Of a stretch of DNA of 64,000 nucleotides, positions 1 through 64,000 are shown in pieces (the first letter of the stretch is position 1; every line of letters starts with the position of its first letter). The notes under the pieces were generated by a model. That model was not told the origin of the DNA. It saw nothing but the letters and a program-made list of their open reading frames with translations, and ran no database searches. The stretch covers positions 434,001 to 498,000 of the forward strand of contig NZ_CP046452.1 of assembly GCF_009734385.1 (NCBI RefSeq), written 5' to 3'. The DNA comes from Corynebacterium kalinowskii. GTDB taxonomy: Bacteria; Actinomycetota; Actinomycetes; Mycobacteriales; Mycobacteriaceae. Both the position numbers and the translations under genes were made by a program.

Positions 1-2522
1 AGAATCAGAGCCAGGATGCTGGAGCTGGAACCGGTGGAACTGGAGCTAGAACCGGAATCCTTGCCTGGCTCTTCCGGCTTGGATGGTGCACCGAAGCTGA
101 AGCCGACCTTGATTGGGTCGTGGTCGGAGGAACGGAAAACGTCTGGAGCGTAGAAGTCCACGGCGTTGTAGTTGCGGCGGGAGTATTCAAAAGCGACGGA
201 TTCGTCGGCATTGATGTCCCAGACCTTGGCGTCCTTGATCAGGGCATTAGCTGCTTCATTGGCCAGGACGTGGTCCAGGGAACCGAGGCGGCCGCCGAAC
301 TGGTAGGACTCAGATCCGCCGTCGATAAGCGTGAAGCCGCCGTCGACCAGGGTGGTGACCGCGGTTTCCTTGGCGTAGGAGTTCAGGTCACCCATGATGA
401 AGACTGGCTTGTCAGCCCACTTTGTCTGGGCAGCAAGTTCGCGCAAGACGGCCTTGGACTGCTCGACGCGCAGGTTAGCGTTTGCGCCCTGGCCATCGCC
501 CATGTCCGCGTCGCCGTGAGCGACAGAGCCCTTGGACTTGAAGTGGTTAACGATCGCTACGAAAGTCTGGGAATCGTCGGCGACCGAGGCGAATTCCTGG
601 GCTAGTGGCTGGCGGGCAACACCGGTGAATTCGGCAGCATCGAAGATGATGGAGTCACCGACAGGCTTGACCTTGTCCTTGTCGTAGATGAACGCGGTGC
701 GGATGAAGTCCTCGCTGCCCGGCAGCTTGGCTGGGGACTTGACGAACTCCCAGTTGCCGCCAGCTGCGTTGAGCTCGAAGACGAGGGTAGCCAGTGCTTC
801 GTCGCGTCGGGAAGGATCGCCGGTGACGGTCGCGGTGTTCTCAATCTCCTCGAGGCCGAGTACAGAAACGTTCAGCTTGTTGATCGCCGCCACGATCTTT
901 GCCTGCTGATCCTTAAAAGCAGCGGTGGAGTAAGCGCCACGGACGTTGCAGTAATTGGTGCTGATTGGGTTGCCGTCCTTGTCGGTGTAGAACTGGCAGC
1001 CTGCCTCGTCCTCGCCGAGGGAGGTGAAGTAGTTCAACACGTTGAAGGAAGCGATGGAGAAGTCGCCCTGAACGGTGTCAGGAACGTCCAGCACGGACGC
1101 GCGGGAATCGGTCCAGGTGATCGGGAGTTCTGCCGCGGCGGTTGCGCCGGTGACTGGCGCGGTTGGCTGGTAGCCCCAGGCGCCGTAGCGCTGGTCGAAC
1201 ACTACTGGGTGCTGGAAGGTAACACCGTCGCCGGTGCGCAGGGACTTGATGGTGCCTGCCTGCGAGATGTACGGCAGCGGGGTTTCCTTGTCGGTTTTCA
1301 TGTAGTTGGCGCTGCGGCCGTCGTCGAGCGCGACTACCTCGGCTGCCTGGCGAGCCATCTCACGCTGTACTTCAGAATTTGGGTCAGTAGACGGCTCGAA
1401 CAGGTCGGTAGCCTGCTTGTATGCCTCTGCGCCGGCGGCAAGGTCGACGCTGCCAAAGGTGTTGAGGTTGTAGTTGTTGGTGACGGTGTATGCGCCCTTT
1501 GGCAGGACCAACATGCCTTCGTAGGCCTCGCGCAGTGCTGGGTCGGCTGGCATGGTGTCAATTTCGACCGGTTTGATAGCCTCGCCACAGTCGGTGGCTT
1601 CTGCGACAGTGACGTTCTTGAGCTGGGTCAGCGACTTGCCTGCGTCGCCAAATTCTGCCACCAGGCCCGAGACCTCCACGCAAGCGCCTACGGCTGGTAC
1701 TACCGTGTCGCGACCTTGGTAAGCAAAGATGCCGTCCGAAGCTTCGCCTGCCTGCTTTGCGACGCCAGTTCCTCCGGTTTGCAGGTAGAAACCGTTAAAG
1801 CCACCTTCTGGGTATGCAGCTGTGACGAAGCCCTTGGTCGTTACCGTCTGATCAACCATGGTGGAGGTGTCGCCGGTGCCCTGGATCTCGGCGATGGTCA
1901 CGTTGCCTGGTGACGGTTCCGGCGTTGGGGTCGGGGTTGGTTCGGTCGTTGCCTGGCCCGAACCCTTTGGGGTAGGGGCTGCAATAGTGAAGTCTGCGGC
2001 GTTGTTGTCCGTGTCAGTAGCAGGGGCGGTGCGCTGGGCGGAGGTGGTGTTATCGGTGGCACCAGCAGCGGTGCCTTCTACGATGGTCGCGGTGCCCCAG
2101 CCGAGTACATCAATGGCAGCACCACCCTTGGTGAGCTTTACGGTGCCTGCCTTGCCACCCATCGAGGCCGTGCCCTCGAGATCAGGGGATGGCAGGGCCT
2201 GAGCGGCGTTGCTACCGGCGCTCATCTGAACCAGGAAGTAGCCCAGTGCCGGGATCGTGCCACTCAGCTCGGTGGTATTGCCCAGGTTTCCGGAGGCAGA
2301 GTAGTACTCGAGCTGGAAACCAGTGAGGTCAATAGGGGCGTTCGTTGGGTTGTAGAGCTCCACGAAGTCATTGGAGTACGGGGCGCCGGTGTTACCGCCG
2401 CCGCCGTAGGCCTCGCTGATGACAACGTTGTCACCAGCAGGGGTAGCCAAGACTGGGGTGGTGAGGCTGGCAATGGTGGCAGCAGCCGCAACGAGTGCGG
2501 TGGTATGACGGCGAATAATCAC
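1..2522 (-). CDS. Secreted multidomain nuclease (ExeM/NucH type), 3' end outside the window
   Basis: About 840 residues are visible; the C-terminus runs off the left edge. Translated by eye: a signal peptide (about residues 1-25), a lamin-tail-like domain (about 25-150, starting NVVISEAYGGGG), a Thr/Pro linker (TEPTPTPTPEPSPG, near 195-210), an OB-fold-like segment with IAEIQGTGDTS, and an endonuclease/exonuclease/phosphatase domain from about residue 485 (FNVLNYF, LEEIENTA, GDLNSY, LDHVLAN, SSDHDPI). The visible end is a Ser-rich spacer followed by a hydrophobic start, as expected for a C-terminal membrane anchor. It is likely an extracellular or wall-bound DNase that releases nutrients. I chose the GTG at 2522 because AGGAAG lies 7 nt upstream; an in-frame ATG at 2540 is the alternative. 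Family assignment is firm; substrate is inferred. Confidence 0.9.
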   Translation of the reverse strand, partial: MIIRRHTTALVAAAATIASLTTPVLATPAGDNVVISEAYGGGGNTGAPYSNDFVELYNPTNAPIDLTGFQLEYYSASGNLGNTTELSGTIPALGYFLVQMSAGSNAAQALPSPDLEGTASMGGKAGTVKLTKGGAAIDVLGWGTATIVEGTAAGATDNTTSAQRTAPATDTDNNAADFTIAAPTPKGSGQATTEPTPTPTPEPSPGNVTIAEIQGTGDTSTMVDQTVTTKGFVTAAYPEGGFNGFYLQTGGTGVAKQAGEASDGIFAYQGRDTVVPAVGACVEVSGLVAEFGDAGKSLTQLKNVTVAEATDCGEAIKPVEIDTMPADPALREAYEGMLVLPKGAYTVTNNYNLNTFGSVDLAAGAEAYKQATDLFEPSTDPNSEVQREMARQAAEVVALDDGRSANYMKTDKETPLPYISQAGTIKSLRTGDGVTFQHPVVFDQRYGAWGYQPTAPVTGATAAAELPITWTDSRASVLDVPDTVQGDFSIASFNVLNYFTSLGEDEAGCQFYTDKDGNPISTNYCNVRGAYSTAAFKDQQAKIVAAINKLNVSVLGLEEIENTATVTGDPSRRDEALATLVFELNAAGGNWEFVKSPAKLPGSEDFIRTAFIYDKDKVKPVGDSIIFDAAEFTGVARQPLAQEFASVADDSQTFVAIVNHFKSKGSVAHGDADMGDGQGANANLRVEQSKAVLRELAAQTKWADKPVFIMGDLNSYAKETAVTTLVDGGFTLIDGGSESYQFGGRLGSLDHVLANEAANALIKDAKVWDINADESVAFEYSRRNYNAVDFYAPDVFRSSDHDPIKVGFSFGAPSKPEEPGKDSGSSSSSTGSSSSILALI

Positions 2523-2884
2523 GGGACTTCCTAGCTCCATTCGAAAGGTATCGGCCATCTACGTATAACAAAGACTTAACAAGGTGGTGTTATGAGTTTG
2601 TGACCATCGCTGGGCCTTTACCTATTCCTTGGCAAGAATTCACCCACTATTAGACTTCTCGCATTCCTGCGTTATCTTTCCTGTTGGGATGATTTCAATT
2701 CCCTTTATTACCTGCAGATTTGCTGCAGTTGTTCCTCCGGATAGCTCCAGCATGGGCGAGCTGGAAATGGACTTAGCAGCGCCGGTTGACGCTTGCAAAC
2801 CAATCCAGCACTCGGGTAGGGGTGTCGCTATTTCGGCGTGTACGCTGGGGAATCTATTGCATCGCAGGAGTGAGTACGGAAGGA
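2523..2884. other. Divergent intergenic region between the nuclease and hemolysin III-like genes
   Basis: No gene is visible. The hexamer TAACAA occurs at 2566-2571 and 2577-2582, exactly 11 bp apart, just upstream of the nuclease start. Reading leftward it is TTGTTA-N5-TTGTTA. An 11-bp direct repeat is the spacing used by response regulators of the PhoB/PhoP class. This is suggestive only. Confidence 0.3.
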
Positions 2885-3574
2885 ATGCCAGTGCAAACCG
2901 AACATGTTGTCAAGGTGACCTACCGGCTCAATCGGGGTAGTAGACCTATTCTTCGTGGCTGGCTGCACTTCGTTTCTGCCATCATCGCGGTGCTAGCAGG
3001 AACCATATTGTCGACAGTTGCCTGGATGACGTTGACCTGGCAGCAGGCAGTCGCCGTGACGATCTACGTCCTGGGCATCGTGACTCTTTTTGGGGTCTCT
3101 GCGTCTTATCATCTGGGGCCCTGGCGCTCTGCGACAACAGTGCAATGGTGGCGTCGCGCCGATCATGCCACCATTGCTGTCTTTATTGCAGCGACCTACA
3201 CTCCGCTCTGTGCCATTCTTTTTGATGCAAAGACCGCCACCACCATGCTCCTTATCGCCTGGTCAGGCGCTATAGCTGGAGTAATTCTCAACCTAGTGTG
3301 GATCAACCATCCACGGTGGCTGGATGTCGTTGTTTACCTACTCATCGGTTGGCTCATCGTTCCATTGGTTCCGCAGGTTTGGCGAGCCGGAGGATCGACA
3401 GTGGTCTGGCTCTTGTTCGCCGGTGGCATTGTGTACACACTCGGCGCCATTGTTTACGGGTTCAAGTGGCCAGGTCGTTCCGCGAAAATAATGGGCTTTC
3501 ACGAACACTTTCACACCGCGACAGTAATCGCGGCAGCACTGCACTTTATTGCAGTGTGCCTGGTAGTTGCCTAA
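2885..3574 (+). CDS. Hemolysin III / TrhA (YqfA) family membrane protein
   Basis: 229 residues with about seven hydrophobic segments and little outside them. Family signatures are visible: SASYH at 72-76, RRADHATI near 91-98, ATYTPL at 103-108 and HEHFH at 206-210. These His/Asp positions correspond to the putative metal site of the PAQR/HlyIII superfamily. Despite the name, haemolysis is not the established role of bacterial members; a membrane-lipid homeostasis role is proposed for some. The ATG at 2885 follows GGAAGGA very closely; an in-frame GTG at 2870 with AGGAG is possible. The stop codon overlaps the stop of the convergent thioesterase gene. Confidence 0.82.
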   Translation: MPVQTEHVVKVTYRLNRGSRPILRGWLHFVSAIIAVLAGTILSTVAWMTLTWQQAVAVTIYVLGIVTLFGVSASYHLGPWRSATTVQWWRRADHATIAVFIAATYTPLCAILFDAKTATTMLLIAWSGAIAGVILNLVWINHPRWLDVVVYLLIGWLIVPLVPQVWRAGGSTVVWLLFAGGIVYTLGAIVYGFKWPGRSAKIMGFHEHFHTATVIAAALHFIAVCLVVA

Positions 3575-4557
3575 GTAGTGTGGTTGACTGCCCGCTGAGC
3601 CACCAAGGGCTGTGGCGAGTACTGCGAGCGCAGCTCGCGGAGGGTCGCAGCGTGCTCCCACAGGCGCTGGTCTTCTTCGGTCTGAGGGGTGAATTGACGG
3701 GCAGGGAGGGGGTTGCCGTCGATGTCTACGGCGACATAGGAAACGGTGGCGTGGATGGCAGTCTGTAGGTTGTCGCGACCGCCGCGTGGTGCGCCGGAAC
3801 GGACGTGGATGGACGTTTGCATGCCACGCGAATCGGTACGGATCAGGCGGGCATCGACCTCGATGAGGTCACCAATTTGGATCGGGCGATAGAAGCGAAT
3901 GCCACCAGCGTAGACGGCCACAGTGTGCTCGCCGGACCACTCCATGGTGCAAGCAGCTCCTGCTTCGTCGATCCATTCCATAGCCGTGCCGCCGTGCACT
4001 TTGCCGCCCCAGTTAACGTCAGTCGGCTTGGCCAGGAAGCGAGTGATCAATCTCGGCGCGTCGGATGGGCCATCGTAAGTCTGCTTGTTCATCTCCGATT
4101 CAATCGCCTGGCGTAGCTCAATGCGGGACAGCGCTGCCTGGTGCATCCGAGTCTCTTCTTCAGTTGTCGGCTCGTAGGGTGGAACTGGGACGGTGGTGCC
4201 AGTGGCGGTGTCTTTTGCTACGAAGATCACCAAGCAGTCGCAGGCGCGAGTAAATTGCCCATCTCGTGGATCTGCCGAATACACCTCGTTCACGATGTGC
4301 ATCGAGGAGCGGCCAGTCATCGAGATCCGAGAGCGAACCTCCACCATGTGGCCCGAGGGAATCGGGCGGAAAAAGTGAATGTGGCCGACGTAGGCAGTCA
4401 CGCAATAGGTTCCCGACCAACCTGTGGCGCAGGCATAAGCAGCCTTATCGATCCACTCCAACACTCGTCCGCCGTTGACACCATGGTTACCTGCCATAAG
4501 GACATCCGTTGGGGCGGCTAGGAAGCGAAGTGTGATGGCAGGGGTACGATCAGGCAT
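3571..4557 (-). CDS. Acyl-CoA thioesterase with two hotdog domains
   Basis: 328 residues containing two tandem hotdog domains (about 8-125 and 168-290). Each has the ACOT-type helix motif: NGGRVLEWIDKAA at 28-40 and HGGTAMEWIDEAG at 188-200. The first domain lacks the usual HGG and has NGG. Family members hydrolyse acyl-CoA to fatty acid and CoA in the cytosol, and double-hotdog versions assemble into a hexamer-like ring. It probably tunes acyl-CoA pools in a lipid-rich corynebacterial cell; the substrate chain length cannot be read. It ends convergently with the hemolysin III-like gene, sharing 4 bp. Confidence 0.85.
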   Translation of the reverse strand: MPDRTPAITLRFLAAPTDVLMAGNHGVNGGRVLEWIDKAAYACATGWSGTYCVTAYVGHIHFFRPIPSGHMVEVRSRISMTGRSSMHIVNEVYSADPRDGQFTRACDCLVIFVAKDTATGTTVPVPPYEPTTEEETRMHQAALSRIELRQAIESEMNKQTYDGPSDAPRLITRFLAKPTDVNWGGKVHGGTAMEWIDEAGAACTMEWSGEHTVAVYAGGIRFYRPIQIGDLIEVDARLIRTDSRGMQTSIHVRSGAPRGGRDNLQTAIHATVSYVAVDIDGNPLPARQFTPQTEEDQRLWEHAATLRELRSQYSPQPLVAQRAVNHTT

Positions 4558-4625
4558 TGTTTAACTTTCAGTCGATAAAATAGCAGAAATGTAGCGGTAG
4601 TCACACTATAACCGACGGGAGGATC

Positions 4626-5009
4626 ATGCCTAGGCACAACAAGCCAGATCCAGAAGCGACCCGCGCAGCTGTTGCCGCCGTGCGGGAATGGGTCGAAAAT
4701 CCGGATGTCACGCAACGCCCGACTAGGGGCATGCTTGCCGACGCCGTTCGCCTCACCGCGCGCACCTTGGAACACATCGCGCCGGGCCATGCCGTCGAAG
4801 TGCGAGTTCCACCGTTCGTGGCAGTGCAGTGCATCGAGGGGCCACAACACACGAGGGGGACTCCACCGAATGTGGTGGAAATGGATCCGCTCACGTGGCT
4901 CCAGCTTGTCATAGGGAAAATGTCACTTGAGCTGGCACTATCGACTGGTGTAGCCGAGGCTTCGGGCACCCGGGCTCGCGACATTGAGCATTGGCTGCCC
5001 TTAGTGTGA
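4626..5009 (+). CDS. Small sterol-carrier-like (SCP ortholog) protein
   Basis: 127 residues, soluble, no signal peptide. It matches the short actinobacterial protein usually annotated as sterol carrier family protein or bacterial SCP ortholog domain, with an N-terminal helix (PEATRAAVAAVREWV), a middle strand segment (HAVEVRVPPFVAVQ) and a conserved-looking DPLTWLQLV. In corynebacteria it commonly sits upstream of purF, as here. The function is unknown; a lipid-carrier role is only implied by the fold name. The ATG follows GGGAGGATC with good spacing. It is divergent from the thioesterase gene with about 70 bp between starts. Confidence 0.7.
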   Translation: MPRHNKPDPEATRAAVAAVREWVENPDVTQRPTRGMLADAVRLTARTLEHIAPGHAVEVRVPPFVAVQCIEGPQHTRGTPPNVVEMDPLTWLQLVIGKMSLELALSTGVAEASGTRARDIEHWLPLV

Positions 5010-5093
5010 GTAGGCTAAGTTTGGTTGTGACCTGCGTTTATGTTGCTTAGACTTTGAATTAGATCTTTTTGATACTAAGCACAAGGGGCAACA

Positions 5094-5810
5094 ATGTCTG
5101 ATCACTCCAGCGACTTCTTTGAACCACATGCAACGGGCGTCAACTCCAAGCTGAACTGGCTGCGTGCGGGAGTCCTCGGTGCCAACGACGGCATTGTCTC
5201 CGTTGCAGGTCTGTTGATGGGTGTTGCCGCAGCAGGTGCCGGATCGAGGGAACTCATGACCGCAGGCATGGCTGCCGTTGCATCTGGCGCGGTCTCCATG
5301 GCGCTGGGCGAGTATGTTTCAGTTTCTGCCCAGCGTGACACCGAAAAACAGCTGGTCGCCAAAGAAAAATGGGAGCTGGAAACTTTCCCAGAGCACGAGC
5401 ATGAGGAACTGGTCGGCATCCTCCAAAGCAAGGGTATGTCAGTTACCACCGCCGAGAAAGCAGCCACTGAGATGGAGAGTCATGATGCATTGGCCGCCCA
5501 CTTGGACATGGAGCTCGGGTTGGATGCAGAGGAATTCACTAATCCGTGGGTAGCAGCTGGTTCCAGTGCGGTAGCTTTCGTCGTGGGGGCGATGATTCCA
5601 TTCCTGTGCGCCGTTTTCGCCCCGGTGGATGTACGCATTTGGGTCATCCTCCTCGGCACCCTCATCGCTCTGAGCATTACCGGTGGTTTCTCTGCCAAGT
5701 TCTCCGATTCCAGCAAGTCTCGATCGGTGACGCGCCTGGTTATTGGTGGCGCATTGGCTCTCGTGGTTACCTACGGCATCGGCTGGGTTTTTGGCGTGTC
5801 GGTGGCTTAG
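5094..5810 (+). CDS. VIT1/CCC1 family metal transporter
   Basis: 238 residues. A short hydrophilic N-terminus is followed by LNWLRAGVLGANDGIVSVAGLLMGV (here in parts: LRAGVLGANDG, near 23-33), the hallmark first helix of the VIT family. A glutamate-rich cytosolic stretch (about 85-140, including EKWELETFPEHEHEEL) corresponds to the metal-binding domain, and three further membrane helices follow. Characterised relatives move Fe2+ or Mn2+ out of the cytosol; in bacteria a detoxifying export role is inferred. AAGGGG lies upstream of the ATG. The gene stands 35 bp before purF and may be cotranscribed with it, with no obvious functional link. Confidence 0.85.
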   Translation: MSDHSSDFFEPHATGVNSKLNWLRAGVLGANDGIVSVAGLLMGVAAAGAGSRELMTAGMAAVASGAVSMALGEYVSVSAQRDTEKQLVAKEKWELETFPEHEHEELVGILQSKGMSVTTAEKAATEMESHDALAAHLDMELGLDAEEFTNPWVAAGSSAVAFVVGAMIPFLCAVFAPVDVRIWVILLGTLIALSITGGFSAKFSDSSKSRSVTRLVIGGALALVVTYGIGWVFGVSVA

Positions 5811-5845
5811 CCGGAATGTGGTAGTTGGGTCTCTAACAAGCTACG

Positions 5846-7345
5846 ATGAACACCGTGGTAGACAACGGAAACTTTTCCCGCCCGGATCTCGATGACCACG
5901 GTGAAAACGCCCCTCGTGAAGAGTGTGGCGTTTTCGGTGTGTGGGCTCCCGGCGAGGACGTCGCAAAGCTCACCTATTACGGCCTGTACGCACTGCAGCA
6001 CCGAGGCCAGGAAGCTGCTGGTATCGCAGTGGGTGACGGCGATTCGATCGTTGTTTTCAAGGATCTCGGGCTCGTCTCCCAGGTGTTCGATGAGCAGTCC
6101 CTTGGTGCGCTGAAGGGTGATCTGGCCGTTGGACACACCCGCTACTCGACGGCGGGAGGCGTGTCCTGGGAGAACTCCCAGCCAATGTTCCGGGTGACTC
6201 CTGATGACATCGACGTTGCGTTGGGGCACAACGGCAACCTGGTCAACTACGTCGAACTGCTCGAAGAAGCAACCGAACTGGGCCTGGTCGACCCCGCGTG
6301 CCGCCCATCCGACTCCGACATTATGACTGCGCTGTTGGCTCACAATGCCCGCGACGGCAAGACAATTTTCGACTCCGCTAAGGAGCTGTTGCCCCGTATC
6401 AAGGGTGCCTTCTGCCTGACCTTCATGGACGGAAACAGCCTCTACGCAGCGCGGGATCCGCACGGCGTGCGCCCGCTGTCCATCGGTCGCCTTGATAGCG
6501 GTTGGGTAGTTGCTTCTGAAACCTGCGCCCTCGATATCGTTGGTGCGTCCTTTGTGCGCGATGTTGAGCCTGGTGAGCTGCTGCGTATCGACGCCTCGGG
6601 CATTCACACCGTTCGCTTCGCCGAAGTCGGCCGGAAGCTCTGCGTTTTCGAGCATGTGTACCTTGCCCGTCCAGACTCCGTCATTTCCGGTCGCTCCGTC
6701 CATGCCAGCCGCGTCGAAATCGGTCGAACTCTCGCTCGCGAATGGCCAGCAGAAGCCGATATGGTTATGCCGACGCCAGATTCCGGCACTCCAGCTGCTG
6801 TGGGCTACGCCCAGGCTTCGGGTATCCCGTTCGGACTCGGTTTGGTCAAGAACGCGTACGTAGGCCGTACCTTCATTCAGCCAACGCAGACCATCCGCCA
6901 GCTGGGAATCCGTTTGAAGCTGAACCCGCTCAAGGAAGAAATCGCCGGCAAGAAACTCGTGGTCGTGGACGACTCCATCGTTCGCGGCAACACTCAGCGC
7001 GCCTTGATCCGAATGCTGCGTGAAGCAGGTGCCGCCGAGGTGCATGTGCGTATCGCATCACCCCCGGTGAAGTGGCCTTGCTTCTATGGCATTGACTTCG
7101 CCTCACCTGGTGAGCTGATCGCTAACAACGTTGATGGGCATAACGAAGTAGCGATGGTTGAATCCGTTCGCGTCGCGCTCGGCGCAGATTCGCTCGGCTA
7201 CGTTTCTGTAGAAGGCATGGTTGCCGCTACCGGCGAACAAGCCGACAACCTGTGCTGTGCCTGCTTCAACGGCAAGTACCCGCTGGGATTGCCGGAAGGC
7301 AACGCCAACGCCGACCTCGTCCGCTCCATGCAGGAAAACAACTAA
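5846..7345 (+). CDS. purF: Amidophosphoribosyltransferase PurF
   Basis: 499 residues. It catalyses the first committed step of purine synthesis: PRPP plus glutamine gives 5-phosphoribosylamine. The class II glutaminase nucleophile is Cys27 in REECGVFGVW, preceded by a 26-residue propeptide, as in Bacillus-type PurF that is processed on maturation. The glutaminase domain contains LQHRGQEAAGI and GHTRYSTAGG; the phosphoribosyltransferase domain carries the PRPP loop VVVDDSIVRGNT. Near the end, LCCACFNGKYP supplies cysteines of the kind that bind a 4Fe-4S cluster in this subtype. purM follows 14 nt later, giving a purF-purM operon. GTG 5855 is an alternative start. Confidence 0.97.
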   Translation: MNTVVDNGNFSRPDLDDHGENAPREECGVFGVWAPGEDVAKLTYYGLYALQHRGQEAAGIAVGDGDSIVVFKDLGLVSQVFDEQSLGALKGDLAVGHTRYSTAGGVSWENSQPMFRVTPDDIDVALGHNGNLVNYVELLEEATELGLVDPACRPSDSDIMTALLAHNARDGKTIFDSAKELLPRIKGAFCLTFMDGNSLYAARDPHGVRPLSIGRLDSGWVVASETCALDIVGASFVRDVEPGELLRIDASGIHTVRFAEVGRKLCVFEHVYLARPDSVISGRSVHASRVEIGRTLAREWPAEADMVMPTPDSGTPAAVGYAQASGIPFGLGLVKNAYVGRTFIQPTQTIRQLGIRLKLNPLKEEIAGKKLVVVDDSIVRGNTQRALIRMLREAGAAEVHVRIASPPVKWPCFYGIDFASPGELIANNVDGHNEVAMVESVRVALGADSLGYVSVEGMVAATGEQADNLCCACFNGKYPLGLPEGNANADLVRSMQENN

Positions 7346-7359
7346 CAAGGAAACCACCA

Positions 7360-8430
7360 ATGACTGAAAATAACGAACAAATTACGTCGTACGCTGCCGC
7401 TGGTGTGGACATCGAAGCCGGCGATCGCGCGGTTGAACTGTTCGCGCCATTGGCAAAGCGCGCTACGCGCCCCGAGGTACGGGGAAATCTCGGTGGCTTC
7501 GCTGGTTTGTTTGCCCTGGGCAAGTACAAGGAGCCCCTCCTAGCTGCCGGTTCTGACGGTGTGGGCACAAAGCTTGCAGTGGCGCAGGCAATGGATAAGC
7601 ACGACACCATCGGCATCGACCTTGTTGCTATGTGCGTGGATGACCTCGTTGTTTGTGGCGCGGAGCCACTCTTCCTGCAGGACTACATCGCCATTGGCAA
7701 GGTTGTCCCTGAACATGTCGCACAAATCGTTGCCGGTATCGCTGAGGGCTGTGTCCAAGCTGGCTGCGCCCTGCTCGGTGGCGAGACCGCAGAGCACCCT
7801 GGTGTTATGGAACCATCCCACTACGACGTGTCCGCAACCGCTGTGGGCGTCGTGGAGGCTGAAGAGCTGCTCGGCCCAGACCGTGTTCGCGCCGGCGACG
7901 TGTTGATCGCCATGAAGTCCTCCGGTCTGCACTCCAATGGTTATTCTCTGGCTCGCCACGTCCTGCTGGAAAAGGCAGGACTGCCATTGGATGCTCACAT
8001 GGAGGAACTTGGCCGCACCCTCGGCGAGGAACTGCTGGAGCCAACCCGTATTTATGCCAAGGATTGCCTTGCACTGGCCGCAGAGTGCGAAGTCCACACT
8101 TTCTGCCACGTCACCGGTGGCGGGCTGGCTGGCAACATGGTCCGCGTGATCCCAGAGGGCATGGTGGCAGAGATGTCCCGCGCGACGTGGACCCCGGGTC
8201 CAATCTTCCGCACTATCGAAAAGCTCGGCACCGTGCCACAGGAAGAGATGGAAAAGACCTTCAACATGGGTGTCGGCATGGTTGCCGTCGTGGCAGCTCA
8301 GGATCGCGATCGCGCCCTGGCCATGCTCACCGCACGCCACATCGACGCTTGGGAGCTCGGTACCGTCCGCTCCGCAGGCGAAGGCGAGACCGAGCGCGCA
8401 GTGCTCAAGGATTCCCACCCAGACGCTTAA
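7360..8430 (+). CDS. purM: Phosphoribosylformylglycinamidine cyclo-ligase PurM (AIR synthetase)
   Basis: 356 residues. It closes the imidazole ring using ATP: FGAM becomes aminoimidazole ribotide, the fifth purine step. Family landmarks are SYAAAGVDIEAGDRAV at the start, AGSDGVGTKL, MCVDDLVVCGAEPLFLQDY, LLGGETAEHPG, SSGLHSNGYSL, and the late HVTGGGLAGN and TFNMGVGMV. The ATG at 7360 was chosen because AAGGAA is 8 nt upstream and the product then matches the usual family length; a longer open frame starts inside purF. It is cotranscribed with purF and ends at a strong hairpin. Confidence 0.97.
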   Translation: MTENNEQITSYAAAGVDIEAGDRAVELFAPLAKRATRPEVRGNLGGFAGLFALGKYKEPLLAAGSDGVGTKLAVAQAMDKHDTIGIDLVAMCVDDLVVCGAEPLFLQDYIAIGKVVPEHVAQIVAGIAEGCVQAGCALLGGETAEHPGVMEPSHYDVSATAVGVVEAEELLGPDRVRAGDVLIAMKSSGLHSNGYSLARHVLLEKAGLPLDAHMEELGRTLGEELLEPTRIYAKDCLALAAECEVHTFCHVTGGGLAGNMVRVIPEGMVAEMSRATWTPGPIFRTIEKLGTVPQEEMEKTFNMGVGMVAVVAAQDRDRALAMLTARHIDAWELGTVRSAGEGETERAVLKDSHPDA

Positions 8431-8442
8431 GTGCGAAGAATG

Positions 8443-8511
8443 CCGGATCTGGTGACATGCCACTGTCGTAGAACGCGACGTTGGGCAGTGTGTGTCACCA
8501 GATCCGGTTTT
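8443..8511 (+). terminator. Branched hairpin terminator after purM
   Basis: Arms 8443-8457 (CCGGATCTGGTGACA) and 8493-8507 are a perfect 15-bp inverted repeat followed by TTTTCG. The 35-nt interior can pair again (CACTG with CAGTG), so the structure may branch. It sits just after the purM stop. Confidence 0.75.
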
Positions 8512-8531
8512 CGTATGTCTGGGTACACCAA

Positions 8532-8569
8532 AGCGAGGTAAGAGCTTCGATTCGAGCTCTTACCTCGCT
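8532..8569. terminator. Second hairpin between purM and the DUF3073 gene, probably serving the minus-strand gene
   Basis: Arms 8532-8546 (AGCGAGGTAAGAGCT) and 8555-8569 are a perfect 15-bp inverted repeat with an 8-nt loop. It lies 25 bp past the stop of the minus-strand DUF3073 gene and reads into TTTGG on that strand. Together with 8443-8511 it separates two convergent units. Confidence 0.65.
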
Positions 8570-8593
8570 GCATGCTGGTGAGGTGTGCAGGTG

Positions 8594-8803
8594 CTAGCGG
8601 CGACCTGCTTCAGGAGTGTCGTCCCAGTCATCTACCCACTCGGAGTACGGATCCTCGTTGCTTTCAGAACTTGCTGCACCGCCATCTCGTTGAGACTTCC
8701 CGGCGAGTTCACGCTGGAGCTGATCGAGATCCATCTCTGGCGTGTTGTACTTAAGCTCACGAGCAACCTTGGCTTGCTTTGCCTTGGCACGGCCGCGACC
8801 CAT
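8594..8803 (-). CDS. DUF3073 family small protein
   Basis: 69 residues, highly charged. The basic start MGRGRAKAKQAKVARELKY and the following NTPEMDLDQLQREL are characteristic of the actinobacterial DUF3073 family. The C-terminal half is acidic and Trp-containing (PYSEWVDDWDDTPE). There is no signal peptide or membrane segment. The function is unknown. The family is conserved near purM in many actinobacteria. It faces purM convergently, with two hairpins between. Confidence 0.85.
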   Translation of the reverse strand: MGRGRAKAKQAKVARELKYNTPEMDLDQLQRELAGKSQRDGGAASSESNEDPYSEWVDDWDDTPEAGRR

Positions 8804-9004
8804 GGCCTGACCCCCTTGGAGTAAACGGGACGAACGAAGGTCGTCGCCCCAGGGCTTGATATCTATATGTGTGTATTCCTGTAAGACACAATAGCGGGTA
8901 GTGACGAAAAATGCTCAAACGGGGTTATGACCGTCGGAAATGTCGTGAGACAAATCGAGCAATCCGCGAAACTTGCGACGTTTCTACCTTGTAAAACACC
9001 CCAA

Positions 9005-10045
9005 TCAGTCTGCTACCCCCATTCCTCGCAACCGGTTGATCGCGGCGCGGCCCGGCCGCTCAGCAGAGTCATCCGGCACGCTACTTAGATCCACGGCCAA
9101 GGCGGTTTCTCCCGACATCAATTCCGAGCCGAGTGCTGAGCGTTTCACCAGGCCGAGAGCGATAGGGCCGAGCTCGTGGTCGTGGACGACAGTGCCCAAT
9201 CGGCCCACCGTCCGGCTGCCAGCGACAATAGGGTCGCCAGGTGATGGCAGCGCTGGGGCGGAGCCGTCGAGGTGCAGAAGAACCAAGACACGTGGGGAGC
9301 GGCCGAGGTTGTGGACGCGGGAGACCGTCTCCTGGCCACGGTAGCAACCCTTCTCCAGGTGGACGGCGCGCTCAATGAGGGTAGGTGCTTCGTGGGGGAT
9401 GGACTTGTCATCCAAATCAGCACCCAGCTCCGGTTCCAAAGCCTTGACTCGCTCAGCAGTAAAGCCCATGAGGCCCATGAGAGCAGCGCCGTGGGATTGG
9501 AGATCGGTGACGGTGGCGTCGATAAGCGAGCGCGACACCGCAATGTCGACGCGGCGCGGGCCGGACCAGGCCACGTGGCGGGCGAAAACGCAGTCGGGGA
9601 GGGGGAGGTCGCCGAGCAAGGTGAGAATGGCGAGATCGGTGTCTGTGATGGTCACCTCGGACCAGAACACCATCTTCTGTAGGTAGGAAAGCAGCGAGGC
9701 GGATTGGGAGGCGGGGACATCGAGGTAGAACGTGCCGTCGCGGAGGGCAACGTCAGCGTGGTGGAGGATGCGTCCTTGGCTGTCAAGATCGAGGGCGGAG
9801 GCGGAGAACCCGTCTGGGGCGTCGTCAAGTTTCTGCGACAGCAGATTGTTGAGGAAGGTGGCGGCATCTGGACCGGAGACAGCAATCACAGCGCGGTGAG
9901 AACGGTCAACGACGGCGGGAAGCTGACCTTGCTCAACCAAAGGTGCACCGTAGTGCCAGGCGACGCCAGCGTGATCGATCGGGGAATCCTCAACCAGGCC
10001 CGTCGCGCCTGGACGAGACAGCAGGGGAGAAACAGTAGAAGTCAC
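9005..10045 (-). CDS. ygfZ: YgfZ/GcvT-fold folate-binding protein, Fe-S cluster maintenance
   Basis: 346 residues from the chosen GTG. The fold is that of the GcvT folate-binding family, and the family-defining motif KGCYRGQE is at about 232-239, with its conserved Cys intact. E. coli YgfZ binds tetrahydrofolate and supports assembly or repair of certain Fe-S enzymes; the same role is inferred here. The frame extends to an ATG at 10078 that overlaps the start codon of the divergent pabC gene. I prefer the GTG at 10045 because it leaves room for a promoter, though the upstream ATG cannot be excluded. The pairing with pabC, a folate-synthesis gene, is suggestive. Confidence 0.88.
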   Translation of the reverse strand: MTSTVSPLLSRPGATGLVEDSPIDHAGVAWHYGAPLVEQGQLPAVVDRSHRAVIAVSGPDAATFLNNLLSQKLDDAPDGFSASALDLDSQGRILHHADVALRDGTFYLDVPASQSASLLSYLQKMVFWSEVTITDTDLAILTLLGDLPLPDCVFARHVAWSGPRRVDIAVSRSLIDATVTDLQSHGAALMGLMGFTAERVKALEPELGADLDDKSIPHEAPTLIERAVHLEKGCYRGQETVSRVHNLGRSPRVLVLLHLDGSAPALPSPGDPIVAGSRTVGRLGTVVHDHELGPIALGLVKRSALGSELMSGETALAVDLSSVPDDSAERPGRAAINRLRGMGVAD

Positions 10046-10076
10046 AAAGCCGATAGTAGCGCGTAGCCTGGGAGGC

Positions 10077-10931
10077 ATGAGTCCTCTGATTTACATCCTG
10101 GAGCCCTTTGGTGGCTCAACCCGCGAACACAGCCCTGCGCTGCCGATGCTGTTTTGGGATGATGCCGCCGTTACTCGTGGCGATGGCGTTTTTGAGTCAA
10201 TCAAGATCGTGGATGGCAAACCAGTCAACCTTGAGCGGCACCTGGATCGCTTCGTACGCTCGGCCACGCTCCTCGGGCTAGATGCCCCCATCCGCGAGCA
10301 TTGGGCGGCAGCCACTAAGGAAGCAGCAGTCCAGTGGGCAGAAAAATATGGGGAGGGTGAAGCTGCATGCACTTGGACAATGTCGCGTGGCCGGGCGAGC
10401 CGCCCTCATATTCCCAGTACCTGGCTAGTGGTAAAGCCAATCGGAAAAGACATCCTGCGACAGCGGGCTGAAGGCGTCAAAGTGCTCACCGGGCCGCGTG
10501 GGTACCAGCTCACCGAAACACCACCGTGGAGCATCAGCGGCGCCAAGACACTCGCGTACGCAGAGAACATGGCGGCGCTACGTTACGCTCGCGAAAAAGG
10601 CTACGACGATGTTATTTTCACCGACGGCGAGCAAGTGCTGGAAGGCGCAACTTCGACCATCATCACCCTGCGCGGAAACAAGGTGCGCACACCGCAGCCG
10701 GGCGGGCCAGTCTTGCCCGGAACCACCCAGGCGCGACTATTTACTGCGGCAGAAAAGGCGGGCTTGAGCTGCAAGGAAAAACCCATGTACCTTGGAGATC
10801 TGCTCAAGGCTGATCAAGTGTGGCTCGTTTCCTCCACCAGAGGGCCAGTGCTGGTCACGCAGCTCGACCAGCACGTGCTGAAGCCAAGTGGGGATCTGAA
10901 AGCGATCCGGAAATTGCTCTCAGAAGGCTAG
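10077..10931 (+). CDS. pabC: Aminodeoxychorismate lyase (class IV aminotransferase fold)
   Basis: 284 residues. Class IV PLP enzyme: the catalytic lysine is K157 in SISGAKTLAYAEN, RGDGVFES (34-41) is the usual N-terminal signature, and LEGATSTI is the cofactor phosphate-binding loop. PabC converts 4-amino-4-deoxychorismate to p-aminobenzoate and pyruvate for folate synthesis. Class IV members also include branched-chain and D-amino acid aminotransferases, so the substrate is inferred from overall resemblance to corynebacterial PabC. The start overlaps the longest reading of the divergent ygfZ frame. It ends 2 bp before the convergent nitrobindin-like gene. Confidence 0.82.
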   Translation: MSPLIYILEPFGGSTREHSPALPMLFWDDAAVTRGDGVFESIKIVDGKPVNLERHLDRFVRSATLLGLDAPIREHWAAATKEAAVQWAEKYGEGEAACTWTMSRGRASRPHIPSTWLVVKPIGKDILRQRAEGVKVLTGPRGYQLTETPPWSISGAKTLAYAENMAALRYAREKGYDDVIFTDGEQVLEGATSTIITLRGNKVRTPQPGGPVLPGTTQARLFTAAEKAGLSCKEKPMYLGDLLKADQVWLVSSTRGPVLVTQLDQHVLKPSGDLKAIRKLLSEG

Positions 10932-10933
10932 AA

Positions 10934-11557
10934 CTAGCCGATTACACGCTTGAGCTGCGCAGACATCCGCGGGCGGAGCTCGCCAGCAACCATGCGCTCG
11001 TCGACCCAGCCAAGTTCGTTCGTTGGAAGCAGACCGTACAGGCGCTTGCCGGGGCCCAGCGCGGACGGGCCGCTGGCGGTAACCATGGTGGAAGCTGACT
11101 CGAGTTCCCAGGCACGCTCGTTGAGCGGGTTGCCGTAGAGGATTTCGACCACACCGGTGGAGTGGCAAAGAATGAATTCGATGTCATCCTTTAAATCAAT
11201 GCGGATGAAGCCCGTCTCGCGCATATCCAGGCCAGTGGAATTGCCTTCATCATCGAGTTTCCACATTTTCGAGTTGTAGGCGATGTAGTTCTCGCCGTCG
11301 TGGGCAAACGTGATCTCCTGGCCGAAGTTGTACTGGCCGTCCACGGCGGTATCCGTCTGGCCCTCGCCACGCCACACACCAATCAGCGGCAGCAATGCGA
11401 GGAGGCCATCGTGCAGATTTGGTCCCTGGCGCAAGTTGGCGGTGTCATCTGGAATCGGTAGTTCACCGAGGCCCGGGATATTCCGGTCTGCGGTGTGCCT
11501 TGCCTGCTCAGCGGCTAGGTTGACGGCGTCGGATCCACTCAGTGAGTTTTCGTTCAT
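10934..11557 (-). CDS. Nitrobindin-like FABP-fold protein (DUF1794 family)
   Basis: 207 residues. After a 50-residue variable N-terminus it has the fold signature GVWRGEG at 60-66 and a ten-strand beta-barrel pattern. Nitrobindins bind ferric heme and react with NO or peroxynitrite. In this protein the C-terminal segment where the heme-ligating His is expected reads LRPRMSAQLKRV, with no His, so heme binding is doubtful; corynebacterial homologs are often called ferric nitrobindin-like. It lies 17 bp downstream of the LmeA-like gene on the same strand, so the two are probably cotranscribed. Confidence 0.82.
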   Translation of the reverse strand: MNENSLSGSDAVNLAAEQARHTADRNIPGLGELPIPDDTANLRQGPNLHDGLLALLPLIGVWRGEGQTDTAVDGQYNFGQEITFAHDGENYIAYNSKMWKLDDEGNSTGLDMRETGFIRIDLKDDIEFILCHSTGVVEILYGNPLNERAWELESASTMVTASGPSALGPGKRLYGLLPTNELGWVDERMVAGELRPRMSAQLKRVIG

Positions 11558-11574
11558 ATCGACCAGCCTAGCGG

Positions 11575-12333
11575 TTAGTTCAGTGCGGGCTCCAACTTGG
11601 AGATCGGAGAAAGATTCGTCGCGTCGATCGTGGTGTTGCGTTGCTCAGCCTCAAAGTAAATAGAGCCACCGCTGCAATAAACGCGGTTGGTCTGCGCTGG
11701 AATAGGCAAAGTGCGACTGTCGATAGACCAAGTGAAGGCGGCCAACGCCTGCTGTTCTTTGTCCGCAGGGCCGGATACGTAGCGGTCAGGGGTCATCGTG
11801 ATGGTCAGGCCGGATAGCCGCAGCTTTGCGACGACAGTGACTGGTTCCTCGAACCCTTCCGGGGTTCCTGTGAGTTGGACCTCTGAGGATGGTCCGCCCG
11901 AAGGCGAGATGTCGTACGGATTGGACATATCCAGGTCAGTGATGCCGAGCTGCTCGCCCATAGCGACGCCGTCGAGTCGCACGATGCGGGTCACGAGTTT
12001 GGCTGGTGCCGAGTTGATCTTCCCGCTCAGGATTTCCTGACGACTAAGTTTTAGGTCTTTGACTTCAGTGCGCGCGTTAATCATGCCGAATCCCGGCACA
12101 TCCACGTCCAACATTTCAGCGCTCATCACTGGGGTGGTTTCGCGCCACACATTGGCAACGTAGGGAAACCCGCCCAAAAAGATACGGGGCGCGACGCTAA
12201 GACGCGAATGGTACTGGGCATCCTTCGCGATCCGTTGTTCAGCGCGTATCGCGATGGCATTGTCAACCAGCCAGCCAGCGACCAACACCACGACAACACA
12301 GGCAGCAACCGCCCAGCGAATGGATAGTTTCAC
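11575..12333 (-). CDS. LmeA-like phospholipid-binding protein (DUF2993)
   Basis: 252 residues. An uncleaved-looking N-terminal membrane segment (about 5-25, WAVAACVVVVLVAGWLV) precedes an extracytoplasmic domain with the DUF2993 pattern (APRIFLGGFPYVAN near 48-61). In mycobacteria LmeA acts in the periplasm in lipomannan elongation and binds phospholipids; corynebacteria make related lipoglycans, so an envelope role is inferred. The gene is divergent from mshD with only 37 bp between starts, so promoters overlap. It is followed closely by the nitrobindin-like gene. Confidence 0.8.
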   Translation of the reverse strand: MKLSIRWAVAACVVVVLVAGWLVDNAIAIRAEQRIAKDAQYHSRLSVAPRIFLGGFPYVANVWRETTPVMSAEMLDVDVPGFGMINARTEVKDLKLSRQEILSGKINSAPAKLVTRIVRLDGVAMGEQLGITDLDMSNPYDISPSGGPSSEVQLTGTPEGFEEPVTVVAKLRLSGLTITMTPDRYVSGPADKEQQALAAFTWSIDSRTLPIPAQTNRVYCSGGSIYFEAEQRNTTIDATNLSPISKLEPALN

Positions 12334-12370
12334 CCCTCTATTCTTACCGGATCAACTAGCCTCGGTTGCT

Positions 12371-13309
12371 ATGAAGGACATTTCCATCACCCACGCCTCG
12401 CTTATCGACGACACTGATCTCCGATCACAGGTTGCCGACCTTATCAACGAAGTCACCGCACATACCGGCATTTCGCCGCTATCTGAACAGTTCGTGCTTG
12501 GCCTTGACGATCCTCGGCTCCGGCATCAGCACTTGGTAGCTCACGTCGACGGCGAATTGATCGGAGCGATTGCCATAGATGAGGCCCCTGATGTGCCGGT
12601 GGCGGAAGTGGTAGTTCGGGGGGAGGGGCGTCGAGAAGCGCAGGCGCTGGTTGGTTCGGTGCAGCAGCGCCCCGTTGACGTGTGGGCGCACGGTCCCAGC
12701 CCGGTTGCTGACTTGCCGGATGCCGATAAGGTCCGGGAACTTCTAGTGATGAGCCTGCAAGAGAGAATTGAGTCACTCCCAGTTCCAGCGGGCTATGAAA
12801 TCTTAACCTTGGCGCAATCTCGCGAGCGGTGGGGATCGTGGGTTGATGAGGAATTTCTCCGGGTAAATAATGAGGCATTTTCTTGGCATCCCGAGCAAGG
12901 CGGTTGGGACTTGACGAGGTGGGCGCGTGCTCAAGAAGCTGTTTGGTTTGATCCGGAGGGAGTCTTTCTGTTGTGGGGTACCCCCATTGATGTGTCCGAA
13001 AAGCCAATTGTTGAGAAAACAATGACTTTGATGGGATTCCACTGGACAAAGTGTGCAAGGTCACATTTGGTTAATACTGGGGAAAATGTTGGTGAAGTTT
13101 ACGTGGTTGGATTGGCGGATGCCGCTCGGGGTCGAGGGTTGGGCGGGTTCCTCACTGTTACTGGAGTGGCTCACCTGCAGGATAGTGGCTGCGACCAGGT
13201 AATTCTGTATGTAGAGGCGGATAACGTTCCTGCCGTTTCGGTGTATGAAAAATTGGGTTTTGCTGTGACCGAACGGCATGTTCTTTATAGGTTTAGCCAT
13301 AAAGATTAA
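12371..13309 (+). CDS. mshD: Mycothiol synthase MshD
   Basis: 312 residues with two GNAT domains. The N-terminal one (about 1-150) is degenerate; the C-terminal one (about 165-310) has the acetyl-CoA loop RGRGLGG at 253-259 and LYVEADNVPAVSVYEKLGF. MshD acetylates Cys-GlcN-Ins to give mycothiol, the main low-molecular-weight thiol of actinobacteria. I chose the ATG at 12371, which opens with MKDISITHASLI; the open frame runs further upstream over the lmeA start. Codon use changes within the gene: the first 400 bp prefer C at third positions like the neighbours, the rest are richer in T and A. Confidence 0.88.
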   Translation: MKDISITHASLIDDTDLRSQVADLINEVTAHTGISPLSEQFVLGLDDPRLRHQHLVAHVDGELIGAIAIDEAPDVPVAEVVVRGEGRREAQALVGSVQQRPVDVWAHGPSPVADLPDADKVRELLVMSLQERIESLPVPAGYEILTLAQSRERWGSWVDEEFLRVNNEAFSWHPEQGGWDLTRWARAQEAVWFDPEGVFLLWGTPIDVSEKPIVEKTMTLMGFHWTKCARSHLVNTGENVGEVYVVGLADAARGRGLGGFLTVTGVAHLQDSGCDQVILYVEADNVPAVSVYEKLGFAVTERHVLYRFSHKD

Positions 13310-13368
13310 AGAAAACTCCGGGTTACAAAGGTCTATCGGTTCGACTTTGGTAAAGATTTGAAACCTAA

Positions 13369-13397
13369 ATTCACCCAATGTTTACCTTGTGGGTTCC
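13369..13397 (+). promoter_or_regulatory. Candidate PHO box upstream of pstS
   Basis: ATTCACC (13369-13375) and GTTTACC (13380-13386) are exactly 11 bp apart; a weaker third unit GGGTTCC follows at 13391-13397. GTTCACC repeated every 11 bp is the PhoP box of Streptomyces, and the corynebacterial phosphate response regulator binds tandem repeats with the same period. The position, about 115-140 bp upstream of pstS, is suitable for activation. Confidence 0.5.
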
Positions 13398-13509
13398 TTT
13401 TGGAAACTTCCACCTCATAGGTTGCATAACGAAGCAACGTGTTGTGTCTTAAAGGTCTCAATTTCGTTGCCTGAAGAAACCCATAATCAATGCACCGGAG
13501 GAATTCCCC

Positions 13510-14613
13510 GTGATCCGCAACTTCAAGCGCACCGTCGCTGTCCTGGGCGCTGTAGCCGCTGGCTCCATCGCCCTCACCGCTTGCTCCGAGAGCAACGAGA
13601 CCACGTCCGGCGATGCCGGCACCAAGATCGAAGGCCTGTCCGGTACCACCGGCAACCTCGTTGCTGAGGGCGCTTCTTCTCAGCAGAAGGCTGTTGACCT
13701 CTTCGGCGTTAAGTACGCTGAGGCTGTCTCCGGCGCTAACTTCTCCTACACCCCATCCGGCTCCGGCTCCGGCCAGAAGCAGTTCATCGCTGGCCAGGTT
13801 GCCTTCGGTGGCTCTGACTCCGCTCTGAAGGATGACCAGATCGAGGCTGCTAAGCAGCGTTGTGGTGGCAACGAAGCATGGCACCTGCCAATGGTCATCG
13901 GCCCAGTTGCAGTTGCATACAACGTTAAGGGTGCTGACAACATCGTTCTGACCCCAGAACTCACCGCAAAGATCTTCAAGGGCGAAATCACCAAGTGGAA
14001 CGCTCCAGAGATCGCTGCTATCAACAAGGATGCAAAGCTTCCTGACACCGACATCAAGGTTGTCTACCGCTCTGAGGAGTCCGGCACCACCGATAACTTC
14101 CAGAAGTTCCTGAAGGCTACCTCCAACGGCGTTTGGGAAGGTTCCGGCAAGTCCTTCCCAGCTGCAGTTGGCGCTGGCGCTAACGGCTCCACCGGTGTTG
14201 TCGGCGAGGTTTCCGCAACCGAAGGTGCTATCACCTACGTTGAGGCTGGCTTCGCTAAGGACGCTGGCTTGGGCGTTGCAAAGATGGACTTCGGTCAGGG
14301 TGCTGTTGAGCTGAACAAGGATTCCGTCAACAAGGCACTGGCAAAGCTTCAGTACAAGGGCGAGGGCAACAACATGGTTGTTGACTCCACCAAGCTCTTC
14401 GAGATGAAGGAAGCTGGCGCATACCCACTCGTGCTCACCACCTACGAGATCGTCTGCTCCGCTGGCTACGACGCTGAGACCTCCGGTCGCGTCAAGGACT
14501 TCCTGAAGGTTGCACTGGCTAACCAGGGCTCCGACCTCGAAGCTCTCGGTTACATCCCAGTTGACGGCGAGTTCAAGAAGAAGCTCGAGACCGCTGTCGA
14601 CGCCATCAAGTAA
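13510..14613 (+). CDS. pstS: Phosphate ABC transporter substrate-binding lipoprotein PstS
   Basis: 367 residues. Lipoprotein signal with lipobox LTAC and lipidated Cys25, then a Ser/Thr-rich linker and a periplasmic-type binding domain with FSYTPSGSGSGQKQF (loop binding phosphate), VVYRSEESGTTDNF and GVVGEVSATEGAI. It captures phosphate outside the membrane and delivers it to PstCA. The GTG start has GGAGGA 7 nt upstream. Codons are strongly biased to those of highly expressed genes. It is first in pstSCAB, with a candidate PHO box upstream and a hairpin before pstC. Confidence 0.97.
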   Translation: MIRNFKRTVAVLGAVAAGSIALTACSESNETTSGDAGTKIEGLSGTTGNLVAEGASSQQKAVDLFGVKYAEAVSGANFSYTPSGSGSGQKQFIAGQVAFGGSDSALKDDQIEAAKQRCGGNEAWHLPMVIGPVAVAYNVKGADNIVLTPELTAKIFKGEITKWNAPEIAAINKDAKLPDTDIKVVYRSEESGTTDNFQKFLKATSNGVWEGSGKSFPAAVGAGANGSTGVVGEVSATEGAITYVEAGFAKDAGLGVAKMDFGQGAVELNKDSVNKALAKLQYKGEGNNMVVDSTKLFEMKEAGAYPLVLTTYEIVCSAGYDAETSGRVKDFLKVALANQGSDLEALGYIPVDGEFKKKLETAVDAIK

Positions 14614-14690
14614 TTCACTTGAATTCGGGTGGGGGCATGGCCCCGGGGGCTGCAGTTCCCGCCCGCTTAAATGTGCGATAAGCGCATCCC

Positions 14691-14730
14691 AATTGCCCTC
14701 GTTGAGTGCCACTACCCAACGGGGGCAATT
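14691..14730 (+). terminator. Attenuator-like hairpin between pstS and pstC
   Basis: A 14-bp stem (14691-14704 with 14717-14730, one G-U pair) and a 12-nt loop lie in the 242-bp pstS-pstC gap. No long T-run follows (TGGTTG), so it could be a partial terminator or an RNA-stabilising stem, which would give more PstS than channel subunits. Confidence 0.5.
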
Positions 14731-14855
14731 TGGTTGAGCAGGATCGATGTTGGTGAACGAAGCGACTGCGGTTGCCCAAAGACTTACGCCACACTCACCA
14801 ATACCTGCCCGACCGAGCCCATTTCACACCCCAAGCTCTAAGGAATTGTTCCCGC

Positions 14856-15917
14856 ATGGCTGAAAAAATCGCTGGCCACGGCGCAGACCTCATCGGGGAG
14901 GAGCGCGCTGACGATGTCATCGCTACCACCCACGGTGCCTCTGTACCCAAGAATCCAGTACCCGTCGTAACCACTTCCAGCACTGTGAAGCGTCCAGGCG
15001 ACCGAATCTTCGAGTTCCTCTCTACTGCTTCCGCTGCCACCATCTCCGTCATTATCGCCGCGGTCGGTGCCTTCCTGCTGTGGCGCGCCGTTCCATCCCT
15101 CATGAACAATGCTGAGGGGCTCGGCGGCTTCTTCACTTACTCCGGCGACTGGAACACCGCTGATACCAGCGCGATGTACTTCGGTATCCCGAACCTGCTC
15201 GCCGTGACCTTCACGATTTCCATCGTCGCGTTGATCATCGCTATGCCAGTTGCACTGGGCATAGCGATCTTCCTCTCTAACTACTGCCCGAAGTCTCTGG
15301 TCAAGCCACTCGGCTTCCTCATCGACCTTCTCGCTGCAGTTCCTTCGATCGTTTACGGTCTGTGGGGCGCCAAGGTTCTCGGCCCAACACTGTCCGGCTT
15401 CTTCGAGTGGATCAACAGCTGGGGCAACGGCTTCTTCCTGTTCACGCACTACACGAACTCTCCGTCCTTTGCTACCTCCCGCAACATGCTGACCGGTGGC
15501 ATTGTTCTGGCAGTGATGATCTTGCCGATCATCGCCGCTACTGCACGTGAGGTCTTCGTCCAGACGCCAAAGGGCCACATCGAGTCTGCACTCGCACTTG
15601 GCGCAACCCGCTGGGAAGTTGTCAAGCTCACCGTGCTCCCATTCGGTCTTTCCGGCTACATCTCCGGTTCCATGCTGGGTCTGGGTCGTGCACTTGGTGA
15701 GACCATGGCACTGTACTTGGTTGTTTCTCCATCGTCCGCATTCCGTGCTTCTCTGTTCGACGGTGGCACCACCTTCGCAACGGTGATTGCAAACGCTGCC
15801 CCAGAATTCAACGACGACATGAAGGCCGGCGCCTACATTGCTGCAGGTCTGGTCCTGTTCCTCCTGACGTTCCTCGTGAACGCAGCAGCACGTGCCGTCG
15901 TCAACAACAAGAAGTAG
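14856..15917 (+). CDS. pstC: Phosphate ABC transporter permease PstC
   Basis: 353 residues, six predicted membrane helices after a hydrophilic N-terminus of about 50 residues. The ABC permease EAA-type cytoplasmic loop is visible as HIESALALGATRWEVVKLTVLP. LLAAVPSIVYGLWG is the typical PstC third-helix motif. It forms the phosphate channel with PstA. The ATG at 14856 was chosen for AAGGAA 10 nt upstream; the open frame begins 28 codons earlier. pstA follows after 10 bp. Confidence 0.95.
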   Translation: MAEKIAGHGADLIGEERADDVIATTHGASVPKNPVPVVTTSSTVKRPGDRIFEFLSTASAATISVIIAAVGAFLLWRAVPSLMNNAEGLGGFFTYSGDWNTADTSAMYFGIPNLLAVTFTISIVALIIAMPVALGIAIFLSNYCPKSLVKPLGFLIDLLAAVPSIVYGLWGAKVLGPTLSGFFEWINSWGNGFFLFTHYTNSPSFATSRNMLTGGIVLAVMILPIIAATAREVFVQTPKGHIESALALGATRWEVVKLTVLPFGLSGYISGSMLGLGRALGETMALYLVVSPSSAFRASLFDGGTTFATVIANAAPEFNDDMKAGAYIAAGLVLFLLTFLVNAAARAVVNNKK

Positions 15918-15927
15918 GTCGATTGAC

Positions 15928-16851
15928 ATGTCACACGCAGTAGACACCAAGAACGCAGATGCTCCACTGAATAAGACCTCTGCCTTCACTCACATTTCTT
16001 CCCAGCGCAAGACTGTCGATGCCATCGCACGCGGCGTCATTTACTTCGCAATGTTCCTGGCCTTCATTCCGCTGGTTTGGGTGCTGTACGAAGTTATCTC
16101 CAAGGGCCTTCCTCCAGTGCTGGGCGCTGACTGGTGGACCAAGTCCCAGAAGGGCCTGCTTTACACGCTTCCAGGCGGCGGTGCTTCCCACGCCATCATC
16201 GGCACGTTCGTGCAGGCTGGTATCACCTCGATCCTCTCCATCCCAATCGGTATCTTCACCGCTATCTACCTGGTGGAGTACGCCGACAATAACCGCCTCG
16301 GTCGCATCACCACCTTCATGGTCGACATCCTGACTGGTGTTCCTTCCATCGTCTCCGCACTGTTTATCTACTCGGTGTGGATCGTCCTCTTCGGCTTCGA
16401 ACGTTCCGGTATCGCCGTGGCTTTGGCCCTGGTGCTGCTCATGGTGCCAGTTATCGTCCGTAACACCGAAGAAATGCTGCGCGTTGTTCCACAGGATCTG
16501 CGTGAAGCTTCCTACGCCCTCGGCGTGCCAAAGTGGAAGACCATCGCGAAGATCGTTCTCCCAACCGCCCTGTCCGGTATCGTCACCGGCGTCATGCTGG
16601 CTGTTGCCCGCGTGATGGGCGAGTCTGCTCCAGTGCTGATCCTCGTGGGTTCCACCCAGGCGATCAACTGGAACCCAATGTCTGCCCCGCAGTCCTCTTT
16701 GCCACTGATGATGCTGGATATGTACAAGGCCGGCTCTACTCCTGCAGTCATGGACAAGATGTGGGGTGCTGCTTTCACCCTGGTATTCATCATCGCCGTG
16801 CTCAACATCGGTGCACGTATCATTTCCGCGAAGTTCTCGATCAAGCAGTAA
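15928..16851 (+). CDS. pstA: Phosphate ABC transporter permease PstA
   Basis: 307 residues with six predicted membrane helices. PstA hallmarks are GGGASHAIIGTFVQ, YLVEYAD, LTGVPSIVSALF and the cytoplasmic loop LREASYALGVPKWKTIAKIVLP that contacts the ATPase. It pairs with PstC as the phosphate channel. The ATG at 15928 begins 10 bp after pstC ends; the open frame extends 12 codons upstream into pstC. pstB follows 51 bp later. Confidence 0.95.
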   Translation: MSHAVDTKNADAPLNKTSAFTHISSQRKTVDAIARGVIYFAMFLAFIPLVWVLYEVISKGLPPVLGADWWTKSQKGLLYTLPGGGASHAIIGTFVQAGITSILSIPIGIFTAIYLVEYADNNRLGRITTFMVDILTGVPSIVSALFIYSVWIVLFGFERSGIAVALALVLLMVPVIVRNTEEMLRVVPQDLREASYALGVPKWKTIAKIVLPTALSGIVTGVMLAVARVMGESAPVLILVGSTQAINWNPMSAPQSSLPLMMLDMYKAGSTPAVMDKMWGAAFTLVFIIAVLNIGARIISAKFSIKQ

Positions 16852-16902
16852 CTTCCTTCACCACCCGCTTTCGAAAACATCCACACTTTCAAGGAGACAC
16901 CG

Positions 16903-17679
16903 ATGGCTAAGAGCCTCGATCTGAAGAACGTCAACATCTACTACGGAGATTTCCACGCGGTGCAGGACGTCAACCTGCACGTGCCACCAAAGTCCGTCAC
17001 CGCTTTCATCGGCCCATCCGGCTGTGGTAAGTCCACCGTGCTGCGTACCCTGAACCGCATGCATGAAGTCACCCCAGGTGCCACCGTTACCGGCGAGATT
17101 CTTCTCGACGGCGAGAACATTTACGGTTCCAAGGTTGACCCAGTATCCGTGCGTAATACCATCGGCATGGTGTTCCAGAAGCCAAACCCATTCCCAACGA
17201 TGTCCATCGAAGAGAACACCGTTGCTGGCCTGAAGCTGTCCGGTGAGAAGAACAAGAAGAAGCTCCGCGAGGTTGCCGAGCGTTCCCTGCGTGGCGCAAA
17301 CCTGTGGGAAGAGGTTAAGGATCGTCTGGACAAGCCAGGCGGCGGCCTTTCCGGTGGTCAGCAGCAGCGTCTGTGCATCGCACGTGCGATCGCTGTTGAG
17401 CCAGAAGTTCTCCTCATGGACGAGCCTTGTTCCGCACTGGACCCAATCTCCACCCTCGCTGTTGAGGACCTGATTCACGAGCTGAAGGAAGACTTCACCA
17501 TTGTGATCGTGACCCACAACATGCAGCAGGCAGCCCGTGTGTCTGACCAGACCGCGTTCTACTCCCTGGAGGCAACCGGCAAGCCTGGTCGTCTGGTCGA
17601 GGTTGGCCCAACCGCCAAGATCTTCGAGAACCCAGATCAGAAGGAAACCGAAGATTACATCTCCGGTCGCTTCGGATAA
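16903..17679 (+). CDS. pstB: Phosphate ABC transporter ATPase PstB
   Basis: 258 residues. Walker [10 protein letters not shown] at 38-46, the PstB-specific [12 protein letters not shown] near 89-100, ABC signature [14 protein letters not shown], Walker [14 protein letters not shown] and the switch His in VTHNMQQ. It powers phosphate import through PstCA. AAGGAGA lies 7 nt before the ATG. This is the last gene of pstSCAB. phoU is not downstream in the operon as in E. coli but converges on it from the other strand. Confidence 0.97.
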
Positions 17680-17698
17680 GCAGTTCCCGACTCTAAGC

Positions 17699-17747
17699 TT
17701 GCCCGGGAGCATGCCCAGTGTGGCGCTGTCAGTAGGCACCCGGGCAA
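17699..17747 (+). terminator. Weak inverted repeat after pstB
   Basis: TTGCCCGGG (17699-17707) and CCCGGGCAA (17739-17747) form a 9-bp inverted repeat with a 31-nt interior, 20 bp past the pstB stop. No T-run follows, so it is an uncertain terminator. Confidence 0.35.
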
Positions 17748-17769
17748 TTGCGCGAAATCCTTAGAGCGC

Positions 17770-17823
17770 AACCAGTGAAGGCCGTTACCAGGAAAATCCT
17801 GGTAACGGCCTTCACTGGTTTTC
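17770..17823. terminator. Bidirectional terminator between pstB and phoU
   Basis: A perfect 24-bp inverted repeat (17770-17793 and 17797-17820) with a 3-nt AAA loop, followed by TTTTC on the plus strand. It lies between two convergent genes and can stop both. Confidence 0.85.
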
Positions 17824-17883
17824 GGGAAACAAGTATGTACGCGCGCTCGACATCCGCTGAGTAGAACCCGAAGGCAATAATTC

Positions 17884-18612
17884 CTAGTTGCTAAAGCGTG
17901 CTTCGAGCTCGGCAAAGCGCTTAGCCCAGTCGGCTTCCTCGCGTTCCTGGTGGCGACGCTCCTGGTATTCGGTCGGGGTGAGGCCCGTTGCCAGGTACAC
18001 GATGCGGGCGGCAACGTTCACGCTGTGGTCAGCGAAGCGTTCGAGGAAGCGGGCGAGTAGGGCGACATCTACTGCTGCGACAGTGCCGTGTGGCCATTCG
18101 CGTCGGGTCAGCATCATCATGAGGTGGTCGTGGAGGTCATCAATGAGATCGTCATCAGTTACCAGGACCATGGCGACGTCGGCATTCGGGTTGGTTAACA
18201 GGTGGCGAACCTTGTCCACCATCTCAATATTCAGGCGTGCCATCTCGGCAAAGTAGGGCAGCAGTGGCTCGGGAACTGCACAGGAAGGGTGACGGCGACG
18301 GGCCGACTTTGCAATGTGTTGTGCCAGCGAACCCATGCGGGCGAGGTCATCCACAATGTAAATCGAGGACACCACTTGGCGTAGATCGCGCGCCAATGGT
18401 CCTTCAGTTGCCAGGAGCTCAACGGCGCGCTGCTCACAGCGCTGCTGGATTTCCTCCAGCTCTTCCGTCATGGACAGGGCCTCTTCGGCATCCTGGAGAT
18501 CGGATTCGAGCAGTGCCGTCAGGGATTTTTGCACGGTGATTCGTACCGTGTCGCACAAGACGATCAGATCGTCGGCGAAGGCATTCAAACTATCCCTAAA
18601 AGCGGTACGCAT
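17884..18612 (-). CDS. phoU: Phosphate uptake regulator PhoU
   Basis: 242 residues, all-helical, made of two PhoU three-helix repeats (about 1-110 and 115-215). E/D-rich metal-binding-type helices are visible (ERFADHSVNVAARI near 198-211). PhoU dampens Pst transport and PhoR-type signalling when phosphate is ample. I start at MRTAFRDSL (18612), the usual PhoU opening; the frame reaches 18624. The tail after residue 215 (RRHQEREEADWAKRF) is charged and probably disordered. The gene faces pstSCAB convergently. Confidence 0.93.
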   Translation of the reverse strand: MRTAFRDSLNAFADDLIVLCDTVRITVQKSLTALLESDLQDAEEALSMTEELEEIQQRCEQRAVELLATEGPLARDLRQVVSSIYIVDDLARMGSLAQHIAKSARRRHPSCAVPEPLLPYFAEMARLNIEMVDKVRHLLTNPNADVAMVLVTDDDLIDDLHDHLMMMLTRREWPHGTVAAVDVALLARFLERFADHSVNVAARIVYLATGLTPTEYQERRHQEREEADWAKRFAELEARFSN

Positions 18613-18659
18613 AACAAACAGCATAGGTGTTATAGGTTGGCTTGTCCTGGGAAGGGGGA

Positions 18660-19868
18660 CTATCCGCCTGAGTGCATGATCTCGGCGCCCTCGGGAACGG
18701 TGTCATCTTCTGGGTCGTCAAGCCAGTGCTCTGGGAGTACTACCTTGCCCGGTGATCCTTGGCGACCACGCGGCCCGTCCTGGTCGTCGGCAAGCGCTTG
18801 CGAGTCTGCAAATGGGGCGAGGGACTCCTTGAGGGAAGTGAGCGAGGTGATGCGGGCTAGATCAGCGCGGATCTCGCCACCGACAGGGAAACCACGCATG
18901 TACCAGCCCATATGTTTGCGCATGTCGCGCAGGCCGTGTTCCTCACCCATGTGCTCGGCGAGGAGTTCGGCGTGACGGTACATGATGCGCGTAACTTCCC
19001 CCAAGGTGGGCGGGGCAGGCTTCTCGACGCCCTGAAGTTCGGCAGCCAGCTCCGCGAACAACCACGGTCGTCCCAAACAACCGCGACCAATGACGACGCC
19101 GTCGCAGCCGGTTTCATCCATCATGCGTTTGGCATCCGAGGCAGCGAATATATCTCCGTTGCCGAGTACCGGGATGCCGGTGTGAGCGAGATGCTCCTTG
19201 AGTCGGCGGATCTCATTGTAGTCTGCGGTACCGGAGTACCGCTGCGCTGCAGTTCGGGCGTGCAGCGCGACGGCAGCAGCGCCTTCCTCGACGGCAATGC
19301 GGCCTGCGTCGAGGTGCGTGTGGTGTTGGTCGTCGATGCCAATGCGCATCTTGACCGTGACTGGGATGTCTGTCCCTTCGGTGGCTTTCACTGCCGCCGC
19401 GACGATGTTGCCGAAAAGGCGTCGTTTATAGGGGAGGGCAGATCCGCCACCGCGACGGGTGACCTTCGGTACAGGGCAGCCGAAGTTCATGTCGATGTGA
19501 TCGGCGAGGTTTTCCTCCACGATCATTTTCGCTGCTTTGTAAGTGTATTCCGGATCTGTTGTATAGAGCTGCAGGGAACGTGGTTGTTCCGTCGGTGCAA
19601 AGGTGGTCATGTGCATGGTTTTTTCGTTGCGTTCCACGAGCGCGCGGGCAGTGACCATTTCACAGACGTAGAGACCGGACACCGAGCCCATCTTCTCCAG
19701 CTCTTGTTCACGGCAGAGCACACGGAACGGCATGTTCGTCACCCCGGCCATTGGGGCGAGGATGACGGGGGAATTGAGGGTGATGGAACCGATCTGCAAA
19801 GACACGGATTCATTGTCCAGCTTTTCGGGGGACACATCAAACTCGCGTCTGAAAGCGGTTTTGGTCAT
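18660..19868 (-). CDS. dusB: tRNA-dihydrouridine synthase (DusB type)
   Basis: 402 residues. FMN-dependent reduction of uridine in tRNA. Visible are LAPMAGVTNMPFR (38-50), the catalytic Cys131 in NFGCPVPKVTRRGGGSAL, VKMRIGIDD, VALHARTAAQRY, VLGNGDIF and VVIGRGCLGRPW, all standard for the DusB branch. The tail after about 345 is acidic and variable. The ATG at 19868 has GGGTGA upstream; an ATG 7 codons earlier (19889) is the alternative. The frame stays open for another 550 codons opposite the CoA transferase gene, which I regard as chance. It is divergent from that gene. Confidence 0.92.
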   Translation of the reverse strand: MTKTAFRREFDVSPEKLDNESVSLQIGSITLNSPVILAPMAGVTNMPFRVLCREQELEKMGSVSGLYVCEMVTARALVERNEKTMHMTTFAPTEQPRSLQLYTTDPEYTYKAAKMIVEENLADHIDMNFGCPVPKVTRRGGGSALPYKRRLFGNIVAAAVKATEGTDIPVTVKMRIGIDDQHHTHLDAGRIAVEEGAAAVALHARTAAQRYSGTADYNEIRRLKEHLAHTGIPVLGNGDIFAASDAKRMMDETGCDGVVIGRGCLGRPWLFAELAAELQGVEKPAPPTLGEVTRIMYRHAELLAEHMGEEHGLRDMRKHMGWYMRGFPVGGEIRADLARITSLTSLKESLAPFADSQALADDQDGPRGRQGSPGKVVLPEHWLDDPEDDTVPEGAEIMHSGG

Positions 19869-19923
19869 TTCACCCAAGAATGGGTGCATTATGGCCGATG
19901 AGGGGCGTGAAATTGCTGATCTT

Positions 19924-20019
19924 TGGGGGTGGCAAAGGCAAAACTGCATTAGTGTGGAATTCGTATCTATGGTGTACATTGTGTATCCATAGTCACAGGC
20001 GCGTGCGACATGGGTCACG
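19924..20019 (+). promoter_or_regulatory. Candidate regulatory region of the CoA transferase gene
   Basis: Three elements are visible upstream of the start at 20049: TGGGGGT (about 19924-19930), which fits the RamA half-site type; an inverted repeat CTATGG (19967-19972) with CCATAG (19987-19992) that extends inward with one bulge; and TGCGA-N6-TCACG (20004-20019), two mismatches from the GlxR consensus. None is proven. Confidence 0.35.
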
Positions 20020-20048
20020 CGGCAGCACTGCACAAACAGGAGGAATGA

Positions 20049-21560
20049 ATGTCTGATCGTATTGCGAATGCTCAGCTTCGCGGCAAGGTAATGACTGCTG
20101 AAGAAGCAGCACAGTTCGTCAACCACGGCGACAAGGTCGGCGTGTCCGGCTTCACCGGCGCGGGCTACCCTAAGGCCCTGCCTACCGCGATCGCAGAGCG
20201 CGCAAAGGCTGCTCACGCCAAGGGCGACGAGTACATGATCGACCTGTTCACCGGTGCTTCCACCGCGCCTGACTGCGACGGCGTTCTTGCTGAAGCCGAT
20301 GCAATTCGCTTCCGTACTCCTTACCAGTCTGACCCGATCCTGCGTAAGAAGATCAACGAAGGCATCACCCTCTACGCTGACTACCACCTCTCCGAGTCCG
20401 GCCTGTACGTTGAGCAGGGCTTCTTTGGTCAGATGAATGTTGCCATCGTCGAAGCTGTCCGCATCACCGAGGAAGGCCACATCGTGCCTTCCTCCTCCGT
20501 TGGTAACAACGTTGAGTACCTGGACAACGCTGAGAAGATCATCATCGAGGTCAACTCCTGGCAGTCCGAAGAACTCGAGGGCATGGCGGATATTTACCGC
20601 ATCAACAAGCTGCCAAACCGCCAGCCAATCCCGATCACCGACGCTGGCCAGCGCATCGGTACCACCTACATCGACATCGACCTGTCCAAGGTTGTTGCTG
20701 TTGTAGAGACTGACGCCCCAGACCGCAACGCTCCATTCTCCCCGATCGACGAAGTTTCCCAGGCCATCGCCGGTCACTTCCTCGACTTCCTCGAGGGCGA
20801 AGTTGCTGCTGGCCGCCTGACCTACGACTCCTACACCATGCAGTCCGGCGTCGGTAACGTCCCTAACGCTGTGATGGCTGGCCTGCTCGACTCCAAGTTC
20901 GAGAACATCAAGGCCTACACCGAGGTTATCCAGGACGGCATGGTCGACCTGATCGACGCCGGCAAGATGACCGTTGCTTCCGCAACCTCCTTCTCCCTGT
21001 CTCCTGAGTACGCAGAGAACATGAACCGCGATGCTGCTAAGTACCGCGAGACCATCATCCTGCGTCCACAGCAGATCTCCAACCACCCTGAGGTCGTTCG
21101 TCGCCTCGGTCTGATCTGCACCAACGGTCTGATCGAAGCTGACATCTACGGCAACGTGAACTCCACCAACGTCTCCGGCTCCCGCATCATGAACGGTGTC
21201 GGCGGTTCCGCAGACTTCACCCGTAACGGCTTCATCTCTTCCTTCATCACCCCATCCGTGGCCAAGGGCGGCGCAATTTCCGCATTCGTTCCTTTCGCTT
21301 CCCACATTGACCACACCGAGCAGGATGTCAAGGTCATCATCTCCGAGTACGGCTACGCTGACCTGCGTGGCCTGGCTCCACGTGAGCGCGTTTCCAAGAT
21401 CATCGCACTTGCTCACCCTGACTACCGCCCACTGCTGGAGGAGTACTACGACCGTGCTCTGAACATCGCCAAGGAAAAGAACATCATGCAGACGCCACAC
21501 GACCTGGCAACTGCGTTCTCCTTCCACCAGCGTTTCCTCGAGACTGGCTCCATGAAGTAA
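20049..21560 (+). CDS. cat: Succinyl-CoA:acetate CoA-transferase / acetyl-CoA hydrolase family (Cat/ActA type)
   Basis: 503 residues, acetyl-CoA hydrolase/transferase family, close in appearance to C. glutamicum Cat (ActA). Motifs: VGVSGFTGAGYPKALP, LFTGASTAPDCDG, MQSGVGNVPNAVMAGLL, LIEADIYGNVNSTN (with the Glu expected to form the CoA thioester), SHIDHTEQDV and EYGYADLRGLAPRER. It moves CoA between succinate, acetate and propionate, linking acetate handling with the TCA cycle. AGGAGGA lies 4-10 nt upstream. Codons are highly biased, suggesting strong expression. It is followed by a clear terminator. Confidence 0.93.
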   Translation: MSDRIANAQLRGKVMTAEEAAQFVNHGDKVGVSGFTGAGYPKALPTAIAERAKAAHAKGDEYMIDLFTGASTAPDCDGVLAEADAIRFRTPYQSDPILRKKINEGITLYADYHLSESGLYVEQGFFGQMNVAIVEAVRITEEGHIVPSSSVGNNVEYLDNAEKIIIEVNSWQSEELEGMADIYRINKLPNRQPIPITDAGQRIGTTYIDIDLSKVVAVVETDAPDRNAPFSPIDEVSQAIAGHFLDFLEGEVAAGRLTYDSYTMQSGVGNVPNAVMAGLLDSKFENIKAYTEVIQDGMVDLIDAGKMTVASATSFSLSPEYAENMNRDAAKYRETIILRPQQISNHPEVVRRLGLICTNGLIEADIYGNVNSTNVSGSRIMNGVGGSADFTRNGFISSFITPSVAKGGAISAFVPFASHIDHTEQDVKVIISEYGYADLRGLAPRERVSKIIALAHPDYRPLLEEYYDRALNIAKEKNIMQTPHDLATAFSFHQRFLETGSMK

Positions 21561-21576
21561 GTCTTGTAACGCAACT

Positions 21577-21612
21577 AACGCCGGGTCTGGTTTTCCAGAG
21601 CCGGCGTTTTGC
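21577..21612. terminator. Terminator between the CoA transferase gene and cydC
   Basis: AACGCCGG (21577-21584) pairs with CCGGCGTT (21601-21608), and TCTGG with CCAGA inside, around a TTTT loop; TTTG follows. It separates convergent genes. Confidence 0.8.
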
Positions 21613-21628
21613 TTTCTGTATTGGCTAA

Positions 21629-23191
21629 TTAGCGGGGCTTCGCAGCCTCAGGCTCGTGGGTCACTACTATCACGGTGCGCTCCGCTCGCGCGCCCGGAAG
21701 TGGCTGCTCAAGCAGCATGTTCAGGAAGCGCTGCGCGTCCTCGTGGCTCGTGTGCTCGGTCGGCTCGTCCAGCAATAGGACCTCCGCGTCGGAGCACAGC
21801 GCTCTGGCGAGCAGTAGGCGGCGTCGCTGCCCGCTGGAAAGCGAGTCTGCGCCGGCCGGCAACAGCTGATCCAACTCGAATGCGCCTAGCCCAACGGCAT
21901 CTAGAACTTCCCGCATGAGGCTTTCCGACGCCATCGGCGCCGCTACCAGCAGGTTTTCCCTGATAGTGGTGGCGAAAATCCATTCGTCTTCGGGGTGGGC
22001 GTGGACGTGTTCCCGCAGCCACGACGGGTTGATTTGCTCGACTGGAATGCCACCGATGGTGCATTGCCCGGAACGGGACGGAATGAGCCCTGCCAGCGTT
22101 AGTAGTAGGCTCGTCTTGCCGATGCCACTTGCTCCGGTGATGAGGTGCCTGCTGCCGAAAGGAACTGTCAGGTTCCAGATCTTTTCGCCGCGGGTTAGTT
22201 CGAGCTCCGCTGCCTCAATTTCCATCGTTGGGGGAATGAGGGTGCCGGTCGCAGTATCGGGCGCAGTGAGTTCGCGTAGTCTGCGGGCAGCGTCACGGGC
22301 GTCAGCTGCGTGAATGGCGGCGGTTGCCAATGGTCCGTGTGCCTCGAATGCAGCTAGGGGCAGCAAAATCAACATGCCGAGCCAGGTGGGTTCACCCGGG
22401 TAGAAAAGCAGGCCGACCGCGAGAATGCAGGCCACGGAAAAACCCACCCCAAGCTGCTCTACCAGGGAGGCCCACGCAAGTGGCCGTTCAGCCTTCACGA
22501 GGGCGTTGCTGCTGCGTCGGGAGGCGGAGATGGTGGCGTCGATACGCGCAGAACTGAGTCCGGCAACCGCGAACTCGCTGCGATGGAGCAGTTGATCATC
22601 GAGGGCGGTGACAAAGCTATCGGCGGTGGCGACGGCTTGGGCGCTGCGGTGGGCCCGTAGCACGAGCCAAGGGACGGCGAGTCCTGTGACACAAAAGCCC
22701 GCTGCCAGCATCAGTGCAGCGAAGGGGTGGAGCAGGAAGGCGCCCAGTACTGCGAGGACAGACAGCGTGAGAGCGACACCTGCAGGAATCACGCTGCGGA
22801 CGATGAAATCGGCTACGCGGTCCACATCGGATCCGAGTCGGGTGAGGGTCTCGCCGCGGGAGAGCGTGTGGGCGCGGCCAGTGGGGTCGGTGGACACGGC
22901 TTGAAAGAGTGCGGGACGCAGTCGGGTGGTGGCACCTAGAGCTACCCGGTGGCTGACAAGGCGGTCGAGATAGCGGAACACGGCTCGGCTGATGCCAAGG
23001 CCCCGAACTGCCGTGATAGCGACTCCGAGGTCGAGAATCGGAGGCATTTGCCAGGCCCGAGTGATCAGCCAGCCGGACAGCACAGTCAGCGACAGAGCTG
23101 AGATGAGCGTGACGCTGCCGGCCAGAATGGACAATATGAGGTCCCGGCGGCGCACGCCGGCTAGCTGCAACAGGAAGCGGAGATCATTCAT
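21629..23191 (-). CDS. cydC: Thiol reductant ABC exporter subunit CydC
   Basis: 520 residues: an exporter-type membrane domain of about six helices (1-300) and an ATPase domain (about 325-515) with Walker A GASGIGKTS, signature LSSGQRRRLLLARAL and Walker B VLLLDEPTEH. With CydD it forms the heterodimeric exporter that provides periplasmic reductant needed to assemble cytochrome bd in E. coli. The membrane domain keeps the ALSLTVLSGWLITRAW start typical of CydC. Its start overlaps the end of cydD by 4 bp; it is last in cydABDC. Confidence 0.92.
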   Translation of the reverse strand: MNDLRFLLQLAGVRRRDLILSILAGSVTLISALSLTVLSGWLITRAWQMPPILDLGVAITAVRGLGISRAVFRYLDRLVSHRVALGATTRLRPALFQAVSTDPTGRAHTLSRGETLTRLGSDVDRVADFIVRSVIPAGVALTLSVLAVLGAFLLHPFAALMLAAGFCVTGLAVPWLVLRAHRSAQAVATADSFVTALDDQLLHRSEFAVAGLSSARIDATISASRRSSNALVKAERPLAWASLVEQLGVGFSVACILAVGLLFYPGEPTWLGMLILLPLAAFEAHGPLATAAIHAADARDAARRLRELTAPDTATGTLIPPTMEIEAAELELTRGEKIWNLTVPFGSRHLITGASGIGKTSLLLTLAGLIPSRSGQCTIGGIPVEQINPSWLREHVHAHPEDEWIFATTIRENLLVAAPMASESLMREVLDAVGLGAFELDQLLPAGADSLSSGQRRRLLLARALCSDAEVLLLDEPTEHTSHEDAQRFLNMLLEQPLPGARAERTVIVVTHEPEAAKPR

Positions 23192-24747
23192 AGCTGCACC
23201 ACCTGGTCTGCGATGGCGAGGATGCGGGGATCGTGGCTGCTGATGAGAAGGACGCGGCCGCGCTGAGCTTCACGTTGCAGTAGTTCGGTTAAGCGAATGA
23301 CCAGTTCAGGGCTCAGGTGAGCGGTGGGTTCATCCAACAGCAGGCAAGGGGCATCAAGCGCAAGGACTCTGGCGAGCGCCAGGCGTTGCGCTTGACCCGC
23401 CGAAATACCAGCGCCACCGGAGTGGACGGCTTGGGTTAGAGGTATATCGAGCCCGACTTCGGCAGAGGAGTGCGTCGTCGCTGTGGGTAGCGCCCCCAGC
23501 AGCACCAGATTGTCGCCCACAGTTCCGCCGACGAGGGCGGGATGCGCCGGAAGGTAGGCAATGTCTGAAAGCGAGGGCGCCTCGATGTGGCCGCTGACTG
23601 CAGAATCGGGAAGTAGGCCGAGAACGGCCAAAAGTGCAGTGGATTTTCCCGAGCCGTTTGGTCCGTGCAATACGGTGATTCGTCCGGGGATGGCAGTGAA
23701 GGAGAGCCCCGTTGGTGTCACCCCATCCCGACCACGCACGCTGAGGTCCTGGACGCGGATCTCAGCAGAACCACTGCTGACGTAGGAGCCGTCCAGGGTG
23801 CCGGGGGAGTCGATGAGATCGAAGACTTGCTCGGCTGCCGTCATGCCGTCCACCGAGGCATGGAAACTCGCGCCTACTTTTCGCAGCGGAGCGTACACCT
23901 CGGGAACGATGATGAGGGCGACCAGCCCGGAAAGCAGCGTCATATCACCCTCCACCAGTCGCAGACCGATCCACACCGCGACCAACGCGACCGACAAGGT
24001 GGCGAGGAATTCCAAGGCAAAGGAGGACAGGAACGCCAGGCGCAGCACCGACATCGTCGCGGTTTCATGCGTCTCACCCGTTTTGCGAAGTTGCGAGACG
24101 GGAGCCTTCGTCACACCAAGCGCGCGCAGCGTAGGAGCTCCCAGCATGAGGTCTGACAGCTGATCCGACAAGGTGCTGGTTACCTCCAGTCTGCGCTGAG
24201 TGTGCGTGCGAGTCAGCACGCCGATTAGCACCATGAACAGCGGGATCAGCGGGATTGTGGCAGCTGCAAGAATGGCAGAGGGAGCGTCGTAGTACAGCAG
24301 GGTAGCTAGGGCGATGGGCGTCGCTAAGCAAGTAGCGATAAGCGCGGGCACGTACTCGGTGAGGTACGGCCGCACCCCCTCCAGTCCGGAGGTGAGCGTG
24401 GTGCGCCACATCGCGGAATCCTCCTCCACCTGGCGAGGATCGCGACGCTCCAGGGCTTTCAGCGCGGCGAGCCGCAGCTCATCTACCGCCTCGCCCGTGC
24501 TTTTCGACGCCCATCGCCGCGCCACAAACGCCACTCCAGCTTGCGCCAGTACAACACCGGCTAACGCGTAGACGAGCTCCCATCGGATAACGTCTTGCTC
24601 GATGAGCACGGCTGCTGCAGTGCCAATAAGCGCGGCGCGTGCCACGGTCAACACGGTATCGGCAGCTTGCGCGATACCTGTTAAAACGAGGTGTCTCCTC
24701 GCCGCAGGAGCTGCCGCGAGGAGACGCTGGTTGAGAGGAGAAGCCAT
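23188..24747 (-). CDS. cydD: Thiol reductant ABC exporter subunit CydD
   Basis: 519 residues: membrane domain (1-310) and ATPase domain with Walker A GPNGSGKSTAL, signature ISAGQAQRLALARVLAL, Walker B CLLLDEPTAHL and the switch His in ISSHDPR. It is the partner of CydC in the cysteine/glutathione-type exporter required for cytochrome bd maturation; in a mycothiol-producing organism the exported thiol is uncertain. It begins one base after the cydB stop and overlaps cydC by 4 bp, showing tight operon coupling. Confidence 0.92.
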   Translation of the reverse strand: MASPLNQRLLAAAPAARRHLVLTGIAQAADTVLTVARAALIGTAAAVLIEQDVIRWELVYALAGVVLAQAGVAFVARRWASKSTGEAVDELRLAALKALERRDPRQVEEDSAMWRTTLTSGLEGVRPYLTEYVPALIATCLATPIALATLLYYDAPSAILAAATIPLIPLFMVLIGVLTRTHTQRRLEVTSTLSDQLSDLMLGAPTLRALGVTKAPVSQLRKTGETHETATMSVLRLAFLSSFALEFLATLSVALVAVWIGLRLVEGDMTLLSGLVALIIVPEVYAPLRKVGASFHASVDGMTAAEQVFDLIDSPGTLDGSYVSSGSAEIRVQDLSVRGRDGVTPTGLSFTAIPGRITVLHGPNGSGKSTALLAVLGLLPDSAVSGHIEAPSLSDIAYLPAHPALVGGTVGDNLVLLGALPTATTHSSAEVGLDIPLTQAVHSGGAGISAGQAQRLALARVLALDAPCLLLDEPTAHLSPELVIRLTELLQREAQRGRVLLISSHDPRILAIADQVVQL

Positions 24748-25731
24748 CTAGACAGAGACTCGCTTGCGGAACACCCAGTAGGTCCAACCCTGATAGAGCA
24801 ATACCAACGGGGTGAGGAAACCGGCAGCCCAGGTCATGACCTTGAGCGTGTAAGGACTGGAGGATGAGTTGTAGATGTCCAGTGAGACGCCGTCGGCAAG
24901 CGTGGTTGGCATCAGATTCGGGAAGAGGGTGCCGAACAGCTGAGCTGCACACATCAGGATCACGACAGCCCAGGCGGCGAAGGCCCAGCCATCGCGCCCC
25001 TTGAACAGAGCGAAGGCAGCAGCGAGGGCACACAGCACCAGGATTCCTAGTGGTAGCCACGTCAGGGCCCGACCATGGGCGAGCTGAGTCCAGACCAGGA
25101 ATCCACCGGCGACAACAATGGCGGGCACGATCAGTTTCTTCGCGATGTCATGAGCGCGCGTGCGCAGCGGTTCGCCGGACTTCAGACCCAGGAACAGCAG
25201 GCCATGGATGAGGAAGGCAAGCACGAAGGTCGCGCCGCCCAGCAGACCGAAGGGGTTCAGTAGGCCGATGAAGCCGTCGAACCCGGATTCAATCTGGCGG
25301 TTACCGTCGATGGCTACGCCCTTAACGATGTTGCCGAACGCTACGCCCCACAACAGGGCGGCGAGCCAGGAGCCGACAACAATGCCTCGGTCGCACCAGT
25401 CGCGCCAATTTTGGGTTTCCACCTTGCTGCGCCATTCCAAGCCGATACCGCGCACGATGAGACCGAACAGGATTAGGAAGAGGGGGAGGTAGAAGCCAGA
25501 GAACAAGGTGGCATACCATTCAGGGAACGCTGCGAAGAGCGCTCCACCGGCGGTGATAAGCCAGACTTCGTTGCCGTCCCAGACTGGGCCGATGGTCTTA
25601 ATCGCTGCAGTGCGTTCTTCCTTCTTCAGCCATGGCAGAATCATGCCAACACCGAAGTCGAAGCCTTCCAGGACGAAATATCCTGCAAAGAGGACCGCTA
25701 CCAGGACGAACCAGACAGTTTGCAGATCCAT
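24748..25731 (-). CDS. cydB: Cytochrome bd ubiquinol/menaquinol oxidase subunit II
   Basis: 327 residues with about nine predicted membrane helices. The N-terminus MDLQTVWFVLVAVLFAGYF and the following EGFDFGVG are the CydB signature; DGNEVWLITAGGALFAAFP is the second conserved block. Subunit II supports the heme-bearing subunit I in a quinol oxidase with high oxygen affinity. Corynebacteria use menaquinol. Its start lies 2 bp past the cydA stop, with GGAGTGA inside the cydA end. Confidence 0.95.
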   Translation of the reverse strand: MDLQTVWFVLVAVLFAGYFVLEGFDFGVGMILPWLKKEERTAAIKTIGPVWDGNEVWLITAGGALFAAFPEWYATLFSGFYLPLFLILFGLIVRGIGLEWRSKVETQNWRDWCDRGIVVGSWLAALLWGVAFGNIVKGVAIDGNRQIESGFDGFIGLLNPFGLLGGATFVLAFLIHGLLFLGLKSGEPLRTRAHDIAKKLIVPAIVVAGGFLVWTQLAHGRALTWLPLGILVLCALAAAFALFKGRDGWAFAAWAVVILMCAAQLFGTLFPNLMPTTLADGVSLDIYNSSSSPYTLKVMTWAAGFLTPLVLLYQGWTYWVFRKRVSV

Positions 25732-25733
25732 TG

Positions 25734-27239
25734 CTATTTCACTCCTTCAGCTGGGACCGCACCAAAATGAAGTGGCTCAATTGGTGGGGCAGGCGGCCCA
25801 AGTACATCCTCGACGTGATCGCTGGCACCAATCGGCAGCGGTCCTTCCAGCACTTTCTTGCGCATGAGCCAGAACCACACGACGGCGAGTGCGCCGTATA
25901 CCAGGGTGAAACCGATGAGGGATACCCAGACAACCCAGGTCGCGTGATTGGATACACCGAAGTCGACGATCAAATGGATCTGGTCCTCGCCGTTCGGGCT
26001 TCCGGGCCCGAACGCCGGGTTCGGGTGCACGATCCACGGCTGGCGGCCCATCTCGGTAAACACCCAACCAGCGGAGTTAGCAAAGAATGGGAATGGGATC
26101 ATCCACAGTGCGAACTTTCCGAACCACTTCTCTGTCGGGATTCGACCCTTACGAGACAGCCAGAACCCCACCACACACAACAGCAGCGAGCCGACCATGA
26201 GGCCGATCATCATGCGGAACGACCAATACGTAACAAACAGGTTCGGCGTGTAGTTTCCTGGCCCGTAGAGAGCCTCATACTTGTCTTGCAGCTGGTTAAC
26301 GCCCTGCAGTGTGACACCACTGAACTTTCCTTCGGAGAGGAAGCTGAGCACCCATGGCACCTCAATGAGGTGTGCTACCGATTCGCAGTTGTTGTGTGTA
26401 CCTACGGTGAGCACTGAGAAGTGCGGGTCAAGTTGGCTTTCGCACAGCGATTCCGCGGAAGCCATCTTCATGGGTTGCTGTTGGAACATCAGCTTGGCCT
26501 GGAAGTCGCCGGTGATCGCAAGCAAGACCGAAGAAATACCGGTTACCCATAGTCCTAGACGCATGATAGGGCGCCACAGGACTCGGGCAGTGGGGGATTC
26601 CTCATTTCGGCTATCTCGAACCAGCCACCATGCGGAGACACCAGCCACGAAAGTGCCCGCCACAAGGAGCGAACCAGCTACGGTGTGCGGCCACGCCATG
26701 AGCGCCGTTGGGTTGGTAAGAAGCGCGCCGATACTGACGAGTTCTGCACGGCCGGTCTCTGGGTTGAATACCGCTCCCACCGGGTGTTGCATGAAAGAGT
26801 TTGCGACAATAATGAAGTACGCAGACAGGTTAACGGCGAGGGCGACGAGCCAGATCGAGGCCAGGTGGGCCCAGCGGGGCAGTCTGCCCCAACCAAAAAT
26901 CCACAGACCTAAGAATGTGGATTCGATAAAGAATGCCGCTAAGCCTTCTAGGGCCAGTGGGGCGCCGAAGACGTCGCCCACAAAGCGTGAGTATTCACTC
27001 CAGTTCATACCGAACTGGAACTCCTGCACGATGCCGGTAACCACACCCATGGCGAAGTTGACTAAGAACAGGGTGCCGAAAAATTTTGTGGCACGGTACC
27101 AGTGATCTTTGCCGGTGACGTGCCATGCTGTCTGCATCGCCGCCACGAGTGGGGCGAGGCCAATAGTTAACGGAACGAAAATAAAGTGGTAAACGGTTGT
27201 GATACCGAATTGCCAGCGCGAGACATCAACAATGTCCAT
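25734..27239 (-). CDS. cydA: Cytochrome bd oxidase subunit I
   Basis: 501 residues. Heme ligands are in place: His18 (TTVYHFIFVPLT) for heme b595/d, His185 (WPHTVAGSLLVAG) and the Met in SFRMMIGL (near 342-344) for b558; GRQPW near 395 is invariant in the family. The loop between helices 6 and 7 is short, so this is the short Q-loop type. It reduces O2 to water using menaquinol without pumping protons. I chose the ATG at 27239 because GGAGG is 8 nt upstream; a GTG at 27248 is also in frame. First gene of cydABDC. Confidence 0.95.
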   Translation of the reverse strand: MDIVDVSRWQFGITTVYHFIFVPLTIGLAPLVAAMQTAWHVTGKDHWYRATKFFGTLFLVNFAMGVVTGIVQEFQFGMNWSEYSRFVGDVFGAPLALEGLAAFFIESTFLGLWIFGWGRLPRWAHLASIWLVALAVNLSAYFIIVANSFMQHPVGAVFNPETGRAELVSIGALLTNPTALMAWPHTVAGSLLVAGTFVAGVSAWWLVRDSRNEESPTARVLWRPIMRLGLWVTGISSVLLAITGDFQAKLMFQQQPMKMASAESLCESQLDPHFSVLTVGTHNNCESVAHLIEVPWVLSFLSEGKFSGVTLQGVNQLQDKYEALYGPGNYTPNLFVTYWSFRMMIGLMVGSLLLCVVGFWLSRKGRIPTEKWFGKFALWMIPFPFFANSAGWVFTEMGRQPWIVHPNPAFGPGSPNGEDQIHLIVDFGVSNHATWVVWVSLIGFTLVYGALAVVWFWLMRKKVLEGPLPIGASDHVEDVLGPPAPPIEPLHFGAVPAEGVK

Positions 27240-27317
27240 ACGCGACACCTCCAGGAGAGAATAATGTTCTTAATGCATAGCTTGCTCTTGATTAGTCGGG
27301 GGTGCCACTAAGGAGGT

Positions 27318-27332
27318 TCCCATCACATGGGA
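27318..27332. promoter_or_regulatory. Operator-like palindrome upstream of cydA
   Basis: TCCCAT-CAC-ATGGGA is a perfect 6-3-6 palindrome about 80 bp upstream of the cydA start. No known regulator is matched. It may bind a repressor or activator of the cyd operon. Confidence 0.3.
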
Positions 27333-27499
27333 TGTCACCCATTTCGGGGCTGGCAATTAGATGGGGGTGAAACTTCGGCGAGGGTGGGGTGTTCATTCGT
27401 GGGGGCCTACTCAAGCGAGGAGAGCGACCCGGTTTTGTTTAACTATTTTCAAGCGTCTAAAGTGAGTTTCTAGCAATCCCAAAAAATGGGTTGTCAGTT

Positions 27500-27572
27500 G
27501 GGCCTTTAGCTCAGTTGGTAGAGCTACGGACTTTTAATCCGCAGGTCGCGGGTTCGAGCCCCGCAGGGCCCA
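27500..27572 (+). tRNA. tRNA-Lys (anticodon TTT)
   Basis: 73 nt cloverleaf: acceptor GGGCCTT with AGGGCCC, D-arm GCTCAGTTGGTAGAGC, anticodon loop CTTTTAA, T-arm CGCGGGTTCGAGCCCCGC, discriminator A. No encoded CCA. A terminator follows at once. Confidence 0.97.
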
Positions 27573-27579
27573 CAAATAA

Positions 27580-27608
27580 CCCCGTTTACGCAGGTAAGCG
27601 GGGTTTTT
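27580..27608. terminator. Terminator after tRNA-Lys
   Basis: CCCCGTTTAC (27580-27589) pairs with GTAAGCGGGG (27594-27603), GCAG loop, then TTTTT. It also lies beyond the stop of the minus-strand permease gene and may serve both. Confidence 0.85.
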
Positions 27609-27609
27609 G

Positions 27610-30072
27610 TTAATCGTGTACTCCGGCGACTGAGATCGCTGGCAGACGCAGAATTCCCAATGCCGGGATCAGCACTGCTGCCGTAACAAGGCCAAGTACT
27701 GCGACAATGCCAGTCAGAATCACCGGCGTGGGAATCAGTGGATAGGGCTGTCCCAGAAATCCCCAAGACATAGCTCCAATGGGAAGAGCTGCGATCAGGA
27801 ACCCAAGTATCAGCGCAAGGAATGCGGTGAAGATGACCTCCGCGCATAGGGTTGCAACGATGGTGGATCGAGGAATTCCTAGTAGTTGTAACAGTGAGAA
27901 CTCGCTCCGCCGGGTCCGCGTGGCCAGGATCATCGAATTGGCCACACCGATCACGAGAAACAAGATGATGGCGGCCAGCCCGGCGAGATTGACCCAGGAA
28001 GCGCCGCTTTCCGACGCCGGTTGCGTTGTCAGGACAACTCCCGGATGAAGGCGAGCAAACTCCACTAGTGATCCTGGAAAGTCGGGGCTATCGCCCACCA
28101 AGATGGCCTGGTTCGGGGAGGCATCGAAGGTATGCAGCACATCCAGTGGGATAAGCGCCTGTCCAATGCCCAACCCACGAGAGTAGGTGGCCACCACCCG
28201 TAACGTTACTGGGGTGCCATCGCCACGGTAGAACTGCGCCTCCTCTCCAACGTTGAGGCGCAATGCAGCGGCCACACTCTCATCGAGCGCGATGACTGGG
28301 CCGTGGAATTCGCTCAGGCTGCCGGAAGAAACGCCCACATCAAGTGCGGCAGTTAGCGGGCCCGTGACACCAACTGCGGGAAGTGTTGTGAAATCAGCGT
28401 CGTCGATAATGCGTAGTGCGTGATACAGCACTGTGCTGCGCGCCGTGACAATGTCACTGACCCCAGGAAGTGCCCTCAAATCCTGTATCGCGGACTCAGA
28501 CAGGCCACCGGCTGCTGCGGCCGACACCGAAGCTGGAGCGATGACTGTTTCAGTCAGTTGGGTGTCCTTAGCCTCCGAAAGAATCGTTTGATTGCACAGC
28601 ATGGTCACTCCAAAGCCGATCGCCATGACAATTGGAGAGATGACACCAGCTAGTCGGCTTGGCGCCGCCAACAGATTCTGTTCCGTCAACCAGGCAACCC
28701 GTTGCTGGCGAAGGGGACGGAATACGACCCTGGCCAGTGGGATTACCCCGAGTGGCAGCCAGATGGCACAGCCGAGGCACATGAGTAGTGCAGCGCTACC
28801 TGCCCCGGCGGCACCCACCTCGGTGTGCAAAAACAGCGGTAGGGTGGCGCTGCAAGCACCGATGAGGAACAGTACCGAGCCGGTAGCAACGCGCCACGCC
28901 CCCGGCTTTTGAGAAGTTGCCCGCGCTTCCCGCAATGCCTCCGCAGGGTCAGCAAACGCCACCCCCAACACCGACATGAGGGAACCGCCTACCGCAGCGC
29001 ATCCTACGAGCACGATGGTTCCCAGTACTGCAGGTGCAAGTGGCACAATTCCGTTGGCGAGCTGGGTCCCAGCAGGCAACACCCCGTGGCTCACTGCGCT
29101 GGCCAGCGCCCAGCGAGACACCGTGAATGCCGGCCATACGCCGACAACAGCCGCGCTGACACCCGGTATCAGTCCTTCGACGGAGACGAGTTTCATGAGC
29201 ATGGCCGGACTTGCTCCGATCGCACGGCAGACCGCGAATTCTCGACGTCGTGCAGCCACACTCAGCGAAAGCAACACGCCCACCACGAACACGCTGATCA
29301 ACACTGCAAAGCCGCCGAAACTCGTCGCGATCGCAAGCAATATTTGCTGGCCAGCTGTGGCCTCTCGCCGCTCCCATGTTCCGAACTCTTTTGGCGAGTA
29401 GCGGCGAAGCTCAGGCTGTGAGGCTTCGATAGCGTCGTCAAGCGCGGCGAAGTCTGTAACAGATGTTTCAGATATTGCTAACGCAGTTACCCTAGTGGGG
29501 TGGGCGCCAAGCTCAGTGAAGGTGTGATCAGGGACTATCACCCAGGGGGCCGAGGACTCGTCGCCGAGCACCGAATCGACTCGTAATGTAGTCGAGCTGC
29601 CGCCGCTGCTGAGCTGAATCGGCGACCCTACGGAGATTCCCAAGTCCTTGGCTAACGGGGCCGTGACCGAGACACCTGCGCCTGCCGGAAAATCTCCGAA
29701 TACGCTGGACGGCCAGTCGGTGACTTGGACTGTTGCCGTGCCCCGATCGGTGCTTAGCGTCCGGTCCAGCGTGCGGATTTCTTGTACCGTGGCATGTGCC
29801 TTGGCAGCGCGTATTGTTTCGCCGGTGACCAGCTGTTGTTCTGCAAGCCGAACCACAGAACTGAAGTCGCCACCTTCGGGACGAAGGGTGCTTGGACCGG
29901 CGATAATGGCATCTGCCCGAGTGAGCAGAGTGGACGACTTTGGCTGGATTAGCCCGCTGACGAGCATTAACAAAGCTGTGCCAATGAGTACTGCGGCCAC
30001 CACCAAGGTGAACCACACGCCCAGTAAGCGAAACCAATTCTGGCGGATATTGGCTAAAGCTAGCTGCCACAT
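27610..30072 (-). CDS. FtsX-type ABC transporter permease
   Basis: 820 residues. N-terminal helix (LLGVWFTLVVAAVLIGTALLM in part, near 16-36), a large extracytoplasmic domain (about 45-235), a cluster of helices with the FtsX cytoplasmic loop RRREFAVCRAIGASPAML near 270-290, a second extracellular domain, and a second FtsX block near the end (RRSEFSLLQLLGI). This two-block layout is that of MacB/LolC-like permeases and of antimicrobial-peptide exporters. The substrate is unknown. It overlaps the ATPase gene by 13 bp. Cotranscribed with the ATPase and the 75-residue membrane protein, opposite a two-component pair. Confidence 0.87.
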   Translation of the reverse strand: MWQLALANIRQNWFRLLGVWFTLVVAAVLIGTALLMLVSGLIQPKSSTLLTRADAIIAGPSTLRPEGGDFSSVVRLAEQQLVTGETIRAAKAHATVQEIRTLDRTLSTDRGTATVQVTDWPSSVFGDFPAGAGVSVTAPLAKDLGISVGSPIQLSSGGSSTTLRVDSVLGDESSAPWVIVPDHTFTELGAHPTRVTALAISETSVTDFAALDDAIEASQPELRRYSPKEFGTWERREATAGQQILLAIATSFGGFAVLISVFVVGVLLSLSVAARRREFAVCRAIGASPAMLMKLVSVEGLIPGVSAAVVGVWPAFTVSRWALASAVSHGVLPAGTQLANGIVPLAPAVLGTIVLVGCAAVGGSLMSVLGVAFADPAEALREARATSQKPGAWRVATGSVLFLIGACSATLPLFLHTEVGAAGAGSAALLMCLGCAIWLPLGVIPLARVVFRPLRQQRVAWLTEQNLLAAPSRLAGVISPIVMAIGFGVTMLCNQTILSEAKDTQLTETVIAPASVSAAAAGGLSESAIQDLRALPGVSDIVTARSTVLYHALRIIDDADFTTLPAVGVTGPLTAALDVGVSSGSLSEFHGPVIALDESVAAALRLNVGEEAQFYRGDGTPVTLRVVATYSRGLGIGQALIPLDVLHTFDASPNQAILVGDSPDFPGSLVEFARLHPGVVLTTQPASESGASWVNLAGLAAIILFLVIGVANSMILATRTRRSEFSLLQLLGIPRSTIVATLCAEVIFTAFLALILGFLIAALPIGAMSWGFLGQPYPLIPTPVILTGIVAVLGLVTAAVLIPALGILRLPAISVAGVHD

Positions 30073-30809
30073 GAGCGCGCCCCCAAAGCGGTCATTCGCA
30101 GTGCGATGTCAGTGGCCGTCGAGCGCATCATCTCATCCACCAGCATGCCGTCTGCCAAGAACAAGACGCGGTCGGCCCGTGCCGCAGCGAGGGGATCGTG
30201 AGTGACCATTACTACGGTCTGATTCAGGTTGCGTACCAAGTGCTGAAGCAAATCCAAGACTTCAGAAGCAGTACGCGCGTCGAGGGCGCCGGTGGGTTCA
30301 TCGGCGAACACGATGTCAGGTTTGGAAACCAAGGCGCGTGCGATTGCGACGCGCTGTTGTTGCCCGCCGGACAACTGTGCTGGACGTTTGTTCAATAGCG
30401 CGTCGATCTGCACCCGGTCGATAACATTGGCAGCCCACGCTTTATCGACGCTCAATCCCGACATTCTCAGCGGGAGGGTGATGTTGTCTTGCACTGTCAA
30501 GGCAGGCAACAGATTGTAGGACTGAAATACGAAGCCAAAGCGCTCGCGACGCAATCTGCTGCGCTTGCCAGCACTCAGAGCTGCGATGTTCTGCCCGGCC
30601 AAGATGATTTCCCCAGAGTTGGGTTGATCGAGTCCCGCAACGCAGTTGAGGAAGGTGGACTTGCCGGATCCGGAGGGGCCCATGACGGCCACGAAACTCG
30701 CATGTGCAATACCCACCGATACCTTGCGCAGTGCGTGCACGGCGTTTGTTCCGGAGCCGAAGGTTCGGGAGATCTCCCGAACCTGCAGTAGAGGTGCCGG
30801 GATGTTCAT
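30060..30809 (-). CDS. ABC transporter ATPase (MacB/LolD-like)
   Basis: 249 residues. Walker [10 protein letters not shown] at 44-52, Q-loop [14 protein letters not shown], signature [20 protein letters not shown], Walker [13 protein letters not shown] and switch His VTHDPLAA. The NLLP and DEPTGALD sequences place it with ATPases that pair with FtsX-type permeases. The ATG at 30809 was chosen because it forms an ATGA overlap with the stop of the upstream small-protein gene; the frame extends 15 codons further. It powers the permease encoded next. Confidence 0.92.
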
Positions 30810-31033
30810 CGGTTGCGATTCTTCAGGTAGTCGCGCACCAAGAGCACGATGCACGTTGCAGTGAGCAGGCCCATTATGACTCCCAGGATGATGTGACCGG
30901 TGGCCTGGAAGAAAGCGTTAGCAACCGCTGAGAGAGCGACCAGGATCCACAGCACAATTGCCGTCATGGACATTGAGGATGTGGACTTGGCAGGGGTTTC
31001 CTCGGGTAGATTTGAGAGCTGATAGTCAGCCAT
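30806..31033 (-). CDS. Small two-helix membrane protein, first gene of the ABC operon
   Basis: 75 residues. About 22 hydrophilic residues, then two hydrophobic segments (about 23-41 and 46-66) and a basic end DYLKNRNR. I do not recognise a named family. Its stop overlaps the ATPase start (ATGA), so translation is coupled and the product is probably part of, or regulates, the ABC transporter. Its start is well placed after GGAGACATC (27 bp upstream region reads AAGGAGAC). Confidence 0.75.
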   Translation of the reverse strand: MADYQLSNLPEETPAKSTSSMSMTAIVLWILVALSAVANAFFQATGHIILGVIMGLLTATCIVLLVRDYLKNRNR

Positions 31034-31213
31034 GATGTCTCCTTGATAGTAGGTGGGAAGCTACCTCTAACGCTAGAAAGGTGCTGGTGAGAGGGAAATC
31101 CCTTCAACTGGAGACTTGGGGTATAGCAGGCTGTACTTTTGGGGATAACCTCGGCTTTGCGCGCACAAGCTCAGTACAGTTAGAGCTGTGGATGCCAGTA
31201 AAACGGGCTCGTC

Positions 31214-32437
31214 ATGAGGCGAGGCAGCGCCCTTACGGTGCAACACTTCGTGCGTGCTTTTGAGAGCTTGGCCGGCGGGCTGATCGTATCGTTTATGTCG
31301 ATCGGCGTGGTGTTGTTATTGCTGCTTGCACACGCACTGATTCCCATCGGCGTGGGCCTGCTGCTGATCCGTCCTGCCACAAGCCTGGTCAAGGGGCTTG
31401 CGGCCCAAGCGTTGCCAGCGCCATTGCTACCGAAAAGGGAAATTCCGCGCGGTGCTTTAGCCTGTTTGGAGTTGTTGTGGCGGGATCCCCAGACCCGCAA
31501 AGAAGTGCACTGGGCACTGTGGCAGGCGACCGTCGGTCTCCCCATCGGAGTATTGGCCCTGCTCTTGCCTGTGTTGGCGCTACGCGATGTCAGCTTTCCC
31601 CTGTGGTGGTGGGCAGTACCAACGGACTATGCCTATTCCTCCATTGGCATGAGGGCCGACAGCTGGCTGCGGGCCCTTGCGGTTGGGCTGTTGGGTTTGG
31701 GGTGGGGTGCAATTGCGATGGCAATTATCCCGAGTTTGAATCGATTTCACCAGGTCATCGCTGAACGGATCCTGTGGCCACAGGATCCGTCGCAGTTGAT
31801 TCGGCGCATCACGGTTCTACAGCAGACCCGTAGCGGTGCGTGGCAGGCGCACAATGATGAGCTGCGGCGCATAGAACGCGCGCTTCACGACGGCGCACAA
31901 AGCAGACTCGTCGCCAGCACCATCAAAATCGGCTCTGCCCGCCGGCTGTTGCACAAAAATCCCGCTCGGGCTGAAGGCGCGCTCGATGAGGCACAAACTG
32001 CCGTAGAAGCTGCTCTCAACGAGCTGCGCGCCGTTGTACGCAGTATTCATCCACCCGCCCTGGATTCCCATGACCTCGCAGGAGCAGTGCATTCCCTCGC
32101 AGCTGGCTGCGCCGTGCCCTGCACTGTGCAGATTGCTGGCACAGCCCAGCTATCTCCTGCTGTGGAAGACACCGCATATCATGTAATCGCGGAGGCAGTC
32201 ACCAACATATCCAAGCACAGCGGAGCAACGGCAGCCCAGGTGAGAATGCAGTTTGGGCAGGACAGCCTCCGGATCGACATTGAAGACGATGGTGTCGGTG
32301 GGGCCAACCACACTCTCGGCAGTGGACTGATGGGGATTCAGCGTCGCGTGTCCGCCCAGGATGGCCACATCACAGTTACGAGCCCAGTGGGAGGGCCCAC
32401 TCGAATACACGTGGAGTTGCCATGCGAATCCTCATAG
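31214..32437 (+). CDS. Sensor histidine kinase, NarL/DesK class (HisKA_3)
   Basis: 407 residues. Two pairs of hydrophobic segments (about 20-55 and 105-175) form the sensor; there is no sizeable extracellular domain, which favours sensing within the membrane or through the partner transporter. The phospho-acceptor is His225 in RRIERALHDGAQSRLV, followed by an HATPase domain with EAVTNISKHSGA and DDGVGG and GLMGIQRRV. Family members phosphorylate a LuxR-type regulator, which is encoded next with a 16-bp overlap. Divergent from the ABC exporter operon across 180 bp, so the exporter is a likely target. Confidence 0.9.
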   Translation: MRRGSALTVQHFVRAFESLAGGLIVSFMSIGVVLLLLLAHALIPIGVGLLLIRPATSLVKGLAAQALPAPLLPKREIPRGALACLELLWRDPQTRKEVHWALWQATVGLPIGVLALLLPVLALRDVSFPLWWWAVPTDYAYSSIGMRADSWLRALAVGLLGLGWGAIAMAIIPSLNRFHQVIAERILWPQDPSQLIRRITVLQQTRSGAWQAHNDELRRIERALHDGAQSRLVASTIKIGSARRLLHKNPARAEGALDEAQTAVEAALNELRAVVRSIHPPALDSHDLAGAVHSLAAGCAVPCTVQIAGTAQLSPAVEDTAYHVIAEAVTNISKHSGATAAQVRMQFGQDSLRIDIEDDGVGGANHTLGSGLMGIQRRVSAQDGHITVTSPVGGPTRIHVELPCESS

Positions 32438-33075
32438 CTGAAGACGATGCGCTGTTGCGCGCCGGGCTGGCAGCCCTATTGGAAGATGAAGGATACGAAG
32501 TAGTTACCGCTTCCGGAGTCGCCGAATTCCTCGCTTCTGCACGGGCGAAAGTTCCTGACCTAGCAATTCTCGATGTTCGTATGCCCCCTACCTTCACCGA
32601 TGAAGGCATTCGAGCAGCTGTTGAAGTCCGGGAGATGTACCCAAATCTGCCAATATTGGTGCTTTCCGCATGGGTGGAACAGAGCTTTGCCACACAGTTG
32701 CTCGCGCAAGGCTCACGCGGGATTGGGTATTTGCTGAAAGAAAGAGTGGGACGAGTGGAACAGTTCCTCAGCTGTTTGGAACGCTTGGTGGCAGGGGAGA
32801 CCGTCATCGATCCGGAGGTGGTGGCGCAGCTGTTTGCACGAGAACGGGCAGCTGCACCGATGGCCTCGCTCAGCGAGCGGGAGCGTGAAGTGTTGTCCTT
32901 GATGGCAGAGGGATTAGGAAACTCGGCGATTGCAGCGCGCATGTTTGTGACGGAGGGGGCTGTGCATAAGCACATTCGGAACATTTTCTCCAAACTGGAT
33001 TTGCCCCCAGATCATGAGTCGGATCGCAGGGTAATGGCAGTTTTGCAATATCTGCAGACAGATTCAATAAGCTAA
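32422..33075 (+). CDS. Response regulator, LuxR/NarL family
   Basis: 217 residues. Receiver domain 1-120 with acidic pocket (IAEDD near 5-9), phospho-acceptor Asp51 in LAILDVRMPP and the switch Lys in YLLKERVG. A C-terminal LuxR helix-turn-helix at about 148-195 contains LSEREREVLSLMAEGLGNSAIA and VHKHIRNIFSKL in part. It is the partner of the kinase whose gene it overlaps. A likely target is the divergent ABC operon. Confidence 0.93.
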   Translation: MRILIAEDDALLRAGLAALLEDEGYEVVTASGVAEFLASARAKVPDLAILDVRMPPTFTDEGIRAAVEVREMYPNLPILVLSAWVEQSFATQLLAQGSRGIGYLLKERVGRVEQFLSCLERLVAGETVIDPEVVAQLFARERAAAPMASLSEREREVLSLMAEGLGNSAIAARMFVTEGAVHKHIRNIFSKLDLPPDHESDRRVMAVLQYLQTDSIS

Positions 33076-33108
33076 ATCGGGCGAGTATCTTTGACAGCTG
33101 GGACAATT

Positions 33109-33534
33109 ATGGCCATGACTATCAAAAATGTCCCTTACTACGCTTTCGCCGGCAACGCCCGCGAAGCCATGGAGTTCTACCAGTCCATCTTCGGCGGTGA
33201 GCTGAACGTGATGACCTTCGGTCAGATGGGCGATCCGTCGCTGCCTGCCGACATGGCTGAGCTGCTTGCCCACGGTCACCTGACCGGTGGCACCATCGAG
33301 CTCGCCTGCTCCGACTATGTCGAGGGATTCATGGGGCAGGACCCATATGAGATCGGCAACCACCTTTCCCTGTCCCTCTGGGGCGACGACGTTGAAGAGG
33401 GCCGCTCCTACTTTGAGAAGCTGTCTGAAGGCGGCCAGGTGAACATGCCATTTGAGAAGCAAATGTGGGGTGACACTTACGGCCACGTCACTGACAAGTT
33501 CGGAATGGCATGGCCCATCAATGTCTCTGCCTAA
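33109..33534 (+). CDS. VOC-fold protein (PhnB/glyoxalase-like)
   Basis: 141 residues from the ATG at 33109. The PhnB-type opening [22 protein letters not shown] and late [20 protein letters not shown] (each shown in part) mark this as the VOC subfamily annotated as 3-demethylubiquinone-9 methyltransferase-like. The actual activity is unknown; no ubiquinone pathway is expected in corynebacteria. The frame opens at a TTG (33091); ATG 33115 is another option. It overlaps the SRPBCC gene by 14 bp, so the two are translated together. Confidence 0.82.
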
Positions 33535-33985
33535 GCCAACCGCAACGCTTCACGACGGCCACCGCTGGGAATACCGTCGGAACCTGCCAGGCACCGCAGC
33601 TGAGTTGTGGCAGTGGGTGACTGAATCGTCCTGCACTTCGCAATGGTTTGGTCCTTTCGAGCGAGTATCCGATGAATCGGTGGCGATCACCATGACGGCC
33701 GAAGAAGCCGGTCCGCCGATGACCGCTACCATTGTTCAGTGCGAAGCACCTCGCATTTTGACCCTTGACACGGGTATGTGGGTGCTGTCTTTGGAAGTGG
33801 GGGATGGCTCCATCTCGCTGTTCCATGAGGTCGCCTCGGCAGAGGAAGCCGCCTCGATTGGTCCCGGTTGGGAGTTCTACATGGATCGGCTTGAAGCTGC
33901 GGTTCTCGGCAGGTCTGTGACTGACATTGACTTTGAGCAGGGCTACTTTCCGGAGATGAGCGAGTACTTTACGTCTCAGTATTAG
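33521..33985 (+). CDS. SRPBCC / AHSA1-like protein
   Basis: 154 residues. Typical START-like beginning: [21 protein letters not shown], shown here only as its core [15 protein letters not shown] (about 18-32), then SQWFGPFE and a C-terminal helix [16 protein letters not shown]1-like proteins bind hydrophobic ligands; few have a defined function. The frame runs upstream through the VOC gene, but the ATG at 33521 gives the normal family start. Overlap with the VOC gene indicates a shared role, unidentified. Confidence 0.8.
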
Positions 33986-34066
33986 GGCTGGTCAGGGGCA
34001 GATTTTGTCCTATGAAGAAATTCACGTATATTAAACGTCTGTCGCAAGGGAAACCTTGTCAGGCTC

Positions 34067-34139
<73 letters not shown>

Positions 34140-34140
34140 C

Positions 34141-34165
34141 AAGGACCGCTTCGGCGGCCCTTTTT
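34141..34165 (+). terminator. Terminator after tRNA-Glu
   Basis: AAGGACCGC-TTCG-GCGGCCCTT (one mismatch) followed by a T-run; the UUCG tetraloop makes it stable. Confidence 0.7.
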
Positions 34166-34169
34166 AATC

Positions 34170-34188
34170 AAATACACCAGGTGTATTT
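34170..34188. promoter_or_regulatory. Perfect palindrome abutting tRNA-Asp
   Basis: AAATACACC-A-GGTGTATTT (9-1-9) ends exactly one base before the first tRNA-Asp gene. It is absent before the second copy. It could be an operator or a precursor-processing stem. Confidence 0.4.
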
Positions 34189-34262
34189 GGCCCTGTGGCG
34201 CAGTTGGTTAGCGCGCCGCCCTGTCACGGCGGAGGTCGCGGGTTCAAGTCCCGTCAGGGTCG
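34189..34262 (+). tRNA. tRNA-Asp (anticodon GTC), copy 1
   Basis: 74 nt: acceptor GGCCCTG with CAGGGTC, anticodon loop CTGTCAC, T-arm GCGGGTTCAAGTCCCGT, discriminator G. The mature sequence is identical to the copy at 34464. Confidence 0.96.
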
Positions 34263-34278
34263 CAATTCTGATTCAACG

Positions 34279-34313
34279 AAGACCGAGTTCACTTTTGTGG
34301 CTCGGTCTTTTTC
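34279..34313 (+). terminator. Terminator after the first tRNA-Asp
   Basis: AAGACCGAG (34279-34287) pairs with CTCGGTCTT (34301-34309), then TTTCG. Confidence 0.75.
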
Positions 34314-34463
34314 GTGTTTGTAGTGTGATCTGGATATCTCGCAGGCCGCAGAAACTACAGGGATGAAAGCTGGTTCATTGGGCCCGTGACGTGCAGATTT
34401 GTTTCCTATTGACCTATCTGTGTAAAGTCTTACCTCGTGCGAAGGAGTTACTTCTTCACGCAC

Positions 34464-34537
34464 GGCCCTGTGGCGCAGTTGGTTAGCGCGCCGCCCTGTC
34501 ACGGCGGAGGTCGCGGGTTCAAGTCCCGTCAGGGTCG
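34464..34537 (+). tRNA. tRNA-Asp (anticodon GTC), copy 2
   Basis: Identical over 74 nt to the copy at 34189-34262; flanks differ. It probably shares a transcript with the tRNA-Phe 24 bp downstream. Confidence 0.96.
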
Positions 34538-34561
34538 CTAGACTGTTTAGCGACAGTCTTT

Positions 34562-34634
34562 GGCCAGATAGCTCAGTCGGTAGAGCACACGCCTGAAAAG
34601 TGTGGGGTCGCCAGTTCGATCCTGGCTCTGGCCA
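34562..34634 (+). tRNA. tRNA-Phe (anticodon GAA)
   Basis: 73 nt: acceptor GGCCAGA with TCTGGCC, D-arm GCTCAGTCGGTAGAGC, anticodon loop CTGAAAA, T-arm CCAGTTCGATCCTGG, discriminator A. Confidence 0.97.
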
Positions 34635-34641
34635 CAACATG

Positions 34642-34676
34642 CAAGCCCCTTACCTAGCGGTAAGGGGCTTGTTTTG
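34642..34676 (+). terminator. Terminator after tRNA-Phe
   Basis: CAAGCCCCTTACC (34642-34654) pairs with GGTAAGGGGCTTG (34659-34671), TAGC loop, then TTTTG. It ends the tRNA transcript just before the inverted-repeat array. Confidence 0.85.
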
Positions 34677-34716
34677 TCTATCGCCCCTCGTACAGAATCT
34701 GGGGGTCGTAGTGCGG

Positions 34717-34942
34717 TGGGTAAACCTTGCCGGACCAAATAGGTTTACCCAGGAATCGGTGGTGTGTGGTGCCGGATTGGTGGGTAAATCTGATCCGGGT
34801 TTGCAGGTTTACACAGTACATGGAGCGAATTTGCCGGAGCGGTGGGTAAACCTTGGCGGACAGAACAGGTTTACCCAGGAATCGGCCACGTGAAGCGTCA
34901 AAACAGTGGGTAAACCTACTAGCCCAGACCAAGGTTTACCCA
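34717..34942. repeat. Array of four inverted repeats at about 63-bp intervals
   Basis: Each unit is TGGGTAAACCT, a 13- or 14-nt centre, then AGGTTTACCCA. Left arms start at 34717, 34781, 34843 and 34907; right arms at 34741, 34805, 34867 and 34932. Units 1, 3 and 4 have perfect 11-bp arms; unit 2 differs at two positions. Units 1 and 3 are near-identical over 45 bp, including AGGAATCGG after the right arm. Centres are 64, 62 and about 64 bp apart, close to six helical turns. Centres of the units vary in sequence but keep their length. Reading frames on both strands through the array repeat the same peptide but have no start context, so I do not call a gene. Confidence 0.85.
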
Positions 34943-35034
34943 TGACGAATCCGCGAGTAAACGGATCGGTATGCCGTCCCCTGCCTCCAAAACCAACCCT
35001 TGTGTCCTGGCTCACTTTCCGGCATGCTGGGGTT

Positions 35035-35301
35035 ATGACTGAAATTCGCCACGAAAAGGATCGCCAACGCTACGTACTGGATGTTGACGGTGAGATCGCC
35101 GGCTACGCCGAGTACTCCCTCGCCGGGGAGACGCGGGACTTTGACCACACGGTGATCGAAGACCGCTTCCAGGGTAAGGGGCTGTCCAAGCCGCTTATCA
35201 AGGGTGCCTTGGATGACACAAAGGCGCAGGGGATTGCCTATACGGCCACCTGCAGTGCCGTAGAGCACTTCATCGCAAAGAACCCTGAATACGCGCTGTA
35301 A
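35035..35301 (+). CDS. Small GNAT-fold N-acetyltransferase (YjdJ/Gcn5-related type)
   Basis: 88 residues, the short single-domain GNAT type. HEKDRQRYVLDVDGEIAGYAEY opens it (shown in part as YVLDVDGEIAGYAEY), and the acetyl-CoA site is represented by DRFQGKGLSKPLI (about 43-55). The family is widespread and without an assigned substrate; human and bacterial members bind acetyl-CoA. The ATG at 35035 gives the normal family length; the open frame extends back into the repeat array. A bidirectional terminator follows. Confidence 0.8.
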   Translation: MTEIRHEKDRQRYVLDVDGEIAGYAEYSLAGETRDFDHTVIEDRFQGKGLSKPLIKGALDDTKAQGIAYTATCSAVEHFIAKNPEYAL

Positions 35302-35309
35302 TAACAGAA

Positions 35310-35331
35310 AAACCCCGCGCAGGCGGGGTTT
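35310..35331. terminator. Bidirectional terminator between the GNAT gene and cysE
   Basis: AAACCCCGC (35310-35318), GCAG loop, GCGGGGTTT (35323-35331). It sits 4 bp from the cysE stop and serves both convergent genes. Confidence 0.8.
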
Positions 35332-35334
35332 GAA

Positions 35335-35931
35335 CTAGATGCTGTAGTTGGCGGGGAATCCGCCAGTGACGTAGGCATCTGGGTCGACGAGTTTGATGCA
35401 CTCATCCGGGTTGCGTGGTCGGTTCTTGGCAGGGATACCAACGGCAATATGGCCCGCTGGGACATCCTTGGTGACGACGGCGTTCGCGCCGATCGCGCTG
35501 CCCTTACCAATGGTGATAGGCCCGAGCACTTTGGCGCCAGCGCCGACAGTAACGCCGTCGCAAAGCGTGGGGTGCCGCTTCGTTTGGGTCAGCACCTGGC
35601 CACCCAGGGTGACCCCGTGGTACAGCATGACACCTTCGCCGATTTCGGCGGTCTCGCCGATGACGATGCCCATGCCGTGGTCGATGAAGAAGCGACGCCC
35701 GATGGTGGCGCCAGGGTGGATCTCGATGCCCGTAAAGAAGCGGGTGGCCTGGGCCAGAATACGGGCAGGCCCTCGGAGACCACGGACCCACATCGCATGT
35801 GCGATGCGGTGAGACCAAATGGCGTGAAGACCTGAGTAGACGATGGCGTTTTCCACGTCGCCACGAGCGGCGGGATCGTGCTCGCGAGCATTCTGGAGAT
35901 CCTCACGGATCATGCGTACTAGCTGGTACAT
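35335..35931 (-). CDS. cysE: Serine O-acetyltransferase CysE
   Basis: 198 residues, the short actinobacterial form. N-terminal helices ([17 protein letters not shown]) are followed by left-handed beta-helix hexapeptide repeats, with [18 protein letters not shown] and [12 protein letters not shown] bearing the catalytic His residues. It makes O-acetylserine from serine and acetyl-CoA. The ATG at 35931 was chosen; 35913 is possible. It lies 19 bp downstream of cysK, its pathway partner and physical partner in the cysteine synthase complex. The C-terminus ends in Ile (PANYSI), the residue that inserts into the CysK active site in other species. Confidence 0.95.
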
Positions 35932-35950
35932 ACTCGCCGATAATAGCAAC

Positions 35951-36886
35951 TTAGTCGCGGATGTCCTCAAAGAGAATGGTCGAAACGTAGCGCTCGCCAA
36001 AGTCAGGCGCGAGAGTCACGATGGTCTTCCCCTTGAATTCAGGGCGTGCCGCCAATTCGAGGGCAGCCTTGACGTTGGCACCAGCGGAGATGCCGCCCAG
36101 GATGCCTTCCTGGGTGCCCATGGCGCGGGAGGTTGCTACGGCGTCTTCATTGGTGACGGTAAGAACTTCGTCCAGGATCTTTCGGTCGAGCACGTCCGGG
36201 ATGAAGTTCGCGCCGAGGCCCTGGATCTTGTGTGGGCCAGCCTTGCCGGTGGTCAGCAGTGGGGAATCGGCAGGCTCGACTCCGACAACGGTGATGTCTG
36301 GGTTGTGGCTCTTCAATACGCTGCCGACACCGGTTACAGTGCCGCCGGTGCCGATGCCCGCCACAAAAGCATCCACCTTGCCATCGGTGTCTTCCCAAAT
36401 CTCCACCGCCGTGGTCTCCTGGTGGATCTTCGGGTTCGCTGGGTTGGCGAACTGGCGGGCCAAGATGGAGCCCGGGCGAGAAGCCACGACTTCATTTGCC
36501 TTATCGACGGCCCCCTGCATGCCAGCGGCGCCTGGGGTCAACACAATCTCAGCACCATAGGCGCGGAGCAGGACTCGACGTTCCGCCGACATTGTCTCCG
36601 GCATGGTGAGCACGACGCGGTATCCGCGAGCTGCGCCGACGAGAGCCAAGGCGATGCCGGTATTGCCCGAAGTCGCTTCAACGATGGTGCCGCCTGGCTT
36701 GAGCTCGCCGGACGCTTCGGCGGCGTCGACAATGGCGCGACCGATGCGGTCCTTGACGCTGTTGGCTGGGTTGAAGAACTCGAGCTTGACCAAAACTTCT
36801 GCCTCGAGACCCTCGACCAGGCGATTGAGTCGCACTAACGGGGTGTGGCCAATGGTTTCGGTGACGTTGCGGTAGATGTTCGACAT
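35951..36886 (-). CDS. cysK: Cysteine synthase (O-acetylserine sulfhydrylase) CysK
   Basis: 311 residues. PLP lysine K45 in [11 protein letters not shown], the substrate loop [12 protein letters not shown], and the PLP phosphate site [12 protein letters not shown]. It makes cysteine from O-acetylserine and sulfide. The ATG at 36886 has AGAGGAC upstream. It forms an operon with cysE. The promoter is readable and carries an McbR-type operator, so repression by sulfur sufficiency is expected as in C. glutamicum. Confidence 0.96.
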
Positions 36887-36966
36887 GATGTCCTCTCGGT
36901 TGAATATTTGTATGAGAGGAAGTGTACGCCTCCACATCTAGAAAGACTAGTCCAGTCAGTTTATAT

Positions 36967-36995
36967 ATACTAGACTAAGTAGTCTAGGCTGGCAA
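36967..36995 (-). promoter_or_regulatory. cysK promoter with McbR-type operator in the spacer
   Basis: On the minus strand: -35 TTGCCA (36990-36995), 17-bp spacer, -10 TAGTAT (36967-36972). TAGAC-N6-GTCTA (36971-36986) fills the spacer and touches the -10. This matches the published McbR consensus of C. glutamicum exactly and would block RNA polymerase when bound. Confidence 0.75.
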
Positions 36996-37021
36996 TTCTT
37001 GTTGAACGATTCGCTAGTTTT

Positions 37022-37285
37022 TGGGGTGAAAATTGTGACATATGCCCTGTTCTTAAAGCTTGCAATCTGGGGGAGGGTATGGACACTCCGGTATAAATGA
37101 ATAGAAAGCATGGACTTAGGGGGCAATATCTATGCTTAAGTTCCCAGGTGGGTGCCTATTTCCCGGTATCTGGGACGGTGCTAGTTGGGGGTAAACGGAA
37201 TTGCCATTTTCTGCATACTATGCAAACGCGTTACTAATTGCTGAATAATCCTGGCTTTGGAATACCCCCGACTTGTGGTTATACT
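37022..37285 (+). promoter_or_regulatory. ramA promoter with RamA-type half-sites
   Basis: -35 TTGGAA (37257-37262), 17-bp spacer, -10 TATACT (37280-37285). ACCCCCG (37264-37270) lies in the spacer. Upstream are further G-run motifs TGGGGT (37022), CTGGGGGA (37067), TAGGGGGC (37117) and TGGGGGT (37186), and a palindrome TGCATA-C-TATGCA (37212-37224). RamA binds runs of four to six G or C; autoregulation is inferred. No gene lies in 36887-37353. Confidence 0.6.
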
Positions 37286-37353
37286 CCACGGTACTGTGCG
37301 AAATGCACACCGGCGGGTGTACCTGCTCGGGTGGAAATGTGTGAGGAGATCCA

Positions 37354-38199
37354 ATGGTGGAGACTCAATCCGTTAAGGATGATGACGACGCGATCCGCGC
37401 CGCCCTGACTTCCCTGAAAACCGCGACTGGAATTCCAGTCACGATGTACGCCACCGTGTTTGGCGAAAACAAACTACAGATCAGTGCTTGGGTTGGTCTG
37501 CGGACCCCAGCGCTCCAGAACATCATTATTGATGCTGGCTCCGGTGTCGGTGGTCGAGTGCTGGCGACTAAGCGCCCGGTAGGCGTTTCGGACTACACGC
37601 GCGCCACCGTCATTTCACACGAGTACGACAAGGCCATCCAGGATGAGGGCCTGCACTCTATTGTTGCAGTGCCAGTTATTGTCCACCGCGAAGTCGTGGG
37701 TGTGCTCTACGTGGGCGTTCATTCATCGCTGCGTCTCGGCGACAAGGTCATTGAAGAGGTCACCATGACCGCCCGCGCGCTCGAGCAGGATCTTGCGATC
37801 AATGCTGCTTTTCGACGCGCCGATGGTCCGCGAGCCGGTGCCGTCAAGTCTGGCCGGGTGATGAACGGCGCAGAGTGGGAGCAGATCCGCTCTACCCACT
37901 CCAAGCTGCGCATGCTGGCCAACCGCGTCGGCGATGATTCGCTGCGCAAGGAAATCGAAGAGCTGTGTGACCAGATGGTCACACCGGTTCGGATGAAGCA
38001 AACCACCAAGTTGTCCGCCCGCGAGCTCGATGTTTTGGCCTGTGTCGCGCTGGGGCACACCAACGTTGAGGCTGCTGAAGAAATGGGCATCGGTGCCGAA
38101 ACGGTGAAGAGCTACCTGCGCTCCGTGATGCGCAAGCTCGGCGCGCACACTCGCTACGAGGCGGTCAATGCGGCTCGCCGCATCGGAGCGTTGCCTTAA
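37354..38199 (+). CDS. ramA: RamA, LuxR-type master regulator of acetate metabolism
   Basis: 281 residues. N-terminal GAF-like domain (about 20-165; TGIPVTMYATVFG, GSGVGGRVLATKRPVG, HSIVAVPVIVHREVVGVLYVG in parts) and a C-terminal LuxR helix-turn-helix (about 215-275; LSARELDVLACVALGHTNVE in part, then ETVKSYLRSVMRKLGAH). The C-terminal half looks the same as C. glutamicum RamA, which controls acetate, ethanol and TCA genes and represses itself. The neighbours cysK and cysE are the same as in C. glutamicum. The ATG follows GAGGAGATCC. A promoter and candidate operator sites are visible upstream. Confidence 0.95.
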   Translation: MVETQSVKDDDDAIRAALTSLKTATGIPVTMYATVFGENKLQISAWVGLRTPALQNIIIDAGSGVGGRVLATKRPVGVSDYTRATVISHEYDKAIQDEGLHSIVAVPVIVHREVVGVLYVGVHSSLRLGDKVIEEVTMTARALEQDLAINAAFRRADGPRAGAVKSGRVMNGAEWEQIRSTHSKLRMLANRVGDDSLRKEIEELCDQMVTPVRMKQTTKLSARELDVLACVALGHTNVEAAEEMGIGAETVKSYLRSVMRKLGAHTRYEAVNAARRIGALP

Positions 38200-38216
38200 A
38201 GGGTGATGTCACGCAA

Positions 38217-38275
38217 AAATCCCCCGCGAGAATGTCATGTTCTGCTAGATTCTGACAATCTCACGGGGGATTTTT
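38217..38275. terminator. Terminator between ramA and the adenosyltransferase gene
   Basis: AAATCCCCCG (38217-38226) pairs with CGGGGGATTT (38264-38273), with further pairing inside (TGTCA with TGACA); TTTTTC on the plus strand and A-run complement on the minus strand allow both directions. Confidence 0.82.
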
Positions 38276-38286
38276 CTAGGAAATGT

Positions 38287-38859
38287 CTAGCGGGAGCCGC
38301 CTGGCACCCACTTCACGTCATTTCCGGCGTTTTCAATTCGGCCGATAATGAACAGCAAGTCGCTCAGACGATTCAAGTACTGAGCTGGCAGCTTGGACGT
38401 AGTATCCGGGAACTGCTCATAAGCTGCCCAGGCCTGACGCTCAGCGCGACGAGTGATAGTGCGGGCAGTGTGAATAAGTGCCGCGGTTGGGTTTCCGCCA
38501 GGAAGGATAAAGGAGTCCAGCGGGGCGAGTTCCTCGTTGTAAGCATCGCATTCCTGCTCGAGGCGATCGATATACGACTGTTCGATGCGTAGCGGAGGGT
38601 ACTTGGGGTTTTCCTCAATGGGAGTGGCGAGGTCAGCGCCGGCGTCGAAAAGCTCGTTCTGAATGCGGGTTAGCGTCTTGGCGATATCTTCGCGGGGTTC
38701 GCCGAGAGCCAGCACCTGGCCGAGCGCCGCATTGGCTTCTTCGGTGTCAGCATAGGCGTGGAGCCGCTGGTCGTTTTTGGATACGCGTTCGAAATTGGAC
38801 AGCCCGGTCGTGCCTTCGTCGCCGGTGCGGGTGTAAATCTTGGTTAAGTGAACAGCCAT
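38287..38859 (-). CDS. Cob(I)alamin adenosyltransferase, PduO type
   Basis: 190 residues. The PduO N-terminal motif [14 protein letters not shown] binds ATP; later [25 protein letters not shown] (in part) carries the catalytic Arg region, and [13 protein letters not shown] is the conserved C-terminal helix. It transfers the adenosyl group to cob(I)alamin to make coenzyme B12, for example for methylmalonyl-CoA mutase. The ATG at 38859 is taken; a GTG 9 bp upstream is possible. It is divergent from murA with 63 bp between starts. Confidence 0.92.
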
Positions 38860-38922
38860 GCCTTTCACGCTAGCCCACTCGGCCTAAGACATGCCGAGGA
38901 TTTGTGTTTACACTTGGGGCTT

Positions 38923-40179
38923 GTGAAGGAAAAATTCTTGGTTACAGGTGGTGCGCGGCTGAGCGGAGCCGTCAAAGTTGTCGGCGCAAAAAACAGCGTA
39001 TTGAAGCTCATGGCAGCGGCTTTGCTCGCCGAGGGAACCACAACCCTCACTAACTGCCCGGAGATTCTCGATGTCCCCCTGATGAAGGATGTGCTCGAAG
39101 GCCTCGGTTGCACCGTTACCATCGACCGTGACGTTGTCACCATTTACACCCCGGAAGAAATCAAGAGCGATGCCGACTTCGACGCTGTGCGTCAGTTCCG
39201 GGCGTCGGTATGCGTCCTCGGCCCGCTTACCTCACGCTGCGGGCGAGCAGTGGTCGCGCTGCCCGGTGGCGATGCCATTGGCTCCCGTCCCCTCGACATG
39301 CACCAGAGTGGCTTGGAAAAACTCGGCGCGAAAACCGCGATCAAGCATGGCGCCGTTGTCGCCACTGCAGACAAGCTCACCGGAGCACACATCGCGCTAG
39401 ATTTCCCTTCGGTGGGAGCGACCGAAAATATCCTCACCGCGGCAGTGCTTGCCGACGGCGAAACCATCCTCGACAATGCCGCGCGCGAACCAGAAATTGT
39501 GGATCTATGCTCGATGCTCGTCGAGATGGGAGCCAAGATCGAGGGCGCAGGCACTTCGACCATCCGCATTATCGGCGTAGATAAGCTGCACCCGACGACG
39601 CATGAGGTTGTCGGAGACCGCATCGTCGCGGGCACTTGGGCATATGCTGCTGCTATGACTGGCGGAGACATTACCGTCGGCGGAATTGCTCCCGTTCACC
39701 TCCACCTGCCACTGCAGAAACTGCGGCTTGCCGGAGCCGACGTGGAAACTTACGAGACTGGATTCCGGGTGCGAATGAACGGTCGACCAGTTGCAGTGGA
39801 CTACCAGACATTGCCCTTCCCAGGCTTTCCGACGGACCTGCAGCCTATGGCTATCGGTCTTGCCTCAGTATCGGATGGCGTTTCCGTTATTACAGAGAAC
39901 GTCTTCGAATCACGTTTTCGCTTTGTCGACGAAATGCAGCGTCTCGGCGCCGATGCAACTGTCGATGGTCACCACGTGGTGATTCGCGGCATCGAAGAAC
40001 TGTCGTCCACTTCAGTATGGAGTTCCGACATTCGTGCGGGCGCAGGCCTCGTGCTTGCAGCGCTTTGTGCAGATGGTGTCACTGAAGTTCACGACGTATT
40101 CCACATCGACCGTGGTTACCCGCAGTTCGTGGAATTCCTCAATGCAATTGGCGCAAATATAGAACGCGTTACTGCCTAA
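38923..40179 (+). CDS. murA: UDP-N-acetylglucosamine 1-carboxyvinyltransferase MurA
   Basis: 418 residues. First committed step of peptidoglycan synthesis: transfer of enolpyruvate to UDP-GlcNAc. GAKNS at 21-25 is the conserved Lys/Asn pair; the active-site Cys106 in [20 protein letters not shown] (in part) is present, so the enzyme should be fosfomycin-sensitive in principle. GYPQFVEFL closes the protein. The GTG at 38923 gives the standard family length; the open frame extends 25 codons further back. It lies directly upstream of the rRNA operon. Confidence 0.96.
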
Positions 40180-40202
40180 TATTGACCCCCTGACCTGCGG
40201 GT

Positions 40203-40231
40203 TTGTGTTGTGGGTTGGGGGTGTGTAACTT
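40203..40231 (+). promoter_or_regulatory. Candidate rRNA operon promoter
   Basis: TTGTGT (40203-40208), 17-bp spacer, TAACTT (40226-40231), in the 445-bp murA-16S gap. Other promoters may exist; the region also holds the leader arm of the 16S processing stem. No gene is visible there. Confidence 0.4.
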
Positions 40232-40365
40232 TATGTGGGTCAGCGTGACCGACAACGCCCCGCTTTGTTGAGTGTGTGGCGGTAGGAAAACGAGTCGCTG
40301 GTATTACAAGCCTTCTTTTTCTTTCAGTCTTTTGGGGCTGGGGGTTGGTTGTGCGTGTGTTGTTT

Positions 40366-40390
40366 GAGAACTCAATAGTGTGCCAAGTAC
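40366..40390 (+). other. Leader arm of the 16S rRNA processing stem
   Basis: GAGAACTCAATAGTGTGCCAAGTAC pairs (with G-U wobbles) with 42296-42322 in the spacer, enclosing the whole 16S sequence. This is the expected RNase III substrate. Confidence 0.7.
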
Positions 40391-40626
40391 TTATTTTTTA
40401 AGTTGTTTTTGGTTGTGTGTTGGTGCCGGCAGGCCCGTGAGGGGTCTGTGTAAGCATTAATACTCAATTTTGGTTTCAGGGGGCCTTCCTCGTCGGATAA
40501 CTTCTGGGACCGCATTTTTTTGGACAATCTAGATAGAGACGAGCAGCGTTTTGTTGTTTGTTTTTGCTGGTTGTTTGTTTTTTTGCTAGGTAGTTGGGCT
40601 TTTCATAGTTCTGATTATTTTGATCT

Positions 40627-45589
<4,963 letters not shown>

Positions 45590-45650
45590 TACAACAGGGC
45601 ACGCAACAGCAAACAAAACATCTTGCCGCAAGCAAAAACAAATGAATAAA

Positions 45651-45680
45651 TCGCGTCCACTATGCAGTATCTGACACAAC
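45651..45680 (+). other. Trailing arm of the 23S rRNA processing stem
   Basis: TCGCGTCCACTATGCAGTAT and the next ten bases pair with 42418-42446. Confidence 0.75.
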
Positions 45681-45718
45681 ACCCACACCACATGTGTGTG
45701 TGGCCGATTGTCACAGTT

Positions 45719-45838
45719 GTGTCGGTGGTTATTAGCGTGAGGGAAACGCCCGGTCCCATTCCGAACCCGGAAGCTAAGCCTTACTGCGCCGATGGTACTG
45801 CACCTGGGAGGGTGTGGGAGAGTAGGACACCGCCGACC
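45719..45838 (+). rRNA. rrf: 5S ribosomal RNA
   Basis: About 120 nt. Terminal stem GTCGGTGG with CCGCCGAC; internal GCCCGGTCCCATTCCGAACC and GGGAGAGTAGGACACCGCCG (in part) are the standard loops. Confidence 0.96.
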
Positions 45839-45853
45839 AAAAACTTAACAATG

Positions 45854-45901
45854 AAAGCAGCCGTTCAAGACTAGAAGTGGTCTTGAACGGCTGCTTTTGC
45901 A
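45854..45901 (+). terminator. rRNA operon terminator
   Basis: AAAGCAGCCGTTCAAGAC (45854-45871), 8-nt loop, perfect complement (45880-45897), TTTTGC. Very strong. Confidence 0.92.
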
Positions 45902-46325
45902 TGCGTGCACTGCGTCAGATGTCCATCGACGTAGGTTGTTGGTGCCTTGGGTGCTTCAAATCCGACATTGTCCTCATGTCATGACGAGCTATCTATGCTC
46001 GTAACTTCAATCCAAAAGCCCCTGATAAGGCGCGGAGCTCCACTGTTGTTCGTAGTGCCGAGCAGGCGTACTGCATATTAGTACATCAGTAATGATGATA
46101 ATCCGCAGTTTCGTTCAGGTGCATAGATCTCGGTAGCTGCGTTAGAAGTTAGTGAAAGGGGTAAGACCGCACAGTTGCTAAGGGTTTGGTGCTAGCTACT
46201 GCTGGTAAGAGTGGCGTTTATACTTTTAAAACACTGCGCTGATCTCGGGGCGATGATCGTATCCATCACCGGTGTTATTTTCCCGGTTTAGGTTTTGCTT
46301 TGTCCGAGAGACATCGAGCAGCTAG
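45902..46325. other. Intergenic region without recognisable gene
   Basis: About 420 bp between the rRNA terminator and the end of the fluoride-channel gene. No open frame with plausible start or composition is visible on either strand, and no RNA gene is recognised. Confidence 0.6.
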
Positions 46326-46652
46326 TTACAAGGACAGGCCGACGACAACACAAGTAGCGCCACCTACCACCGATGCCACAAGGTATATGCCTGCAGCTTT
46401 TCGACGCCCGTCTTGCGCCAGCTGCCCCAGCTCCCGCACCAAGGTCGACCAGGTGGATAATGCTCCCGCACCACCGGTTGCCACGAGCGCCAAGCCGAGA
46501 GGCGAATGGAGTAGGGAAGTGGTGGCTCCCAAGATGAGACAAGCAATCATGTTAGCTGTCCAGGTGCCCCAGAACGCTGGCAGGCGGCGGGAGAGAAAAA
46601 GTCGGCCTGCGCCACCGAGAAATCCGCCTAGGGCGACCGCAAGAATGCTCAT
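46326..46652 (-). CDS. crcB: Fluoride channel subunit CrcB/Fluc (divergent copy)
   Basis: 108 residues, four predicted helices. Opens MSILAVALGGFLGGAGR. Where the family usually has GGFTTFS, this copy has GGAGALSTWS, so its pore-lining Phe residues are partly lost. In species with two unlike crcB genes the subunits form a heterodimeric channel that expels fluoride. The ATG at 46652 overlaps the end of the second crcB by 4 bp with GAGG upstream; the frame is open 65 codons further, opposite-frame noise. Confidence 0.88.
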   Translation of the reverse strand: MSILAVALGGFLGGAGRLFLSRRLPAFWGTWTANMIACLILGATTSLLHSPLGLALVATGGAGALSTWSTLVRELGQLAQDGRRKAAGIYLVASVVGGATCVVVGLSL

Positions 46653-46978
46653 GCTGCCTCTTTGGCGCTGGTTGGTCGCTGGAGGGTGTCGCCAAGCACC
46701 CAGGCGCACAGACATCCCACAACGGTTGCCATGGCGACAGACGCTGCGGTAGCCAGTGGGAGAGTCATGACAGCTAGTTCGTAAGCGCTGAATGTGGTGA
46801 ACCCGCCCAACACACCCGTGCCCCAGAATGCGGTGGGCCTGCGCCAACCCATCAGAAAGCAGCCCAATACGTTAATACAGACGGTGGTCCATAGTCCTGC
46901 TGGGTCAAGGGTGACCAAAGCATAGCGGGCCACAGCGCCAATAGCGGCGCCGCAGCCCACAAGCAGGTAATCCTTCAC
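46649..46978 (-). CDS. crcB: Fluoride channel subunit CrcB/Fluc (canonical copy)
   Basis: 109 residues, four predicted helices, with the canonical GGFTTFSAYE motif (about 58-67) that carries the fluoride-contacting Phe and Thr/Ser, and NVLGCFLMG on helix 2. It opens with GTG. It overlaps the other copy by 4 bp, so both are made together. It follows the alanine symporter stop by 11 bp on the same strand; no fluoride riboswitch is seen in that short gap. Confidence 0.9.
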   Translation of the reverse strand: MKDYLLVGCGAAIGAVARYALVTLDPAGLWTTVCINVLGCFLMGWRRPTAFWGTGVLGGFTTFSAYELAVMTLPLATAASVAMATVVGCLCAWVLGDTLQRPTSAKEAA

Positions 46979-46989
46979 AGGATGGAATT

Positions 46990-48408
46990 CTACTTCCAGT
47001 CAGTTCCTTGTTCTTGCAAGTGGCGGGCAACGTCTTCATGGGAGGCGCGCAGCTTCGGGTCAAACTTGAGGTATGCGAGGGTTTCCTTCGCTACCAAGCC
47101 CGAAAGCAGGATCAGGCCGATGAGGTTTGGCAGGGCCATGAGTCCGTTGGCCAGGTCCGCGAGAGTCCAGACGGTTTCCAGCTCAGTGGTGGCACCGAAG
47201 AACACGACGATGGTGAAGACCATGCGGTACGGCAATGCGCCATGACGGCCCACGAGTCGCTCCATGCAGCGTTCGCCGTAGTAGGACCAGCCAATGATGG
47301 TGGAAAAGGCGAAGAATACTAGTGAGATGGATACGATCATTCCGCCGTAGTGGCCAGGTAAGCCGGCAGCAAACGCGTCCGAGGTTAACGTTCCCGCGTG
47401 CTCCTTGCCCTGGTCCCAAGTACCGGTCGAAATAATGACCAAACCGGTGAAGGTGACCACTACCAGGGTGTCAATGAAGGTCTGGGTCATAGAGACCAAG
47501 CCCTGGCGTACCGGGTGGGACGTCTTGGCCGCAGCGGCAGCGATAGATGCAGAACCCATGCCGGATTCATTGGAGAAGATGCCACGAGCCACACCCATTT
47601 GCAGCGCAAGGATGAGGCCAGAGCCGAGGAAGCCGCCGGCAGCTGCAGTGCCGGTGAAGGCATCGGTGAAGATGAGCTGGAACGCCCCCGGAATGTTCTC
47701 GGCATTAATCACCAGGACGACTATCGCACCCACGATGTAGAGCAAGATCATCAGCGGAACGAAGGCAGCAGTGACCTTGCCGATCGATTGAATGCCACCC
47801 AAAAGCACCGCGCCCAAGGCGATGAACATGATGACGCCGGAGATGTGTGGCTGGATGCCAAAGGCGTCGTGAAGCCCCGTGGCCACGGCATTTGCCTGCG
47901 TCAGGTTGCCGATACCGAAGCTGGCAATGATGGCAAACACGGTGAAGGACAGGCCCAGGATCTTACCGAGCGGGCCCTTGATGCCACGCTCTAAGTAGTA
48001 CTGAGGGCCACCAGATTGCTCGCCAGCAGAGTCGGTGGTGCGGAAGCGCACGCCAAGGAAGGCCTCGGAGTATTTCGACGCCATGCCGACCAGGCCGGTC
48101 ACCCACATCCAAAACAGCGAGCCTGGGCCACCGACGGAGATCGCCGTGGCAACACCCACGATGTTGCCCACGCCGACGGTAGCGGCCAGCGCAGTGGTGA
48201 GGGCCTGGTAGTTAGTGATATCGCCTTCGCCGCTTTGATCGTTGCGGTCAATCAGTCCGTGCCGTAGCGCTGTGAAGAGGGTGCGAAATTGCAGGCCTCG
48301 GAGCCGGATGGTCAGGATGAGACCGGTGCCGAGCAGGAGGGGGATCAAGAAGAATGGTCCCCATACAAAAGAGTCAATGTCACCCAGCAGGGTGGTGAAG
48401 TCAGACAT
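46990..48408 (-). CDS. Sodium:alanine symporter family protein (AGCS)
   Basis: 472 residues with about ten predicted helices. AGCS signatures are GDITNYQALTTALAATVGVGN (in part, near 70-90), GGPGSLFWMW, GGPQYYLERG, NESGMGSASIAAAAAKTSHP (in part) and FSTIIGWSYYGERC. Family members import alanine or glycine with Na+. The ATG at 48408 has GGAGAAA upstream; the frame opens 23 codons earlier. It probably starts the transcript that includes the two crcB genes. Divergent from pgm. Confidence 0.92.
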   Translation of the reverse strand: MSDFTTLLGDIDSFVWGPFFLIPLLLGTGLILTIRLRGLQFRTLFTALRHGLIDRNDQSGEGDITNYQALTTALAATVGVGNIVGVATAISVGGPGSLFWMWVTGLVGMASKYSEAFLGVRFRTTDSAGEQSGGPQYYLERGIKGPLGKILGLSFTVFAIIASFGIGNLTQANAVATGLHDAFGIQPHISGVIMFIALGAVLLGGIQSIGKVTAAFVPLMILLYIVGAIVVLVINAENIPGAFQLIFTDAFTGTAAAGGFLGSGLILALQMGVARGIFSNESGMGSASIAAAAAKTSHPVRQGLVSMTQTFIDTLVVVTFTGLVIISTGTWDQGKEHAGTLTSDAFAAGLPGHYGGMIVSISLVFFAFSTIIGWSYYGERCMERLVGRHGALPYRMVFTIVVFFGATTELETVWTLADLANGLMALPNLIGLILLSGLVAKETLAYLKFDPKLRASHEDVARHLQEQGTDWK

Positions 48409-48648
48409 GAATTTCTCCGCGCGTAATGGTGTATGGCGTGCACCCACATGAATATTCGAAGGTGATGTGGCTAACATTCTGCCTTGTCAGGTGGAGAAAT
48501 GAAAACTATTTAAGCGAGTTAATGCAAATTTCATGCTTTTCCGCAGCACCGGTACACCTCAATGGGGCAGGTACGCCCTGCATGCGGGGGCAGAAACAGG
48601 AAAGATGGAGGAGGTACCCATGTTATTCATCGCGTGAAGGAGCAAAGC

Positions 48649-50310
48649 ATGGCACACGAGCGTGCAGGACAACCAGCCAAGTCTGAAGATCTCATCGACA
48701 TCGCGGCCCTAGTCACCGCGTACTACACCCTGGAACCAGACGTAACCGTTCCGGAGCAGCAGGTGGCGTTCGGCACGTCGGGCCACCGCGGCAGTTCTTT
48801 TGACTGCGCGTTCAACGAGAACCACATTCTGGCTATCACTCAGGCGATTGTCGAGTACCGGGCGTCGCAAGGCATTGAAGGCCCGCTGTTCATCGGACGT
48901 GACACGCACGCGCTGTCCGAGCCTGCGATGATGTCCGCGCTGGAGGTCTTGCTCACCACGGACATCGAAGTGCTTGTCGACGACCGTGGCCGCTACACCC
49001 CAACCCCTGCGGTTTCTCATGCCATCCTTTCCCACAACGCCAAGCTCGAGGGCGGCGTGCTCGGCAATGATCCGCAGCGCGCCGATGGCATCGTCATTAC
49101 TCCTTCCCACAACCCGCCTCGCGACGGTGGCTTCAAGTACAACCCACCTCATGGCGGCCCTGCTGACACGGATGCCACGGATTGGATCGCCAAGCGCGCT
49201 AACGAGCTGCTAGAGGCAGAGCTCGAGGGTATTGAGCTCACCCGCGTTGATGGCGTGCTGGACGAGCGGACAACTCCGTACAATTACCTCGACTCCTACG
49301 TTGATGACCTGCCTAATGTCATCGACATCGAGGCCATCAAGAAGGCCGGCATCCGCATCGGTGCTGACCCAATGGGCGGCGCTGCTGTCGATTACTGGGG
49401 CCACATTGCCCAAAAGCATGGCCTCGATCTCACCGTCGTGAACCCGCTCGTGGATGCTACCTGGCGTTTCATGACCCTGGATACTGATGGCAAGATCCGC
49501 ATGGACTGCTCTTCGCCGAACGCGATGGCATCCCTGATCCAGAATCGCGACAAGTTCGACATCGCTACCGGCAACGATGCTGACTCCGATCGCCACGGCA
49601 TTGTCACCCCAGATGCTGGCCTGATGAACCCGAACCACTACCTCGCGGTGGCCATTGACTACCTCTTCGCGCACCGCCCAGGCTGGGGCGAGAACACTGC
49701 TGTGGGTAAGACCTTGGTGTCTTCTTCCATGATCGACCGCGTTGTTGCAGCTCTGGGTCGCGACCTTGTCGAGGTCCCAGTTGGTTTCAAGTGGTTTGTG
49801 CCGGGCCTTATCGACGGCTCCGTGGGCTTCGGCGGCGAAGAATCCGCCGGCGCGTCCTTCCTGCGTCACGACGGCACAGTCTGGTCTACCGACAAGGACG
49901 GCATCATCCTGGACTTGCTCGCTGCAGAAATCCTAGCTGTGACCGGCAAGACCCCATCCCAGCGCTACGCTGAGCTCGCCGAGCAGTACGGCGCACCTGC
50001 CTACGCTCGTACCGATGCTGAGGCCAATCGTGAGCAAAAGGCAGTGCTGAAGAAGCTCAGCCCGGAGCAAGTCACCGCGACTGAGCTTGCAGGCGAGCCG
50101 ATCGTTGCCAAGATGACGGAAGCTCCAGGCAATGGCGCTGCCATCGGCGGGCTTAAGGTCACCACGGAGAACGCCTGGTTCGCAGCACGCCCATCCGGCA
50201 CCGAGGACAAGTACAAGATTTACGCAGAATCCTTCAAGGGCGCTGAGCACCTGGCTCAGGTTCAGCAGGAAGCTCAGGCGTTGGTCTCCGAAGTCCTCGG
50301 CAACTCCTAG
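48649..50310 (+). CDS. pgm: Alpha-D-glucose-specific phosphoglucomutase Pgm
   Basis: 553 residues, similar in length to E. coli Pgm. Phosphoserine Ser153 in [13 protein letters not shown], metal loop [10 protein letters not shown], sugar loop GFGGEESAG and phosphate loop [23 protein letters not shown] near 40-50 is the N-terminal signature. It interconverts glucose-1-phosphate and glucose-6-phosphate for glycogen, trehalose and envelope sugars. The ATG at 48649 has GAAGGAG 7 nt upstream. mauE-like gene follows 35 bp later. Confidence 0.96.
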
Positions 50311-50345
50311 GCAATTGTCAGAGCCCTTCGTGAAAGAATGTAAAC

Positions 50346-50810
50346 ATGTCAACTAAATTGAGTGCGTGGGTAGAGTCGCCTCTAGGGCAGCTACTCGGCA
50401 TCGTGTCTCGATTTGGGTTGGCACTGGTGTGGTTGGTTTCCGGGTACCAGAAGATTGTGGATCCCATGGGCTTTCGGCAGTCGATCGAAGCCTATGAATT
50501 GTTTCCACCTGAACTGGTTTCGCTCATTGCAGTAGCGCTACCTCCGGTGGAGATCCTATTGGGTATCTTCCTTCTGGTGGGCTTGTTCATTGCCCCGGCG
50601 GCCGCGGTTTCGGCACTGATCATGGTGGGGTTCATCGTGGGGGTGTCCTCTGCGGCGGTGCGTGGCCTGGAAATTGACTGCGGGTGTTTCTCTGCCGGAG
50701 ACGGTGAACCCAGCTCCCTGGGGCTGGTGATCGTTCGCGATGTCGTATTCTTAGCGATGGCCGTATGGGCGGTAGTATTCCCATACCGAAGGTTCGCACT
50801 TCACCCCTAA
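50346..50810 (+). CDS. MauE/DoxX-like membrane protein with CxC motif
   Basis: 154 residues, four predicted helices (about 15-33, 58-78, 82-102, 125-145). GLALVWLVSGYQKIVDP resembles the MauE/DoxX first helix; GLEIDCGCFSAGD places Cys112 and Cys114 at the membrane face. MauE-like proteins work with thioredoxin-fold partners in periplasmic disulfide chemistry. The next gene encodes a DsbA-like protein, so a redox relay is inferred: this protein may pass electrons or re-oxidise it. Confidence 0.82.
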   Translation: MSTKLSAWVESPLGQLLGIVSRFGLALVWLVSGYQKIVDPMGFRQSIEAYELFPPELVSLIAVALPPVEILLGIFLLVGLFIAPAAAVSALIMVGFIVGVSSAAVRGLEIDCGCFSAGDGEPSSLGLVIVRDVVFLAMAVWAVVFPYRRFALHP

Positions 50811-50844
50811 CTGATGAAACGATTGAAGCAAAGGTGTAACACAC

Positions 50845-51567
50845 GTGAGTACCAAAATTAAGAGCCCCAACGAAAAGAGCAATGGTTTTCTGTGGGCATT
50901 GTTGGCAGTGCTGCTAATCGCGGCGGTGATCGTCGGCTACATCTTTATGAGCAACCAGGGCTCGAAGATTGATAAGGTCACCGAGGGAATCGAGAAAACC
51001 GATGTCACGTTCGACATGGCGATTAAGGACAATGCCTACCAGCTGAAGTCCAACAAGGCTACTGATTCAACTCCTCAGGTGGATTTGTACGAGGACTTCT
51101 CTTGCCCTCACTGCGCCGACCTAGCCATCGCTACCGACGCTGACATGCTGAAGGCTATCGACGCAGGCGAACTGGTGGTGAATGTCCGCACCCTCCACTT
51201 CCTAGACGGTGGCAAGACCGACGGACACTCCACCCGCGCCGGTGACGCTCTGATGATCGCAGCCCAGCAGGGTGACGCGAACCTCTACTGGAACTTCCGC
51301 GACATGCTGATGAAGAAGCAGGCAGACATCTACGCTAAGTGGAACATGCAGGACTTTGCTGATGCAGCTCGTCAGGTAGGTGCCTCCGAAGAAACCGCAA
51401 AGAAGATCGCTGAGTCTCCAGCCGATCACGCTGCCGCAGTAGCGATGTTCAAGGCCAATGAGGACAAGCTCAAGACGGAAACCGGCAAGGTCTCCTCGCC
51501 TCGCATCATCAAGGACGGCAAGGACATCGACGACCTGCAGAACTGGGTTGCCGAAGCCAAGAAGTAG
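50845..51567 (+). CDS. Membrane-anchored DsbA-like thioredoxin-fold protein
   Basis: 240 residues. One N-terminal helix (about 15-36) anchors it; the thioredoxin fold carries the active site CPHC at 87-90 in EDFSCPHCADLA and the late SPRIIKDGK cis-Pro region (S-P near 221-222). CPHC is the motif of oxidising DsbA, so it should form disulfides in secreted proteins. GTG start. It follows the MauE-like gene by 34 bp and ends at a clear terminator. Confidence 0.9.
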   Translation: MSTKIKSPNEKSNGFLWALLAVLLIAAVIVGYIFMSNQGSKIDKVTEGIEKTDVTFDMAIKDNAYQLKSNKATDSTPQVDLYEDFSCPHCADLAIATDADMLKAIDAGELVVNVRTLHFLDGGKTDGHSTRAGDALMIAAQQGDANLYWNFRDMLMKKQADIYAKWNMQDFADAARQVGASEETAKKIAESPADHAAAVAMFKANEDKLKTETGKVSSPRIIKDGKDIDDLQNWVAEAKK

Positions 51568-51584
51568 CCTGCTTTAAGAATCAC

Positions 51585-51617
51585 ACCCTCCGACGAGAGC
51601 TTTCGTTGGAGGGTTTT
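51585..51617. terminator. Terminator between the DsbA-like gene and the molybdate transporter
   Basis: ACCCTCCGACGA (51585-51596) pairs with TCGTTGGAGGGT (51603-51614), one G-U, then TTTG. Lies between convergent genes. Confidence 0.8.
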
Positions 51618-51645
51618 GTGTTCCAGCGGCATCCACCGAGGAAGA

Positions 51646-53436
51646 TTATCCACCCAGCTGCCAGGGCACCACGGTCACTTGCAGAGCTTTGATCTGCACC
51701 GCCACGGTATCTCCTGGCAGCAGGCGCAGCTCCGATGCCGACGTTGGGGTGATGTCAGCAAACATGGTTTGTTCCCCGGCTGCGAGTGCGATGCGAACGT
51801 AAGAACCATGATGGCTGGTCGAGCGAACAGTACTGGTCAGCGAAGTTCGCGCCGAGCTGTGCCCTGAGCCCAGCACCACCGAACGCGGCGAAAACAGTGC
51901 CGTTGCGAGCCTCCCCACCTGCATGGGCTGGGAGGCGATGCCAGAAATCGCCCCGATAGCGCTTTCAACCGTGACGACATCGGCCACCGCAGACACCACA
52001 CCCGTGAGTGCGCTGAGCCCCGCGAACTCAGCCAAATACTCAGTGGCTGGTTGCGCCAGGATGTCAACGGGGGAGCCGAAAGCACTGACCTGCCCCGATT
52101 CGATGACCAGTACTTGGTCGGCCAGCGTCGCTACGTCCACGGCGTCGTGTGTCACCATGATGACGGGTATGTCAGTGAGTCTGCGGCGAAGGACGTCGCG
52201 AAGCATGCCAGCTGCGGCGGGGTCGACGGCGGCTAGGGGCTCGTCGAGCAGCAGCACCTCGGGCGAGGCGGCGAGCGCACGAGCCAGCGCCACCCGAGCC
52301 GCCTGGCCACCGGAAATGTCGGCAGGGTAGCGGTCGGCGAGATCAGCGGCATGAACCGCTTCGAGTTCTTGCCGGGCGCGCGAGTTATCCCCGCACGCAA
52401 AGCGCACATTTTCCAGGACGCTGAGGTGCGGAAACAGCGCTGGATACTGGGTGAGCAGCACTGCGCGTCGCAGCTGCGCGGGCGAACCTAGCCCGGCCAG
52501 CGCACGCAACAAGGTGGTTTTGCCCGCCCCGTTCGGGCCAATCACCGCAGTCCAGCCGCGCACAGGGATCGTGCGCCCCGCCAGATCAAAGCTTTGCGAC
52601 GCCACCTTGTCCCCAGACACCGGCGCAGCAGCCCGTCGAGTTGGTAGGCGCAGGGGCAGACGGAAGCGGCGAATAAGCCGTGGCGTGGCCCCCGCTACCG
52701 CCACGAGAGCGACAGCCAGTCCCAACAAAATGGCTGCGAGAGCGAGAGCGAGATCGGGGTTCTCCTCGCGCTGCAAGTAAATTGCGAGGGGCATCGTGCG
52801 GGTCACACCGGGCAAGGAGCCAGCAAACGTCAACGTTGCTCCGAATTCCCCGAGCGCGCGGGCGAGCGCCAACGCGGTGCCGGAAAAAACGGCCGGTGCG
52901 ATGAGCGGTAAGACAACACGGAAGAGAATTTTTGTGCGCCCCGCCCCGAGCCCGCGAGCCGCTTCCAGGTAGCGCACATCCAGGCTCTTTAGCGCGGATT
53001 CGGCGCTGAGGACGAGGAAGGGTAATCCCACAAAGACCTGGGCCAGGACAACCGCGGACGTGGAGAACGCGAAGAAGTCTCCGAGAGCAGGGACCCACAT
53101 GCCGAGGGGGCTGCGACGGCCAAAGGCGGCGAGTAAGGCCAGGCCACCAACCACAGGCGGCATAGTCATGGGGACGATCACGATTGCGCGCAGTGGCGCT
53201 GCCCACTTCTTCAAGGAGACGAGGGCCAATGCCAGCGGAATGCCTAACACCACGATAATTGCTGTGGCCAGCAAGGAGCTGCGCAAGGACAGTGCCAAGG
53301 CCGCCGAGCCCTCCGCAGAGGTGATGAGCGCGGGGAGGGCGGGCCAATTGACGTCGGCAAGCAAGGCCAGCAGCGGGATGCCCAGGACGGCGAGCGCTAC
53401 AAGGGCGGGGAGATAGACCCAGCGTGGTGGGGTCAT
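51646..53436 (-). CDS. modBC: Molybdate ABC transporter, fused permease and ATPase (ModB-ModC)
   Basis: 596 residues. Residues 1-255 form a ModB-type permease of about six helices with the ATPase-contact loop YLEAARGLGAGRTKILFRVVLP. Residues about 285-480 form the ATPase: Walker A GPNGAGKTT, signature ISGGQAARVALARAL, Walker B VLLLDEPLAAVDP, switch His VTHDAVD. A TOBE-like domain ends it (about 510-596). In most bacteria these are two proteins. The frame is continuous with no stop or slip site needed. Its start overlaps the modA end by 4 bp. It imports molybdate for nitrate reductase; tungstate cannot be excluded. Confidence 0.9.
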   Translation of the reverse strand: MTPPRWVYLPALVALAVLGIPLLALLADVNWPALPALITSAEGSAALALSLRSSLLATAIIVVLGIPLALALVSLKKWAAPLRAIVIVPMTMPPVVGGLALLAAFGRRSPLGMWVPALGDFFAFSTSAVVLAQVFVGLPFLVLSAESALKSLDVRYLEAARGLGAGRTKILFRVVLPLIAPAVFSGTALALARALGEFGATLTFAGSLPGVTRTMPLAIYLQREENPDLALALAAILLGLAVALVAVAGATPRLIRRFRLPLRLPTRRAAAPVSGDKVASQSFDLAGRTIPVRGWTAVIGPNGAGKTTLLRALAGLGSPAQLRRAVLLTQYPALFPHLSVLENVRFACGDNSRARQELEAVHAADLADRYPADISGGQAARVALARALAASPEVLLLDEPLAAVDPAAAGMLRDVLRRRLTDIPVIMVTHDAVDVATLADQVLVIESGQVSAFGSPVDILAQPATEYLAEFAGLSALTGVVSAVADVVTVESAIGAISGIASQPMQVGRLATALFSPRSVVLGSGHSSARTSLTSTVRSTSHHGSYVRIALAAGEQTMFADITPTSASELRLLPGDTVAVQIKALQVTVVPWQLGG

Positions 53437-54134
53437 GGGGCACCGAATCCGAGCTCGGCGAGGCGAGCCTGGCCTTCGGGGCTGAGAACGTAATCAGTGA
53501 AGGGATTATCGCCGGTAAGGGTTGCGATCATGTACCGGTTCGGGTGCTGCTGCGCGCCGGGAATCTCGACCGCGTGCAGTCCCTGGGCATCCGTGCGGTA
53601 CACGACACCGGCATCTGCCTGACCGCTGCGGACCTTGCCCACCACGTCCGTGACCTTTTGTTCCTCGCTCACGGGCTTGAGCTGCCATGGGAATTGCTTG
53701 AACAGCTCGGCCGTTGCGGCGCCGCAGGGCACCTCTGGCGCGCACACGACGGTCTTGACCTGGTTCAGCTTTTCACTCACCTCATTGATCCCATGCGGAT
53801 TGTCCGGAGGGGTGACCAAGACCAAGGAATTCGAGGCGAATTCAGTGGCATTGAGCTGCATTTTATCCTGCGCCCGCGCCATGGACTTAGTGTCGGCAGT
53901 GGCCAAAACATCGGCAGGCGCACCGGCGATGACTTGATCCACGAGGTTCTGTGAGCCATCGGAGGAAAGAATGATGTCAAGGCCCGGATTCTGACGCTCC
54001 ACGTCCTCTTCCAGGATCCGGAAGCTACTGTGCAGACTGGCTGCGGCGAACACCGTGAGCGTGTTGTGCTTTGGTTGCGGAGTGCACGCAGCAGCGATGC
54101 ACGCGAGCGAGATGATGACCAGCAATTTTCTCAA
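53433..54134 (-). CDS. modA: Molybdate-binding lipoprotein ModA
   Basis: 233 residues from a TTG with AGGTGG 8 nt upstream. Lipoprotein signal with SLACIAAACTPQ, then LTVFAAASLHSSF, the conserved ModA opening, SSDGSQNLVDQV (oxyanion contact), GAPADVLATAD and VVYRTDA. It captures molybdate outside the membrane. The frame extends back to 54212, but that version lacks a signal peptide start. Overlaps modBC by 4 bp. Confidence 0.9.
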   Translation of the reverse strand: MRKLLVIISLACIAAACTPQPKHNTLTVFAAASLHSSFRILEEDVERQNPGLDIILSSDGSQNLVDQVIAGAPADVLATADTKSMARAQDKMQLNATEFASNSLVLVTPPDNPHGINEVSEKLNQVKTVVCAPEVPCGAATAELFKQFPWQLKPVSEEQKVTDVVGKVRSGQADAGVVYRTDAQGLHAVEIPGAQQHPNRYMIATLTGDNPFTDYVLSPEGQARLAELGFGAP

Positions 54135-54226
54135 CGGTATTCCACCTTTCCACCGCTCAACAGTACCCCGGAAAGCGCTGACGCTGGAGTGCCAATCCGC
54201 TACGTGGGACACCGCTGAGCGAAGAG

Positions 54227-54260
54227 AGCTGTCTCCCAGAAGATCCAGGAGACAGCTTTG
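54227..54260. terminator. Hairpin between narI and modA
   Basis: AGCTGTCTCC (54227-54236), 11-nt loop, GGAGACAGCT (54248-54257), TTT on the plus strand. Read on the minus strand it lies 20 bp past narI and may end the nar operon, though its T-run is weak there. Confidence 0.55.
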
Positions 54261-54279
54261 CGTGCATTACCAGGACACG

Positions 54280-55056
54280 TTATGCACCTTCGCCAGGAAT
54301 CTGACCGTCTGACCGGGTGTTCGTGGACACAGGCGTCCAACCCTTGTTACTAGGCAAAGTACTGGTACGTGGGGTTCGGGAGCGGTACACCACATATGGG
54401 CGGGTGGTGTACTGCAGTGGAGGCGTCATCGCATGTACCAGCCGAGTGAACGGCCACACCATGAACAACAAGAAGCCGGCCACAATGTGCAGCTTAAATG
54501 CCATCGGCACATCCGTCATGAGAGCTGGATCAGCATTGAAGCTAAACACACCGCGAAGCCAAGGTGAAATGGTTTCGCGGTAGTCATAACCGTGCGAGCC
54601 GCCGAGCACCTGGTGCTGCACTGTTGCAATCGTTCCGAGAACGATAGGCACCGCGAGCATCACATACATGATTTTGTCGGAGATTGTTGTCGCGCGGAAC
54701 ACAGACTTATCTGTGCGACGACGCCACAATAGGCCGATGAGTCCCAGGATCGTTGCAATCGCCGCAATTGTGCCCGGAATGGTGGCCACCCAGTGGTACA
54801 AGTGATCGCTAAGACCCACTGCACGAGTCCACGCTTTCGGGATTATCAGGCCGATAAAGTGGCCCACCGCTACAAACAAGATGCCGTAGTGGAACAGCGG
54901 GGAAGCGTAGCGGATCAGTTTGTTACCCAAGAACTGGGAGCTACGCGATGTCCAACTGTACTGGTCATTGCGGAATCGCCAAATGCTGCCAACCACCAAC
55001 ACGGCGACAGAAATCCAAGGAAAGACGACCCACAGGAAAGTTTCAAATGCACTCAT
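54280..55056 (-). CDS. narI: Respiratory nitrate reductase gamma subunit NarI
   Basis: 258 residues, five predicted helices. The four heme b ligands are present at His56 and His66 (PLFHYGILFVAVGHFIG) and His190 and His208 (FKLHIVAGF, TRLVHAMT). It oxidises menaquinol and passes electrons to NarH. A polar tail follows residue 225. It overlaps narJ by 4 bp and is last in narKGHJI. Confidence 0.95.
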   Translation of the reverse strand: MSAFETFLWVVFPWISVAVLVVGSIWRFRNDQYSWTSRSSQFLGNKLIRYASPLFHYGILFVAVGHFIGLIIPKAWTRAVGLSDHLYHWVATIPGTIAAIATILGLIGLLWRRRTDKSVFRATTISDKIMYVMLAVPIVLGTIATVQHQVLGGSHGYDYRETISPWLRGVFSFNADPALMTDVPMAFKLHIVAGFLLFMVWPFTRLVHAMTPPLQYTTRPYVVYRSRTPRTSTLPSNKGWTPVSTNTRSDGQIPGEGA

Positions 55057-55739
55057 GATCGAGCCTCCGGTTCACTCGTGGGAAAGGGAAGAGATTGGCC
55101 GACCATTTCCGTAGGTGGGCCAGCGGTAACTAGGGACAGATAGCGTTCGCGAGTCGTCTCATCGAGCTCGGGTAGCGTAGCGGTCAGAGCATCGATGAGG
55201 TGCGCATATGGGCTCTTCCGAGCATGCAATGCCGTGCGCAAGACCTCAATCCCATCGCGGTGGGTAGCCAGCACCTGGGCTGCGATTGACTCGTTCTCCT
55301 GCGCAGCCGCCTCCAAAACCACACACAGGTGATCTGGGAGTTCGTCTCGCGACTGCTCGAAACCGCAGGCAGCAAGCATTTCCTTGAAGCTAATCAATGC
55401 CGCGCCACGCTGACGTGTATCGCCCGTTGCGTAATAGGACAGATAAAGGCTGCACCTGCGCCGCTGATCGAAGGTGTCTACGTAATGCGTCTGCAATTCA
55501 CGAAGCGTATGCGATCGAGTGAAGTCGACGAAAGTCCTCAGCGACTCAGCCACTTCCGCGGGAAGAACCGACACATTCTCCTCAACAGCATCCAGCCGGG
55601 TGAAAAAATCATCGTCCGGATAATCCAACAACACCGCGCAACTCATCCACAAGATGCGGCTCTGCTGCTCGTTCACGTTGACGGCGGGAGGGGCGTCGAC
55701 AAGCGACGTGCGCTTATTACCTAAGAAGTTGACAACCAT
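55053..55739 (-). CDS. narJ: Nitrate reductase chaperone NarJ
   Basis: 228 residues, all-helical TorD/NarJ fold: LLDYPDDDFFTRLD near 37-50, THYVDTFDQRRRCSLYLSYY (in part) is the family signature, and ELPDHLCVVLEAA. NarJ inserts the molybdenum cofactor into NarG and is not part of the final enzyme. Starts 2 bp past the narH stop. Confidence 0.95.
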   Translation of the reverse strand: MVVNFLGNKRTSLVDAPPAVNVNEQQSRILWMSCAVLLDYPDDDFFTRLDAVEENVSVLPAEVAESLRTFVDFTRSHTLRELQTHYVDTFDQRRRCSLYLSYYATGDTRQRGAALISFKEMLAACGFEQSRDELPDHLCVVLEAAAQENESIAAQVLATHRDGIEVLRTALHARKSPYAHLIDALTATLPELDETTRERYLSLVTAGPPTEMVGQSLPFPTSEPEARS

Positions 55740-55741
55740 GG

Positions 55742-57322
55742 CTAATTCCTTGGGAACATCGAGTCGGGGCGAGAGCCTGGCGCCCAGCTAGCAAGCGGGA
55801 CAGTGCCGGATCCAGCCGCCACTTCCTCTGGTGCAACACCATGGAACTGCGCTGCGAAGTCCGCGCCATTGCCCACGTAGTCCTCAACGGCGCAACCCAT
55901 CGCCGCGATGCCCGCAGGGGTCTCGGTGTGGGCGGTCGGGATCACGTAGCGGTCGTCGTACTTCGCGATAGCCAGCAGCTTGTACATTTCTTTCAACTGC
56001 TCACCAGTCAGGCCGACAGCCTCGGCGATCTCCGGCGATGGCTCACGACCTGTGCGGATCTCGCGCATGTGGGTGCGCATCGCGGCAAGGCGACGCAGCA
56101 CCTTTTCAACGACAGCTGTGTCGCCAGCGGTAAAGAGTGAAGCCATGTATTCGAGTGGAATGCGCATGGTGGAAATAGCGGTGTAGAGGATGCGGTGATT
56201 TTCGCCGTCATTGCCAGACGCGGTGACCGCATCGACCACTGGGGATAGTGGTGGGATGTACCAGACCATCGGAAGGGTGCGGTATTCCGGGTGCAGCGGC
56301 AGCGCCAGCTTGTACTCTGCAATCAGTTTCCACACTGGGGACTGCTGCGCGGCTTCGATCCAGGACTCCGGGATACCCTCGCGCCGGGCCCCCTCAATGA
56401 CAGCTGGGTCGTGTGGATCCAGCATGATGTCGCATTGGGCTTCGTAGAGATCCTGCTCGTTTTTGGTAGCTGCAGCCTCGCCCACGCGGTCAGCGTCGTA
56501 GAAAATCACGCCGAGGTAGCGCAGCCGACCCACACAGGTCTCCGAACAGATCGTCGGTTCACCCACTTCGAGGCGTGGGTAGCACAAGGTGCACTTCTCG
56601 GCCTTGCCTGAAGCATGGTTGAAGTAGACCTTCTTGTACGGGCATCCAGAGACACACATGCGCCAGCCACGGCACGCGTCCTGGTCCACAAGCACGATGC
56701 CGTCCTCCACGCGTTTATACATGGCACCCGACGGGCACGAAGAAACGCAGGTTGGGTTCAGGCAGTGTTCGCAAATGCGAGGCAGGTAGAACATGAATGC
56801 GTTTTCGATGTCCGTCTTGACCTGCTCGTTCATCTTCTGCAGGACGGGATCCTCATGCATTGTTTCCAGCGAACCGCCGAGATCATCGTCCCAGTTGGAT
56901 GACCACTTGATGGTGTCCATCGGCTTGCCGGACAGCTGTGAGACCGGGCGGGCTGTTGGTACGTGTTTGGCTCCCGCCGGGGTGGATAGTAGCTTGTCGT
57001 ACTCGTATGACCACGGCTCGTAGTAGTCATCCAAATCCGGCATATCCGGGTTGGCGAAGATGGTAGCCAACTTCTTCAGACGGCCGCCGGAGCGTGGCTT
57101 GAGTTTTCCGGATGATGTGCGGACCCAGCCGCCCTTGTATTTGTCCTGGTCTTCCCACTGCTTCGGGTAGCCGACACCCGGGCGGGTTTCGACGTTGTTA
57201 AACCAGACGTACTCGGTGCCACCACGGTTGGTCCAGGCCTGTTTGCAGGTGACCGAGCAGGTGTGGCAGCCGATGCACTTGTCTAGGTTCATGACCATGG
57301 AGATTTGTGCCATGACCTTCAT
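55742..57322 (-). CDS. narH: Nitrate reductase beta subunit NarH
   Basis: 526 residues. Four Cys groups for three 4Fe-4S and one 3Fe-4S cluster: DKCIGCHTCSVTCK near 14-27, ICEHCLNPTCVSSCP, ACRGWRMCVSGCPYKK (with the Trp that marks the 3Fe-4S site) and EKCTLCYPR with ICSETCVGR. It carries electrons from NarI to NarG on the cytosolic side. The start shares one base with the narG stop (TGATG); AGGAGG is 10 nt upstream. Confidence 0.97.
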   Translation of the reverse strand: MKVMAQISMVMNLDKCIGCHTCSVTCKQAWTNRGGTEYVWFNNVETRPGVGYPKQWEDQDKYKGGWVRTSSGKLKPRSGGRLKKLATIFANPDMPDLDDYYEPWSYEYDKLLSTPAGAKHVPTARPVSQLSGKPMDTIKWSSNWDDDLGGSLETMHEDPVLQKMNEQVKTDIENAFMFYLPRICEHCLNPTCVSSCPSGAMYKRVEDGIVLVDQDACRGWRMCVSGCPYKKVYFNHASGKAEKCTLCYPRLEVGEPTICSETCVGRLRYLGVIFYDADRVGEAAATKNEQDLYEAQCDIMLDPHDPAVIEGARREGIPESWIEAAQQSPVWKLIAEYKLALPLHPEYRTLPMVWYIPPLSPVVDAVTASGNDGENHRILYTAISTMRIPLEYMASLFTAGDTAVVEKVLRRLAAMRTHMREIRTGREPSPEIAEAVGLTGEQLKEMYKLLAIAKYDDRYVIPTAHTETPAGIAAMGCAVEDYVGNGADFAAQFHGVAPEEVAAGSGTVPLASWAPGSRPDSMFPRN

Positions 57323-60300
57323 CAGTATTCAACCTCCTGGGAGCGGCGACGCAGAATCGTTACTTCGTCGCGCTGGTTGCCGGTAGGGCCGGTGTAGTTA
57401 AACGCGTATGCGTGCTGGGCGTAGCCACCAATCAAATGAGATGGCTTGATCAGGATGCGGGTGAGGGCGTTGTGGATTCCGCCGCGTTTGCCCGTGGTTT
57501 CCGCCACTGGAACGCCAACGGTCCGTTCCTGCGCATGGTGCATGTAGACAGTGCCTTCCGGCATGCGGTGCGAGACCACGGCGCGGGCGGCGATGACGCC
57601 GTTTCGGTTGTAGCCTTCCACCCAGTCGTTGTCCTTCACCCCGATCTTCGCTGCGTCAGCTGGGGACATCCAAACGGTTTGGCCGCCACGGGACAGCGCC
57701 AGCATGTGCAGGTTGTCGAAGTACTGCGAGTGGATCGCCCACTTGTTGTGTGGTGTGAGGTAGCGCACCGCGACTTCTGCGATACCGTTGTGGTTAGTGC
57801 TGGTGGCACCAATCGCTGACTCGCCGTACAGGTGATGGAGGTCAAGCGGTGGTCGGAAAACCGGCAATGCCTCTCCGATGTCGCGCATCCAGTCGTGATC
57901 CAGGTAGTAGTGCTGTCTACCAGTCAGGGTGTGGAATGGCTTGGAGCGCTCGATATTGATGACGAAGGCGTTGTAGCGGCGTCCGCCATGCTCGCTGCCC
58001 GACCATTCCGGCGAGGTGATCACTGGAGTCGGGCGGGAGGAGACATCGACGAAGGTGACCCGCTTTCCAGCTTCTTCCTCAGACAGGTCCGCCAGTTTGG
58101 TGCCGGTGCGCTTTTCGACGTCCTTGAACCCCTCCGTGGCAAGGCGGCCATTCGTGGTACCTGACAGGCGCAGCACCATTTCCACTGCTTTGACGTCGGT
58201 GTTGATGAGCACACGTCCGGCCTTATCAACACCGTTAATCTCTTTGAGCTCGGCGATCTCTCGCGTCGGATCGAACTTCACCCCCTTGGTCATAAGGCCG
58301 ACCTTTTCTGGGAGCGGGCCGATGGAATTAAACTTGTCGATCACCGTGGCGTAGTCACGCTCGAATGGAATGATCTTTGGCATGGTCACGCCCGGAATCT
58401 TCGGGGTTTCTTCCCACGGAGTAACGCTGCCTTGTGGGGTGGACATGGCCTCTGGGGTGTCATGGTTCAGTGGTGCAGTGATGACATCCGTTTGGGTGCC
58501 CAGGTGAGTCTTGGCCAGTTGGCTGAAGCGCTCGGCCAAGCTCTGGAACATTTGGAAGTCGCTGCGTGCTTCCCATGGTGGGTTGATGGCGGCGTTGAAG
58601 GCATGCACGTAAGGGTGCATATCGGTGGAGGAAATGTCGTTCTTCTCGTACCACGTTGCCGCTGGGAAGATAATATCCGAGTGCAACGTGGTGGAAGTGT
58701 TGCGGAAGTCCGCAGTAAACATCAGGTCCACCTTGCCCACAGCGGCTTCTTCGCGCCAGACCATCTCCTTCGGACGGCGTTCCGCTGGAACTTCTTCGCC
58801 CTGCACCGAGTTGTCACAGCCGAGCATGTGACGGTAGAAATACTCGGCGCCTTTGGCGGAAGATCCCAGGAGGTTGGTGCGCCAGTTGGCGATGACGCGT
58901 GGGAAGTTCTCCGGTGCGGAAGGGTCTTCTACAGCGAATTTCAGTTCGCCACTTTCGATCTGCTCGACAACGTATTCTTTGATGTCCTTGCCCTCTGCTT
59001 TAGCTTCCTCGGCGATCAGCAGCGGGTTGCGGTTGAAGGCCGGGTAGGACGGCATCCAACCGCGCCGGGAGGCTTCCACCAGGGTGTCGGCGGTGGTTTT
59101 ACCGTCGAAGGAGCCTTGGGAGAGGGGGGAGCTGATGCGGTTGGCTTCAGTGCCGTCGTAACGCCACTGTTCGGTGGTGAGGTACCAAAAACCGGTGGAG
59201 ATCATGTGGCGTGGTGGGCGTACCCAGTCAAGGGCGAAAGCGAACTGCTGCCAGCCGGTGATAGGGCGCACCTTTTCCTGTCCGACGTAGTGGGCCCAGC
59301 CGCCACCATTGACGCCCTGGCAGCCGGTCATGGTGGTGAGGGCGAGGAAGGTGCGGTAGATCGTGTCGGAGTGGTAGAAGTGGTTCGTTCCGGCGCCCAT
59401 GACGATCATGGAGCGGCCCTCGGTATCGATCGCATTTTGCGCGAATTCGCGGCCGATGCGGATTGCTGCATTCGCAGGAACGCCGGTGTGCTCTTCCTGC
59501 CAGCCCGGGGTCCCCGGGGTGGAAACATCGGTGTAGTCCGCCGGCCATTCGCCAGGCAGTCCCTCGCGGGCCACGGCGTAGCGGGCAAGCAGCACGTCGA
59601 AGACGGTGGTGACCAGGTGCTCGCCGACGCGTCGACAAGGCACGCCGCGCTTGACGACGCCCGCGCCCACCGGACCCGGGTTGTTCTTATCTGCGGGGAG
59701 ATCGAAGCGCGGCAAAGCGATCTCGACGTTTTCGTCCTGCATGCCGTAGACGGACATGACTGGATCCACTCCGTCGAGGTTGAGGTTCCACTTGCCGACG
59801 CCCTGCTCGCCGTAGCGGTCCGCGAGGGTGCCGCCAGGATCCTTGATGGAGCCGTCGGCCTCCATGACGAGTGGTCGGAACTCGGCGTTTTCGGATGCCT
59901 GCAGGTCGCTGCCAACTTCGGCAGCGGTGAGGAACTTGCCTGGCACCCACTGGCCGTCCACCTGATCGAGCTTGATCAAGAATGGGGAGTCAGTGAAGCG
60001 CTTCATGTACTCCATGAAGCGAGGGGTCTGCTGCTCGACGTGGAATTCCTTGAGGATTACGTGCCCCATGGCCAGCGCGAGAGCGCCGTCGGTACCTGGG
60101 TGGATGCGCAGCCATTCGTCGGCGAACTTGGTGTTGTCCGCATAGTCAGGCGAGACAGCGACGACCTTCTGGCCGTGGTAGCGGGCCTCCGTCATGAAGT
60201 GGGCATCCGGGGTACGGGTCAACGGGATGTTCGAGCCCCACATGATCAGGTAGTCGGAGTTGAACCAGTCGGCCGATTCGGGCACGTCAGTTTGGTCGCC

Positions 60301-61002
60301 GAAGACCTGAGGGGAGGCCATCGGCAGGTCGGCGTACCAATCGTAGAAGGAGAGCATCGAGGAGCCGATGAGCTCGTAGAAGCGGGAACCGGCGCCGTAG
60401 GAAATCATGGACATCGCTGGGATCACGGTGAAGCCCGCGATGCGGTCCGGCCCCCACTGCTTCACGGTGTACACGTGTGCGGCGGCGACCATTTCCATGG
60501 CCTCGTCCCAGCTGCAGCGCACCAAGCCGCCCTTGCCGCGGGCCTGCTTGTAGGCCTTGGACTTCTCCGGATCCTCCACCACATCGCGCCATGCGAGGAC
60601 AGGATCGCCGAGGCGCTTCTTTGCCTCGCGGTAGTAGTCGAGCAGGATGCCGCGCACGTATGGGTAGCGGATGCGGGTCGGGGAGTAGGTGTACCAGGAG
60701 AAGGCAGCACCGCGGGGGCAGCCACGTGGTTCGTACTCCGGCATGTGCGGGCCGACGGTAGGGTAGTCGGTTTCCTGGGTTTCCCAAGTGATCACGCCGT
60801 CCTTGACGTAGACCTTCCAGGAGCAGGAACCGGTGCAGTTTACGCCGTGGGTGGAGCGCACGACCTTGTCGTGGGACCAGCGTTGGCGGTAGAACTTGTC
60901 AGCCTCCCGGCCACCTTGCAGGAAGATTTGGCGGGAGTCGTCACTCACCTGTCCCTTGCGGAGGAATCCGCCCAGGTTAAACAGGGGATTGTTGTCAGAC
61001 AT
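57322..61002 (-). CDS. narG: Nitrate reductase alpha subunit NarG
   Basis: 1,226 residues. The N-terminal FS0 cluster ligands are His52, Cys56, Cys60 (THGVNCTGSCSWKV) and Cys95 (EPRGCPRGAAFSW). The Mo-ligand Asp lies in FYDWYADLPMASP. The catalytic subunit reduces nitrate to nitrite at a bis-MGD molybdenum centre. No twin-Arg leader is present, matching the cytosolic-facing Nar type (the RR-free start SDNNPLFNLGGFLRKG). AAGGAG lies 9 nt upstream. Long open frames on the opposite strand are codon-bias shadows. Confidence 0.97.
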   Translation of the reverse strand: MSDNNPLFNLGGFLRKGQVSDDSRQIFLQGGREADKFYRQRWSHDKVVRSTHGVNCTGSCSWKVYVKDGVITWETQETDYPTVGPHMPEYEPRGCPRGAAFSWYTYSPTRIRYPYVRGILLDYYREAKKRLGDPVLAWRDVVEDPEKSKAYKQARGKGGLVRCSWDEAMEMVAAAHVYTVKQWGPDRIAGFTVIPAMSMISYGAGSRFYELIGSSMLSFYDWYADLPMASPQVFGDQTDVPESADWFNSDYLIMWGSNIPLTRTPDAHFMTEARYHGQKVVAVSPDYADNTKFADEWLRIHPGTDGALALAMGHVILKEFHVEQQTPRFMEYMKRFTDSPFLIKLDQVDGQWVPGKFLTAAEVGSDLQASENAEFRPLVMEADGSIKDPGGTLADRYGEQGVGKWNLNLDGVDPVMSVYGMQDENVEIALPRFDLPADKNNPGPVGAGVVKRGVPCRRVGEHLVTTVFDVLLARYAVAREGLPGEWPADYTDVSTPGTPGWQEEHTGVPANAAIRIGREFAQNAIDTEGRSMIVMGAGTNHFYHSDTIYRTFLALTTMTGCQGVNGGGWAHYVGQEKVRPITGWQQFAFALDWVRPPRHMISTGFWYLTTEQWRYDGTEANRISSPLSQGSFDGKTTADTLVEASRRGWMPSYPAFNRNPLLIAEEAKAEGKDIKEYVVEQIESGELKFAVEDPSAPENFPRVIANWRTNLLGSSAKGAEYFYRHMLGCDNSVQGEEVPAERRPKEMVWREEAAVGKVDLMFTADFRNTSTTLHSDIIFPAATWYEKNDISSTDMHPYVHAFNAAINPPWEARSDFQMFQSLAERFSQLAKTHLGTQTDVITAPLNHDTPEAMSTPQGSVTPWEETPKIPGVTMPKIIPFERDYATVIDKFNSIGPLPEKVGLMTKGVKFDPTREIAELKEINGVDKAGRVLINTDVKAVEMVLRLSGTTNGRLATEGFKDVEKRTGTKLADLSEEEAGKRVTFVDVSSRPTPVITSPEWSGSEHGGRRYNAFVINIERSKPFHTLTGRQHYYLDHDWMRDIGEALPVFRPPLDLHHLYGESAIGATSTNHNGIAEVAVRYLTPHNKWAIHSQYFDNLHMLALSRGGQTVWMSPADAAKIGVKDNDWVEGYNRNGVIAARAVVSHRMPEGTVYMHHAQERTVGVPVAETTGKRGGIHNALTRILIKPSHLIGGYAQHAYAFNYTGPTGNQRDEVTILRRRSQEVEY

Positions 61003-61020
61003 TTCTTGTTACTCCTTGAT

Positions 61021-62355
61021 TTAGCCTGGGAATGGTGCGTTCGGGCGGGCGTAGTAAATCCAGGTCAGGGCAGTTGCGAAGGCGAAGAAGCCTGCGCAGC
61101 AGTAGTAGAAGAGTTGGGCATCCATGCTGGACAAAGCGATACCGACGAAGAATGGGCCGAAGGATGCAATAGCTGCGGTCCAGCCGATGACGCCGCCAGC
61201 CTGACGAGGAGGGAGGATCATTGGCATCTGCTTGAAGGTGCCGGCGTTGCCGAGGCCGCCGAAGAAGAACATCACCAGCATGGCGCCGAGGTACCACCAG
61301 AAATCATCTGGGCTGGATGGCTTGAGGAAGTAACCAGCCACAATGGTGGAAATCGTCATTCCCACACCACAGATGAAGGTCCAGATGGCGCCGCCAAACT
61401 TATCGCAGAGTGGGCCCCAAGCGGCGCGAACGGAGGAACCGATCAGCGGTGCGAGGAAGGCGAAGGTTGCTCCCTTTGGCAGGTCAGCAGGGTTGTAGGT
61501 GTGGGCGAACTCGGAAGCCGCGCCAAAAGTCTTGTTCACCAGCAGTGCGTACTGGGCGGAGAAGCCGGAGAAAGCACCGAAGGTCATGATGTAGATGATC
61601 GTCAGGATCCAGGTGTTCTTGTTGCCGAAGATGTCCAGCTGCTGCTTGAAGTTTGCGGTCACTGGCACGTCCTTGAGGAAGACGAAGGCCAGGATCGAGG
61701 CCAGGATTGCCCAAGGGATGAAGAAGAAGGCCACGTTGTGGACCCAAATGTCGGTGTCGCCCTGGGTGCGCTGAGGCGCCACGAACCCGATGCCCAGCAG
61801 AGTGAATCCCATTAGCCATGGTGCCATGAGCTGAATCAGCGAAACGCCAAAGTTACCGATGCCAGCCTGCAAGCCGAGAGCGGTGCCCGACATGCGTTTA
61901 GGGAAGAAGTAACCCGTCGATGGCATGTAGCCGGAGAAACAACCGCCGCCGATACCTGTCATCGCTGCTAGAACGAGCAGCCACCAGTACGGGGTGTCAG
62001 GGTTGGTTACGGCGAAGCCCCAGCCCGCCATCGGGATGAGGAAGAGGAGGGAGGTGAAGCCGACCATCTTTCTGGTGCCGATGAGCGGTGGCATGAACAT
62101 GTAGATCAGGCGGATGCAGCCGCCTGAGAGGCCTGGAATTGCAGCGAGCCAATAAAGCTGCGAAGCGGAAAGCTGGAATCCAATTTCATTCAGTTTCGGT
62201 GCGATGGCAGAAACCAAAAACCACACGCAAAAACCGAGGGTGAGGGAGAAAGTTGAAATGGCGAGAGTGCGCCAGGAAATTGATTTATCCCAACCTTCCT
62301 CGACGGAAGTATCCCAGCCTTTAATCACACGTCCAGAGGTATCAAGGGTCGACAT
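61021..62355 (-). CDS. narK: Nitrate/nitrite transporter NarK (MFS)
   Basis: 444 residues, twelve predicted helices. Family motifs: FGAFSGFSAQYALL in part, the nitrate signature GIGNFGVSLIQL on helix 5 and a second GGLGNAGTFKQMP on helix 11. The helix-11 Gly pair and Phe are those of the nitrate-nitrite antiporters. First gene of narKGHJI; narG follows after 18 bp. The upstream 250 bp is AT-rich and holds the promoter; I see no clear FNR-like or GlxR site there. Confidence 0.94.
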   Translation of the reverse strand: MSTLDTSGRVIKGWDTSVEEGWDKSISWRTLAISTFSLTLGFCVWFLVSAIAPKLNEIGFQLSASQLYWLAAIPGLSGGCIRLIYMFMPPLIGTRKMVGFTSLLFLIPMAGWGFAVTNPDTPYWWLLVLAAMTGIGGGCFSGYMPSTGYFFPKRMSGTALGLQAGIGNFGVSLIQLMAPWLMGFTLLGIGFVAPQRTQGDTDIWVHNVAFFFIPWAILASILAFVFLKDVPVTANFKQQLDIFGNKNTWILTIIYIMTFGAFSGFSAQYALLVNKTFGAASEFAHTYNPADLPKGATFAFLAPLIGSSVRAAWGPLCDKFGGAIWTFICGVGMTISTIVAGYFLKPSSPDDFWWYLGAMLVMFFFGGLGNAGTFKQMPMILPPRQAGGVIGWTAAIASFGPFFVGIALSSMDAQLFYYCCAGFFAFATALTWIYYARPNAPFPG

Positions 62356-62608
62356 TTAGTCACCTTTCAGTGGCTCCAAAGTGCTTTGGGCCTGCACCTC
62401 GGAGTGGGTATGTAGTGCAAATGCCAGTATAGCGTTAAAGGTGAATATAGAAAGTGTAAAATAGAAAACGGTAAAGACGGTCAAATTATGAAACAAAAGT
62501 GTGGCTTAAAAGTTTGTTGATCGGTCACTTATTTAGTGGTTGAGAAACCCAGCTGAAATCCAACTTTGTCGATTGAATTAAAATAAACTAAAGGTCGGAG
62601 GATTGTCA

Positions 62609-63109
62609 GTGGAAAATGGAATTAATGGTGTCGTGATCACAATTTCAGATCGATGCGCACAAGGAATTCGTGAAGATAAGTCCGGCCCGCTCGCCGTTGA
62701 ACGCCTGGCAGAATTTAACGTATCCTGCCCACCCCCAATCGTGGTGACCGATGACATCCCCAACATCCAGGCAGCGATCCGTGCGGCGCTCGATGATGGC
62801 GCACGTTTCATTTTCACCACGGGTGGCACGGGCGTAACTCCTCGTGACCACACACCGGAAGCAACCAAACCTTTTCTTGAGACTGAGCTGCCTGGGATCG
62901 CGGAGCAAATCCGCGCCTATGGCCTGCAGAAGACCCCGCTAGCGGGCCTGTCGCGCGCGCTGGTCGGCATCAGCGGGCGCGGTAGCGAGGGCGCTTTGAT
63001 CGTTAACGCCCCTGGCTCAACAGGGGGAGTGAAAGACTCCATCGCCGTGGTCGGCCCCCTCATCGAGCACGTGTTATCGCAGCTCGTCGGATCCGACCAC
63101 GGGGCCTGA
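62609..63109 (+). CDS. mog: Molybdenum cofactor protein, MogA/MoaB type
   Basis: 166 residues. MoCF-binding fold: VVITISDRCAQG near the start, FTTGGTGVTPRDHTPEAT (about 70-87) and NAPGSTGGVKDS. It adenylylates molybdopterin before molybdenum insertion. The GTG at 62609 has GGAGGA 6 nt upstream; a TTG 6 bp earlier is too close to it. Divergent from narK across 250 bp and overlapping mobA by 36 bp at the 3' end. Confidence 0.9.
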   Translation: MENGINGVVITISDRCAQGIREDKSGPLAVERLAEFNVSCPPPIVVTDDIPNIQAAIRAALDDGARFIFTTGGTGVTPRDHTPEATKPFLETELPGIAEQIRAYGLQKTPLAGLSRALVGISGRGSEGALIVNAPGSTGGVKDSIAVVGPLIEHVLSQLVGSDHGA

Positions 63110-63664
63110 CAACCCCGCCAGCTTCTCCAGATCAGCAGGGGAATCGGCGTCCATCGTCCACTCCGGGACTGCGACGGATTTTAGGTTCAGGCTCCGGTAC
63201 AGAGCCCGAACGGACTTGTCTCGTGGCGTATCCAGCGCCGTGACCGCGCCCAAGAGACTCTCCCGGTGAAATGCCCCGAGGAGCAGCTGATCTCGACCGT
63301 CCGGGGTGCGAGCGAGCACGCCATCGCACGAGGCATCCAGCGCCGCCACCAACTGCGGTAATACCCGTGCTGCGAGCGGAGCGTCTCCGCCCACGACGGC
63401 CACCACGGGCGCGGACGTGAGTGGCAGGGCCGCCGCGATGCCTGCGACGGGGCCGCCGAACGGCGGGTCTTCGAGGGTGCGGTCGATGGCGTCGGCAAGT
63501 TCGAGGCTCGGGCGCGCTACCACGATGGGGCGAGCAGGGAGAGCGGCGGCGTCGGCAAGCAACCAGTCGATCAGGCGCCGACCATGCAGTGAGGCAGCGA
63601 GCTTATCGACGCCCCCCATGCGCCGAGCCTCGCCTCCGCCCAAGATGATCAGGTCGAGGCTCAT
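63074..63664 (-). CDS. mobA: Molybdenum cofactor guanylyltransferase MobA-like
   Basis: 196 residues. Nucleotidyltransferase loop ILGGGEARRMGGVDK at 6-20, GGPVAGIAAAL near 75-85 and the Asp metal motif VVGGDAPLA. It adds GMP to Mo-molybdopterin to make MGD needed by NarG. The ATG at 63664 overlaps the moaC stop by 4 bp. Its 3' end overlaps mog on the opposite strand by 36 bp. Confidence 0.88.
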   Translation of the reverse strand: MSLDLIILGGGEARRMGGVDKLAASLHGRRLIDWLLADAAALPARPIVVARPSLELADAIDRTLEDPPFGGPVAGIAAALPLTSAPVVAVVGGDAPLAARVLPQLVAALDASCDGVLARTPDGRDQLLLGAFHRESLLGAVTALDTPRDKSVRALYRSLNLKSVAVPEWTMDADSPADLEKLAGLSGPVVGSDELR

Positions 63665-64000
63665 TCGCCGTCGCGCACCCAATCCCCGGAGCGTCCGCCG
63701 GACTTGGCAGTGATCCGGCAATTCTCGATCTTCGCGCTGCGATCGACACCCTTGACCATGTCCACCACTGCGAGGGCGGCGACGGTCACAGCGGTCAGCG
63801 CCTCCATCTCCACGCCAGTGCGGTCCGCGGTGCGCACCGTAGCTTCGATTTCTACGGCGCTGTCACCGAACTCGACCTCCACTGCGCAACCATGAACGCC
63901 AATGATGTGCGCCAGTGGCAGCAGCTCAGGGGTCTTCTTCGCGGCGGCGATACCTGCGATGCGCGCCACGGCTGCGACATCACCCTTAGGCACGGTGCCG
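63661..64000 (-). CDS. moaC: Cyclic pyranopterin monophosphate synthase MoaC, 5' part outside window
   Basis: The last 113 residues are visible; the start lies beyond 64000. PKGDVAAVARIAGIAAAKKT, EIEATVRTADRTGVEMEAL (parts shown) and DMVKGVDRSAKIENCRIT-like core (KGVD, KSGGRSG) identify MoaC. It forms cPMP in molybdopterin synthesis. The usual LIPLCHP reads LLPLAHI here. It is upstream of mobA and overlaps it by 4 bp. Confidence 0.92.
   Translation of the reverse strand, partial: GTVPKGDVAAVARIAGIAAAKKTPELLPLAHIIGVHGCAVEVEFGDSAVEIEATVRTADRTGVEMEALTAVTVAALAVVDMVKGVDRSAKIENCRITAKSGGRSGDWVRDGE

Follow-up and report, generated by a model that had tools for sequence, protein, structure and literature searches.

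A dispersed palindromic element of Corynebacterium kalinowskii and its candidate partner family of AbiEi-Vsr genes

Introduction

Behind a tRNA-Phe gene of Corynebacterium kalinowskii, four closely spaced inverted repeats form an array that holds no gene, and the question is what such an array is and which protein, if any, it belongs to. We analysed it within a window of 64,000 nucleotides, which spans 434001-498000 of a single 2,510,218-bp contig. An earlier note on this DNA had proposed a target of a bound protein, a small dispersed repeat family or a scar of integration at a tRNA. With modest confidence, we interpret the array as a dispersed REP-like palindromic element, present here in two copies, with a partner gene family.

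Results

Structure of the array

The array (34717-34942 of the window) consists of four dyads of the form TGGGTAAACCT-N13/14-AGGTTTACCCA, with start-to-start distances of 64, 62 and 64 bp and centres of 13, 13, 13 and 14 nt (Table 1). The 11-bp arms are perfect in three of the four dyads, and 100 shuffles gave 0 matches, compared with these 3. Coordinates and shuffles thus confirm the four inverted repeats with near-constant arms and 13-14 nt centres that had been described. The array is located 3′ of the tRNA-Phe gene and its hairpin, and 5′ of a small ORF that we read as acetyltransferase-like. No tRNA overlaps the array itself; between 33500 and 36500, four tRNAs are the sole Rfam matches above the gathering score, and the array matches no family. 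Dyads 1 and 3 with their flanks (34713-34759 and 34839-34885) are identical at 43 of 47 positions, counted by eye. This likeness agrees in part with the suggestion that the array grew by duplication; the best fit of the window's two 99-bp units, however, places them in opposite orientation.

Upstream in the window are two tRNA-Asp(gtc) genes, 275 bp apart and of the same sequence by eye (34189-34263 and 34464-34538). The relative G074 also has two tRNA-Asp(gtc) genes, and the longer spacer there contains a long inverted repeat.

Table 1. Parts of the array and the hairpin upstream of it, in window coordinates.
Feature	Position	Strand	Description
Unit A	34717..34815	minus (best fit)	99-bp four-arm element; R1 match of 75.9 bits on the minus strand
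Unit B	34843..34942	plus	four-arm element of 100 bp (14-nt centre in the second dyad)
Dyad 1	34717..34751	none	both arms perfect, 13-nt centre
Dyad 2	34781..34815	none	one change per arm (TGGGTAAATCT / AGGTTTACACA), 13-nt centre
Dyad 3	34843..34877	none	both arms perfect, 13-nt centre
Dyad 4	34907..34942	none	both arms perfect, 14-nt centre
Polar spacer of unit A	34752..34780	minus	29 bp; minus strand reads CCAATCCGGC...ACCGATTCC
Spacer of unit B	34878..34906	plus	29 bp; fits the polar consensus (see text) poorly
Hairpin after tRNA-Phe	34642..34671	plus	inverted repeat, likely terminator; boundary upstream of the array

A family of paired dyads across the chromosome

A scan of fetched stretches of this genome found 28 dyads, arranged in 14 pairs, at 11 intergenic loci (13715, 207298, 353488, 417413, 468717, which is the window array, 637422, 1451596, 1566001, 1623536, 2141331 and 2180897), which bears out the proposed small dispersed repeat family. 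The unit has a layout of 99 bp (arm, 13 nt, arm, 29 nt, arm, 13 nt, arm), corresponding to four 11-bp half-sites. Within a pair the dyads are offset by 64 bp in 13 of the 14 cases and by 63 bp in the other. Three loci contain two pairs, joined at 62 bp (the window and 2180897) or 50 bp (637422); therefore, the near-six-turn phasing proposed for the array, at about 63 bp, stands within pairs but does not always extend between them. The two units have opposite orientations in the window and at 637 kb, and are direct repeats at 2180 kb.

A profile built on the 99-bp pair, R1, recovers all 14 pairs with 53-80 bits each in the better reading (for unit B of the window, 53.5 bits over part of the unit), whereas the best match elsewhere has 13.7 bits. 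Given this gap, no solitary or decaying copies are seen. Single arms are not in excess: when up to one mismatch is allowed there are 82 matches, of which we count 53 in dyads, against 32 for the reversed control; the reversed pattern is found 0 times in this genome.

The genes flanking the loci are mostly housekeeping genes (10 proteins scanned), and by our own reading at least five of the 11 loci lie between convergent genes and not at promoters. The one gap of 0.81 Mb among the loci is not unusual (about 0.2 by a rough estimate of our own). Only two of the 11 loci are in or beside a tRNA cluster, so that the tRNA proximity seen in the window, where the array follows the tRNA-Phe hairpin, is not general. 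Target duplications of 3-10 bp were sought at 0-29 bp from the ends, and the result was a single 5-bp exact match at one of the 11 loci and no consistent duplication. Both results speak against an integration scar at a tRNA.

Distribution in other genomes

The dyad, with up to 3 mismatches, is found in two of 242 Corynebacterium genomes, namely this one and G159, which has one single dyad with 3 mismatches. At the level of the order (397 genomes, partly overlapping the 242), it is found in this genome only. R1, run on the 242 genomes with stricter filters, matches 11 other genomes at E <= 0.1, none of them above 16 bits. In a wider set of genome contigs, from which the own genome is possibly absent, the exact dyad pattern occurs as three single dyads in unrelated taxa, where about one is expected by chance by our own estimate. 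By blastn the array has no match on plasmids, and pattern searches of IMG/VR also gave none. The earlier note would have taken the array for a chance local duplication if its arms occurred only here and relatives lacked it; the arms occur genome-wide in this organism, and are absent from relatives. Among open-licence papers, such repeats are not reported in connection with Corynebacterium or actinobacteria, which is a weak absence, and, as judged by their titles, the papers listed for the arm strings are unrelated.

The nearest relative by CysE (95% identity) is G074. The syntenic places of the loci at 468, 353, 417, 637, 1566 and 2181 kb have no dyads there, and for the 13.7 kb locus, where the interval in G074 is longer, part of that interval was covered. 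G074 has other palindromic families, some of which occupy the same gaps. Palindromes with arm AGCGTACGGATGGGA and an 18-nt centre (L110, L118, L121, L122 and L126) amount to seven dyads in 400 kb, and two of these sit in gaps where this genome has the window family. Paired dyads ACCCGGGAA..TTCCCGGGT (L119, L125, L126 and L127) have offsets of 74 (three), 75 and 64 bp, as in other families described here, and a spacer common to four of the five. Repeats of CCCCGACATTAC with GCCCGAACTTCGGG, partly as 42-bp tandems, are found in L108, L109, L111, L114 and L117. No AbiEi-Vsr gene (see below) was found in the G074 stretches examined, nor in other stretches of this genome, and the G074 palindromes therefore have no known owner. 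In the fetched stretches of this genome and of G074 alike, the most frequent 14-mers include words around GCTTATCGACG, perhaps owing to codon usage.

Constraint on arms, centres and spacers

The arms have kept 97% of their positions. There are 16 changes in 616 arm positions, every one of them one-sided in its dyad and none compensatory, and five of the 16 allow G-U pairing on the plus strand. The changes fall in half-site positions 1-3 and 9-11, chiefly 3 and 9, and positions 4-8 (GTAAA) are invariant. The centres are near random, with a mean identity of 0.29; the two centres of a unit have identities of 0.31 and 0.29, compared with 0.27 after shuffling. Once the pairs are oriented, the 29-bp spacer is polar, with the consensus YCAATCCGAC-N10-ACCAAATGR (derived from the 13 pairs that have the 64-bp offset). 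The copies thus have arms and spacer edges in common, and differ in internal sequence. We considered a pattern in which the left dyad varies and the right dyad is kept (14 versus 2 changes), and discarded it as partly circular, because the orientation was picked by fit. We read the conserved arms and their fixed spacing as probable protein half-sites on double-stranded DNA, and the constraint on the arms supports the earlier suggestion of a bound protein.

AbiEi-Vsr genes and their flanking repeats

Gene 636507-637394, whose stop codon is 28 bp upstream of the double array at 637 kb, encodes a predicted AbiEi-like domain fused to an EDxHD/Vsr-type nuclease. Three such AbiEi-Vsr genes were found in this genome, the 637k gene and those at 136831 and 2257826. 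Relatives have the database names 'endonuclease domain-containing', DUF559, very-short-patch-repair endonuclease and AbiEi antitoxin. Homologs were found neither on plasmids nor on phages, and none was confirmed in IMG/VR. A search with PF11459 matched nothing anywhere, control genomes included, and is therefore uninformative.

We compared the upstream with the downstream flanks of 39 AbiEi-Vsr genes from 17 Corynebacterium genomes; the 39 are part of about 82 match rows, mostly the top-listed ones, and some rows are pieces of one gene. In a null set of 312 mismatched pairs, the 99th percentile of the score was 29 and the maximum 32. Scores above 29 were reached by 19 genes with inverted and 19 with direct repeats, in union 21 of the 39, all scoring at least 41 and distributed over 11 of the 17 genomes. 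Control ORFs from stretches of the Corynebacterium genomes G044 and G134 exceeded 29 in 14 of 378 cases, or 11 of 375 without three AbiEi-Vsr genes among them. The difference (21/39 versus 11/375 with a two-sided repeat) is significant by Fisher's test (5e-17), the control ORFs being uncurated and some of the 39 genes being related loci. One control ORF of G134 (L264:9540-10581) has a strong direct flank repeat, with a score of 180.

Most flank-positive genes have a palindromic dyad of their own, with identities of 0.92 in the arms and 0.70 in the rest (21 genes), the dyad structure being fitted, without a control, to the same alignments. For 20 of the 21 positives, the start of the downstream copy falls in a range from 26 bp ahead of the stop codon to 75 bp past it; for the remaining one, gene 136831, the copy lies inside the 3′ end of the reading frame. 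The 637k gene has copies downstream only, and no upstream copy (flank score 20). Gene 2257826 is flank-negative (score 24) and not among the 21; noted in its support are arm counts of 6 against 3-4 in the null, and a four-arm scan giving 4 against 10 in the null. Four-arm scans fixed near a 13-bp gap and a 64-bp offset missed the flank repeats of other genes, which were detected by a wider scan, word counts and flank comparison. As shown by this comparison, genes for the predicted AbiEi-like and EDxHD/Vsr-like fusions often have at each end a repeat that is specific to the gene and in most cases a dyad.

Protein similarity and repeat similarity are correlated in a Mantel test (r 0.54, 0 of 5000 permutations), but not by rank (Spearman -0.04). 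The repeats are related (scores 28-149) in five protein pairs with more than 70% identity, and unrelated (11-19) in six pairs at 60-65%. We do not regard co-evolution of protein and repeat as established, since the rank test disagrees and the five close pairs may be orthologous loci.

Two further sites were noted. In G018 (L145 870-1063), GGCAAGCACC occurs four times at exact 61-bp steps upstream of an AbiEi-Vsr homolog, as direct and not inverted repeats. In G600, from another genus, two dyads TNCTTATGC-N12-GCATAAGNA have a 60-bp offset (L194:2936-3025). We set this four-arm site aside as an example owned by an AbiEi gene, since it sits between AbiEi-like and HipB-like genes and its owner is therefore ambiguous.

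Dispersed copies of gene-specific repeats

Repeats that match the flanks of a gene recur away from it in all three genomes looked at. In G134, the flank arm of gene 350560, CAGTGCCANNAGACGCAA, has 23 matches in 400 kb, four of them at the gene, and 0 in the reversed control. Apart from the copies at the gene there are seven CAGTGCCANNAGACGCAA dyads, whose arm-to-arm distances are 74, 74, 76, 63, 74, 75 and 75 bp, the 63-bp dyad being one helical turn shorter. A second arm of G134, AAAAAGTTCCCG, has 8 matches against 1, and was found again at 248 kb. In G044 (400 kb), the dyad of the gene was found once more with the same 35-bp offset, within a noisier set (15 versus 6).

In C. kalinowskii, both ends of gene 136831 carry GATTTGGTnAAGCAGACT dyads offset by 40 bp, and degenerate copies that share this offset are located at 1454122 and 1573324 (30 versus 16 matches in 285 kb). 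Gene 2257826 has a pair of dyads at its 3′ end (arm CCCGGACGAATTT, 74-bp offset) and, upstream, two exact arms at a distance of 74 bp; elsewhere in this genome CCCGGACGAATTT is not clearly enriched (76 versus 53). With two of the three AbiEi-Vsr genes having other arms, we infer by elimination that TGGGTAAACCT belongs to the 637k gene.

Discussion

The family shares features with two known systems. Like REPs and REPINs, it consists of short species-specific intergenic palindromes that occur as doublets with a less conserved spacer (PMC2817692; PMC3116915; PMC3733652). RAYTs are described there as fast-evolving, species-specific and always flanked by two inverted REPs (PMC2817692), and REPINs as doublets in which the spacer is less conserved (PMC3116915). 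The 14 pairs at 11 loci are dispersed, lineage-specific intergenic doublets of this type, and the partner gene, as in REP/RAYT, would be bounded by its own repeats and encode a DNA-cleaving fold; two cognate repeats bound 21 of 39 homologs, and the 637k gene has downstream copies only. In contrast to RAYTs with their two inverted REPs, about half of the tested genes are repeat-flanked, in either orientation. Furthermore, the partner here is an AbiEi-like and EDxHD/Vsr-like protein and not a Y1 transposase, there are 14 copies instead of hundreds, and the GTAG/CGTC tag is absent, by eye, from the 99-bp consensus and the conserved flank columns. The Y1 model (PF01797) was found in none of three genomes (this one, G000 in our set, G074 and G044), and was positive in 5 of 14 control genomes.

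The second likeness is to the operator of the AbiEi-family protein Rv2827c, which has four inverted-repeat half-sites, a 13-bp gap within a pair and a pair offset of 63 bp, compared with 64 bp here (PMC7319586). The candidate partner has a predicted AbiEi-like C-terminal fold only. That operator is described at its own promoter, whereas here 14 gene-less copies are scattered (PMC7319586). The AbiE operator is described as inverted 23-bp repeats bound by monomers, and the geometry here, as read from the sequence, is alike. Unlike AbiEi, the candidate partner apparently lacks the winged helix; the AbiEii toxin (PF08843) was not found in this genome and is present in 10 of 43 genomes searched, and AbiEi_4 (PF13338) has six matches below the cut-off in this genome, the best with E 0.016. 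EDxHD/Vsr homing endonucleases such as I-Bth0305I (PMC12350094) differ from the proteins here, which have an AbiEi-like fusion and dispersed palindromes. In open-licence papers, neither DUF559, terminal inverted repeats and endonuclease nor AbiEi, Vsr and mobile were found joined. With no Y1 transposase or tag, and no AbiEii toxin, we place the system under neither REP/RAYT nor AbiE. On the analysis presented here, we rate it as a system that probably works like REP/RAYT and has sites resembling AbiEi operators, yet is of a kind apart from both.

Chromosome-organising sites, such as those of the parS, Noc or matS kind, are bound by a segregation or nucleoid protein. The host could likewise keep the present sites for a global regulator or chromosome-organising protein that has nothing to do with the AbiEi/Vsr genes, with a coincidental adjacency at 637 kb. 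The strong copy-by-copy constraint on arms and spacing, the saturated centres and the lack of decayed copies are what selected sites should show, and the probability of finding any of the three genes next to one of the 11 arrays by coincidence, 1-2% by our own estimate, is low but not nil. We nevertheless consider this explanation unlikely: at least five of the 11 loci are away from promoters, the arm is missing from the other 241 Corynebacterium genomes except for the one single dyad, and the flank test and dispersed cognates concern the same gene family. As the binder, a nucleoid or chromosome-organising factor would be a possible but unsupported candidate.

Improbable, too, is an old MITE family that derives from an ordinary insertion sequence and in which little but the ends can still be recognised. 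MITEs, as described in part of the source, are geneless, dispersed, about 100 bp long and have inverted ends (PMC3116915), and the present element is like them in this, as well as being intergenic and lineage-specific; moreover, palindromic families of G074 occupy some of the same gaps. However, neutral decay is incompatible with arms kept this well beside saturated centres, neither decayed nor single copies occur, the 11 loci have no consistent target duplication, and the copies share arms and spacer edges instead of internal sequence.

An element acting as a hairpin of RNA or single-stranded DNA (a terminator, a transcript stabiliser or a hairpin substrate) has very little probability in our view. 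The array as RNA folds more stably than shuffles (z -3.76), and in the flank repeats of other genes, with the structure fitted to the same alignments, stem pairs that still pair differ on both sides in 19 cases and on one side in 34. Against this, the one-sided arm changes of the window family include no compensatory ones, the array comes after the separate tRNA-Phe hairpin, and Rfam assigns it no family. A chance local duplication, to which the likeness of dyads 1 and 3 and the lack of the arm in relatives would be congenial, is contradicted by 14 pairs that share one offset at 11 loci and by the empty reversed control, and its probability is negligible.

We return to the reading as a REP-like element with a partner gene family. 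The protein encoded by the 637k gene would be the cognate binder of TGGGTAAACCT, with several monomers occupying the half-sites, and the fixed offset could let two dyads bridge from one face of the helix. A gene with its flanking copies may be, now or recently, a mobile or self-copying unit, and the gene with terminal copies may act as a selfish or self-regulating one. Gene-less copies such as the window array would depend on the partner gene in trans, as REPs are proposed to do on RAYTs, and would disperse and stay in register with the binder. Binding, cutting and mobility of the element are inferred; the nuclease may cut or nick it, or may only bind to it. The near-perfect arms in 14 units with saturated centres are left unexplained by a REP/RAYT-like picture. 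Recent copying alone is insufficient, and each copy would therefore have to be kept by selection or by correction, such as repair from another copy after cutting.

We tentatively put forward, at slightly less than even confidence, a joint reading of three parts: that this is a second, independently evolved system of the REP/RAYT type; that each AbiEi-EDxHD/Vsr fusion keeps and spreads a private palindrome family with spacing that shifts by helical turns (63/64 and 74/75 bp); and that several such families exist side by side in Corynebacterium genomes. If the partnership with the nuclease genes is wrong, what remains is a further family of dispersed palindromes. If each such protein does have a private dispersed palindrome, its DNA target would be readable straight from its genome, many unexplained intergenic repeats would get an owner, and two unrelated enzymes would have given rise to REP-like partnerships. 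The reading also makes it testable why the arms stay constant while the centres drift.
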